This document shows, piece by piece, positions 1 through 64,000 of a DNA stretch of 64,000 nucleotides (within the stretch, counting starts at the first letter, position 1; the number at the start of each line of letters is the position of its first letter). The DNA is from Lucifuga dentata. Its lineage: Eukaryota > Chordata > Actinopteri > Ophidiiformes > Bythitidae. Location: positions 54,348 through 118,347 of the forward strand of contig VXCM01000066.1 of assembly GCA_014773175.1 (NCBI GenBank), read 5' to 3'. Made by a program: the position numbers and the translations under genes. Below the pieces are notes generated by a model. That model did not search any database, had not been told where the DNA came from, and saw only the letters and a program-made list of their open reading frames with translations.

Positions 1-64
<64 letters not shown>

Positions 65-672
65 ATGTTGGGAAAGCAGTTTGAAGCAAGTTTCTGCCAC
101 AAAAAGCTGATGCTACTTGTAATTTGGAAACTACAGTAGCCAGCATTACAATCGTCATGATATATTTTTTTTATATGGATAAACAAACTGAAACCCCATT
201 CTGGATCAGACCCCAAAAATAAGGAGTAGTCTTGCCTTTTCTAAGACTTCTATCCCTCCTGCATCAAGACAGTCAGGGAATATCATTAGCCGTAACTTTA
301 TCTCCACTGGTTGTTGTTTCTTAATTCAAACAATGTGCTGTGGAATTTTATAACAAGCCCAGTCAGATGGAATATGGCTCAAGAAGCCACTTAGCCGCTT
401 AGTAACAAGATAGCATAATGGCATAATGGCAGGTCTCCTTCTAGCATACAAAAAGCGGCAGAAATGTTTAAAAAAAAAAAAAATACTAATTTGACAAACG
501 TTCCACGTATCTGAAATTTCTGCTGTGTACGTGTTTTGTGTTCCACTTATGGTTTGGATTAAATCTAGTTTATTCTTCAAGTGTTTTGCAAGAGGGGCTC
601 ATCCTGTAGTGTCAGGTTAAGCGATGAATCATTTTGTTTTAAAGGAATATTTGTTGTAAAACAGATGAGACG

Positions 673-824
673 TTACATTATTAGCTCCCATTTGGACAAG
701 ATAACAGCTACACTGTCAAAAGGCTCCCAGTCGTTGGTTTTGCAGCGCAAGTCATCATTTTCATCTGTGTAGGTTTTACATAAAGTATTCACTGGATATG
801 TGTAAACATATTTGACTGTCAAAG
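673..824 (-). other. unassigned exon-like segment ending in a stop
   Basis: After a textbook pyrimidine tract and acceptor (TTAATTCTCTGCAG), a frame runs for about 49 codons to TAA. It includes YTYPVNTLCKTYTDENDDLR and ends WELIM. The composition looks coding, but I do not recognise the protein and found no partner exon. It could be the terminal exon of another gene or chance. Confidence 0.25.
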
Positions 825-1109
825 TGCTGCAGAGAATTAAAACAAAAACAAGGCTTGACTTTGATATATGTAAGAGGATCTGTGCTCTAAATACTAAGCA
901 GCACATTTTACAATAAATCTAATACAAAACAAAGATAAATTTACCTTTTAATGTTGAAGCAGAGACTGATATCACAAATTTGTCTTGGTTCTTGTTTAAC
1001 ATGCTTAAATATGACAGAATTTTGTTTCTTGGGGACATAAAGAAAATACAGTTTTGTGGCAAGAAAACTAATTATGACTCATCAGAACCAAATATTAAAC
1101 CTTCTATCT

Positions 1110-1194
1110 ATAGAACCTAGTGTAATCTCCGAAGCAAACCTGGACATTGAGGAGGAGGAGATGAAGAAAGCTGTTCAGTCACATCTTCATCACG
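1110..1194 (+). other. unassigned exon-like segment
   Basis: An 85-nt stretch lies between a plausible acceptor (TCTATCTATAG) and donor (CAC|GTAAGA). It has an acidic open frame, ANLDIEEEEMKKAVQSHL. No family is recognised and no neighbouring exons were found, so it may be spurious. Confidence 0.2.
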
Positions 1195-3222
1195 TAAGAA
1201 TAATCTCCAAAATCAGATCAATCCTGTCCGTAAAGATAAAAAAAAATAAAAAACTACTGAGTTAGTTAACCTCCCTTTGGAAAATTTAATTATTTCTAAC
1301 TCTCACAGATGTAAAGAAGAATATGCATATCACCCCTGTTTTGGAATCCATATGCTTGCCAATATATTTTAGAACTGATTCCTAAAGTTTCATCAGTCGC
1401 TTAAACATGTTCTTACTATGTTTTTCTCATCTACAGTATGATTATGAGCCTGTGTGTAAATTAGAATTAGCAGGAATCACATTGGTTAGGTTTAATTCAA
1501 GGAACGTAAGGGATCAATCTTTTGTTGTTAATGCTTTGAAATCATAAAATGTGCATCAGAAAGAGACAGTATTAGCAAAATCTGTATCAAATGTTAAAAC
1601 CCATTATTTCAGGAAGGTGTTATGATGCACATACTGAAACTTGAGCAAGTTTTCAAAAGATAAAAAAAAAAAAAAATTAAACCTTCATATTGTTCTTTGC
1701 CTTAATTTGAATCTTAAACACAGTGTGATTATTGCACTTTCACCCTGCACTCACATCTCTTATGTTTTAAATATGTTTTATCTTTGCATTTTAATGTTTG
1801 CTTTATTTTTCATTTAATGTGCTTTATGTCTTATGTAAAACAATATGAAGTTCTTTGTGTATGAAATGTGCAAAGAATTAAAATTGACCAGCCTTTATAT
1901 ATTTATTTGACTTTGTTACTATGGTATTCTATTCCTGTCACTGATCTGAATGATTTATATTTTAATACTTTACTTGTTTTCTTTGTAACTTGTTTTCAAA
2001 GGTGCCATTCAAATGAGGTCATGTTGTTACGTCTTATTATAACATTAACTCATGATATATGACAGCAAGTCAGACTGATCTGTTGTAGGCTTTTTTCGTT
2101 TAAGAGGCTACACATGAATAATTAAACTGTAGATTAAAAACAAGATCTTTCCCTACTCTGAACAAGTGTTTTTTCCATTAATATAATAAATAATTAGTCA
2201 CATGGGTATATCCAGTCCATCGCTGTTTTTGATCCAGCGCGTTATGTTTCTAATGAAGCTGGTTGGAAAACACACCACAATTATCTTCCATAGACGCACA
2301 CAGGAACAGATAAGTACAACTTATAGTACAATAATAGTATGGTACCTCTTTCCTCCTGTGAACGTTAAGCTACAAAAGTGAAAACGAGGAGATGAAAGGG
2401 AACATTTCTGAACATGTTAGAGCCATCGGACCATCACATTCATCACTGGGTCACCCACCATCCATAAAGTACTTCCTCCTCTGTGTGCAGAAATTGATAA
2501 CACATTGTATGTTTGCTCAATTACTTCCTTAGATTACGTGGTTTAAAAAAAAAAAAAAAAAAAACTTTGCTTTTTACAGTATACATTAAAGCGTTCCTTC
2601 TGCTAGCATTTAAACCCACAATCTGCAGTTATTATATGTTGAGTCTGCTCTGCTTGTTCTCAGTGCTTTGATTATTCATATTAGTGATATTTTGATTCAA
2701 AGCCCACAGTATGAGGCATTTGCAACGAGTTCAACAAGTTTTTGAGAGTTTAAATGGTAAAATGTGTTAAAGATTGAAGGCAAACAGATCTGTACTTGTG
2801 TTATTCTGGGATAAACTCAGAAAACATCCCAAAATTTGCTGCCTTAAAAATACATCCATTTACATCATGGAAAGCTTAAATCAACAATATGTCATAACTG
2901 TTAATACTGACACTTTTTAGGTTTTATTACTGCACGAAAATAAGAGGCTAGATGTTTTTTATACATTCAAATTATATTATGCATGTGTTATATGTCATTT
3001 CAGAAGTACAGGAGTTTTTCAGACACAAGGACTAAACACCGAGTCTGTGAAGTTGAATAATTCTATGTTTGAGTGTAATGCTCCTTTACACGGAGCTAAA
3101 ATCTCTCAAACGTTTGTCTCCGTCTCCATCTGGTGGCCAAATGATGTCATTCGTGAACAGGGAAATTTTTCCCGTCTGTCAAATATAAGAACAAAAAAAC
3201 AGGCTTTTTTAATCCGTCTGTT

Positions 3223-4830
3223 TTTATTGTTCATAAATCAATAACATTATAAATAATGGAAATACTGCAAATTGCAGCGCAGGACATAGAAAGTAAGAAA
3301 GGAAAGTTTATACAACAAAATACACAGACAGGAATCAGCACTTGGAATTGTTCTTCATAAGGACATAAATCACAAAAGTGCTTTACGATTTCTCCCAAAT
3401 AACTACATCCTCTATTCGTATTCTTTTATTATGGTGTAGCGATATTTTACAGTGAGGCTGTTATAATTTTGACAAATAATACAATTAAATTTAGGAATGA
3501 ACCACATGAGTTTTACTCAGATGCAGAAAAACCAGACAATCTGACTGATAAATATGGCTACACTACGGAAAAGATCACCAAATTTTCCCACTCAACACAT
3601 ACTCAAACTTTCCACTCAAAGACGTACATGAAGTGAATGATAAAACTCATTCCTCTTTAAACAAAATATCATTATCCACTACAGGCTGACGTCACACCAA
3701 AGCTGAACAACAAATAACTCTGTTTACTTTCAAAGTACTTTTACAATCAGAAAACATTTTTCAGTTTCATTCCCAAAGCTAAAGCTTCTGGAAGCTCCGA
3801 TTTGTCTGTGGAGGCAATAAAAATACAAAGCAAAACCTCTGCCTGATTGTTTAACATTGAATGTTGTTAAAACACACTAATGAGGCACAAAACCAGCTGC
3901 CAAATCATGAAATGAGGAGTGGCGGCTACTGAGAGACATCATCAATGTAAAATTATGCAGTATAATAAACATATGGTTTATATTGCTGCAATGGAGTGCT
4001 GGTTTTATACTATTAAGTTTTAGATCATGAGTCATTCGTTGTATTTAAAATATAACAGACATATAGCAGCAGATGCACATAAAGTTTGAAATTGTAGGAG
4101 GTTGTAGAAATGACAATAATCAGCATTTCTGAATGTCGTAAATTATTTTTGGTTAATGAACATTTGAACAAGCAGGATTGAATGTGTTGAGGTTTACATT
4201 AACAGCCACAGCAATAGAAGCTGCAGGTAAAGGCTTTATTTATAGTAACATGGAATAACATTTAGCAGTGAATCACCTTTTACCTCTTATAGCAATGCAA
4301 CACTGTATAAAAATGCAGGGCAGCAACTGTATTTATCAATGATCAAAAATAACAAACTGTCAGCTTCACATATAAAAATTTAAACACTGAATTAATCAGA
4401 AGTGTATAAAATGACACTCGCAGCTGATTTGTTGGAAAATCTTTAAAACACAAGAAGGCAGATTGACTTGGGAATTTTTCCACAGTGGGGTGAAATGTTT
4501 CAGCCCTTCTCAGCGCAGTCAGTCACTTACACCATTTCTCCTTTCTGCTTTTATTTGACAAAACTCAATAATTTTAAGTCTTTTATGTGCTCTCTCTTTT
4601 CAAGTAATACCAAGTCCCAGTGATGTATATCAAAAGAAGGAAAAGCCTTTTTTTTTCCCTTTTTTTTTTTTTTTTTTTNTTTTTTTTTTTTTTTTTGATT
4701 GTTCCAGTGGTTCGCCGACCTCTACAGGTCATCTGTCCATCACTGAGGAGCAGTGAATAAGAAGTGCCACAAAAAAAGGTCAGAAAAGCAAAGAAATGTA
4801 CAAAACAGACACAAGTAATCGAAGTTTGGC
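3223..4830 (-). other. probable atp9b 3' UTR and candidate polyadenylation signals
   Basis: AATAAA on the minus strand (TTTATT on plus) occurs at 4550-4555, 4235-4240 and 3223-3228. Any of these could end the transcript; the sequence alone does not decide. The segment is AT-rich, with a poly-T/N join at 4650-4696, and contains no coding signal. Confidence 0.3.
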
Positions 4831-4967
4831 TCATGAGGAGAGTTTGGAGTAGCTGGGTGGTGAAAACTTCCGCTTCAGGTACTTGATGATGTAAAGAGGA
4901 AGACAGCTGACCAACGTAATGGCGGACACCTTCCACAGGAAAGGCCAAGTTGTTATGAAAGACAAAT
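4831..4967 (-). CDS. atp9b: atp9b exon 30 (membrane segment 10, stop)
   Basis: Residues 1091-1135: [20 protein letters not shown], then [16 protein letters not shown] and TGA. The ending matches the conserved SPPSY-KL tail of ATP9A/B. Confidence 0.96.
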
Positions 4968-5261
4968 CTGGGAAAAGCAATGCGTGTATGACAGCTTAGA
5001 AACATTTCTATATTTTCTGTGATTACACAGAATTATGGACATTCAATAAAGTAATGTAAGCGTTAATATTGTTTGATCATGAGGCTTTAAAGCAACATGA
5101 ACAGCTGACCACAACAGTAAAATAAGAACTGCAAGACAAAATGAATGAAATGACACAAGACAATAAAACAATAAAATATCTGTACTGTGCATAAAGTAAA
5201 CCAACCCAAATAAAACAAACACACTGATGTCAAATTAACAAGTGTGTGAAAGAGAGAGAGA

Positions 5262-5292
<31 letters not shown>

Positions 5293-8200
5293 CTGGTGGG
5301 TGACAAGTGAAGCGATGACGAGTTCACAAGCTGCACACCTACCAAGAAAAGCTCCAAAGGAGACCCTGCCTATGCCTGTCACCAACATACAGAAGCAAAA
5401 GAAATGCAGCAAAAAGAGAGTGAGTGTAGTTCAAAGCATAGGAGAGAGAGAGAGATAGAGAGAAGAAAAAGAAGAAGCAAGGAGGAAGGGACAATCAAGA
5501 AAAGCACAGAGTGCTGTGGACTGAACAAAAGCAAAACCCTCAAGTGCCAAGTAGCGTTACATCAAACTAAACACAAAGCAGGTGCAGGAAGAAAACTGTG
5601 GGCAGTTCAAGTGCTCAATCCATTCAACACTGAAACTTCCAAAAAAAAAAAAAAAATNAAAAAAAAAAAAAAAACTATTGTTATCAGTTTAGCAAACATG
5701 AAGGTAAGTAAGTCATTTTATATTTAAGTTAAATGTGCCAAAAACTAACCGAATTTGTTGACATGTATTCATGAAATCCTGAGTTAACATTTCAGAGACA
5801 CAAGGTTAAATACAAATACTCAAAACCCCCAGAAAATATGAGTACTTACCAAAGTATTCATTGAGGAAGGCAAGCGAGGCAAGGTAGCAGCCCAGGCTGA
5901 AAAACTCGGCCAGCACCATGAGCCAGTGCCAGGTACGAATCGTCAGCGCCACCATCAGCAGCTCAGTCAGGATAAGCGCCGTGAAGGAGATGGCGACAAC
6001 ATGCACGAACTCCGATTCAAACAGCACCAAACCGCCATACATGAGAATACCACCTGGTGGCGCCATCACCAAATCAGTTTAGTTTATATGATGGTGGAAA
6101 GGGTCACAAGGCAGGATTTGTTTCATTTATTTTTCAGGGTCCCAGTCAAACTGCAGCAGATGAGGCTTGAGGAAGAGACACGGTGCCACAAGAATGTGTA
6201 TGAGATCGGACTAAAATCCACCATTTAAATAATCCAATCAGCTGAGTGGGCTTATCTGTCAAATTGATTGATCAGTAACACGTGAGGCGAATCCAGTTTA
6301 AATCGTCACCCAGATTTCATACTGGGTGGTTTACCATCAGACTGAAACAGGTCTTCATTTTGGGTGACAGTGTGTTTTATGAATCACTTCCCTGACATGA
6401 AAATAAGGAAATACCACAGCAACACCTCTTTGAAGGCAAATCCTAAAAAAAACACAAAACGCTGGTAACAGGCGTTTATGAGTGAAGGGACATGTTTGAA
6501 TGACAATATTTGCCATTATCAATATGTAAAGTCTGCCGCTGTGCTTTATGAATCCTACCCACAGTCTTACTGCCTGTGGTTCATGAAAAAATCCACAGAA
6601 GCAATTTGCAAAATAAAATTTGACCCCGTCAGTTCAGTGCCAACTGACTGGGCCTTGAGTTAATGTCTGTCTGGAGATAAGGATTGATTCAATAACATTA
6701 TTTATGAGGGTAAAAGATGCACAATGTGCTCCAGTGTGTTCCACTTTGTCAAACCTCGCTGCGTGCAGACGCTCACTCATCTTTGGGCGCCTACTGTATT
6801 TTGATAGCCTTTTGCTTTGTCATAACACGACACAAATTGAGCTTAATAGCCTTTAACCGATCACATAATTGCTTTTTCATACAGTCTTCATACAGTGCAT
6901 TCCAGCGAGTTAAACTCTGTAATATATTAAACTAGACTGCTGCCTAATATTTTCCTCCGCTGTCATCCTTTCATATCGTCTCCACCTTTTTTTTTTTTTT
7001 TTTTTTNTTTTTTTTTTTTTTTTTTCCCCCACAGACCTGTATTGGCCTTTAATTAAAAACGTAGAGCTGTCAGGAAGTCATGCTCGAGCGGGAACATAGA
7101 TCTTTCTCACACGCTGCATGGCTTAGCGATTACAGAAATATCGATTTACTGGACAGACAAAAGCCTGCATGTAAAAGCGGATAACGGCTGGAAACTTAAG
7201 CTACTGAGAAACAGACTGTCTGAGAGTTTGAAGGGGCCAGCGGATCCTGGTATTATGCACAGCAGAAATGACTGAATGGTTGTTGCAGGATTCTCAACAG
7301 GTCATTTTAAATAGTAGTTGGGTCTGTTATAATTACTGGATTTTACACTTCTCACTCATTCATGGGTTAATGTTACAAATTGTGTTTTGATGACAAATCA
7401 AAATGAGTGTGTGCTGCTTACCTTGATACACACTGATCAGCACCCAAATGAGAAATGTTTTAAAAGATAACGAACGCCCCTAAAAGAGAGAAACATCCAT
7501 CCATGAATAAAACATATATTTGTATAAGATTTGCTAGAACTTGGTAGATCAGAGACTGAGAAATGCAGGGATTTGGATTGAGCATAACAGCCATTTGTAA
7601 CCATTACTTTGATGTAAAATCAAATAAATTAATGTTTTAAAAAAGGCACACCATACCTTGGTTAGGTCTTTATAAAGCTCTGGATAAAGCAGAGCCATCT
7701 CTGGTTTCACATCCTGGTCCAGAACCAAAGAGAAGACTGGAAACATGGTGTATATGGTGGCATACCTGACACAGAGAAATGAACGAAGTCACAGATGGAA
7801 AGTATCACACACACTAAATACACAGATTACTAAATCTATCTAAACATCCCTTTTGTACATTTGTGAGGCTGCCATGATATTAGCCACAGTCACTTTTAAA
7901 CATCCTTGCTATGAAAAGACTGTGATTAGCTGTACTTAAATTACATTTTACATTTGTCTGTAACGGACAGAGAAAATGACAATAATAGTTCTTTATAGTT
8001 TATCTGAAGTCAGTTATGCCATAAAAATTACATACCCAACCATGAGGAAACCCTGGTACAAGGGCACAGAGGCAAAAAAGAATATGGAGGAGAACACAGC
8101 CTGAGGGTAGAAAGAAAAAAAAATCATGTCATAAGCTCCACAAAAAACATTGTTCAGTCAATAAAAGATCCCATTTTTATTATTCTACTTCCCCCCATTT

Positions 8201-10543
8201 TTTGACACTTAACTAGTTTTAAATTGACCTTTTATTTCTTTTATTTGTTAAAAGAAGCTTTGGTGAACGTAAAAAAACAAAACAAAACAAAAAAAACTGT
8301 CAGTGGTTTAATAAATACCGTACCTGCATGGCAGAGATGATCATGCCTCTGTGCATGACAAACTGACCCAGAGCTGCAGATCGCTTGTAGCTGTTCCTGC
8401 CGTGAACCATGAGCAAGCGACCGATGTGCTTAAACTGAGTGATGGAGAAGTCTGCAGCCAGGGATGCCTGCTTCCCTTCCTGTTTGGAAAAACACACAGC
8501 AAATGTTAAAAGCAATGCTAATGCAATCATTTTAGTGTCATATCCTCTCCCAGTCTAAATTAAGTTCATACATATGTACCATAAATGTCTTCAGGGTTTA
8601 ACAGAACATATAACAATGAGGAAATTGTCACCAATTGTCACAATTGTCATTGCAAAATAGGATACTGACAAAGACTTGATATCATGAGGAAAACTCTGAA
8701 GTCATCAGTGACACGTACCTTTCCTTCAATTCCAATACCGCAGTCTGCAGCCTGGATCATACTAACATCATTTCCCCCATCACCTACAACACATAAGAAA
8801 AGACACGTTAGGCAAAAGCTATACATGGATGTAAAATGTACATCAGAGGTTATATCAGACTGTTAGTGAGCTTTGATTGCCATCTTGTGGACACATGAAG
8901 TAATATATCTCATTGCTGTGGTTTTCATATTATGTGTGTGTGTATCTGTGTGTTTAATATACATTTATTTGTAACTTGCACACACTTTTCCATATCCTGC
9001 TTCACATTCATATAGTCAGATGGGTGCTGTCACGTACAAACATAAAATCAAGTAATTCAAAAACTGTGTCTTGCTTATGGACACGTCTGTCCACTTTCTC
9101 CCTAACTGTGTATATAAAAATCTATTGGTCAAAGGTTTGTTTTACATATTGTCTGACATCCTCATACCTGGATGTCTGAGGTACCAAAATATATTGACCT
9201 GGATACACTGCATGCAAGTAGACTGTGGATGAGGCCAGTTAGTCTGCTGCCGCCCGTTGTTCACACTCACCTATGGCACATGTTCTGTTGGCTGTGTGCT
9301 GCTGAAGCAGCCGCACGATTTGGGCCTTTTGAGTCGGGGAGCAACGACAGCAAACCACTGCTGGACACTGACACACCAACTCCACAAACTCGTGCTCATA
9401 ATACCGCAAGCAGACCTGCACCACCACAGATGGGAGGAGGCAAAACAGAAGCTGTTAGACTACCTAAGTTCTGGGTGTGTTACGGGATCAAAATTAATGC
9501 AAAAAATTCTATTAAGCTGCAGAAGCCATGAAGCAAAAGTTTTATTTTTGACAGAAAAATGGTTGTTAACTTGTCAAATAATGGCTGATATGTTTTACTG
9601 ATTTATTCTCTGCTATAAATTCCCAAGGCCTTGGCTGAATTCTCAAGTATTACTCTCGGCTGTGAAGCACTTTTTATTTTCCCTTTGCCTGTTGCACATC
9701 ATCTGCTCTGCAATGTCACACAGAGCTGCACTGTGTTGTAGTACCTCTAAGGAGTCTCCAGAGATGACCAGAGCACAGTCATGTTTCCTTCTGAAGGCGT
9801 TAAGCTCCAGATGAGCCTCTCCTCTGTTTGAGACCTGCTCAAGTGCCAGACAATATAATTATCTATGACAAACATTTACGCATTTTTATACCTCCAGCAA
9901 AAGGATCATCATATTGCTTCAAAGCGTGGGACAAGAAACACAACACACAGGTCTGAAGACGTGGATGTCCTGAGTTCTTGAGACCAAATGGGAGCTTTTG
10001 GCGATACATGTGGCCGTCTCAAGCTTGTCCCCGGTCAACATCCAGATCTAAGCAAAAAACAAGATTAAATCCCTGATGATGCTACCTTAAAACACCACAG
10101 AAACAGTGTGACTTAATGGACTTAATCAGTGTTACTGCTTTATAATGAGTTCAAACAATCAGGCATTTTTCTTTGTGTCTGAGCTTATGAAAACATAATC
10201 ACTTGTCCAGGAAATTGCCCGTCAGTCTTGCTAACCTTGATGCCAGCGTTCCTGAGCAGCTCCAGTGTGGGCCTCACATCAGCCTGTAGTTGGTCTTCAA
10301 CCCCAGTCAGACACAGCAGCTCCATCTCCCGTTCTAAGCTCTCCACCACTGCTGCAACCTTCAGGGTTCGGTCATGGATACTCAGCTTTGCCTGGTTGTA
10401 GCGGTTCTACATTGAGAAGGAAGAGGAGAGACAAAATGTGGATTAAATTGTTGGATAATACCATGCCGGGCTATATGACAGTATTTTGGGTACGAATACA
10501 CAAAACAGTTATCAACTTAATGTAATACAGCCTTTAAGATATC

Positions 10544-10599
<56 letters not shown>

Positions 10600-13500
10600 T
10601 AAGCTATAGCTAACAGTTGATGTGTAGTCATACCAGAATATTATACTCTTTTCAACTATACCTCAAAGTCCTGATACTGCTCTTCAGACAGACACTTCTT
10701 GGCCACGACCAGCGTCCTCAGGCCCTCCCTGGCCATGTTGCCACACTGAAAAGAAAGAGGAAAGGGGATGAAATTAGAAGAAAGACTTCTGTGAATTTTC
10801 CATTTCAAGTTCTATTTTTCAACTTTGACTTCATTTCTTGAAGATTTTGGGCTTCAGAAGGATGTGGCATCAAATGAAATATAACAGCTCATCTATTCTA
10901 TTAGAGCAGCTGCTGTATAAGTGCAACATGTACAGTACTGTCAATAGCAGCATATTGTTAACAACACCAAAACAAATCAATAATGAATAGCACAGCCTGT
11001 GGTACAATTCAGAGGACACAATAAAACAAATGGCTGGAGGGCAGTTTATTTTTGATATGAAACACCATTGGGGTGAATCTGTCCTGTTGATTGGTTATTG
11101 ACAAGCAGAGTAACTGTAGCGCTGGCTGATCTGACAGCTGGATATTAGCGCCAGTAGGACATCATTAGCACCATTGTTGAAGAATATGACATACTGTAAT
11201 TACTTCAACTTTATCTAGGTCACTAATTAAATGAAAAGTTGCCCCCGGTGGTAAATGACTCAATAATGCCAATATAATTATGAACATATGCACACAAGAC
11301 CCTTGACCGCCAGACCGGTGTTGGTGTGGACTGCTGATCTCTTTATGGATGTCCTGATTAAGAGCAGTTATTAGACTAAAACGACTACAATGTTTTCACG
11401 ACTATGTATTATTTAAACATTTGTTATTCACTTTATGACAATTTAACATTTAGTCATTTTACTGATATTCTCATCCAGAGTGGCTTACTCTAAGTTTGAG
11501 CAAAACTGTATGACATTAAGTTGTTAGTGTCAAATAAAGTCCTTACTTCTTCTTCCAACCAATCGTTATACTGGACGATGCTCGCCATGGCAACATCAGC
11601 ACCTTTCATGTAGAAAGTGATGTCTCCTGTTGATTCCTCCTAAGTCCAGTTGCAAAACAAAAGTATCTGAGCATATGCACAAGTTCTTTGCACAATTAAT
11701 TGTACCACTGTGTAAAGAAAATCTGCAAGAGACACACTTTTAACATTTTTCACCAATCAGCATGCAACATGCTTACATCAGCAGCCAGGTCCAATGCAGT
11801 TCAACAGATATAGCAACTCTGATACCACATCAACTACAAACTATCAAGGTTTGGAACTCTGAGCTAGTTTATGTCAAAGAATTACCACACAACTACATAA
11901 AAAGAAGCATCCATCACACGATCATGTTCAACCATCACATCATGTTATCGTACACACCCTGACAATGATGCCCATCCTTTTACTCTCTGAAGTGAAGGGG
12001 AAGATCTGCAGGATGTAGAAGGACAGGATCTGACCGGAAGGAGTCTTCAGCTGCAGCGAGGTTAGGTCTCTGTTCACCAGGGTCAGGCCAACGCTCTCTG
12101 TCCACCGCACCAATGCCACCTGGGAAAAGACGTGCAGATTTGCATGAAACTATTCAATATTTTGTCTCCTATACAATGAAAATTGTGTTCCAATTTGAAT
12201 AAAACTCAGCAGGGTGTTTTGGCAATGATACACTGATTGGACTGATATAAATTAATTACATTTTTTGATGAGTTTATTCATTTCTTCAATAAAATAACAC
12301 TTTACTAGAGCATTTTGTCAAAATGTCTTATGTAGTCACGTAACATTACTGACAATCATTTCCCAAAGCATATTACTGGAACGGTGAATTAAAAAATTTT
12401 TTTCCTACCTTCCAGACCTGGTTTCAGTTCATTCTGGTACACTATTAAAATCAACTTGTTGACACGTGAAATGTTTTTGGGATAGGTAATCCATCATTGT
12501 GAACAAGACGTGTATTCAGGTCTTTTTTTTTCCTCGAAATTACATAATTTTAGCATTTAAGTGCAATAAAAAGCGCAGAGTGATCTGAAACTGCTTGCTT
12601 GTCAGTTCTTCACTCTAGCACTTGAATGCACAACCAGGAAGTATTTTCAGATCACTCCATGCTTTTTATTGCGCTTAAATGCTAAAATTATGTAATTTTG
12701 AAAACAAACCCTCAATATACGTCTTGTTCGAGATGATGGATTACCTATCCCATGAATGTTTCAAATGTCAACAAGTTGATTTTAAGAGCGTACCAGAATG
12801 AACTGAAACGAATGGCGGTCTGAAAGGTAGGAAATATTTTTTTTTAATTCACTGTTTTGCTTTGGGAAATGATTGTCAGTAACATTATATGTATGAAAAT
12901 TGAAGATATTAGGCTCAAACTTGCAAAATGGCTGATATGATCCTTTAAATAACTAAAAGAAATAAAGTGATTATTCAAGTATGTTATCTTTTCAAAGTAT
13001 ACAGATTGGTCTATAAATAAAGTTTGAACATAAATTTCAAGTTTCACATAAATTATAGTATCCTTGAAAAAGCATTATACTGGATGACTTCAAATGCTTG
13101 CATCACTTCTTCTCTTTGGACTTTAATTCTTTACTAAGCACATCTTTAATCTTTCTGGGGAAACAGTAATGTTTACTACACTAATGTCTGGAGTGCTGCT
13201 GCTTTTTATCTTTTTACTTGTCTGAAACTTGTTATACTGTTCCACTACTTCACTGTTTGTTAGTTGCTAATGATAGTTGTACTGTTTAAATAAAGACCGA
13301 AAATATAGTAATAACAAATTCAAAATAGGTCAGAATAAAAAAAAAAGAAGAAACTCTGGACTTCCCAGTTGAGGCATGTTAGACGCTTGTACAGAATGTC
13401 AGCCTCCTTAACATCCTGTTTCAAAGCCTCTCCCTCCCCAGTGGAGGTAGAAGTGCGTGGAGGTAGAACTGACTTGTTCATTGTGTCACTCACATCTGAA

Positions 13501-16500
13501 GGGGAATTCAATGAGTCGCAAAGAAAGAGTTAAGTGTGTGGCCTCCATTTATTATTTAACCTTTATTCAGGGAAGGACTGCTCAGCATGTATGCAATATT
13601 AAAGAAAACCACTGTTTCTCATTGTTGCAGTTATACGTGTTATCATGTGGGTAGAAGCATATAACACACATAACATTGTTCAGGGTTAAATGCCTTGCTC
13701 AAAGGCATCTTTACAACAAGTGCAGAGGGCTAGAAGAGTAACTTCCTGGTTACAAGCTAATCTCCCTAGATTGTTTTCCATTGCTGTAAATGGAAACGTT
13801 TAGCTTGCTTCAGTTTTATCACAGCTTGACAAAAGAGGGAAAAAATTAAATAAAGGTAATTTGTGGGGAACTAATGTGAAATGCAAAATCCACATCCAAG
13901 AAGCAAACCTCAAACAAGCCGATGGTACTGACAGGTAGTATATTCATGCATTTTCATGGATCTTTGTGTGGTTTATTTTTTAAGGTTGTACTGTCTGAGA
14001 TGACCAAATCTTTTACAGGCACGTGATGTTTCTGTGCACAGGAAAAATGTACAGATTCTATCAATTATGGCAACCAGTACAATTTGATGATGTAACAGTA
14101 TGCAGAGAATGCAAGAAATGTGTTTTATTTGTAAAATATAGACAAAACTACTGAAAACAAATTCTTTATAATTCTACTTTTATGTTATAAAAAAAATATA
14201 TAAAAATCTATTTTCAATAAAAATTTGTCTCTGCATATGTGCTAATAACAAAATGACTGTAAAGACCATTTGCCAATCACCTCATTTCACTGGTATATTG
14301 CAGCTGAAACACATGAGGCATGAGAGAGTTACGATACGTCCAGAGCTGCTGAGCTCTTCTCATTCAGCTCCAGATAAGTGTTTTTCTGTTTATCTTTCCT
14401 CTTTTCCTCCTCAGCAGGAACTGTGGCCCCCAAGTGAGTGTTCAGCTGCACACGACTCAATCCTCAATGGGTTCATTTTCAATTTGCTCACTCAAAGGTT
14501 GTTATTATACTCTGACCTACAAATTGGAACTTCCTGTTAATACCCCATCATTTCTCCTGCCCCCTCTCCCCCCCCTTTGAGCTCCATAAAAGGATTGCCT
14601 ATATTTACTTAACACACATCTGTGTGTCATTATCCTGTGTGTACCTAGCTACACATGCTCGCTTGCGTGCACACACACACACAGACAGACACAGGATGTG
14701 TTAAGGATCTAAAACATCGCTTTTCAATCTCCTTTATCAGCTGGATGGGAACTATTTAAAGCTGTGTCAACTTTGATACTAACTGTATGTGAATCGTGTT
14801 ACAACAGTAACTGAAGAAACTGTTGGTGGTTACTTTACGGCAATGGCAGACTGCTTTAAACAACCCAATCAATCATTCCAGTTGTGTTCCCGATGTTCTC
14901 GTGATCATGTATATCACAACGGCAGCACTGCCTTTAAAATTAACAGCACCTAAAGCATGACATGATGAAAAGGGTCCCTAGACAGTTAAACATGTACAGT
15001 TAAATTCTTCTCCGGTAGTATCATTGGCAATATAAAGAGGGCATAAATAGTACTAAATTTATTTGGACAGTTTAAGATAGTTTATTAATATGAATTATGA
15101 GAGAGTAATACTATTCTCTACATAAAGGAGAACACAGAATCCCTGTGTGTGTACTGGATTTATGAAAACCTGAAATCCATAAACTGTTTTGGCTTAAGTA
15201 CTCAACAGTTTAAGTATTAAAGGTTGTAACAATAACAGCAGATTCAGATCAGCCTCAACCATTTTGTGCAATTTGGTTGCCCCTGTTGCCAAGTATTTAT
15301 CCTGTGTATTTAAAGGGGAACTCCAGCAATTTTACACATCAAATTCTGTAGAAGGTACTATGAAAAGTCAGGCAAACTGACCTCTATGACATCACAATGG
15401 TTAATTCCTATTGGTGCTGAAGACTACAAATTTGGAAATTAAAGCCATTGCTAGAAGTTGGGTGGGTTGAATTCATTAAAAGGTTTAGGAGAGGCTTTAG
15501 TTTTCAAACTTGTAGTGTAGCAACAACAATAGTCGTCTACAGCACCAATTTTATTTAGAAAATGAGTGGAGTCCCTCTTAAAAGTTTTTGCATTGATCAC
15601 CTTCAGGGTCATTTTCTTTTGCTTTATTACAGATTCTTTTATTGGTCCATTTTATCTTTGTGTGTGTGTGCGTGTGTGCAATAGAGCAGGGTGAAACAAC
15701 TAACTATATATATGAAACTGCCAGTTACACCCAGTTGAACATGATGAACCACCCACTTTCTTGGATTTGGCGGTCATTAAAGGCCACAGTCAAATGCTTT
15801 TGTCTGATATTACAAAGGTCAAAGGTTACAATCAGACTCTGTTGACAGTGTGGCTGACCAGCGGGTCAAATGACCCCTGTGCTGACCTCAGTGGCCAGCC
15901 CACTTCATCTCCTAATGATGGCTCATTAAATTAGAGAGGCTGAGGACAGAGTCAGAGCTGGGGAGCCAGACAAGATCTGATGCTGTGGTCAATGAGACAG
16001 GAGAGAGCGCGACAACGAGAGGGAGGGAGAGCGAGAGAGGGAGAAAGGGGGATAAAAGGACAGAGAACGAACAAAGAATATGGTAGAAGGGGAAGGGAGA
16101 GCTCCATGAACAATCACAGACCTCCACTTCTCATCGTCTCTGAGAGAAAATTAAATATTGATCAATTCAAGCAGTGTGAGACAATGGAGAGAGTAGAGAT
16201 AGAGCAGCGAGCAGGGATATAAATAAATATATAAACCAACTCAGGGGGAGGACAGGCCTAATGGAAAACAGCGATTTATCTTTACCACCTTTTTTTAATC
16301 TTCATTTTGATTGCTAGACTTGGCTGGGGTTTATGACCACAACAAGTATGCAAGTCTTGCTGAAGCTTTACAAAGATGCTCACGTGTCATGAGTGACAAA
16401 TACATCAATAATTTGCAGCTTTGTGTCCATGGAAAGGTTAGCTCCTCTTCAATACCCAATGAGGAGCCAACGAATGGCTCCTTAAACAAATAACATCAGT

Positions 16501-19500
16501 AACTTTTCTGATTTAAAAAAAAAAAAAAAAAAANAAAAAAAAAAAAAAAAAGAAAAAAAAAAGAGCGTTCCCTGCGTTGTGTTCAATTGTCATTGCCTTC
16601 CTCGGATTTCTCTAATTACAGACTATATTACTGTTAAACAGGCCTTTAAACAAAAGGCTTAAGCGCGCCTTCGTACTCATAAATGATCCAAATCTTGGAT
16701 TACAGGAAGAGACAGCCAGAGAAGAGGAAGCAGTGGAGAAGCCTTTGGGGTTGTTATCTTGCTGCATTCCTCAACCAGTAGCTTAACCTCTAAAAGGAGT
16801 TCATGACCTATGACTTTCTGTTCGTAAAATAACTATTACGGCAAATGGCGGTTATTTAATATCAACAATAAAGCATGAAGACAGAGGGGAAACTGTACAG
16901 AGGGTAAGTGAGGGCTTGTTCTTGATTGTCTCCTTTGCTGCTTCTTGTCAAAATTTAAAGAGAATGTAAGACAGCACTTGGTAGAGCTGAGCCCTTTATA
17001 CATTTTTAACAATTGTGAATAATTTACAACGGTGAAGTTTCCATAACAGTTTATGCTTGCTTATGGGCTGTTTTAAAGGTTTGAAGGGAAAAAAAAAAAG
17101 CATTTTAGATATTGCTAAAAAAAAAAAAAAAAAAANAAAAAAAAAAAAAAAAAAATCTATATCTATACCTAATCGCAGACGCTCTCCAAGTCTAATCAAC
17201 TGATCCTACAGCCTGGTGCTAAACAATGAAAACCTTCAGCAGTCAGACAGACATGAAAACATACACTATATTTTCCTCAAATTTGGTAGAGGCAAGTACT
17301 TCATCTTATATTTCAAGTAAAAAGTTTTCAGTTAGCATGTTTAAAGATAACTATAACACATCACTCTGCAAAGATGTTTCTTTACAAATGAAGAATCCTG
17401 ATTTGATTGAATGTAGCAGCCAGTTTGAGTTCAGTGGACCATGAATGTCATCCGCTCTCCGCTTTCTGAGTTTACCTCTAGTCTTTCCATTTGGAAGAAC
17501 CATGTAACGAACCTTTCAATTCGTAACACCTCCTTCATATCTGTACCAACAAGTACACTTTAATATCAGTCCATTGGTTAATAGCCTAAATTTTAACCTC
17601 TGATTTCCATTTCCTATGACAAAGCCAGGAAAGTTCATATCTACCTCATCAGGGCTGGAGGCCTGGTAGGTTCGGTTGTCATCACTAAAGTCTTGATCGG
17701 CTTCGGCAGACTCTGTCTCTCCGTTTACGATGCCATGTGACTCGTAGACAGGCGTGACGTTGTGGCACAAAGCAATGGCCTTCACAGCCTCGTGGATGCG
17801 ACTGCTGACACTCTTGCGCACTTTCGGCCCTGATGCCTGGGATTTTCTGGATGGTGTGGAGCCACTGCTACTACCGTTGGATGGCTGAGAAGTTACCTAA
17901 CATAGTGACAAGCAGTGGGAGCACAAAGGCAGCTTCAGTCATATCTAACTTTACTTATATCCATTTTTCTTATTGGTAGTTTTTATAGAATACAAGTGGT
18001 ATCTGTCTGCACTTGTACCTTTTCTTTTGCTTGTGGCATTTTTATGGTGTGCTGAATGGTTTTTGATGTCCTTCTTTGGTGTGCAACTGAATGTGTTTTT
18101 TATGTGTATTTTATTTTATTTTATTGTACTTTTATGTAAAGTCTTTTAGGTACAGGTGACAAACCAATTTTCCCACTGGGGATTAATAAACCTATTTATG
18201 CCACATATATGATAGTGTAGGTGAATTCAGATTAATGGACTATTTTGGTTAAATTAAGAGGTTGAGTCAATTTGCTAATACTAATGCTAAACAATTCAAT
18301 TTTATTGTTTACTAAATGCCTTAGTTTCTATGGTTTTATTCCGTCATACAAACCAAACTTTAACACACACACACGACTACCTTAAAAATTAAGAAATAAA
18401 AGATTCCTCACAAATACACAAATTTCTAAAATTTGAACAAAACAAAAGTTATCCCTCAAACTTCAGGTCAGAAATTTTTTTAAAGCTCACAACATAACTA
18501 ATATAACCAAAGAGTCCAGCCAGAATGACTAGATTTAATCCTGCACTCATAGACAACTCACTAAACCCCCGAGACTAAATGACACGGCGGGGGAAATGCT
18601 GCATCATGTCATATCTGCTTTGGGAGCCTTTTATGTCTTCCGCTGTTCTGACAGCAACCATTAATTTAACTATGTGCTGGCTAGCGGACATCCCACTGTG
18701 CCAGCTGCCTTTGACAGGGGCTGATGTGCTCTACCGGAGGATCTGATTTTGGCTTATTATTAACCTTATATCTTGCCAGGAGGAAGGAGGGGGGGCTGGA
18801 GAACCCTGTAAGGATGCAAAATGACAAACTTCACTGAGAGCATCTGAGGGATATATGGAGAGATCAGTAGGTCAGGGTTTCAGATTTGTTCACCTGCTGA
18901 AACTTGAAAATCTAGTGACTTACAAGAACAATGCAGTTATTTCACATACTGAAAAAAAAAAAATCAAAAATAATATTCACACACCAGGAAAAAAAAAGAA
19001 GCACTCAGCCCGTGCATTATGTGAAACAGTGGCTCTCAAACTGTGGTATGTGTACCACTCATGGTACTTGAAGCACCCACTGGTGGTACACCAGTTAAGT
19101 GGAAATTTCTGCAAAAAATAAAAACAACGGAAATCTATAGAAATTCTGTTACTGTGGTAAAGTACAGAAATAAAATGGGTTTCATTAATAATTGTTTAAA
19201 GTTTATTATTGTCCTTTATTAGGAATTATATTTTTAAAATTGGAAAGAGTCCAACTTCTCCTGTGTGTTTTCATTCTACTAGGTTTTCCTGTGCTTTTTA
19301 GTTGGCTTGTACATATAATACGTAATATGTATGAAAAATATGCCTGAATAATGGAACCATTCAGTTGCACTTATATGTTCTCAGTATGCTTTGTAATTTC
19401 ATTTCCCATTTTGTCTGAAGCCACTTGCTTTCACCATTATCACCATGACTATACCCAACCTGCTTAAAGTTTGCTGTACTTTAATCCTATCACACTGTCT

Positions 19501-22500
19501 GTAATATCATCTAAAATGCCTTTCTATGCTAAGTAGCCAGTTTCATATTTTACCTGACATTTCAACGTGCCAGTGAGCTTGAGTAAAACATTAACAACAT
19601 AATACAAATCAGCCAGGCAGAGGCATCGCTGTTCAGCCATTTTTCATTAGCTGAGATTATAAATAAGGGTTTGGGGCAGATGGTTGCACTCCACCAGCTG
19701 TTTGGACCTGGCTGCAAGCAAACAATATCATTGTGTCAAGACTGCAGCCAGATCTGATGCGAGCCACCCGGTGAGGAATACACTCACTTACAGTACAGTG
19801 ACTTGCTCAGGGACTCCACATGATGAATGAACAATATGGGCTTCTTTCCTGGAAACCTTATCCTTGGCTAAATATAAAACCTGATTAAATAGGCACACAG
19901 GGAGAGGTGGGAATAAGCAGGAAAAACACAGTGAAATACATATTCTTAATCCAATGCACTTATTCCCATTCCAGTCACACATTTTTAGATTGACAGCAAC
20001 TCTGTTGCTGTCAATCTTCTTTTTTTGTTTGTTTTGTTAGTTCTGTTCAGTTTCAGAACCACATATAATGGTGTAGGAAATTTCTGGTAAAGGTTCGGCA
20101 TCTTGGTTAAGAACACTCTCATAGGGATTTACCACTGGTAATTGGTGACTTCAAGTAACTAACTGCATACTGGATTATACAGGAAGACGGCTCACCTGTG
20201 CATATGACTGCACTATGTGGTTTTGTATCTCATCCATGGTGTCAGTGCCGTAGGACACCGTTCCCAGATGCAGCCGCTTGAAGATCATTTCATTCTGTGT
20301 CAGAGTTCCTGCAGTTCACAAGACCAGTTAAAAATTTCACAAACCAACAACTTATTAATGGTTCAGTATCTTACTGACTGCCCTCCCTACTCCCACCCCC
20401 CAAACATACACACGTGTGCAACATGTTTGTCCATAGACAACTGACTAAAATGCATCATGGGATCTACAGGGTGGTATGACTGACTTCTTACTGACCTAAT
20501 CAAATTACTAACAGACAACACACAATGCTGCATACATAATGGACTAAATGTTCAGAAACTAAAGCAAAACCAAAAAAAAGGGGGGAAAAAATCAATGGAA
20601 ATAGAAATCAAGGGCAATGGCCTTGTTTAATGGATGCGGGTTGCCAGAATGTGTGCTGATAGAGCGTAAAACTGATTAGAGGGCATCTACCTTCCAAAAA
20701 CATTAGACTAACAGGGTTAACCAATTCTAATGGATTGATTGTTTGCTCCTCTTTCCATGTGCTTCAACTATCAACTTGAATAAATAGGCTCTAAAGCTAA
20801 TCTCTTCCTACCTAGATCAGCAGTTTAAGACAAAGAAGCACGTTAGGACCAACGCAAGAGTTTATCACTCTGATACAATGTCTGACATTACTAAAGAGCA
20901 CCCATTTGTTATAAGAAAATCAGGCCCAGAAAGCTTAAGGAGGCATTATCAGTTTATGGAACTTCTGCAGGTTTTTTTTTTTTTTTTTTTTTGGAAATGT
21001 CGCCTTTTGCCCTTGAATCTTTTATGTTCTTTATAATGTCGACAGTCCTGGAATTAAACTTTAAAGGACCTGTTGAAATAACAGGACCATACTGACCATT
21101 TTGCATGTTTGAGCCTAATATATTCAATTTTCATACACGTAACGTTACTGACAATCATTTCCCAAAGCATACTACTGGAACGGTGAATTAAAAATGTTTT
21201 TCCTACCTTCCAGGCCACCATTGGTTTCAGTTCATTCTGGTACGCTATTAAAACCAACTTGCTGATACTTGAAATGTTCTTGGGATATGTAATCCGTCAT
21301 CGCAAACAAGGCGATCAGGTTTTTTTCTAACTTGTGTAATTTTAGCATTTAAGTCAATAAAAAGTGCAGAGTGAATGTATGTCTCCACCAGGGAATATAG
21401 TCCCAAAAGAAGACCTGTGTTTATCGAAAAATTTAAATGATCGTGACTTCGTAAGCAACTATTAGCAGGTGAAACATCGATTTTTAAGGTGGGCGTATTG
21501 CTTGAATATTTGATTTTGAAAGATTAAGAGATTTTGCAAAATATCAGGAAAGCTGGAATGTGGTTTTATCATTTGGGAAATGATTGTCAGTAACTTAACA
21601 TATATGAAAATTGATATATTAGACTCAAACATGCAAAATGGCTAGTGTGGTCCTTTGATGCTTTACTAGAATAAAGTGGCTTAATTTGCAGATGAAATGA
21701 TGAATGATGACGTATAAGGACTTTGTGTGGTATTTCAGGTGGTATTTTGCTTCAGTGTGCTGAGTGTTTTTGTGTACTAGGTTGTGTTTAATTGTGTTTG
21801 TTACATTATTGTGTTTTACTATATGCTTCTGTTTCAATACAGTCACATCCTCTTTCACTTTGTGTGCAGTCATGCTCGTGTGTTTCCTCCACAGCAATAT
21901 TGCCCCCAAATATCAATTCCACCCAACACCTAATATGCATCTGTGGCTACTGCAGGCAAAGGTATAATGTATTTTGATATTATGTACAGTATATTTTCTA
22001 ACCAAACATACAAAAAGCAAAGCTATGCTACATTTATTGCATAGAACCACAAAGTATCTTTGAACAAAAAGCATATAAACACAATGCATGTGGACTGAAA
22101 AAAAAAACAAAACATATATATATATATATATGTAGATATCTATATATCTATATATATATAGATATATAGATATCTATATATCTATATCTATATATATATA
22201 TAAAACTATATATATAGCTTACTGCTGTTTGAAACAATGTTGAAATTAAATGTGCTTCCATTGGATTACAGCATTTTACCATCAACTGGAACCAATGCAA
22301 ACAGTTATCATAAATGTATAATAATAATAATGTGTACGCAAACTAACTATGCTTCTAAATTGAGTTAGAAGTGTGATAACATTATATTGTGCCTTGAATA
22401 AAAGCCTAAACTTAAAATACCAACTATGTAAGTGTGGTTTTTAATGTTTGAGTCGTACCTGTCTTGTCTGTCAGCAGATAAACCAGACGACCCAGCTCTT

Positions 22501-25500
22501 CAGGGATGGTGCTAGTTCTAACAACAGTGCCGGGAATGTTCTCGTCTTTCATGATCATCCAGCCATAAGCAGACTTCCCCATGTCAAGATTGACACGCAA
22601 GCTACACGTATGAAAAAAATCAGTGAGACCCTGCTGCTGCAAAAAAGTAGCAACTTTGAAATAAAAACATATCTTTTCAAATTTCTTTCTGGTGCATTTC
22701 ATTTTTTTTTTTTTTTTTCCCATTTTGAGAACACATGTTCTCCTTGAAAAAATGTCACTATCTGCCATGGTTCTTTGTTTACAGTCAGAGAGAAGAAACA
22801 ACAAGCTGTTTGAAAGAATGAAGAGTCCAATGAAATACCTGATGGGGATGATGTAGGAGAAAAGCACGACAAATCGGAAAAGGTTGCGGAACCAAGGACC
22901 CACAAACCCCTGCAGCGCTATCATGACAACAGATAGAACCACCTGGGCCAGGAACAGGGCCTTGGTAAGGCGGTTGAGCTCCAGGTCCAGCAGGCCGACC
23001 TACAGTGACAAAAAAAGGTGACAAAAATTTTTTTTTATTTTAATCCTATCCTTGATACGATACCAGAATACTGGAAAATTAACTGTTTTAAAGTAAGTTT
23101 AAAGGCCTAATCTGTATTAAAAAAAAAAAAATCATATACCATAAATTACTATGAAGTGAAAAATTGCATTTTGCATCTCAGATCTGTTTTAATCCAATAT
23201 GTTTACACTCCAAAGCTTCATGACAATAGTTCTTTTCCTTGAGAGAGAGAGACATAAACAGACACCAATATAAACTTACAATATTAAGTACAGATTGGAG
23301 ATTAAGCAACAAACATTTTTGCTTCAGTTTATACTGGTGAAGACTGTTTCTTTCCCATCTGCTATCCAAACCTTACAATATGCTCCTCACAGAGAAAAAA
23401 CAAAGCGAATGAAAGACGTTCTTAGCTGTGAAGGCTTTTATCATGCAAACTGTGTGTACAGCATAAATGAGTTTATTGGTGACACTATTTTGCATTATTG
23501 TGCTGAAGTATTGCCATTGAGGGTCAAAAGGCTTCAAAAATAGAGAAAGTTCCCATATTGAGATGGCTCTCTTGGAAAAAAAAAAAAAAAAAAAAGATGA
23601 AAAAAGGGTCAGAGTTTTCTTTTATTTTTCGAGTGTATCTCCCAGCCAATGGAGCATGTGGGAAAAAGATGTCAAATAAAGAATCGCCCTTCCCCTTTCT
23701 GGCAGCGCTCACAGCAAAGCCCTGTATACAGACGGCTTTCATCTGATGCACCACGCTTAGAAAAACAGCAGAACATAACATCTCTCCTCCCTCATATAAA
23801 GGAACTGGTCTGAAAAGGAGGGGAGGGGGCAAGCACTTATAAAAAAAAGCAGGAGAATTCCTCCACTGCTGAGCCCCCACCAACCCCATTCCCCAGAGGA
23901 CTGGGAGAGCTGGGAGACCAGTGTGACTGATTTATCAGTTGCTGTTAAACTCCCGGTAGCAGAGAGGGGAAGGGTAAGGAGAGTGGGTGGGTATCTCCCC
24001 ACCCCAGTGCCTCACTACATGGTTCATGGTTGAGCTATTGAGAAAAATAGGGTGAATTTGGGTGGATTAAAATGAAGAAAAATTAAGACAGAGAGCACAG
24101 TGCATGCCTGAAAAGCAAAGGATCCCCTTCTGCTTGAACAATGGCTAGCCTAAATTTTCCAAGGCTTGACGGGGATCAGATGAAGTCATTATTCATTCAG
24201 TCAAGGAGGGAAAAAGGACTCAATTACCTCAACCTAAAGATGCTATCAATGAATAAAAGTGCATATTTTACTCCATTCATCTCCAAGCCATTAAAAGTGA
24301 AAGGAATGATTCGATCTGCCTGTGTGGCTTGTATTTTAGCATGTGTGAAATCTGATGAAGAATTGCAGCTGTGAGACATGAATATTCATTAAGTAAATAC
24401 TAAAGAATATCACAACTTCAGTCTGTAAATAGTATATCGTATATTGCTTGTGGCACTGGCAAATTAAAGATGTCAAGAAAATTTAATATGGAGATAATAG
24501 CACATTTTCCTCTTTTTCAGTCTTCGCAGTAAGAAGAAGAGAGAAATGTGAAGAGCTCAGAGCATTCAAACTTGGATAACTTCCAACAAACAATCTTTAT
24601 TGAAGAATGGCCTCTTGTCAAATGACATTGTTCTGTCTCTTTCCGCAGACAGAGTTCCGTCTAACAATACAGAGACAAAGACCAAATCTATGTCTGACGT
24701 CCTGTCAGATTGATCAGGAGCAGGCATTGTCCTGGCCAGTGTCACAACAGATTATATGAGGCCAAAACGTTCTTGCGACTTTAGCCGCACTGTATCGACT
24801 TTCTCTCCCAATCTCCAGTCTCTATATTGGCACTTCTGACATCATCTCCTTGAAATATTGAATTCCTCTCAGCTGTGGAGCTTACACAAAACACCAGCCC
24901 ATGCCGTTTGACCCGCCACATCAGCGTTCTTATTAAAAGACACTGGTGTCAAAACTGTGCTGCAGTGGGAAGGGGCTGTGTCGCACGACAGAGAGCTTTA
25001 TAAGAGCAGACAGTTATAGGTGATAACTTTGTGTGTAAATGTCACTGCATGGAAGTGATAGCCTGGCACACTCCAGCTAAAACGTTGCCTCTGAGATCTC
25101 ACAGTTGACCCGTGTCTATCTCGCCCAATGATCCTCCAGGTAAAATCTTATATTTAGAATAAAAATTTCATTAATCTTCTCAATCTGGGGACAAAACGCT
25201 CAATGGGGATTCTGTGGGATTAACGTTCTGCTAAAAATGTCATTTAAATCCTCAGCTACTTAATTTCCCTTTTGGTTAATTAGCAACTGCTGACGACCTT
25301 TCGCACTGACAGGTCCAACTTTATCTAGAAAGTCAAGGTTAAAAAACCACCCTGGCATGATGATTGATTAGTGATTAGAGGAAGAAAAAGGATGTTAACT
25401 TTGCAAGGTGTTTCACGTGTTTTAGAAAAAAGTGAATTAAGCTTTTATTTCTCAGATCTGAATAGGACTTAAAATTAAGAAACATGTTTGCATATTTTTT

Positions 25501-28500
25501 TAATTTCAAAAGCAATGCAAATCAGAAAAATCAGAAGTGGTATTTAAATCCTTTTTGTGTATCTGTGTGTTATCAAGGATATAATACTTCAGATCGCAGC
25601 CTCTGCTCTAATGAGAGAAGATGTTTTCTTTCCTTTAAATTTTTTTTCCTTTCATTCAGTGCTTTCATCTGTGAACAAAAAGTCTTACAAACCAGAAACA
25701 TGCACGGTTTCTGCAGAAATACACAAACCAAAAAATAAACCCCAAAAAGTATTCACCTTGTTCTTGGCATAGGATGTGTTCAGTACACTTCTGGTCTCTT
25801 TGCCTGTGTAGATCACCACCCCGATCACTGTGCCTGCCAAGGAGAGAGACAAGGTAAATAATGCTGTTCATTAAGTCCCCCCACCATTATCACACACATA
25901 CACACACACTGACACAAACACACACGCACACACTCATCTTGGTCAAGTAAGATGAACTGCATGAGAAGAAACACAATAAGGCTGAGCTGAGTTCTGTCTC
26001 ATTGCCCCGGTGGACAGGGCTTTAACACGCTTAGACTCTCAGGGCCTTCAGCCACCCTATGGAAGAAGCTCATAAAACCTGATCAATACGCTGCCATCTT
26101 TATTTGCCGATTCATTACAGTGGCCTTATTACAAAGGATTAATGATTCATTAATATTAAATTAGCTTAATGAGAGAGCAAGGGTACTAATAAACCTAAAT
26201 ACATCCTCTGAAATCCCTAAACTATAAAAATGGCAAAGGAGAAAGTTAAAAATGGCTACAAAACGAAATGAGAAAGTGGGAACGGGGAGAGGAGAGGGAA
26301 GGGGTGACTGCAGACCTGAGGAGAAAAGTAATGAATTGCTCTTTGGTGTCAAACTTCAGAAATATAGAAACATGAAAATTTGACAAATGGTGTGTGGCAC
26401 AGCATGCAGAAGGACTTCCATTTAAATATGCAGACATTTAATTCTCTTTTCACAGCTGGACTGAGGTACATAACAGTAGATCCGTGGTATCCAGGCCAGT
26501 TCAAGTGTCCAAAACAAGACTGCAGAGATGATCAAGTGCCCGTCAAGAAGAAGCTTATAGACAATGACATTCCCAAGTAGAGATGATGTAAGGAGTCTAA
26601 AGCAGACTTTCAGTGTGTGTGTGCATGTGTGTTTGTGTGTGTGTGTTCCTTTGGTCAAGGTCAGGCCAGGAGGAGAGCAACACCACAAATCAATGGTGTG
26701 GCCATCATTCACAGCATCACAAACACTCTCAACTGACACAACCGTTTCTGTGGGGAATCGCTTAGCTGGAGGATTACTTACAACTCTAGGATTCACACTG
26801 GCTTTTGTTTTTTGTTTTTTTTTAAAGTTCAGATAACGATATTTCTAACCAAAGGTTTAATGCCACAGATCACATGTACTCAACACAATGTTAAAAGTAA
26901 CTTCTGAAGTCACTTTTATCATAAAGTGAGCGATGTGATCAGAAAGCAACGTTAAGTTACAGTCTCTAATTTATGAATATTTACAAACACAACATTCTAC
27001 ATCAAAACTCATTCTGCAGAGGTGTGTAACATCCATATCCTGTGGCTGCAAAGCATCATCTGGAAAAATGTCACATTTTAAGAAAGATGCAAACAGTTTT
27101 GAAATGAACTGTAGCAATCACAGCTGTTATTCACTTACCAGATGCAACAACTGTGCTGGCCCAAAGAGTGTTTTCAATACTCAGGCTCTCGTGGATCTGA
27201 GGGTCTGAATCCTCCTATAGAGGAAATGAAAACAAAAAGAAAAAAAACCTCAATACTTCAGAATTTGTCTAAGTGTGTATAAATCAAAATGCTAGTGTGA
27301 CAATATGGGTTACCAGTGTTTTCCACACTTTAAAGAATGTTTTAATTATTATTTTTAATTATTCGATCATAGATAAATATTGAAGTGTGCAATAGTTTGG
27401 CTGCACCTAACTTCCGCTCTGCTATAGGATTGATTTTAAAATTTTGCTATTTGTTTTTACATCACTTAGATCTTTTATGTCCCCACACCCCCTCTAGGTC
27501 ACTTAGATCCGCTGACCAGTTGCTTTTGGTCGTCCCAAGGTCCAGATTTAGCTTAAGAGGGACTGTGCCTTTGCAGTAACGGTGCCAAAACTATGGAATA
27601 GTTACCTCTCCACATTGGTAACGCGACATCACTGATAACATTTAAGTCACGGCTAAAACTTATTTATTCTCCTTGGCCTTTTCAACCAGCCTGACATTTG
27701 GGTTATTCATTGTGTTAGTCATTGTGTCTTATCTTTCTGTTTTCATATTGTCTCTTGGTGTTTTAATGTATTTTATTTCTGTATTGGATATATTTATTTG
27801 TACTTGTTTTGTAGTTGTACAGCATTTTGGTCAACTTTGTTGTTTTTAAATGGCTTATAAATAAATTGACTTGCCTTAACTGACATTTCATTTAGTAAAT
27901 GTAAATTCACTGTTCAGGCACTGGTCTTTACACTGCTCAACCCATCTTCATGCCAGAGAAATAAGACCTCACAGAGCCAGTTGATATTTTAGGATTTGTG
28001 AGGAAAAACCATCTTAAAGTCTTTTAATTTCTGAAAACAATTCAGAAAAGTTTCTCCATCATCAACAAGGCCATCCTCTTGCTTTTTTTTTTTTTTTTTT
28101 TTAAGTGAAAAAAGGAACATCCACTAAGGGAGAGTTAGGATGCAATAATTAGGGACGGTGGGAGGACTCACGTTAGTATCCACTGAGTCAGAACGCTCAG
28201 GCACAAATGTTTCTATTAACTTTCGTTCACTGGATTACTGCTGCATGATTTTCATTCCCTTTGTTAAAACATATTGGGTACTTCTACAAAATAATGTGCC
28301 ATCAATATTCAGACTCTGCTGAGTCAAGATTTTAGGTGTCTGTAAGTTAGCTAAAGTGTAATTCAAAAACAAACTTCAATTTCTGTACACTAAAGAAACC
28401 CCAAAATGGAAAATTAGCTAATTTCACCACAACATAAGAAGTAAATTCATAACAAATTTTACAAAAGCTTTACATGAATGGGACTCTCTGATATAATCAA

Positions 28501-31500
28501 TATATTGTTAACTGATGTCAAAGAACTTATTCATTAATGTAAGAAATGCCAATTTCAAGCTGACGGTCCTTGTTTAAATTTGAACACTTTAATGCCCCTT
28601 ATGAGACACACACATGCACACGCACACACAGGGATTACACACTCGGACTATTGAGAATGGAGAACTACTTGCTTGAATTTATTTCTGCAATCAGCCAAGT
28701 TCTAATTAGTACTGCTCTGTGTAGCCCTGAGGCACATAAGAAAAACAAAACAGCAGGAAGCCATGAATTTCGCTTTGAAACAGTACAAGACAATCAATGC
28801 TTTTGCCTTTTACAATAAATTCCTTCTAAAAAAAAAAAAAAACNAAAAAAAAAAAAAAATCAAATGACTATTGAGATTGAACCTGATTTAGGATTTAGCT
28901 GATTTAAGCTTTCACTTTGTCATCCAATTCAATTCTTCTGGGGGTTCTACATCGAGCAACTCTGAAAGCAGGTGAAAACCAGATTAGTGCCTATTTCATG
29001 GCTGTCAGCTGTGGAAATCTTGGCACGTAGTGTAACTGTTTTTCGGCACTCACAGATCTTACAAGACATTTGGAAATGTCTGGAAAACCATCCAGGCTAC
29101 TTAACTACAGATCAATCACCTGGGCAAAAATCTAACTTTCAGTATAATATACATCAAACTGAAAAACATTTTTTGTAAATGTGTGATAAAGAGGCATATG
29201 TAATAAACATATCAGTTAATTTCCACTATAAATCATTTTTTAAAATATTGTAAAGGTAAGATTTGAAGATGTAAAGTTTTTTATGGTTTTATTATAAATC
29301 TTTCTATTATAAACATTTATGTGTAGACTATTTCATTTTGAATTTAGAGCTTTTTCTTTTGGTTGATCTCTTAGAGTTTGTATTTTTGTCTACAACTAAT
29401 AAAACCATTGTAATTTTATTGCTTTTTTCCAGTAGCCATTATTGTCCATGAAAAGTTAAAATGCATACAAAAAGTCAATCAAAACGTTACTAAAATCTAC
29501 TGAAGGTCAGTGCAGTGACCTATCTACAGGTCACTGCACTGATAGATAGGTTTTAGGTAATTTCTCATTATTTTACAGAATTATAATGACTTCTCAAAAT
29601 ATGTCAGTAATAAGTTATTTACATTAAAATGCTACATACTCTATACTGTAATACTGTAATTTGTCAAAGTTATTTGCAGTACAAGTGCACAATTTTAATT
29701 GTTTTATGGCATGACTGATACTTTTAGATATGTTATGTATACTGTGGCATTCCATGATCCATTTTAAAAATCCTGATTGAAAATCAAATTTCAAAAGAAA
29801 AGCAATGCATTAAACAGTTACGTAGACCAAGGTTAGAAGCGTTAATCAGGGCAAAGGAATATTTCAGGAGAGTTGAGCTGCTGAAGTGAACAGTATTTCA
29901 TTGAATATACTGTATATACTTTGGTCAGACTGGCAGTTTCTCAAACAGTAGCATGGTACCTCCTTAACTAATACTTTCACTAGATTTGGCATGGTGATAG
30001 AGGCTCCTTTAAAAACAGTATAGAGTGTACTTGTAGATGAGATTTCAGTGATAAATAAGTCCCTGGAGAGCCTCTTGTTTCACCCTCCGTTCTTTACCCT
30101 TCTCTCTTAAATAAAGACGAATGCTGAAAACGGCTTGAGTCAGGAGTNCCCTCCGTTCTTTACCCTTCTCTCTTAAATAAAGACGAATGCTGAAAACGGC
30201 TTGAGTCAGGAGTGCAGAGTCAAGGCTCCAGTTTCAGCTCAAATTGCCTGACTGATATGATAATTATGATACCTAAGCACCCACATCCTGTCAATCCACT
30301 CAAACATGGAAAGAGGTGCATGAAAAATAAATGGCAGGTTGCAGAATGCTTGACCGCTCTGACATTGGCATCATACCATGGTGTTCATAACTGCAGAGGG
30401 TCTAAGTAAAGACCATAGAAACAAGCCACCATATCCGTCTCGAGAAAAACAAAAAGAGGAAAAAGAAACCCTCATAAATAGGTAAGTTCATTTGCTGCGG
30501 ATCTGTGGGAACCCATTTTTTTTCCCATCCTGCTCAGACTAAAAGCACACGCTATGCAAAGAAAGGCCACGGAGGATGAATGAGTGGAGGAAGTGCTTGC
30601 TCACTAAGCCTGGTGTGTGGCCAAGAGTGAAGACGGGCCACAAAGCCTCCCTTTGTACTGGAGCTCTCCTCTCTGTGGGGGCTGCGCTAATCTGCTATTA
30701 ATAAAAAAAAAAAAAANGAAAAAAAAAAATCACTGAGCAACAAGAGGGGATGGATGGAGCTGGAGCTCAGAGAACCTGCCTGTGATGTAAGAGGTACGCC
30801 TGCTGGAGATAACAACGGGCCTGGATGGACACACATAAGCCCTCATTGTTACCACTTCTCAACACATTGCAGTGATATTCATCTTCCATGTCAATCCCGT
30901 TTCTATGACAAAAATCTGCATGTGTTTAAGAGTTGTTTCACGAGTCATAAATATGTCAGCGAGCTACTTTACCTTTGTGAAGTTTCCTTCAAAACTGTGG
31001 ATGTCCAGCTGAGGCTTCTGGGCATAGACGTAGGTGCTGATGGATAAGAGGTCCTGAGACAAGCCAAAGTTACAGAAAGGAAGATAAAGTCTTTAGTGCT
31101 GATTAATGCAAAATTCAAATACAAAAAGGCTTTTAATGTTTGCAATCCATAAATATAAGCTCATTCAACTGTTGTTCAACACTGAAAGACAATGTCAGCT
31201 ACAAACCTAAAATAATCTAAATATGAACTTTTGCAAATGCGTTTTTGCCATGGTTTCATTGGTAGCAATGTGAAATAACTGACAAAAACACAAGCAATGG
31301 TTTGTTCTCAAAGTGAAGACGGAATAAAACATAAACGATGCACCATGATCTGTTTCTCACAGTCATCCAAACAAAGGACTGCAGCCTCTGACCTGTCAAG
31401 CACCACCAGCCTTTTTTCCCCAAAGTGGAACAAAATTGATTGTAAATATTAAATTATTCAGGCAGGCAGGCAGGCAGCTTCTGCAGCAGCCAGGCAACCT

Positions 31501-34500
31501 CCAGCCGTGCTCAGATAGTGTTCTCCTGGTGAGAACATGGGCAGAGCGGTTAAGGAGGCACAGGGAAGATTATTTTACTGAACCCCCAATGGAGAGTAAA
31601 GTTGCTCCAGACGTTTATACAAGGAAGCACAGAGACTCAGAATGATGCCACATTCAGACCATTTGGTTGCTAAACTTAGACACACACAAACAGATCAGAT
31701 TCATTTAGTGGTTGAGAAGACTTTTGGTTTGTTTCTGAATCATCTCAGTAGTCATGTAGCATGGATATATAATTTAATAAGACTGACTTACTAATAACTT
31801 TTTTGGGGACTGAAAATTGTTACAGAAACTCATTGATCATGGCTAACAACTGTATTATATAGCACATCACTTTTACTATCTGCAGATTTGGACTGTAAAT
31901 TTGAGGTCAAGTGCTGAATGTGAGGTGAACACAGATGTATCATTTGTTTAAAAAAATTAATTAATTTGTTTTAACTCTTGACAAATACACCAAGTTTGGG
32001 AGAAATGATACAGATGCCACAACCTCAATCACTAAATGACTTGCTGAAACAATTCGATATCAAGTGTTTTGGAGCAGCTAAAGGAAGCTGCTGTCAGGTT
32101 TAGCTTGTTGCTGATGTTGGTTATCTGTGATTAAGGTTCCATCACAACAAACAACTTTAATTACTTTGCTTTTAGTGATAATATTGATTCACTTTTTTAC
32201 AGCGGTTGGTACATTCACAGTCAGAAACAGGCAAATTTAAGAGATACATGACATCATAACGGCTGCATACCCCCACTGCTGGTAGACGCTGTGTGCAGCC
32301 AACAGCAACTTTGAGTTTCCAGTCTGTTTCTCCATCCAGCTGATCTGTTCTGATGAAACATGAACCTGAAAAACAATAAAACTAAATCAAATTTCAGGCA
32401 GTTCAGTGTCTGTTATTTGGTTTTTCACTTTCACCTGCACTGAGAGTGAGGTCCTGCTGTCACTATAGTACCGGAATTCCTTATGTTTCCACGCTAGCAA
32501 TCAAAATGTTCCTTTCCTATCCTGATAGATAATTCCTGTGCAATCATTTAAACAGGAAATTAACCCAACTTTGACTCAAACACCTCAGATGTCTCTGATC
32601 AAATAGAATTTCAAGCTTTGCAATGTTTCCTTACATTTCACCTAGACTAATAAACAGTGCATAGATCAAACATTTTTACTGATACTACAACAAAAGGCCA
32701 TATTAAATTCACATATACATTCTGGACCTGTTTCACTGAAATTATATTGCACTTATTGAGTGAAAAACTGCTTTATTCTTTATTCAATCAGTTCGAAGTC
32801 TTGAAATCTGGGAGGTGCTATAGAGTGCCACTGGCAGCCAAGAGATCTTTTATTCCAACTGCCATAAATATCCTGAACTCTGCAAATTGACCACTTGTAC
32901 TTGCTCCATTGTCTGGCACTTGTAATTTTTTTTTTCTGTTATATGGATTTTATGTATGTATGAAGTGTGCTTGTCTGTTCTGATTTTTAACGGGTGGAAA
33001 TTACGGATTACGGTGAAAAACTACGGATTTCCATAGGTGGAAATTTTAACAAATTTCCACCTATGGTGGACAATAAAGTTCAGCTCTGTTCTGTTCTGTT
33101 CTATTCTATTCTAAAATCTATAGCTACATCTTTAAAATTATTGGTATGATTTTATATATATTTCCATAGAATTCTGCAAAAAACATTTGGTATTTTTAGA
33201 AACACTACGATCTAAACAAGAATTTAAAATGAAATCAATCAGCTCTGAACAACATTCATCCAAAGAACAGTTTTGTAATGATGATAATGTCTAAAGTATA
33301 TAATATGCTTAGAATTGTATGAATATTTAAAATATTCATTGGTTAAAAGAAAGATGGCAATGTAAGAGAGAGCCTGTGGCAGGATATAGAGAATCTGTGC
33401 TTGTTGTGGACACCACACGGCCTCATAAACGTTCAGCAGTCGTGACCTGTATTGATCTGAGGTAATATTACATATGAAACTGATGGATGAGAGCCACTAT
33501 TTGACAGAGAGGGTAAAGGGCGGCAATAAACCATCCCTGGAGGGTTAAGTATGATGGAAAACATTAACACGAGGAGGATGATTCATGCTTTCCTTCTGCT
33601 GCAATGGCAGTTCCACTCCTCAAACTGAGGTGTGTGTGTGTGTGTATGTGTGTGGGTGAGTATGTAACAGACTGTGTATGAGTGAGTATGTGTGTGTAAG
33701 TGTGTTTGTTTTTCAGGCATAAAGACATCATCAGCTCCCTGCCAAGCATATTGGCACATCAAAGATTGATGGAAATGATGTCCTCAGAACATTTCCTCCC
33801 GATGCCCCTTAGAAAAGAGCCAGGACCTGACACAGCTCATTGATTAATTGGAATTTACATCATCAGTCACCGGAAGAATGTGTGATAAACCATATGAATC
33901 ACAGGCTGCCTTGATCAGATGATGTCAAAGGAGTGGAAGTGTGTGGAAAAAAATCACATTTCTCACCCACTTTCTCTGTTAAAGTGCCTCAGGGCACACA
34001 AAGTTCACGACATCAACTTTAATGATTTGCTACTGTTTAATAGTAGTAATAGTAATAATTGTTGAATAGCCTTTCCTGAGGTTTCTTCCATTTTCCTTAT
34101 ATAAGGTTTTTAGGGAGTTTTTCCTCATCTTCTTAGAGAACTTGGGCTGGGTCGGGAACCACTAATATGTGGGTCTGTAAAACCCTTTGAGACACTGTAT
34201 GTGATATTGGGATATACAAATAAACTTGACTTGTTTATTAAGATTTCAATCCCTTTTTACAGATTTATAAATTCTGTCTCACTTCACATTGATAAAGATT
34301 CAGTAATACCCTGCCTCTCACCATTTTTCTCCGATGTTCTCAAGAATACCATGTCTGCAGGAATCCTCTGGTTCTACAAAAAGAAAGAATGAGAACATAA
34401 GTGGCAGCATGTTATTGAGCACTGTGGCAAAAGCCTTCTGAATCTTCCTGAATAATTAAACAAGGTCAATACCTTGACCAGGGGATGAAGGAGAACCAGC

Positions 34501-37500
34501 TTCTAAAGTCTGTCTAGCACACAGTAATGGAATTTTTATTTGTCCACTTGCCAGCAGCAGCTAGATTTCACATTGGTTGAGCTAAAACTGAAAATCACAA
34601 ACTAAATAGGTGAGTGGGATTTTAGTTTCACAGTCCTAGCAACAGTTTTCGCACTCTGGATGGTACACTCAAACCCAGCTCACTTACTTTATCTACTTTA
34701 AGGCAGCTGTTAACGCTTCCAAAATCCCCCCTTTTCCCCTTTTTTAACTGTACTGTAGCTGATGCGTGCAATCACAATAAAATTATATGTAAAACTTTCA
34801 CAAAAGTGCCAGAATAATTAATGAAAGCAGCAGATGCTCTTTATATTAACTGTGGGCAATCAGATGAGAAGAGTAGTTAGTTTTGCAGAATAATTAGACA
34901 CCAGGGTGATAAATGACTGAGGTGGTAGCATATGTAGGAGGAAGTTCTGACCCATGACCAAAAGTGGGCAGTTTAAAATTCCATCATGCAAAGTCATCTA
35001 CTGGAAATACAAAAGTTTTACCTTCTCAACAATGATCAGATCTCCAACTTGTATGTCTGAACTCTTCACTTGAATTTTACCTGAAGACAAAACAGGTCAG
35101 ATGAAAAATGTCAAATACCACTGACAGAAATCTAACTTCACTCAACAGGCACATTTTAATTAAAAGTGCCAAATTTTTATGATTAATTTTTTAGCAGTTG
35201 TGAAATAAAAATGCAGTTATTGATTTCTGTTTTTTTTGTTTTGTTTTTTTTTCTGTTGCTCTTCTTTCTTTCTCCATTTCAAACACATTGATTACCTCTA
35301 ACTTCTGCTAATGCAATACCCTTCTGTTTTCATCTCTGGAGCGACGCACAGACAAATACGAGGCATAAGGCCACTCTCAATTATACTGACTGAACATCCT
35401 CCACGCCCCTTCTCCTACTGTGCGCACGTGCACGCGTGACTATGTACATGCACACGAGTACACGCGGCGTGAAAGTTACATCCTTCACAGGCGTCACAGA
35501 TATCACACAAGGGGATTTACCACTCATTCAACAAAGGGGCAGATCTTACTGTAGATCATACAGCTGAGAAACTGGAGAGAAAAAAAAATCAATGCAATTA
35601 CAGTGAGAAGAATGACCTCTGTTACAAGTGTAAATCCGCTGGAGGACCGTCTCTTAATTGCATGAGGATAGCTTGACTATACATTGAAATATCTGTTACC
35701 ATAGTGTCAGCAATCAGTTACCGGCACGAGAAGGAATATGGATAGATTGCTTCTGCCCCGCCCCCCTCCCAGCTCACCTCGCATCGTGAGCTTGCTGTAA
35801 AGTTGAGAGTTCATCTCCTTGTCCCGTTGGTAGCGTCGCACTTCGTCTACAGCTTCTCGCATCATTGTGACGGCCAGCACAAAACCCTGAGTGACAAAGC
35901 GTGTCAAAAAAAAAAAAANAAAAAAAAAAAATAGATTCATCACGCTGTGATCATCATGCCGCATAAAAGGAGACTTACAGGGATTCAGTAATGCCACTGT
36001 TAATATAACACAAAAGATATTAGTTTTGCATATAGTAAGATCTCCACAGATTTTTATGTGGTAGCGCAAAACATCATAAATTCAATAATTACAGAATAAA
36101 CAGTAAACTGGTTATATGATATGAGAGTGGTATATCCACGCTGCAAACTGCATTACATCCAAAACCAGAAAAAATGACTCCAAAAATTTTCTGATACAAA
36201 TCAATCACTGTAAACGTATTAATTCTCATTTACCAGAGGTGCCCAGTATGTGTATAAATAGCCAATTTTCAGCGATGGCACAAACTGCGAGCAGGCCACC
36301 ACCAGGAAGTAGAGATTGAGGAAGAACTTGAATTGCTGGTAGAGAACCTGAGAGAAGAAAGAAGACAAAGATTCAGAGAGGTGAGGGAACATGTCTGGGG
36401 AGTCAAAGACAAGAAGAGACAAACGGGATGCAGCTAGCAGACATAACAACAAAGCAGACAGGGTGTGTTACATGGCCCAAGATGTGAAAGTTACATGTTA
36501 AGCTACATACACATGAGCAGAGGTAAGATACTTCTATACTTTGTGCCTTCATCAGCGCACTGACAAGAGTACTGGCGCCAAACCAAGATCAATGCACTTT
36601 AAAGGACCATACCAGTGATGCTGCATGTTTAAGTCCAATAAATATCACTGGCATATTGACAACCATTTTCCAAAACAGAAAACTGTATTTTAGTTTTCCT
36701 GTTATTTTGCCAGATTCCCTAATCTTTCAAAATTAATGTTCAGGTGATACACCCACCATAAAATTCAATGTTTCGCCTGCTAACTTGTACGTCCGACTCA
36801 GAAGAGACGGTCATATTTAATTTCCCTTAAAAGCTGTCTTCTCCTGGGACTACATTCCCTGGCAGAGACATACATTTTCTTATGTGCAGCTCCATGTTGA
36901 ACCAGTTAAATAAAGTGACTTCAACAAAAGATTTAAAGGACCATACCATCCATTTTGCATGTTTGAGCCTAATACATTCAATTTACAAACACTAAAACGT
37001 TACTGACAATCATTTCCCAAAGCATACTACTGGAATGGTGAATTAAAAAATTTTTCCTACCTTCTAGACTGCCACTGGCTTCAGTTCATTCTGGTACGTT
37101 ATTAAAATCAATTTGTTAATACTTGAAACGTTCTCGGGATAGGTAATCCATCATTGTGAACAAGACATGTATTCAGGTTTTTTTTAGAAGTTATGTAATT
37201 TTAGCATTTAAGCGCAATAAAAAGCATGGAATGAAGGTATGTCTCCACCAGGGGATATAGTCCCAAAAGAAGACCTACGCTTATTGAAAAATTTAAACGA
37301 CCGTGACTTCATAAGGCTGCGTAACTATTAGCAGGCGAAACCTTGATTTTTAAGGTGGGTGTATCACTTGAATATTTGATTTTGAAAGATTAAGAGATTT
37401 TGCAAAATATCAGGAAAGCTGAAAAATGGTTTTATCCTTTGGGAAATGATTGGCAGTAATGTAACATGTATGAAAATTTAATATATTAGGCTCAAACATG

Positions 37501-39548
37501 CAAAATGGCCGGTATGTTCCTTTAATTGGCTGTGATGGATTACTTATCTCAGGCACGTTCCAAGTCTCTATATGTTGAGTTTAACAACGTTCCAAAATTA
37601 ACTCAAACCAATGGCCATCTGGAACGTAGGAAAAACAATTATAGTATTTACAGCTCTAGTAGAATGTTTTGGGAAATGACTGTCATGAACATGTATGAGG
37701 ATTGTACATATTGGGCTCAAACATGCAAAACCACCAGTATGGTCCTTAATGTTGGTAACTTCACATTATACTCATGGAAACTGGCATACAGGTTCCATTT
37801 TGCACTTAGAAGACACTTATGACTGCTGATGACATAAAGAATGATGGTGAATAAGGCTGTTATCTTAATCATACATGATGAGCTTGATTTGATCACATAT
37901 TGTTTCAGGTGCATTCAAATGGAGGATGTCTTATATTGCAAACACCAAAGTGCTACTGGTAACAACTTGAAGGCTCTTTACTAATGAGCTGTCCACTCAT
38001 TAATTATTACATGAAGGTACTTTTTTTTTTTTTGNTTTTTTTTTTTTTTGCATCTGTTAGTACCTCTGAGAGACCTTTAGTAGAAACCAACAGGCTCTTT
38101 ATCTAAGGTCAAATTTTGAATAATGTTTGCAATAATGAGAGTCGAGCATCTAGTCACAGATTATCAGAGACAATAGGATCAATGGACGACGCGCTGCAGT
38201 TAATGAACCCCTTGACCTTTAGGGAAAAATGCACACTGCTAAACTCAATTTGTGAGTATTTAATAATTCAAAGTGGAGCGGGAAAATAACAGAGGTGTTT
38301 GGTTCAGAGTCGATGAGAATATCTACATCTCTAACAGACAGTTGACATTTTATGGCACGGGCAAGATGGGCCTCTTAATCATGGAACCATTTGCGTTTTA
38401 ATAAGTAACTGATGGATCTCTAATGTCCCCTACAGTGTAAACCCTTAATTTAATGACTGAAAGGAACAGTTAACGATTAAAAAAAAAAGATGCAGTGCAT
38501 ACTACTGTGCTTTACGTACTGTTAAACTGTGACAACATCAACATATTTTACCTGGGAGGAGGAACTGTCGCTGGAGGGGACTATAAAAGTTAATAGCAGT
38601 GGGAACATAAAAAGCGCAAAATATATAGAATCAATAAAGCCATATAAGTGTGGTATCTGGACCAAAGATCAGAGGCTCAAATGTGCGTTCAGTTAAACCT
38701 CCAGGCTTCAGAACAGTAACGGTGCCGTGATTCTTCTGAAACTAACTCACCCCAGGCACAAAGGTGAAGATGTTGTACTTCTGGTTTTTGATGGCATTTT
38801 TGGGGTGCTTCTCCTCGCATTTCTCAGGGCGGCCGAGCCAAACCGTCCTGGCCTTCAGCTCCTTCTTCCTCCAACATGTGTGGGCCAGACAGTTGCAGCA
38901 GCTGAGAAAGAGAGAGATTTACTGTGTGCCATGAGTAAAAAAAAACTGATGCAAAGAGCTGTTGATTGTGTTGTGTATCAGCCAGAGTCGAAGTAAATTC
39001 ATTGTGTTTTTAATAAAAAACGAAATTAGTGAAACCGAGCTCAAGGCCGATACTTCTTAACAATGCAAATAGCCTCATTTCTCATCTTTTAATGGATTGT
39101 GGTCAAATGGCTCCACAGCTGTGTCCCGCTGCATTCATCGGTTATTTATATCCATGGTCTTGTCGGTGTTAATGAGATCTTCAAGGCTTCTTTTGACACA
39201 ATTTTATAAGGAAGCTCTTTGCTTGTGGCCCTTTAAAGGATCTGGAGAAGTCAGTATGTCTCCAGGAGGGAATTCCCATGCTAATGCTGAGGGAGTTAGA
39301 CTCTTCCTGTGCTGAAAAAAACTAGTTAACCTCCAAGAACCAGGTATGCTGTACGCAGACAGACAAAAAACCGTATGAAGAGCATAAATTAACACCAGTT
39401 GTCCTTGTATTTTCTTAATCATTTCACCTAAAGTTCACAAAACAACAACATTTGACATGGACAGGTTGTCCCTTCTATGTATCCATGTTATTATTTTATT
39501 ATTATTACCTTCTATGTATCAGTTATTATCATTTGAGAAAGTTCTAAG

Positions 39549-39593
<45 letters not shown>

Positions 39594-40834
39594 CAGGTTA
39601 AACTGGTCTACACTGGGGCTTATCTTGCACATCTCCATAAAACTGTGTTGTGTCGGAGTAAATTACAATCAGAGCAGCTCGATGCGAACATGACCTGAAC
39701 TGGCACCTGGGGGGCGGGGGCGGGGGCGGGGCGGGGGGATCAGTGTGTACCGTCATGGTGATCGCCTTGGCTTTTCCACTTTTTAAGCAAGTTGGCAAAA
39801 CGGACGACAAAATAAATCAACTTTGGTATAAGTCTTGTTTGTATTGGCCTTTGTGTTCCGTGTCTCTGTGCGCCCCAAGGCCAGATTCATAAGAGCGATT
39901 ATTTGCGCAAATGAATGCTATTCAAATAATATGCCGTTTGAACAGTCGGGGCTTATTCAGTGTGAATTATTTGTGTTTTATAATCCAACGCTAAGCACAT
40001 ATAAAATTACTGGAAAGCAACAAACTGGTCAGCTGTGAAAAATCCGATTTGTTCATTAGTGGGGNGGAGGGGCAATCAATATGCAGCTTGCACTGGAGAT
40101 GTACTACTAATAACAAAACGAGGCCGAAAACTGAGTGTAATATCAAATTTGGCTGCCAGTAAACATGTTTTGGCAGCACAATGATGCACAAATGAGTGTA
40201 CTGTGATGGCATAAACAAATTCTTCTCCAGATAAAAGGGGTTTTAGAGAGCGAAACCTGTCAAATTAATCATTAGCTGGATAAACTGCGCCTTTGTGTGT
40301 GATCTGAAAATCTTTTTGGACTGATGGTGCGCATCGAGGACCTCGACCAAAAAAACACGCCCTTATCCTCTTTGCAGTTCATGCAAAACTACTGGTGCAT
40401 TTGAAATCCAAACTGATCATCACAGGCTGACTGACAATATAAACCACATGCGTTTACAGAATGACAAAATAACTTTCAGAGTGCATTCAAGGTCCAAATG
40501 GAAGTTCAATAAATTTTATCTATAAATCACGTAAATGAAGGTTACTTTGCTATTATTTATGATTACACTGAAAGCTGCATATTTTTCTCTAAAAAACAAA
40601 CAAGAAAAAAAAAGCATGAGTGTTTTTAGACAAGGTTGAATATGAACGCAGCCTAGACAATCTCAGCAGAAGTTGTCAGAGATCTCTGTGTTGAGACATT
40701 TTTATCAAAAGTTGCATACATGTTACACGTCTACATGTAACAATAACAATTTTAAAACACCCAAAGATACTCTAGATAAAGCCATAAAACAAAAACAAAA
40801 AACAAAAAACACCTAAAAAAAAAAAACAAAAAAA

Positions 40835-40873
<39 letters not shown>

Positions 40874-43800
40874 AATGCAACTGAAAAAAAAACTAAATCA
40901 CAGAATAATAACTAACAAGCAAATGCAACAATGAAAAATGAAAAGCAAAACAAGAAAAAATAAGCATCAGACAGTAAGAGGAGTAAGGATTACATGCAAA
41001 ACAGAATCCCAGATTACCCAAAAACCAACTAAACACACTGATTGCCTTTCCTGCCCTACTTCTGACATTAATAGTCATAAACTCTCAGTTTTGAAAGTCA
41101 TAAAAGTATTATTTTATTCAAGAAATAGTAACTGTAAGAATTTTGCTGCTGTTCCCCTAAGCAAACTATAGGCGGGATTCAAACTAACAAGAAGAGACCG
41201 TGCTGTTGACTTGTGTATAATTTCTTTGAGAAAAGTAATTTAAAGGAGATCATAAAAACGATAATGTGATGCTGGACAATTACCTGCCACAGAGGACTTT
41301 CCAGCCTCCAAACAGGAACCAGCCGAGGCCTCGCTGCCTCTGATTGGCCCGGGCCCGCGGCAGAGTCTGGTAGTCACTTTCATCATTCTCAAAGGCTTCT
41401 TCAGACATCATCAGAGGCATCTCATCCAGGTTAGATGGCTCATCTTCTAGAGAGTATCTGCAGGGAAAGAAGATGGTCAAACATGCAGAAAAACTCAGCC
41501 TGGAACTGTGATAGCTTGTCCTTGTCGGTACTACAGACTGTTTTTGAATGAAGACTAATAATAATATATTTTGGTCTGAGGTAAAAAAAAATATAGAAAA
41601 TGTCCCTGCCATCTCAGACATTGGTTACTTTGTGATGAAAATAACAGCACAGCAAAAAAGAGACATTTATTCATCCTCTATGCTTTCCATCTAAGAACCG
41701 CTTGAATACCAATGCTGAATGTCTTGGCTTTCAATGTTTTCATACATTAAATCTACAGTGATTTTAAGCTGTACGTGTTCTGTCTACAGGCTGTGTGACC
41801 AAAGCCTGATGGATCTGCATGTTTGGTAGAAATCAAAGAAATTCTTGTCATAGCGGAAGATGTGCAAAATCTATTAAGTGGGAGAGAAAAGTGAAGAAAA
41901 GCCGAGATTAAAGCTTGTTAGTGCAGTTGGCGTCGTGCCTCTGTCCTAAGTACTGCAGAGTACATCTCCTATTCACATAACCCAGACATTTTAAAGAAAC
42001 ACTAGAAAAAACTCTTGAGAATGACAGTGTCTTATTCACAAGGCCCTCCGAAGCAATCGAGACTGTCTGCAGGCTAATCCAGACAGTAATTTACTTTATT
42101 TGCACTGATAGAACACAAAGAAACAAAGTATACCATATGATGATCCCATTCAAAGTGAAAATGAGTGAAGAAGAGAGCGAAACAAGGTTTTTTTTTTATG
42201 TTTTGCATTCACCCCTGAATTTTGATTTAAACTCAAAGCACTCAAAGCATCATGTCTTTGTGTGTGTGTGTGTGTGTGTCTGGTGAGCAGCAGACACACT
42301 TTTTCAGCTCATTTTAAATGTATCTAATTTCTAATATCTGATTTCCTGACCTACAAACCTCACTAAAACAATGTACTGTTTTCTGATGTATTGAATGGTA
42401 AAGGCCATTGTGGTCACGCTTTTGAGGTTTAGAGAAAATCTGAAAACTGTGGAATCAGCAGCTGTACATTCCTGTTCGTATGTGACAGCTCGAGATAACT
42501 TTATTAGCCTAAAACACAGTGGCTGCAAGATTAGTACTGAAGCAAATGCTTTTCAAATTGTTATATGCGTACATGTGTGCCAAATATAAGAATTACAATG
42601 TAGACAACTGTTACAAGTAAATAATCTTGCATTCTACAAAATCTCTCAGATGAATAATAATAGTTTAGTTAACCTTCAAATTTCTGGTCCAGATCCAGAC
42701 TGAAATATGATTTAATCCAGACTAGGAACAAAACTTTTAGCACATCACCACCCTGACCGCTTGCTGCTGATGCATTGTTGTCCTGTTACAACTGTTTTGT
42801 TTGTATTTTATTTTAATACTTCCTATTAAAAGGGAAAAGTCTTGTTTTGAAAGGAATATAGTCTGTCGTGGTCAGAAGAAATGCTATTTTTGTACGTATT
42901 TCTGGAGTTTGTGGAATTTAAATATGACTCATTTAATCAGCCCTTCCTGCACCCATGACTTCATGGTAATTGGAGGTCTACATTCATTTAAGTACAAGTC
43001 TCAAGTTGTTAGCAGAAATAAAAAGAAGTTAAAGTTACAAGCTGAGCACACATGAATCGCCCCAAAAAAGATGCAAGTATTTTTGTGATTCTCAAGTTAC
43101 TGTTATTTGAAATTTAGGGAAGAAGAGCAAGGAAGTTGTGTCAACACCTGATAATAAAAGTGACATATTACTTTATGGTCTAGTGTTCAATGTAAACAGA
43201 GTTGGAGAAGGAGCAACTGAAGGCATCATGAGTAAGACAGATTTGTGGACATCCATGGTCATCATTTTTGTTTTTACACTTCTGAATCAACAGCTGATTC
43301 TGTACCTGAGCATAGCAACTTTCTAAAATTAAAATCAACTGCGGTATGTATTAACAAAATGCTTGGACAGGACAGTACAAATGTTAAACAGCCAATTACT
43401 TTAATTTAGAGTTGGCCCGCTGCCTTGCATCCATATTAATCGCATGGTTGCAGAGTTTTAGTTCATAATTACCCAGAGTCAGATGGCTTGGCTTGTGCAA
43501 AATAGGTTTTCTGGGTTCGGCGTTCAGGACCTTGTGGCTAAAAACAAATTCCACTATATGACATGAGATTTCTATACTACACACTGTTTCAAATAAACTG
43601 TTCAGTGGTGAAGAAAAGTCAACCAAATTCTGCTGTAAACACAATATGAATGAAGCTTGGTAGTATTTGGTTTGATTCAGCTGATGCCAGTGACACATTT
43701 TAAGCTCTTTAACATCAACATTTATGTATTTCACTGAACAAAGAATTGCTACAATTATGACTTACTGCATTTTGAATCAAAATACTGGTGCCGGCAAAAA

Positions 43801-46800
43801 GTGCCGACCCTCTGCCTTCAGCCTGACTTCTTCTGCAACCATCAAGTACTTCTGACTGAAATGCCTACAACAACAACACAACCAGGAAATAATCAACAGG
43901 CTAATAGTTGATGTTTGCTGTCTGATCATATTGTTTGTGACGCTTGGAAGAATTACTGATTGTATGAGTGAGGTAAAGGTGGTAAATGCAGGTGCGGTGA
44001 GCTGCAGAATATTTGCCTATAAATATTTTAGCATTTGACTAGATACAGGGTCTAAAAAATAAAACTGAGAAAAAGGATTGAGAATAGTGAAATCCTGTAA
44101 AATGTAAAAACAGAACATAAAATTACTATACAACCTCAGTATAATCATGTAAACAGAGATGTGTAAAGCAGATAATGCATGGAAGATTATGAGCATGTGG
44201 GTGACGTGTGAATACAATGTCTTCCACAGGTTGGGAATATATTTGTGGGAGTCAGCTTCTGCGGTGGGGAGTGCTGACATCCAATACTTGGGAGCTGCGA
44301 AACAGTAAAGCATCCACAAGATAACTGCTGATTAGGAAAGACATTTTCCCAGCCTAAGTGCCTACGCATGAACCCAACATTCTGCAACTTTTCAATCAGT
44401 CTGCAACGACTCAAATGCATTATTAATTTTTTGATGAGGGGGGGGTGAAATCTGGGTGGGTTGNCGACTCAAATGCATTATTAATTTTTTGATGAGGGGG
44501 GGTGAAATCTGGGTGGGTTGAGAAAATAAAACATGTATATGAGAAACACTGGAATATAAGCAGCCTGAAAGGTTGCTCAACTGTATGTGAATGAGCGTCT
44601 CATCCCCATAGAAAACGCTGACGTGAACAAGCCTAAAACTAGTGTCAGTGGGATTATGAGCTTAAGATCGGCCGCTGACAGAGATTCTCGCTGATACGCC
44701 GCTGCAGAGCCATTCATCACGCCAAAGAAAACCGCGCCAAACCCAGCACAGCCTGACATACTCTCTGAGCCAAGAGGTCCTGCAATCTAAGGAGAGAATC
44801 TGAGAGGTAATGTGAAACAAGCTCTTATCTATCCTTGTGCTACTTATATTTGTGAAACACCAAAAAATACCTATCCAGTTACTGTACTTTGTCATTCTGC
44901 AATTATGATTCAGATCTCAAAATTGTACAAGATTTAGTGGTCCACAGTTTGTCCCCCCCCCCAAAAAAAAAAAAAAAAAAAAATTCACATAATACAGCAG
45001 CTCATCAAACAGGCTTGATTTCCCCAAAGGAAACCAAAGATTATTAAAAGTGTCTGATTTTACTCACTGTCCCTTTTCTTGCCTTTTGTGATTAAACTGT
45101 TTCTATATGTAGGAATGGAAGAATATAATTTTCTTTCATTTTTGAAACATAATCACATCATATATTATGCATATTTTATGCATTCATGCTTTAAGACCCT
45201 TGAATAATGCTAAACAGCAAACTGTAACAATTTCAGCTGACAGGACTCAAAATAAACCCCCTATGATGTTGAGTGTGAAGCACTAAGCATCATTTCAAAC
45301 CCTGTGATAATGAAAATCCCCTTCAGTGAGCAGTTACCAAGCAGCACATGTGACTTGTTAACTAAAGAGAACAGAAGCTGGCAGCAGCTCCTGAAATAAA
45401 TACTGAACCTTTCTGAGCTCATCCACAGCCACAAAATTGTCTCTCTCCTGTGAAATTGGCTTCAATCTGTCCCCTAAAGCCTCAGGTCTAGAAACAAAGA
45501 GCACATGACATCAAGAGCGGGTTAATGTCACCCTGTACCCTAATTAAAAACAAAACTTTAATTCTGTGGTCTTGCAAAGATAGCATACAGCATTTGCTTC
45601 AGGACACATCAACAATTAAATATGAGAGGAGAATGTAATTCTCGGAAACAGAGTTGATCATCAACACGTTGGTCATTTAAAAGACTTATAGAACTATAAA
45701 AATATAATATTCAAAAAGTGGTGCTAAATGGTGAAAAAAAAAGTTAATTTTTGACTTGCTGCATTTGGAGGTTCGGAGTTAAACATGCAAATAAAGTGAC
45801 TGGGCTTGAAACTCAACTGGGCTTGCAACATGGAAGCCATCAGCAACCACCTCCAATGAAAAGTTTTCAGCAAAGTCTTCAGCATTGTTTAACTTTGTGT
45901 TTTTTGTTTGCACACTGTTGGAGCTTGCAAACAAGGTGCACAAGCCATAGTTGCTATGCTTGTATTTCCTGTTATGGAAATAACCTCACTNTTCAGCATT
46001 GTTTAACTTTGTGTTTTTTGTTTGCACACTGTTGGAGCTTACAAACAAGGTGCACAAGCCATAGTTGCTATGCTTGTATTTCCTGTTATGGAAATAACCT
46101 CACTGCGAATAAAACAAAAACAGAGAATTTTCCCTTGGGTGATCAAGAAAAGTCTCATACGAGAATAGTGTGAGAAAGGAATGCTCTTGGTAACAAACCC
46201 TAAAGCTTAATATGATATTGGTCAAAAAAAAAAAAAAANAAAAAAAAAAAAAAAAGAGCTGTTATTGTGCATAAGAGCTACATCTGTGGACTCCACCACA
46301 TAAAAATATCTACTTATACTACGAAGCAACAACTGTCTTGGCCTACTACTTGACCTACAAGTACCTGGTCATGCGACCACTTCCCTTCCTGTCCATTTCT
46401 GAATCTGAGCTCATCCTCGTCCAGTCCTATTGGTCCAGTCTGAAATATGAACAATAAACTTATAGATGTTGACTGCAGTGTGTGTAACAGAGGTCCAGGA
46501 TAGATGAATAATGGTTAAAATGCTGGAAAACACACAGAAGCTGTCATGTGGTTTTAAATACAGAAGGGACTGAGCAGTGCAGCGGTCAGCAGATCTCAGT
46601 CAGCAGCCTACGCTAACCTAGCTAAAGTTATATCAAACCAGCAATGACAGATTAAACGTTAGACAAATCTTTAGGTTTATCAACAATGGGGAGAAGGGAG
46701 AGAAAAAAATTCAGCTGTCAAATAATGGCAAAGGAGCTGTCAGTGTAACAAAGCCATGCTAAGCTAGCAGTCAAAGCTGACGCCAACAACCACAAGACAC

Positions 46801-46978
46801 GGAGCCTGAGATTAAACAAGCTAGGGAAATGTTCTTTTTTTTAACTACTGGCTCCCTTTTCAGTGTTTGATAAAATAACCCCGCTAACCTCCCCATACCT
46901 TGAAAGTCTCGCTGAGTTGTAATACGGAGTTCTTTTCGAGTTCTTCTGTACCGGGTTTAACGGGATGCTGTCAGCCAT
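4831..46978 (-). CDS. atp9b: ATP9B, class-2 P4-ATPase (putative phospholipid flippase), complete 30-exon gene
   Basis: The spliced reading frame is 3408 nt, giving 1135 residues (human ATP9B is about 1147). P-type ATPase landmarks are all present: A-domain DGET at 257-260, PISL in membrane segment 4 at 408-411, the phosphorylation motif DKTGT with D455, KGAD at 645-648, TGDK at 754-757 and the hinge GDGGND at 861-866. Ten membrane segments can be placed: two in exons 4-5, two in exon 12, six in exons 25-30. ATP9B rather than ATP9A is indicated by the N-terminal block MPLMMSEE...ESDY, by the [10 protein letters not shown] insert near the end, and by sall3 as upstream neighbour. From family knowledge, ATP9 proteins act at the trans-Golgi/endosome and leave the ER without a CDC50 subunit. 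Introns under 500 bp (for example those at 4968-5342, 5376-5849, 7480-7656, 7766-8323, 8480-9270, 9416-9948, 10048-10661, 22602-22838 and 35887-36233) show nothing beyond splice signals and low-complexity tracts. Confidence 0.97.
5250..5292 (+). repeat. GA microsatellite
   Basis: (GA)n with a few AAAG interruptions, in the intron just downstream of the 33-nt atp9b microexon. In the transcript it is CU-rich, hence a possible PTB-type binding tract (inference). Confidence 0.8.
5343..5375 (-). CDS. atp9b: atp9b exon 29 (33-nt microexon)
   Basis: Residues 1080-1090, [10 protein letters not shown] flanked by split glycine and aspartate codons. Acceptor GACAG|GCATAG, donor CTTG|GTAGGT. It is 33 nt with phase 1 on both sides, so skipping keeps the frame. 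The insert matches [12 protein letters not shown] of human ATP9B. Confidence 0.93.
5850..6053 (-). CDS. atp9b: atp9b exon 28 (membrane segments 8 and 9)
   Basis: Residues 1012-1079. It covers [20 protein letters not shown] (segment 8) and [20 protein letters not shown] (segment 9), and ends in NEYF with a phase-1 donor. Confidence 0.96.
6054..7421. other. atp9b intron 27
   Basis: 1.4 kb with a T/N join at 6988-7025. Nothing else is recognised. Confidence 0.6.
7422..7479 (-). CDS. atp9b: atp9b exon 27 (membrane segment 7)
   Basis: Residues 993-1011: [19 protein letters not shown]. 58 nt. Donor CAAG|GTAAGC. Confidence 0.94.
7657..7765 (-). CDS. atp9b: atp9b exon 26 (membrane segment 6)
   Basis: Residues 956-992: [20 protein letters not shown] to KDLTK, almost identical to human ATP9B. 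Confidence 0.96.
8036..8100 (-). CDS. atp9b: atp9b exon 25 (membrane segment 5)
   Basis: Residues 935-955: [20 protein letters not shown]. Donor GG|GTATGT, phase 2. Confidence 0.95.
8324..8479 (-). CDS. atp9b: atp9b exon 24
   Basis: Residues 883-934: [20 protein letters not shown] to MIISAMQ, leading to membrane segment 5. Confidence 0.96.
8719..8783 (-). CDS. atp9b: atp9b exon 23 (hinge GDGGND motif)
   Basis: Residues 861-882. [20 protein letters not shown] carries the Mg-coordinating aspartate of the hinge motif. Confidence 0.96.
9271..9415 (-). CDS. atp9b: atp9b exon 22
   Basis: Residues 813-860: [20 protein letters not shown] and onward to TCAI. The YEHEF form matches ATP9B (ATP9A has YEYEF). 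Donor CATAG|GTGAGT. Confidence 0.96.
9745..9834 (-). CDS. atp9b: atp9b exon 21
   Basis: Residues 783-812: [19 protein letters not shown] to SGDSLE, in the P domain. Confidence 0.94.
9949..10047 (-). CDS. atp9b: atp9b exon 20 (TGDK motif, weak donor)
   Basis: Residues 750-782. [17 protein letters not shown] holds the TGDK P-domain motif. The only phase-0 donor is CCT|GTGTGT, which has T at the last exon base and changes the human Gln at this point to Pro. The 3' boundary is therefore less certain than the rest. Confidence 0.82.
10236..10406 (-). CDS. atp9b: atp9b exon 19
   Basis: Residues 693-749. It includes [14 protein letters not shown] and LRNAGIK, the return from the N domain to the phosphorylation domain. 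Confidence 0.95.
10541..10600 (+). repeat. poly-A followed by TA repeat
   Basis: About 40 A then (TA)7, in the 255-bp intron between atp9b exons 18 and 19, some 60 bp from the exon 18 donor. Confidence 0.85.
10662..10745 (-). CDS. atp9b: atp9b exon 18
   Basis: Residues 665-692: [17 protein letters not shown] to DFE, a conserved N-domain helix. Acceptor TCAG|TGTGGC. Confidence 0.95.
11030..11300. promoter_or_regulatory. candidate conserved non-coding element
   Basis: A repeat-poor block in atp9b intron 17 with TTGATTGGTTATTGACA, TAGCGCCAGTAGGACATCAT and GGTCACTAATTAAATG. Could be an enhancer of atp9b or of sall3. Confidence 0.25.
11547..11639 (-). CDS. atp9b: atp9b exon 17 (KGAD motif)
   Basis: Residues 634-664: [12 protein letters not shown] to NDWLEEE. 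KGAD is the ATP-binding lysine motif of the N domain. Donor GAA|GTAAGG. Confidence 0.94.
11958..12119 (-). CDS. atp9b: atp9b exon 16 (nucleotide-binding domain)
   Basis: Residues 580-633: [15 protein letters not shown] to [11 protein letters not shown]. Arg replaces the Gln of human VALVQWTES (codon CGG versus a CAG-type codon). Donor AGG|GTGTGT. Confidence 0.93.
12340..12948. mobile_element. TTAA inverted-repeat element, copy A (near-complete palindrome)
   Basis: The arms at about 12345-12610 and 12650-12948 are reverse complements over most of their length. Markers such as GACAATCATTTCCCAAAG and GATAGGTAATCCATCAT recur inverted. The right end is ATCCTTTAA at a TTAA. There is no coding capacity, so it is a non-autonomous DNA transposon (MITE-like) or foldback element. 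The left tip is degenerate. Confidence 0.75.
15840..15990. promoter_or_regulatory. candidate conserved non-coding element
   Basis: Includes GGGTCAAATGACCC (a palindromic nuclear-receptor-like site) and CCTAATGATGGCTCATTAAA (homeodomain-like cores). In atp9b intron 15. Function is inferred only. Confidence 0.3.
17645..17896 (-). CDS. atp9b: atp9b exon 15 (252 nt, nucleotide-binding domain)
   Basis: Residues 496-579. A variable Ser/Gly-rich linker precedes [20 protein letters not shown], then YQASSPDE. Acceptor TTAG|GTAACT and donor GAG|GTAGAT keep phase 0. Human ATP9B has the same linker position. Confidence 0.95.
18000..18200 (+). repeat. probable retroelement tail
   Basis: An ATTTT-rich run is followed by CCCACTGGGGATTAATAAA, a typical fish non-LTR 3' end. 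Family uncertain. Confidence 0.35.
18555..18780. promoter_or_regulatory. candidate conserved non-coding element
   Basis: A repeat-poor, balanced-composition stretch in atp9b intron 14 with ATTAATTTAA, CATCATGTCATA and AGCTGCCTTTGACAGG, reminiscent of developmental enhancers. No conservation data are available here. Confidence 0.25.
19020..19110 (+). repeat. hAT-like repeat fragment
   Basis: TCTCAAACTGTGGTATGTGT and the following GGTGGTACACC resemble the terminal part of widespread vertebrate hAT-type repeats. Short and degenerate. Confidence 0.35.
19987..20017. repeat. perfect 14-bp hairpin
   Basis: Arms AGATTGACAGCAAC and its exact complement with a 3-nt loop (TCT), followed by T-rich DNA. 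In atp9b intron 14. Confidence 0.9.
20196..20308 (-). CDS. atp9b: atp9b exon 14
   Basis: Residues 458-495. It continues the P-motif with [20 protein letters not shown] and leads into the nucleotide-binding domain. Confidence 0.95.
21061..21658. mobile_element. TTAA inverted-repeat element, copy B
   Basis: The left end is TTAAAGGACC and the right end GGTCCTTTGA. Terminal inverted repeats of about 90 bp end at GACAATCATTTCCCAAA. The left tip carries a small duplication of AGGACC. Same family as copy A, about 600 bp, no open frame of note. Located in atp9b intron 13. Confidence 0.8.
22113..22217. repeat. AT palindromic tract
   Basis: About 100 bp built only of TATA, GATATC and CTATATAG units, which are largely self-complementary and could extrude as a cruciform. 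In atp9b intron 13. Confidence 0.85.
22459..22601 (-). CDS. atp9b: atp9b exon 13 (phosphorylation site)
   Basis: Residues 410-457. It ends at DKT. The glycine codon of DKTGT is split by a phase-1 intron. D455 is the residue phosphorylated in the catalytic cycle. Acceptor TAG|CTTGCG after a 237-bp intron. Confidence 0.96.
22839..22999 (-). CDS. atp9b: atp9b exon 12 (membrane segments 3 and 4)
   Basis: Residues 357-409. It encodes segment 3 ([19 protein letters not shown]) and segment 4 ([14 protein letters not shown]), including the Pro408 lipid-path kink. Confidence 0.96.
23000..27138. other. atp9b introns 10 and 11 (around exon 11)
   Basis: Exon 11 (25757-25833) lies inside. The repeat-poor block 24600-24900 is a candidate conserved element. 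TG/CA-rich patches occur at 25890-25935 and 26609-26645. Confidence 0.5.
25757..25833 (-). CDS. atp9b: atp9b exon 11
   Basis: Residues 331-356: [20 protein letters not shown] and on to KNK, the last actuator strand before segment 3. Confidence 0.94.
27139..27214 (-). CDS. atp9b: atp9b exon 10
   Basis: Residues 306-330: [20 protein letters not shown], a highly conserved ATP9 actuator segment. Donor TCTG|GTAAGT. Confidence 0.95.
27440..27880 (+). mobile_element. LINE 3' end (L2-like)
   Basis: The frame [19 protein letters not shown] resembles the C-terminus of the ORF2 reverse-transcriptase protein of L2-type fish LINEs. It is followed by a typical 3' UTR ending TGGCTTATAAATAAATTGAC. 5'-truncated, in atp9b intron 9. 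Confidence 0.6.
29507..29542. repeat. perfect 15-bp hairpin
   Basis: Arms TCAGTGCAGTGACCT and its exact complement are separated by 6 nt (ATCTAC). In atp9b intron 9. Confidence 0.9.
30083..30213. other. assembly join: 65-bp sequence repeated around an N
   Basis: 30083-30147 and 30149-30213 are identical and separated by a single N at 30148. This is the signature of overlapping contig ends joined without merging. Confidence 0.9.
30973..31053 (-). CDS. atp9b: atp9b exon 9
   Basis: Residues 279-305, within the actuator domain: [15 protein letters not shown] and FEGNFTK. 81 nt, phase 0 at both ends. Confidence 0.93.
32271..32365 (-). CDS. atp9b: atp9b exon 8 (DGET motif)
   Basis: Residues 247-278. 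It contains [14 protein letters not shown] is the P4 equivalent of TGES and promotes dephosphorylation. Donor GGG|GTATGC. Confidence 0.95.
32650..33115 (+). mobile_element. LINE-like 3' end with pentanucleotide tail
   Basis: The frame [20 protein letters not shown] looks like the end of a non-LTR ORF2. The tail GGACAATAAAG is followed by TTCTG/TTCTA tandem repeats (33084-33113), as in LINE 3' ends. Family not assigned. In atp9b intron 7. Confidence 0.5.
33031..33066. repeat. perfect 16-bp hairpin
   Basis: Arms CCATAGGTGGAAATTT and its exact complement, loop TAAC. It sits inside the LINE-like tail in atp9b intron 7. Confidence 0.9.
33630..33656 (+). repeat. TG microsatellite
   Basis: (TG)n with one TA interruption in atp9b intron 7, followed by irregular TGAG/TGTG units up to about 33700. 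Confidence 0.8.
34040..34232 (+). mobile_element. interspersed repeat with LINE-type tail
   Basis: CCTGAGGTTTCTTCCATTTT to CTTTGAGACACTG and ATACAAATAAACTTGACTTG is a pattern common at the 3' ends of abundant fish retroelements. It carries no open frame. Confidence 0.5.
34322..34373 (-). CDS. atp9b: atp9b exon 7 (52-nt exon, actuator domain)
   Basis: Residues 230-246: [17 protein letters not shown]. The exon is too short to show up as a long open frame. It was found by searching for the segment missing between exons 6 and 8. Acceptor TAG|AAC, donor AATG|GTGAGA, phases fit both neighbours. Confidence 0.93.
34374..35777. other. atp9b introns 5 and 6 (around exon 6)
   Basis: Non-coding DNA on both sides of the 59-nt exon 6 (35022-35080). 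A repeat-poor stretch with TAAT/ATTA motifs lies at 34800-34930. A purine/pyrimidine-alternating CACGTG-rich patch lies near 35420-35465. Confidence 0.5.
35022..35080 (-). CDS. atp9b: atp9b exon 6 (actuator domain)
   Basis: Residues 210-229. [19 protein letters not shown] is the typical A-domain entry strand of P4-ATPases. Confidence 0.95.
35778..35886 (-). CDS. atp9b: atp9b exon 5 (membrane segment 2)
   Basis: Residues 174-209. [15 protein letters not shown] completes segment 2 and enters the actuator domain. Donor GAG|GTGAGC. Confidence 0.96.
36234..36347 (-). CDS. atp9b: atp9b exon 4 (membrane segment 1)
   Basis: Residues 136-173. [20 protein letters not shown] is the first membrane helix, followed by the short lumenal loop and TYWAPL at the start of segment 2. 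Confidence 0.96.
36599..37749. mobile_element. TTAA inverted-repeat element, copy C outer (interrupted)
   Basis: The left end TTAAAGGACCATACC at 36599 pairs with GGTCCTTAA at 37749. The body is split by the inner element 36933-37525. The outer copy is more diverged than the inner one, consistent with an older insertion. Confidence 0.7.
36933..37525. mobile_element. TTAA inverted-repeat element, copy C inner (nested)
   Basis: TTAAAGGACCATACC at the left and GGTATGTTCCTTTAA at the right, 593 bp, closely similar to copy B. It lies inside an older member of the same family. Confidence 0.8.
38751..38901 (-). CDS. atp9b: atp9b exon 3
   Basis: Residues 85-135. It has a cysteine-rich stretch (SCCNC...C) that could be acylated, then KARTVWLG and KNQKYN, which lead into the first membrane segment. 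Donor GGG|GTGAGT, phase 0. Confidence 0.95.
39554..39590 (+). repeat. GA microsatellite
   Basis: About 18 uninterrupted GA units in atp9b intron 2. Confidence 0.9.
39709..39738 (+). repeat. G-run cluster (G-quadruplex candidate)
   Basis: Five G runs of 6, 5, 5, 4 and 6 are separated by single C. It is on the plus strand, the template strand for atp9b, so the transcript would be C-rich. In intron 2. Confidence 0.85.
41284..41457 (-). CDS. atp9b: atp9b exon 2
   Basis: Residues 27-84. This acidic N-terminal block ([18 protein letters not shown]) is characteristic of ATP9B and has no counterpart in ATP9A. Acceptor CTGCAG|ATAC, donor CAG|GTAA. Confidence 0.95.
42259..42279 (+). repeat. TG microsatellite
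   Basis: (TG)n of about ten units in atp9b intron 1. Confidence 0.85.
44407..44520. other. assembly join: 56/57-bp sequence repeated around an N
   Basis: The copies at 44407-44463 and 44465-44520 differ only in the length of a G run (8 versus 7). The N is at 44464. Confidence 0.9.
45878..46104. other. assembly join: 113-bp sequence repeated around an N
   Basis: 45878-45990 and 45992-46104 differ at one base (GAGCTTGC versus GAGCTTAC), perhaps a haplotype difference. The N is at 45991. Confidence 0.9.
46899..46978 (-). CDS. atp9b: atp9b coding exon 1 (start codon)
   Basis: It encodes residues 1-26 plus two bases of residue 27, beginning [10 protein letters not shown], close to human MADQIPLYPV. 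The context AAG-ATG-GCT is a good Kozak match. The donor is AAG|GTATGG. The cytosolic N-terminus starts here. Confidence 0.93.
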
Positions 46979-46983
46979 CTTGG
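46973..46983 (-). promoter_or_regulatory. YY1-like motif over the atp9b start codon
   Basis: The minus strand reads GCCAAGATGGCTG, where the ATG is the start codon. AAGATGGC is the YY1 consensus often placed at the 5' end of TATA-less housekeeping genes. Binding is inferred. Confidence 0.35.
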
Positions 46984-48490
46984 CTGGGCAGTACACGCAC
47001 CCTTACGTCATAATAAAAAATATTATGGTGCCTTCAGGTGCTGTGCAAAAATATAGTAACTTTGAAGACTGACCAAAACAAACAAACAAACAAAAAAAAA
47101 AAAAAAACNAAAAAAAAAAAAAAAGGCCGGGATTGGACATTTTGGTGCCGAGAGCACAGAAGCTCTCTCGTTGGTGTTAGTTAACAAGTATTTTATTGTA
47201 TACTTCTATGAAAATCGATTGTTTAATTTCAGTTGCTGCATGTTTTGTCTGAATAACTTCATCGAAAAGTACTGTAAATAAAATAGTGTAAATAGTTTAA
47301 AAGAATATGGTAGTTTAAATAAAAACTATTTATCACCAAAACAGTTAAATGTCAGACAGTAGGACTGGGCCTATGCAGGCAGAGAATAATTAAACGTTCC
47401 TTTCCTAACAAATATAATTTAATTATTTGGAGTGTGAAACAGTGTTTGGAGAGTTGACAGAACTGTTGGCTGTTGTTCATATAAATACTGTCATCTACTA
47501 CATCATATTCATCTTAAATTATTGCTTTCCACTGAGTTAATGTATCCTGTCTCCACTTAAACCTTAAATTTAATCTTATTTCCACAAATTAATATATGGG
47601 GACAATGTCACTCTGTCCTACTTTGCCTTTTTATTTTTCATAAGTAAATGTGGCACTGTGAACTAAATTCAAGTCAATTTCCCATGAGAAACTGCTATAA
47701 TTTTGATACTTACTCTTTTTGAAAGAAAGAAAAGGACCAGGCCTATGCTGCCATTCATGCTCTCTGTTANCAAAAAAAAAAAAAAAAAGTAGATTAACTC
47801 ATGTAGTTTGCATGTGTGCATCTGTACCTCCATGTACTTTAAATTATATTCAAGTTGTTTCCAGAAAGAATATATAAGGCTCGCTGACATCATGCAATTT
47901 TGCAAGGTTCATTGTTAAATGTTTAAATATGAAGACATTTTATGACATCTTAATCTACTGGCTGTGACATAGAATCAGGTAGTGAATTAAAAAGTGCAAA
48001 CTCTTGTTTGTTCTAGTTTTTATTCTGCCATCTGTTGTAAGGATGTAAGGATGTTCACCACAACAATGACAATCAAACATTTCATCTCAGCTGCAGGAAT
48101 ATATGAGGATATTTTGTGCTTTGCACCAGCTAGCAGCAATGGGCAGCTGTCCGAGGAGGAGGAGGAAGAGAGCAGTATATGCATTATTGATTACAATATG
48201 TTCATTTCTTCAAAGTTCCCATACATCTCCCAGGTGAGCACCATAGGAATTCTCAGGTACAAATTAAACAACTTATGTACTGTATTAAAAAAAAAAGCAC
48301 AAATAACTGCAAAGTAAAATAACAAAAATATGAATAACCTACTACTTGCCGTCAATTGATAAAAACTTCTTCAAGTCTCTCTCTCTCTCTCTATATATAT
48401 ATATAATACATAAGAACCAACAAGTTGTTTTACAAATATTCAACTTCCATAATAGTTTGCATAAGTATTTATTCACCATTCCGCTTTTTT
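46979..48490. other. sall3-atp9b intergenic gap
   Basis: Only 1512 bp separate the sall3 stop from the atp9b start. It must hold the sall3 3' UTR and the atp9b promoter. AATAAA candidates on the minus strand lie at 48468-48473 (17 bp after the stop, probably too close) and 48018-48023. It also holds a CT/TA microsatellite near 48378-48405 and two poly-A/N joins (47109, 47769). Confidence 0.7.
47003..47010 (-). promoter_or_regulatory. CRE/ATF-like site upstream of atp9b
   Basis: TGACGTAA on the minus strand, 24 bp before the atp9b ATG. This is a close match to CRE/ATF half-palindromes, which are common in promoters of broadly expressed genes. Function is inferred. Confidence 0.35.
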
Positions 48491-48883
48491 TCAGTTGATT
48501 CCAATTTCTTTGCTGTCATCAATCAGCATAGAAAAATGCCTATTAGTTCCCAGGTCCATGCCTGTCTTCCCTAGACTCGTTACTGAACTTCCTGTGATGC
48601 TCGCTCTGTCCATGCCTGCAGTCATGGGATGAAGCTGAGAGATGCCTCTGTTCTGAATCACTGAGATCTCGTTGTTCTTCATGGCCAGGCTGTTGGTGAT
48701 AGCTGTCGCATAGCGGTTCCAAAATCCAGGGTCTACATTCATTGCTCGAGCTGCTAAGTCCTTCTGAAATATCTCTCCGAACTTCATGGCCTCCCCACCC
48801 AGAAGGGCCATGGGGTTTTCTACAGACAGCCGCCGGCCTCTCCTGGCTGGGGCATTGTTCCACATGTGAGTGCCCATATGAAC
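48491..48883 (-). CDS. sall3: sall3 exon 4 (C-terminus, stop)
   Basis: Residues 1137-1266. [18 protein letters not shown] completes the last finger. The tail [29 protein letters not shown] and KEIGIN is SALL3-like. TGA at 48491-48493. Acceptor TTTGCAG|GTTCAT. Confidence 0.95.
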   Translation of the reverse strand, partial: VHMGTHMWNNAPARRGRRLSVENPMALLGGEAMKFGEIFQKDLAARAMNVDPGFWNRYATAITNSLAMKNNEISVIQNRGISQLHPMTAGMDRASITGSSVTSLGKTGMDLGTNRHFSMLIDDSKEIGIN

Positions 48884-51800
48884 CTGCAAATGACAGAAGA
48901 GGAGAAATACCATCACACATGGCATTCGGTGGATGATTTTATTCAAAACATTTCAATGTTACACTGCATCAAAACCAATAATTGGTCCCAGTGATGATAG
49001 AACCCCTGACAGAGTTAGTATGACATGTTATTATACTTGCAAATAGCGACAGCATAACATGACAATACTGGAGTTCTAGCACTCAGTATGGGTTGATTCA
49101 TTAGCTGATGACAATGTGATCATGCTGAAAAAATTAAAGTATTCAGTGTCAAACTGAACGAGAAAGTCAGTTAGCATGGGATACTACATCACTTACCAAC
49201 ATATTTATAGAACATAAACCTCCACCTGACCACAAACATATCAACAAACTGACATATTGATCTGACTCCAAGCAACGCTAAAGATCAAAAGTCTTTTAAC
49301 CACCTTCAAATTGCCTTTAGTGGTGAAAGCTCTGCCACAAATGGAGCAGACAAACGGCTTCTCCCCAGTGTGAGTGCGCTCGTGGATCTGAAGGGCACTG
49401 GCTGACGAGAAGTTCTTCCCACAGGCGTTGCAGTTATGTTGCTTCGGTGTTCGTCGAGGAGGAGCAGGGCCAAGCAGGGAAGTCATTCCTGGGCTGCTGA
49501 CTGACGGATACGCTGGCGGAATGTGCACACTAAACGGTGGGTGCTGCCCTTCGTTTGGGTTGTTTGGATGACTGTGTCCATTCATCTCAGTTTTTATTAT
49601 GCCCGATGAAGTGCTGGTAACCAGGCTGGGAGCACTCTGACCTGCAGAAATGACATGAGTGAAGTTTTCCCCTCAGTTGTAGTCAATATTTAAAAAAAAT
49701 AAAAAATAAAATAACTATAATAAACACACTATAACTATCATTATTCAGACTTATAGAAAAAGCTGGGTGTGAAAAAAAAAACCTTTTTGGTATTGTCCAA
49801 AATGCTTTAATAGTACAGTGTTATCCAATACAAAGAGTAAATGTCTCCTAGAATTTTCTTTTTGAAAGCCAAAAAGAGATTTTTTTTTTTTTTTTTTTTT
49901 TAACTGTGTGGCAGTATGACCTTTAAACTCAACATTTTCACTATTAAAACAGAAAAGGCACTGAAAAAAGTATTGTTAAGAAACCAGCATTAAAGTAATA
50001 GTACTGGCTTTGGTTGTGGGATCAAACAATATCCAACCCTCAACAGATAAATAAGACATCCTAAAACAGAACAAGTGTTTACAACGCATTTTACACTTTT
50101 GGACACAACAAATTTCTATCACTACAATGGTATACAATATAGCAACTTTACCTCGTTCTTTGCTTAGCTGAAATGACACGCTGTAAGGACTCTCTTCTTT
50201 CACACATAATTTGTTGAGATGTATTGCTCTTTGCTCTTGAGCTGCTGCAGCTACTGATGCAGAGGTAGGAGAATGAGATTGCTCTCTCTTCACTGAAGCT
50301 GCCAAAGGTTCTTGGGATTCTGGCCTGTTGCTGATTATAGATGATTTGATAATCATGCCTTCTGAGTTACTTTGTGCAGGAGATGCTGATACATGAGGTG
50401 AACAAGAGGATTCAGACACATTTGGGCTGCTCGCACCAAAATTATCCACCCTTTTTTCTGTTAAAGGGCAGTTAAAAGTGAGTTGGTTCCTGTCGTTAAA
50501 ACCGTTGGTCAGGGATTTAATGCCGAAAGAGTGGCTTAGGCTTACTGTAGAGTCTATCATTCTCATTTGGTTCTCCAGAGCTGCTAAACTTGAAACAATA
50601 GTTGAGGGCTTAGGAGGAGACTTACAAAAAGAGCTCAAAGGTTCTGGCCGGCTTACACTCCCCTCCATATTTTCTGTCTCATCTTCCTCTTCATCATTAT
50701 CATCCTCCATTGAAATATCATCGATGAGATCATTGTCATTACTGCTGAGACTGTCAAAGTACTTTTCAGTGGCAGCAATGTCGCCGTCAATCTCCGGCAG
50801 CCCATCCACAAGGATTGAGTCTGGAATCTGCCCAACCATGTGCATACGGATGTGCTGCTGAAGAACAACTGCATTTGTGAATTTCTTCTGGCAAATGGGA
50901 CACGAGTGCTGCACCCGAACTGGTGGATTTTCTCTGTGAACACCAATGTGAGTCTTCAGGTTGCCTTTGGTGGTGAAAGCCCTGCCACATACCTTGCATT
51001 TAAAGGGCCTCTCGCCAGTATGGATGCGGTAGTGCATCTTCAGCGCACTCTGGCAGCTAAGGACACGGTGACACAGGACACACTTGTTGGGGTCTGTGAT
51101 CTTTTTGTCAATGTTCTCCACCAGCTGTTGAAGCTTTGAGGTTTCAGATGTTTGCATAGGGTCAAGGAGGCCACTGGTTGGGAATTTTATTTCTTCTGAT
51201 TTGAGTGAGAGGGGTGGAGAGTTGGACAAAGGAGATGCTGGGGTGGCAGGTTCAGGTGTTGTGGCCACAGATGGGGTTGTCGTGCTGGTTGCCTCGGTAA
51301 CTGAGTTGGTTCTCAGTCTCCAGATGCAGTTTTGAGGCAGGTGCACCCCCTCTGTTTTCGGTATATTGGAGGATTCTGTCTCTCGGTTGGACTGTGGAGA
51401 CTCTGAAACAGGAGAGACACGAGGCTCACTAGTTCTCTGGTTAGGTGACAAAGATACATATTCACCAGAGGCTGGCAGGTAGGAAGATTTTGCAGATGGT
51501 GTTACACTTACAGGGTCATTTGAGCCTCCTATACTGGTAAGAGTGGAGGAAAGAGGAAGACCCATAGTACTTGGCAGAGGAGTTACAACAGGTTTGCTAT
51601 CCAGCCATGAGGAAACTGGTTTTTCTGGGGGGATTGACATACCATAGGGAATCCCAGAACTTGTTGGCACATTGTCTAGATATTCTGGCACAGGGTAGGG
51701 ATTCATTTGAACGTGAGGATACTTATCTTTATGCCGCTGGAAGTGGACCTTTAAGTTCCCTTTTGTAGAAAAGCGATTGCCACAGATGTTGCATTTGAAG

Positions 51801-54800
51801 GGCCGCTCCCCTGTATGCGAGCGCAGGTGGATCTGCAAAGCGCTATCACTGCCAAACACTTTGGCACAGAATCTGCATTTATGCTTGAAGAAGGGCTCCT
51901 CTGGGCTGGGCTTCGTTTCGAACAAGGACACATTCGGTAGCTTTCCCTTCCTGTGCTTCATCAAGGCCGCAAGAGGGTCAAGTGCATTAGCTGTGGCAGC
52001 AATGCTAGCCAAGGGATTGGGGAAAATGACGCTGCTGGGAGGGCTCTGAGGTAGAAATGGCAGGCTGGAGGATGAGCTGAGGAGACTGCTCTGCCCCAAA
52101 GACAGCAGGCTGGAGGAGCTCAGTGTTTGACTGCTGCTTATGCTGCTTGTGTGAGACGCTGTATAAGCTGGCAACAACGTGGAAATGCTGCTGCTGCTGC
52201 TGCTGCAGCTGGGAAGAGATGTGGCTGTGGTTTCTGAAGAGACTGAGGTACATTTAATATCTCTACATACAGTTTGAGAGGAAAGACTTTGTGGCTTTTC
52301 AAGTACAGATGACATAGAAACAGAAGCTTGTCCGTTCATGGTTGAGGGCATTGTTCCTGACAGTGGAAGGATGGGTGGAGGGATAATGCCTTGAGAGGGG
52401 AAAGGATTAGATGCTAGAGATAGGGCTCTAGAGACTGGGTTTAGTGCTGCTTGCGTTGGCTGTCTGTTCATTATGGCTACCTGGCTGCAAATCTGCTCAA
52501 TAAGCTGCAGCTGGTGGACCTGTTGCTGCTGCAGAGCTAGCAGGTGCTCCAGGATCACTGGGATGGCTGTTGAAGCTGATTTCCCTCCAGTGCAGTTGCT
52601 GTTGATTCCCTGGGAGAACTGGGCAACAGCCACCCTGGTGCTGTGAAGAATCTCAAGTGTCACATTTGTACTTGGCATGGTATAGCTGCCAGCAGCTGCC
52701 ATCTGAGGGGAACCGGACTCAGCCGAGTCTGGAGGCTGAGGACTGGAGGATGCAATGCATTTATCCTGCAGACAATGATCAAGCTCCATGGCTTCATCCC
52801 GCTCCCTCCCTTCCTCTAGATTGTCCAGGCTGTCATTGTCATTCACCAGGGTCTCTCCCAGATCAAAGCCTACGTCTGTGGATTCAGCTGCAGAGGAGTC
52901 ACTGGATGACATGCTAGGAACTGGGGAGGGTCTGATAGGAGATTCCTCAGAAACAGGCATCCCCTCTTTGTCCTTCACTATCAACACCAAGGGATCCTCC
53001 GTGCAGACTGTCTGATGCTCACTCAGTTCAGTCCAAGTGAAGAACTCAGCACAGCATTTGTCACAGATGTGTGTATCCTCACTGCTGTGGTGGCCTTCAA
53101 CTCCATTCTTCTCCTCCCTCTGCAGGCCTTCCATGATGCCTGAGAAGGAGAAAACATCAATAATTATAATAATTATACATAATAATGATAATTAACAGTA
53201 ACAGACATTATTCAAACCCACCAAACTTATTAAACTTTATTTTATACTACCTGAAGGATTTAAAAATTCCAAGTATAATCTTACTGAATTACATACAATG
53301 TATGTAAAATTGCAGAATTTTCCAGTTCATGTAAAAGTGCAGTCATGAAAATAATCCATCATGAGTTTAAATATTTAACCCAATGAATTACATGTTTTCA
53401 GTTAAGCAGAGAGAGCGAGTGGATGGAGAATATGTAACATTGTCGTATGATACTGTTAATTTTTGTACATTTTACAGAAATTCAGTGTAGAAAAAACATT
53501 TTCTGTGAAACCACATGAGAGGAAATTTAAAGAAAATATGTGAGATATTAAAAGTAAGTAATAGACAAAACATTATATTTATACATGGGATTAAATTAGA
53601 TAATGCTTAAAGAATTCCAAAATATGCAAAAGTTCATAAAGAAAGTGAGACAGCAGTTAAGAGTTACCTAATTTGTGTTTAGGAATTATATCACTTTCAA
53701 CATAAAATAGGTCCACAAAATATTGTTTCTCAGTGTAAACTTTAACTCATGCAAAATTATGTTAATATTCCGTCCAAAAATCAATATTCAATAAAGTTAT
53801 CTGACCTCTCTCAAATGTGTGTCCAGACAGTTATTGAAATTCTACACAGAAAATTGACCTCATATAATTCATTACAGTGAGTTATGTGGAGTCACAAATT
53901 GGGGTTGTACATACACTACTGTACATACTACTATAATAACGTATAACATAATACTGTACAATACATTTTCAACTTGGTTAAAGAACTAAATGGGTAAAGT
54001 TTAGAGCATTAGGACATTTCAGATATTATGAAGTAAGATGACAGCCACAGAAATGTACATTTATTTAAGTATCAAATGATTGAGGTTCGTTATTAAAGGG
54101 AAAAGTATAGTCATTTGATAATCCAAGCAGGTTAAAACTCATGTTTGAAAAGAAAATTCTGATGCTGCATCAACTGAAAATAAGGCAAAGAACAACAGGT
54201 AATCAGTCTGTCTTCAATAACCAGAAGGTTATTTCTGTTCTTCAGTACCCCAGATTACCTAAATAACAGTTTGCAAGTTTATACACACTGTAAATAGAGA
54301 GAAATTTCCTAGAATCTTAATCCTCTGTTCCTTTTCTGATCAGACGATTAATTCTGCTTAGATCTATAAAATCTAATACATTAATTACATTTCAAAAGCA
54401 TAAACACCTACATTACTTTTTCTTTCAATTTAACAATGATCTTTTGAAGTATTACCTTCCTTTGATCTTTCTTTCATCTGAAATGTGATTTTCTTTTTCC
54501 TCATGAAGAGATTTTAGAGCGAAAATCATTGTTGCATCTGTTGTTGCTTTGCCCCATTAGGAAACAGACAGCAATAACAGATGGAAAGATTTGGGGAAAT
54601 CAATAATAAATTATTGTTACATACACTCAAGCTTCCAACATAATTTTAAGAATAACATTTTTAAAAGGAGAGAGGAGGATTAGCAGAGATCCAGGTATGC
54701 CTTTAGATTAAATATTTATTTTTTAAAAAAGTATTTTTTAAAAAACTACTTTTTTCCAACATTTTGGTTTCACATACAAATAATTTCCACATACACTTAA

Positions 54801-57488
54801 AAAGAAAACCTACTTTACTATAGTTAATCCTTCTCCTATCTTGAATCACAAAATGTGTGTGTGTGTGTGTGTGTGTGGCCGCCATATGTGCAGGACATAT
54901 TGTATCTGCCATTGTTTTAAGAATCTTGTATTACATAAATTAGAGCAGATCATTTAAATGTATGTATTCATGCAGGAGTAAACGCGCATATACACTTGCA
55001 TTCGTCTGCGCATGGTGTGTGTGTGTGTGTTTGTGTTTCAAGTCGTGGTCAGTACCCTCCAATTATCACCAGGTTGCCGCCTAAAAGACAGACTTGGCAT
55101 TAGTCCCAGTGTGCTTAGGATAAACAGATGCTAAGACTTTAGGTAAATTCATAGTTATATCAATACTGACAGATTCTTATTGCAAACAGCACTTCAAGTT
55201 CTGCGTTTGTGGGGAAACACAAGTCAGTGAACACACCACAGACTTCACAACTGAGATTCAACTTCTGAGCTCAGAAAAGAAGAATGCACACAGAGATGAC
55301 TGAGTACAATGTACTGAAACCTCGTCAGAACTAAAAAAACTCAGAGACGCTGGCTCACCAAGTGGGTGGTCTAAAGATCACCAAGGCGATTCAGCAAACA
55401 CAACGAGCACAAACACTGTTTTAGCTTGGGATTTTGTCTGTGATTTGTACGATTTACTTCGACACAAATCTGAGAAAATATTAGTTTTGGCTTGGAGCTG
55501 TAAATATATTACCAAACATAACACTGATGAAAATTTTATTCAAAATTTTCATCAGTGAAAATTTTGAGGGTGAAAATTTTATTCAAAATTTTCACCCTCA
55601 TAAGTCACTCAATCCATACGTTTAGGAACATAAAACTGATTTATACCCACAAAACTGATTTATATCTACTTCCTGTTGTGTGGTTTGGCTATTAAAGAGA
55701 AAAAAAAAATCAGCAAGCTGAAGCTGAAAACCAAACAGACACTTGTCCCAGTGTCAAACCTCTTTGCCTTTCTGTGACCTCTGGGCTTCAGGTCGACGGT
55801 TCAGATGTACTAATTGTATTACGATCCAGACATGCAGCACTTGGCCCTCGCAGGGTGAAGTTGACAAAGGTTAAGTCAGCAGGCTCAATCAAAGCCCATC
55901 TGAGAGTGGCTGAGCCCCCTGCCTGGCTGCACGGCTGTGGGAGGGCCTGAGAAGGGCCTCTTCCACACTCAGCACCTTTTCATAGCCACAAATAATACTA
56001 AAGCGACATATGACTGTGTAGAAAAACAAAAACTGTGATACTAAAATGTAGAATTAATTATTTAAAAACTGCTTGATCATTTGTAGTCCTTTAACTTTGT
56101 TAAATATACAGACAATCTGGCCATTACAGAAGAGCAAAGTCAACTGTAATATAAACAACCATAAAGGTGTGAAAAGAATCATATTATGTCAGAAGGAATT
56201 ACTTTCAATTAATTGTAATTTAAATTAATAGTGTATTTCTGAGAACATAACAGGTCCAGATATTTTGGAACAAATTTAGAAGGATCAGGCTGAATTTAAA
56301 TAGAAATCAGACAAATTTGAATAAAGGCTACAAACACTTCAGTTTGATCCAAAATCTTAGTTTAGAGGGTAATTTATGGTTAAAATATTCATGCTGATAT
56401 AATATCCTCACCTGTTAGTGCAGATTAAAGGTTCAAATAACATGCAAGCTAATTCCTATGGTATACAAGAAGATAATGAAAATATTTAATTCAATTAACT
56501 GTTAAAATATGAGAAATTCTGTACGCATATGGTGGATCATATAGGCCAGCAATTTTATTAAAATCAGGTTACAAATAATATCTGCCATGGAGAATATGTA
56601 ATCATAATTACCTCTACACTCCTGGAAAAACGTTAAGAAATGCTGAATGAGGGATTCAATTTAATGTTCACTATCTAGGTTAGATTTTTATATTTATGAA
56701 ATTATTTATATTTATGAAATAAATGGAAGTGCCATACTGGTCAAACAGAGCATCATATTGTACAGAGAAGACGCCATGCAAGTCCTGTCAACCAAAATAT
56801 TCTAACAGATGGTTACTTTGAATAAAACATATAATTTAACACATATATGATGATTTTTCTCCTGTGTAAATCTTTAGTTTTTCTCATTAAATTTGAAATG
56901 TTTCAATAGCTGACAGGAAGGCCTCAAGTGAAAACACATAACCCTTAATAAAAACTGTAAACCCTGATATGAGGCTGTTTCCAGGGTTTAATCTGTAGTC
57001 CACAATAGGCCCCAAACCCACTTTTAAAATGTCACAATACACCAAAAACAGAATCTATCTCTAAATTCTTCTTTTCTTGGCTCAATTGTGAACTTTTCTC
57101 AATTTGTTAGGCAGATTTCAGACCTGTGGAGATCTGTGACAACTAAATAAAGAATGTTAAAATGTCAAGTAAAAAAATTTTGGGATCAGGGAGAAATATG
57201 AAAGTAATTCAGCTTCAGAATAGTTTTTAGAAATGAAACCATGATAGATTTACACATCATTGTTACTCCAGTAGTTTTGCATTCAAACTCCTTAACTAAA
57301 GCTTTTCTGACAATCAAGCTTGACTTTTGTTTATGTAGTTGGTCCATTATGCTGACGAGGTGCCTCAAAAACAGTAAAAGTCATAGAAAGATTCCTGCTC
57401 TCATACCATTTTTGCAGAGGACTCCAATCCGTCTGGTCTCTTCGTCTGACTTGAGGTGTTTCGGCTTGGCTTGCTTGCGGCGGGACAT
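48491..57488 (-). CDS. sall3: SALL3, spalt-like zinc-finger transcription factor, complete 4-exon gene
   Basis: The spliced frame is 3801 nt, giving 1266 residues (human SALL3 is 1300). Order: N-terminal NuRD-recruiting motif MSRRKQAKP (1-9); C2HC finger (C53, C56, H69, C73); Q-rich dimerisation stretch (about 230-245); Ser-rich region; first C2H2 pair (449-497); central C2H2 triple (714-794); last C2H2 pair (1094-1142); C-terminus ending KEIGIN. Paralogue-specific matches to SALL3 include [20 protein letters not shown] before finger pair 1, and [18 protein letters not shown] plus [12 protein letters not shown] after the last pair. Neighbouring atp9b agrees. Family role: nuclear repressor in limb, neural and sensory development that binds AT-rich DNA. 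Odd: the C2H2 pair expected between the triple and the last pair is missing. Teleosts may carry two sall3 copies; which one this is cannot be told here. Confidence 0.96.
49304..49641 (-). CDS. sall3: sall3 exon 3 (last C2H2 pair)
   Basis: Residues 1024-1136. It begins [10 protein letters not shown], aligning with SQSTPSLISS of human SALL3. It then encodes [18 protein letters not shown] and most of the final finger pair (C1094 onward), breaking inside TTKGNLK|V. Acceptor CTGCAG|GTCAGA, donor AAG|GTGGTT. Confidence 0.94.
49642..50151. other. sall3 intron 2 (position of the missing finger pair)
   Basis: A 510-bp intron at the point where SALL1 and human SALL3 encode a C2H2 pair. It is AT-rich with a 23-T run near 49880-49902. 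In six frames I see no C-x2-C or HTKERPF-like linker relic. Confidence 0.8.
50152..53139 (-). CDS. sall3: sall3 exon 2 (main exon)
   Basis: A 2988-nt exon encoding residues 28-1023. It holds the C2HC finger, the Q-rich stretch, the first C2H2 pair and the central triple. Acceptor CTCAG|GCATCA. It ends at KERG with donor CGAG|GTAAAG. The open frame runs on into the intron for some 55 codons, but these show no finger or conserved motif. Ser tracts include a CTG/CAG-type repeat near 52188-52206. Confidence 0.95.
55522..55599. repeat. two adjacent perfect hairpins sharing one core
   Basis: Hairpin 1 (55522-55557) has 16-bp arms beginning CACTGATG; hairpin 2 (55566-55599) has 15-bp arms beginning GAGGGTG. 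Both have the loop ATTC and the same inner arm GAAAATTTT. A third small palindrome AAAATTTT (55558-55565) joins them. In sall3 intron 1. Confidence 0.9.
55780..55985. promoter_or_regulatory. candidate regulatory block in sall3 intron 1
   Basis: A GC-richer island in an AT-rich intron, with TTGACAAAGG (TCF/LEF-like) and TCAATCAAAG. Position inside sall3 makes an intronic enhancer plausible. Confidence 0.3.
57407..57488 (-). CDS. sall3: sall3 exon 1 (start codon, NuRD motif)
   Basis: Residues 1-27. [17 protein letters not shown] is the conserved SALL repressor N-terminus; position 10 is Lys where human SALL1/3/4 have Gln. Donor AATG|GTATGA, phase 1. Confidence 0.95.
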
Positions 57489-58480
57489 GTTGGTGTTTGT
57501 GATCGAGCTGCTCCGTCCTTTTTCCGATTCATCTACAACCAGCAAATGGGACTCTTCAGATGGAGCGGGGTCGCTGAAATAAGCGAACGGTGGCTGCTGC
57601 TGCCAGTCGTGTGCAGATTGCGCATGTCAGTGTAATTATGATGGAGGAAGGATAATGCTTTTACGACTCTTGCTGCCCTTCGCCGGGTGATTGGCTGCGG
57701 TCCAGCCAGCTCACGTTAGATATGGAAATGAGGGATGGGGTTTAATAATTATAAGTCCACTTCCTGTCCGGTTTGCGGCTGCTTTTACGCACAGCTCCGA
57801 CCTGCTCCAACACGGTACGCGCGATCGCACTTCTCTGACAGCCTCATGAGTTTTTTTTTTTGTTTTTTTTTTTTTGGAGCAATCCTTAGTTTGTCTTTGA
57901 GGCCAAAATGTTGCAGCTCTGGTCTGTATGAGCGTCAGATTAACTCCTTCAAGAGCTTGAGTGGAGAGAGTTGCTCCCGGTTGAGCTGATTTCTGTTGGA
58001 TGTGGATGGATGTCCCTGCTGAATCTCTGAGCTACACCAGCAGGCTGTTGTTATCTTTCCTCAGTATGATCTAAGCTATGTTGCATATTCTAAAAGTGTA
58101 AATTTAAGTCCCGGAGAGTCTTGCGTAAAAACAAAGGAAAGGATCGCAGATAAGACCGGCGAATTCGTGCGTGAAGTCAAACTTTGTGCGTAAAAAGCTT
58201 TCTCGGGTCGCTCACAGGTCCGATCTCAAACCGGTGGAGGTNGTCAAACTTTGTGCGTAAAAAGCTTTCTCGGGTCGCTCACAGGTCCGATCTCAAACCG
58301 GTGGAGGTCGGAAATGTGTCTGAAGTTGTCCGAGGCACCGGCTCTCTCCTTGTTGCCTCCGCCTCCGGTCCATCATTAGATGCCCCACAGCCCGCTGCGA
58401 TAGGCTACTGCCAAGATACCACCGGAGCTGCTGGAGCCTTCGCTTCATTTGTTACGACCTCCCACAATTTGGCGGCATAA
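57489..58480. promoter_or_regulatory. sall3 promoter/5' UTR region, GC- and CpG-richer
   Basis: Relative to the rest of the window this stretch is GC-richer and has many CpGs (for example around 57590-57830 and 58140-58400), as expected at a developmental gene promoter. A TATA-like TTATAATTATT lies on the minus strand at about 57745-57755. Part of it (58176-58308) is artificially duplicated around an N. Confidence 0.5.
58176..58308. other. assembly join: 66-bp sequence repeated around an N
   Basis: 58176-58241 equals 58243-58308, N at 58242, within the sall3 promoter side. The open frame that crosses it is an artefact. Confidence 0.9.
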
Positions 58481-59486
58481 TAGACTGAAAAATGTCTGTT
58501 TGGAGGAAAAAAAAAAAAAAAAAAANAAAAAAAAAAAAAAAAAAGTCTTACTATGGTGATGATGGGGTTAGAGGAGGTAAATCCACCCAAACTTTTAAAA
58601 ATGTCAGAGAGATATGGTGACAAGTAAGATAAGTAGGTTATGTGAAGATGAGTGTTTCAAGAAAAAAAAATCTTCATTTTGTGTTATTTGCTTTCTTATA
58701 ATCATTGTACAGATCATAGTTTACCCAAAATCTAACAACTTCAATGAAGTATAATGCCAAAGTACATCATATATTAAACATGTTTGCTGTTATTGTTTTG
58801 GTTGTGTTCCACTTCTACATTGCTACTTCAAAGTGAAGTATAATGAAGCACACTTCACCAAAGCTGTAATCCCTTTTCACCAGGCAATTGTCCCAAAACT
58901 TGTAATTATGTGGTATTAAAAGATGCAGCTGGGGGAGGACAGAATCAGCTGTTGATAATTGCAAGTACTACACAACAGCCTTGTATTGATCGGCATGTCT
59001 CCTATTCCCCTGCTATGGAGAGATAAGAAGGCTCCGCTCCTGCTGGAATATAATTTCTTCTGACCTATCAGGTTTCTGCAGACTTATGATGAATAGCCAG
59101 AGTGGCCAAGAGCGCTTATCTAGAAAGTCAACCCTCCTTGATTTGATATTGGTTCTTTATAACCAGCGTCAGCACACAAAATCAAACTAGCAACTACTTG
59201 ACCATGATCTCTTCTAGATTCTAACTTGGCTTACACCAACGCAGGTTCTACTCACATCCTAAACACCACTTGAGTTTAATTATTGTGTACTTCTGCAAAA
59301 GGAGCTATTGACTGAGTTTGGATTGTCTGCAGTATGATGAACAAGGGAAATTTATCCAAAAGGAAGGCCAATAGAAGAATAATGATTTTTATTTTTTGTT
59401 TGTTTGTTTTTAAACCAGGTTTGGAAAAAAGTTGTTGACTAGTCGTTAGCTAAAAGTGGCATTTTTCAGTGTGAAATGCTTTTAAG

Positions 59487-59982
59487 TTAAAGAACCATAC
59501 AGGTAGTTTTGCAGGTTTGAGCCCAATACCCGCACACACATTACATTACTGATAATCATTTTCCAAAACATACTACTGGAGCAGTAAATATTAGAATAGA
59601 TTATCCTATCTGCTATTGGTTTCAGCTCATTCCAGCATGCTATTAAAATAAATTTGCAGAAATCTGAAAAATGTGCTTGCATCACAGCGAACGTATGTCT
59701 ATTTTTTGTCGAAGTAACTTTAACTGTTCAACACTGAGCTGCATGGTGTCTCCAGGAGAAGACAACTTACTAAGAGATTAAAAACACATGTGTTGCAGGT
59801 GAAAGATTGAATTTTAAGGTGGATGTATCACCTAAACTTTTGATTTGGAAAGATTAGGGGTTTTGGCAAAATAACAGGAAAACTAAAATATGTTGTTTTG
59901 GGAAATGGTTGTCAGTAAAATAATGTGTATATGGGTAGTATTTATTGGGCTTGCATGCAAAATCACCAGTATGGTTCTTTAA
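59487..59982. mobile_element. TTAA inverted-repeat element, copy D
   Basis: TTAAAGAACCATAC at the left, GTATGGTTCTTTAA at the right. About 500 bp of the same family, upstream of sall3. The termini match perfectly as inverted repeats with TTAA at both outer edges. Confidence 0.8.
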
Positions 59983-60954
59983 CTCTGAGAATACTGCAAC
60001 ACTACAAATAAGTGTTGTGAATCCAGTGATGTTGCTTAAATAATATTTTCCATGACTAATACCTTCAGTATCACTCATGGTTGTAGCAGATGAATACTTG
60101 GTGAAACCCCTAATAGAGGCTGAGCTTGTTATTTTGGCCTGTTTCAGCTCAAGTTTAATCAAATTCACTAATGAAGGCATTATAAATACAGCTGCAGTCA
60201 ATCAAAGTGCTGAATTAAGTCAATAAATATATAAAATTACATATTAATAAAGTAGTGCCAGAAAACACAAGGCACACTCAGAACATATTATCACAACAGC
60301 ATTGCAACAAATTGTACATTTGTGATGCTTATGATGTTAAAATATACGTTGATTTTGTGTCGGTGTTGATTGGAGTCTGCAGTGTAAAACTTTTTATTTT
60401 GTCCAGGGAGCAGATTCATATGAAATACACTGCATCTGGAAAAAAATTAGCAAATAGTGCTAGAATAACAAAGGTAGCACTTATTGTTTTACAGGTGTTT
60501 GTGTTATTATGTCGACCTCACTCACTGGTTTGGTCCTTTAAGCAGGCCTTTTAACATGTATATGTGTGTGTATAGGCTTGTATGTGTGTCACTTCTGAAT
60601 TATGTACTGTACGGCAGTGAAAATGGAGTCTGCAGAAATGAGCCGGTGCATTGGCGAATCCCTGCAACTACTTTCCTTCCTTATGATGATTACAGCAGGC
60701 TGTGATTTACTAGCAGCCAAATGGAAGAGCAGATAGAACCACGTCCTGTCGCTGCCAGCTGAGGAATGTGAGCTCCTGAACACAGAGGCCTTCGATGGAG
60801 ATATGACAAGCTAATGGCCCCTGACCCGCAGCGAACAGCCACAGGAAACACACAACGATAACTCAGGCCAAATGACACCACAGCAACTCTGGAGGGGGAA
60901 TTAGTTTGAGATTCTTGTGCATTCATCAGGTATTTGATGGCTTGATCTGTCTGT

Positions 60955-61310
60955 AAACTACAGCAGTGAAAAAAATACTTAAGTTAAAAAGTATTACCAC
61001 AGTATACTCTGTTACAAGTAAAAGTCCTGAAGCCTTACTCAAGTTACTTTACTGTATCTGGTATGTGTTAAAGCATCAACAATGAAAATACACCCAAATT
61101 TTATGTCAGATTATCTTGTATCTCTGATGAGGTGAAGGATTGCCTGCTTGAGAAAATTTTCTAAAAATAAAATTAAAGTATCTAAATACAGTACTACAGC
61201 TTCAGATAAATGTAGTAGTATAAAAAGTATAATAATTCCCTCTGAAAGCTTCTGAAGTAAAACAAAATACAGCACTTGAGTAAATGTAATTAGGCTACTT
61301 CCCACATCTG
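60955..61310. repeat. common teleost repeat, copy 1
   Basis: It carries AAGTAAAAGTCCTG, ACTCAAGTTACTTTACTGTA and CACTTGAGTAAATGTAATTA, the hallmark phrases of a very abundant fish short repeat. No coding content. Confidence 0.5.
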
Positions 61311-61424
61311 TTAAAGGACAGTAGTTACATAACGTAAATATGAAGACTGGACCCAGATTTGACGTTTATGATAGATTTGGCAATGGTTTAAAAAATGCAA
61401 TTCATTAAATCAAAGTGGTAATAC

Positions 61425-61965
61425 CACAATGGAAAGTAAAAGTCCTGTATTCAAAATTCAAAAACAAACAAACAAAAAAACTCCCTCAAATATCAGTTGT
61501 AGAAATCTCATTATGAAAGCTTGCCAATGTCACAGGGTTGAATCAACTTATTAAATTATAAATTATTTTTAGAAATCCCCAAAACTGAGATACATGGCTT
61601 TTCACATTGTTAGGTAAAAAAAAAGTTTGTATCTGCAATTTTGGAGATTTTCTTTGGATCAGTTGATTCCCTTTATACAATTACTGAGATGATATGTAAA
61701 ATACATTGCTCCATCGAGTTAAAACAAAGCTGAGATAAAATGTTTTTATCTGACAACAGCAATATTTTATAATTTGATCATATATTAAATCTAAAGTCTG
61801 CAAAGCAACGAGGAACCAGAGCCATCAGATAAATAAAGATGAATAACATTTCCCTCTGAAGTGTGGAGTAGAAATAAGAATACAAAATGGAACTACTCAA
61901 AAAAGTACCTCAAAATTGTACTTAACTACAGTATTTGAGAAAATGTAGATAGTTCCTTTCCACCT
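61425..61965. repeat. common teleost repeat, copy 2
   Basis: It shares GTAAAAGTCCTG and, at the other end, TTCCCTCTGAAG, AAAGTACCTCAAAATTGTAC and TAGTTCCTTTCCACCTGC with the previous repeat family. The middle is diverged. Confidence 0.5.
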
Positions 61966-62714
61966 GCATTTTGGGCATTAACCAACTCCGAAATGATTTG
62001 GAATTCCAAAATTCCCCCCAAAATTACTCCACCAGAAAGAACCAGAAAATGGAAAGCCAGCAGCCAGTCTGCAGCCTGAGTTTAGAAGTTGTGAGTTTGG
62101 GGAACCTGCTAATTTATTTGACTTATACTGCAGGGAAACGGAAGGGATCATAACGATTTTTTTAGCTGAAAATACCTCTCCACTGAGGGGCTTCAGGGTG
62201 GCCGTCTGTTTAGCCCTCCACCACCACCCGGCTAAGAGTAGATCTAAAAGAATTACACACACTCAGGCTTTGTTTCCTCATATAATCACACAAAAGGATT
62301 TTTCTTGAAAATGATCATAAATCACAGGCCGGATCAATACAGTAGACCCTGGCTGCAGCAGCCTGATAACACAATCAATACAGGGTATTTGGATTTTAAT
62401 TAATACACGACGGTGCCTCAGCCCTGAAAGAGTGAAATATGACCTCAAGCTCTTTTGAAATACACCCTGATATGCCCCGTCCCCCCGCAGAGCAACACAT
62501 GTGGCCCGATATCTGCTCATCAGATGTCAACACCAACGTAATGTGGTACCTGCAGACGGACGTTACCGTTAAGCAAGGTGAGTGGCCGCTCCAGCTAACA
62601 GAGCCGCAACAACTACACATACAATGTGACACATCAAATCATGTTGTAATGCTGCGATTTGAATTTTGGCAGTGTGGGAACATGTTTGTCTGCCTTTAGT
62701 CACAAAATATGTCT

Positions 62715-62751
62715 TCATTTATTTATTTGATTTATTTAGATAGGGACCATG

Positions 62752-62798
<47 letters not shown>

Positions 62799-62950
62799 GA
62801 CGAGATGCTTTGTGCCAAATTTAGCTGTCAGCTAATTTCCATCTGCAGACCCCGGACGGTAAACGTAAAACAAATATCCAATATTATAATAAAAAAAACA
62901 AAAACAAAAACAAAAAAAAACTCACATTTACAAAACAAACATACACAGTT
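62715..62950. repeat. repeat fragment with poly-A runs
   Basis: TTTATTTAGATAGGGACCAT to TTAGCTGTCAGCTAATTTCC and CATCTGCAGACCC resembles a common fish interspersed repeat, broken by A-rich tracts at 62763-62793 and 62889-62921. Confidence 0.4.
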
Positions 62951-64000
62951 TCTCTCATACTAACCATTATTCATAAATATACAAACTTGTGACATCAAAC
63001 ATCAGCATATTCATACACACACAATCATCATGTGCAATTCCAAATTTCAAATCTCATTCATAATCAAAAAATTCAAATTAATGTTGACATGCCAGGCTGC
63101 TAAGGATCCATTTTCAGTATCAAAGGGGTCAGGAAAGGGCCCCCTCCATGTTGCCCAGGGCCCCAAAATCTCTAGGTCTGCTCCTGGGTACCTGAGCACA
63201 GACAGAAGATAAAGAACAGATAGAGAGAAAGACAATGAATGGGAGCGTCTCCATATTTGTACCAGCAGCAGGAAAAGACAAAAGACAGAATGATCCGATC
63301 TGTCCTCACGTCCCTCCAGAGAGGCCGGCAAATCGTCAAAGCCGATATGGAGGCTCAGACCCAGACAGGTTCCCCCGCAATATCCAAAACCTTCACTCAG
63401 CAGTTATTGCAACTGAATGGGAGCAGGGCTTTCATCCCAAAACACAAAGCAAAGGGAGAAAAGACCAAAAAAGAAATCAAAAGTGAACAAAGAGGGATTG
63501 AACAGAGAGTAGAGAGTGACAGACAGCACCAAGACAGGCTGTTAGGTTATGTAGACTGAAGGCAGCCTGGAAATTTCTGATCGCTTTAATTCACTACACC
63601 CAACTTGCCTGAACACCCCACCCCCCCGCTTTTATCTAACACTGTGTTTCTCTATTGATTTTTTCTTTATCTTCCAGGCTGGATAAGAGGACAGAGAGGT
63701 ACGGGAACAGGAGTGAATGGAGAACTTTCCTGAAGATTGCTGCTATTCTCCAGCTTATTGCCTCCTGTCGTTCATGGTTTCACATGACATGAGGGTGTCA
63801 GGATCACCTTCCAGCTGTAAATGAGGAAGGTGATGATACCGGCGGACTGGGATCAAAAAAGAAGAGAAGATTGGATGAGATGGAAAGTTTGGAAGATTGA
63901 AGAAGAAAGGGGCAAAAATTAAATAAACATCTGGGTGTAAATATTTGCTGGAGCACTGAGAGAGAATAGTTCCGCCAAGGAAGTTTAGTGCATTTGTGGA

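What the first reader, a model, noticed from the sequence alone, without database searches (positions are those of the whole stretch)
49642..50160. sall3 has lost a zinc-finger pair, and a splice donor sits at the exact break point
Seen: exon 2 reads ...QLSKERG and breaks at CGAG|GTAAAG; exon 3 resumes at GQSAPSLV. Known: SALL1 and human SALL3 continue RERGK into a C2H2 pair (CxxC, HTKERPF linker) before reaching SQSTPSL. In human the RERGK codons can themselves form an AG|GTAAG-type donor, so an in-exon splice removing this pair looks possible there. Inference: here the finger-coding piece has been replaced by a 510-bp intron with no relic, turning an optional splice into the only form. The protein keeps a pair, a triple and a last pair, like SALL4, although the rest is SALL3.
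Basis: partly seen in the sequence, partly recalled or inferred. Interest (0 to 1): 0.75.

Follow-up and report, generated by a model that had tools for sequence, protein, structure and literature searches.

The report
Zinc-finger pair turned into an intron
In the gene sall3 of this cave fish, the place where sharks and land vertebrates encode a pair of zinc fingers is an ordinary intron; the other ray-finned fish proteins compared lack the pair too, while lizards and birds seem to splice that stretch out only some of the time.

Summary
The window is Lucifuga dentata; the gene is sall3b, minus strand, with a 510-bp phase-1 GT..AG intron (50151-49642) where the third zinc-finger pair (ZFC3, 72 residues) should be, and no relic of it. 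But this is not peculiar to this fish: none of the 120 best-matching proteins (111 named, all ray-finned, from bichir and sturgeon to teleosts) shows ZFC3. A query built to find a ray-finned SALL3 with ZFC3 listed 120 proteins, all with ZFC3; the named ones are tetrapods, coelacanth, lungfish, shark and skate. Tetrapods have annotated forms with and without exactly these 72 residues, and unspliced reading frames put ZFC3 inside exon 2: an in-exon intron ('exitron'). Short tetrapod forms and gar, bichir and sturgeon proteins share the junction RERG|PSQSTPSL. Best reading: an ancestral coding segment became optionally spliced and was fixed as an intron on the ray-finned stem. Exitrons and intronization are known kinds, but a clade-wide vertebrate case with a living intermediate looks unusual in the passages I read. 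Untested: RNA-seq, tetrapod DNA at the splice sites, this fish's other sall genes (genome search did not complete).

The parts
57407..57488 (-). sall3b coding exon 1 ([13 protein letters not shown]..., NuRD-binding-type N terminus)
   Evidence: tblastn of P0001; joined exons equal P0001, GT donor follows
50152..53139 (-). exon 2, 2988 bases: C2HC finger, ZFC1 pair, ZFC2 triple; ends KERG
51731..51877 (-). ZFC1 finger pair
50840..51082 (-). ZFC2 triple
49642..50151 (-). intron 2, 510 bp, phase 1, at the place of ZFC3; GC 0.29; read-through in the exon-2 frame gives G-K then a stop within 60 codons
   Evidence: no ZFC3 similarity
50146..50154 (-). splice donor GAG|GTAAAG, overlapping codons that would read R-G-K
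   Evidence: long relatives read R-G-K in 114 of the 117 rows matched
49304..49641 (-). exon 3, 338 bases: first finger of ZFC4 and start of the second
48884..49303 (-). intron 3, 420 bp
48491..48883 (-). exon 4: end of ZFC4 and SALL3-type C terminus, with stop

Best explanation
The ZFC3 segment was coding sequence in the SALL3 of the jawed-vertebrate ancestor. It came to be spliced out optionally as an in-exon intron (exitron), with the donor in the codons for R-G-K (G|GTAAR) and the acceptor in the codons for L-G. On the ray-finned stem the spliced form became the only one, and the segment, freed from coding, decayed into an ordinary intron, 510 bp and AT-rich in Lucifuga. The protein keeps the C2HC finger, ZFC1, the ZFC2 triple and ZFC4. 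Shown: the gene structure here, absence of ZFC3 in the ray-finned proteins compared, its presence in shark, skate, coelacanth, lungfish and tetrapods, two annotated tetrapod forms, and the common junction. Inferred: descent of the intron's DNA from the ZFC3 segment, the exact tetrapod splice sites, the order of events, and that ZFC4 carries DNA binding without ZFC3.
For: Same junction RERG|PSQSTPSLV in short tetrapod forms and in bichir, gar and sturgeon. Short and long tetrapod forms differ by exactly 72 residues, with both forms from one species and contig in Podarcis muralis and Pterocles gutturalis. 16 of 16 unnamed long reading frames run through ZFC3 to the end of exon 2 and into read-through, so ZFC3 is not a separate exon there; 10 of the 16 also begin in what looks like read-through of the intron before. 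None of 120 best matches shows ZFC3; 120 of 120 rows listed in the aimed search have it and none is a named ray-finned fish. Presence/absence needs one change on a 36-row tree, branch support 100/100. Donor codons G-K in 117 of 117 long rows matched, of 120. Human SALL3 ZFC3 shows no missense depletion, VdVp 1.29 (PMC9838217, passage).
Against: No sequence relic in the intron, so descent is not shown. Most proteins are gene models, not cDNA. The optional form was seen only in tetrapods; listed shark, skate, coelacanth and lungfish rows are all long, and shark/skate read C-G-K, a poorer donor context. No tetrapod DNA or RNA was read. ZFC3 is strongly conserved where present (47 of 50 core residues shark to coelacanth), so an easy loss is not obvious.
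Confidence: 0.8

Rival explanations
1. ZFC3 was deleted on the ray-finned stem and an unrelated intron was inserted at the scar; the optional splice of tetrapods is a separate, later invention.
For: No ZFC3 relic in the intron; the optional form was not seen in shark, coelacanth or lungfish rows.
Against: Ray-finned and short tetrapod proteins join at the same residues, and the window's intron sits in the glycine codon where the G-K codons of long forms can form a donor. Two independent events would have to meet there.
Confidence: 0.12
2. ZFC3 was once a separate cassette exon; ray-finned fish lost the exon and kept the merged intron, while other lineages fused it with exon 2.
For: Would explain in one step why no relic remains.
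Against: In 16 of 16 unnamed long reading frames ZFC3 is continuous with exon 2. No lineage with a separate exon was seen; shark DNA was not read.
Confidence: 0.05
3. Assembly or annotation artefact: the finger-coding part exists in the fish but is missing from the sequence.
For: The assembly has 18 single Ns in the window, four inside near-exact tandem duplications.
Against: None is inside the gene, and the 119 other best matches, including Genypterus of the same order (order recalled), also lack the pair.
Confidence: 0.02

Closest known systems
Exitrons, Marquez et al. 2015 (PMC4484396, abstract and passages)
   Same: An in-exon stretch that codes protein when kept and, being a multiple of 3 (216 bases deduced), leaves an internally deleted protein when spliced; the paper reports exitrons that affect C2H2 fingers of KRAB-ZNF proteins.
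   Different: In ray-finned fish the stretch is a fixed, non-coding intron. In the paper's plant test no distant orthologue had an intron in place of an exitron. SALL does not occur in its main text.
Intronization in vertebrates (PMC12124190, abstract and passages)
   Same: Exonic sequence of some lineages corresponds to an intron in another, with flanking exons aligned.
   Different: Its three cases are in human genes (CYP21A2, RPGR, HELZ2). Here the change is on the ray-finned stem and an optional stage survives in tetrapods. SALL does not occur in its main text.
SALL4 (PMC8699250 figure legend; PMC9838217 passages)
   Same: Has clusters corresponding to ZFC1, ZFC2 and ZFC4 and lacks ZFC3; four exons (PMC9951407 passage).
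   Different: The window gene is SALL3 by best matches and C terminus. Whether the SALL4 intron lies at the same codon was not tested.
Loss of 'ZF4' in chick and murine Sall3 (PMC5892016, passages)
   Same: The same finger pair is reported missing from Sall3.
   Different: In the passages read it is given as loss, without mention of an alternative form, an intron or ray-finned fish. Rodent and bird long forms with the pair are listed.

Membership tests
SALL3 orthologue | Best matches are SALL3 | tested here: met
   Most named top rows are called sal-like protein 3 or 3b; some UniRef rows of the same set are labelled 'Sal-like protein 1', an automatic label also put on the gar row
SALL3 orthologue | Placed by tree among SALL3 and apart from SALL1 and SALL4 | not tested
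   The tree holds SALL3 proteins only
SALL3 orthologue | Neighbour ATP9B | tested here: inconclusive
   Two exons of a phospholipid-translocating P-type ATPase on the same strand at 10047-9952 and 8790-8719; ATP9B lies distal to SALL3 in mammals (PMC2180198 passages), but ATP9A neighbours SALL4 (recalled) and A against B was not resolved
SALL3 orthologue | ZFC4 of SALL type | tested here: met
   Residues 1081-1146 match solved chain 7y3l, Sal-like protein 3, E 2.2e-36
Exitron (state in tetrapods) | Both forms annotated, differing by an internal coding stretch | tested here: met
   64 long and 46 short non-ray-finned rows among the 111 new rows
Exitron (state in tetrapods) | Stretch lies inside one exon | tested here: met
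   16 of 16 unnamed long reading frames; their organisms are not named
Exitron (state in tetrapods) | GT..AG at its ends, spliced in RNA | not testable with these tools
   Only proteins held; G-K and L-G codons allow it
Intronization (state in ray-finned fish) | Intron exactly where relatives have coding sequence | tested here: met
   Window intron read at DNA level; in 7 of 9 unnamed contig proteins exon 2 runs into read-through there; other species by protein only
Intronization (state in ray-finned fish) | Intron DNA descends from the coding segment | tested here: inconclusive
   No similarity left

The most novel reading that the evidence does not exclude
The optional splice at R-G-K is older than the split of SALL3 and SALL4, and the same zinc-finger pair was turned into an intron at least twice: in SALL4 of vertebrates and in SALL3 of ray-finned fish. 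Tetrapod SALL3 keeps the intermediate, and in placental mammals, where human SALL3 ZFC3 shows no missense depletion (PMC9838217), it is drifting the same way.
Probability: 0.3. Interest if true: 0.68.

Novelty: new variant of a known kind. Interest (0 to 1): 0.52.

Why it matters
PMC12124190 (passages) calls intronization apparently rare, reports three human cases and met no study across vertebrate subgroups. If the reading holds, SALL3 shows the stages side by side: a conserved coding segment in sharks, an optional one in tetrapods, a fixed intron in ray-finned fish. It also makes ray-finned fish natural models of a SALL3 without ZFC3, and could explain why published descriptions differ on whether SALL3 has this pair.

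Tried and rejected
Loss peculiar to this species: rejected, since the 119 other best matches lack the pair too. Assembly error: rejected (and the orthologues). Hidden finger exon in the window: the ZFC3 query found the three retained clusters and otherwise only weak matches. Confusion with sall1 or sall4: judged unlikely from best matches, but no SALL1 or SALL4 was put in the tree. Pfam on 10 other reading frames of the window: nothing. Rfam on the window at gathering scores: nothing. NCBIfam on the whole protein: nothing. The junction pattern sorted 98 of 121 ray-finned rows; 23 vary or are cut there and were judged by finger counts alone. Literature: 10 of 10 searches used; none of the listings names this event. 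The library holds open-licence papers only, and papers were seen as listings, abstracts or passages, none in whole.

Full report
What is there. The finding lies on the minus strand. Exon 2 (53139-50152) ends ...AAAGAACGAG; intron 2 (50151-49642) runs from GTAAAGTTGC to TTTCTGCAG; exon 3 (49641-49304) begins GTCAGAGTGC; intron 3 is 49303-48884 and exon 4 48883-48491 (stop). Exon 1 codes from 57488 to 57407. The joined exons give 1266 residues identical to P0001, hypothetical protein LDENG_00159030 of Lucifuga dentata. The intron is 510 bp and splits a glycine codon after its first base (phase 1).

What is missing. The coelacanth protein has 72 further residues at this point, a C2H2 pair with a TKERP linker. 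With that query the window shows only the retained clusters (63-64 bits, then weak matches) and the intron nothing above 13.1 bits. The intron has stops in all three forward frames and GC 0.29, against 0.489 in exon 2. Reading on from exon 2 gives R-G-K, then a stop within 60 codons. So two codons at the donor are all that recalls the coding form, and the donor itself may require them.

How widespread. One search searched residues 430-1238 and listed the best 120 of 3387 matches. Of these 120, 105 have both landmarks and no finger between triple and last pair, 8 are cut before the last pair and show none after the triple, and 7 missed the first landmark; the finger lists of these 7 and of one of the 8 show no extra pair. 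The ZFC3 linker HTKERP is in none of the 120. 111 rows are named and are ray-finned by their names: bichir, sturgeons, gar, bowfin, eel, tarpon, osteoglossomorphs, herrings, characins, salmonids, percomorphs; 9 are unnamed. Arapaima, Paramormyrops and Scleropages each show two proteins, in two separate supported groups of the tree, and both lack the pair. The 3267 matches beyond the list were not seen. One model, Myripristis P0029, has extra residues starting GKV that look like intron read-through. 31 of 121 ray-finned rows read R-A instead of R-G at the junction, often RAAG, which suggests a second acceptor a few bases upstream.

A search aimed the other way. Bichir flanks were joined to the coelacanth ZFC3 and residues 945-1180 searched. 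I expected a ray-finned SALL3 with ZFC3 to outrank tetrapods because its flanks match better; this was not calibrated. Of 1359 matches the best 120 were listed: 56 new rows, all with ZFC3 (54, 2), and the 64 long forms already known. The named ones are birds, reptiles, amphibians, mammals, Latimeria, Protopterus, Carcharodon and Rhinoraja; 16 are unnamed. No named ray-finned fish is among them; 1239 matches were not seen.

The optional splice. Among the 111 new rows, 64 have ZFC3 and 47 do not; one of the 47 is the paddlefish Polyodon, leaving 46 short tetrapod rows. Short forms are also listed for a frog, an opossum, turtles, a snake, lizards and many birds. Short and long differ by 72 residues, and the short form joins RERG to PSQ. 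Bichir, gar and sturgeon read RERG|PSQSTPSLVTST at the same place. The pattern used matched 117 of the 120 long forms: all begin the segment with G-K, 114 after R and 3 (shark and skate) after C. GGTAAR would give a donor after the first base of glycine, the position and phase of the window's intron. This is a deduction from protein.

An exon part, not a cassette. All 16 unnamed long rows run through ZFC3 to GNLKV at the end of exon 2 and into read-through; 10 also begin in what looks like read-through of the intron before exon 2, so they are unspliced. Of the 9 unnamed fish rows, 7 end in read-through at or near the end of exon 2, and 2 (P0038, P0053; contigs of 3058 and 4829 bases) are spliced through to the usual C terminus, so they look like cDNA of the ZFC3-less form.

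Polarity. The ZFC3 core of Carcharodon is 47 of 50 identical to that of Latimeria; 11 tetrapod-type rows scored 44-50 (two of them unnamed); 3 of the 18 rows tried did not match the pattern and were not scored. On a tree of 36 SALL3 proteins of my choice, ZFC3 removed, presence/absence needs one change on a 100/100 branch. The root drawn is the midpoint; with sharks outside, the ray-finned rows form one group. That this is a loss and not a gain rests on SALL1 having ZFC3 (PMC9838217 passage) and on ZF4 in many invertebrate Sall proteins (PMC5892016 passages).

Mechanism. A coding segment that could be skipped by splicing came to be skipped always and decayed. The last pair, ZFC4, is kept; it matches the solved SALL3 chain 7y3l, and PMC9838217 (passages) says SALL1, SALL3 and SALL4 share the ZFC4 residues that bind AT-rich DNA. 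The same paper finds no missense depletion in human SALL3 ZFC3 (VdVp 1.29), while SALL1 ZFC3 is among its most depleted clusters. What ZFC3 does was not found in the passages read.

What is known. Exitrons: PMC4484396. Vertebrate intronization: PMC12124190; a listing also shows PMC3565874 on human retrogenes. PMC5892016 says chick and murine Sall3 lack this pair; the legend in PMC8699250 gives SALL3 all pairs and SALL4 none at this place. Two forms in tetrapods would reconcile these. None of the listings of my ten searches names this event.

Limits. No RNA-seq, no tetrapod or shark DNA, no own-genome search, mostly gene models. The optional form was not seen in shark, skate, coelacanth or lungfish, so its age is open.

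Noticed in passing
30083-30213, 44407-44520, 45878-46104, 58176-58308: Near-exact two-copy tandem duplications of 58-114 bases, each with a single N inside (30148, 44464, 45991, 58242); probably gap-closing artefacts of the assembly.
   Followed up: partly
10047-9952 and 8790-8719, minus strand: Two exons of a phospholipid-translocating P-type ATPase, probably atp9b, downstream of sall3b on the same strand.
   Followed up: partly
ray-finned proteins such as P0009, P0010, P0014: 31 of 121 ray-finned rows read R-A, often RAAG, at the junction; it looks like a second acceptor upstream of intron 2. The window lacks the AG needed six bases upstream.
   Followed up: partly
P0253, P0258, P0269 (shark, skate): Shark and skate read E-C-G-K instead of E-R-G-K at the donor codons, a poorer donor context, so the optional splice may be weak or absent there.
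   Followed up: no
P0188 against long bird forms: The short bird form heads a cluster of 633 member sequences while most long bird forms are clusters of one; the short form may be the more often annotated one.
   Followed up: no
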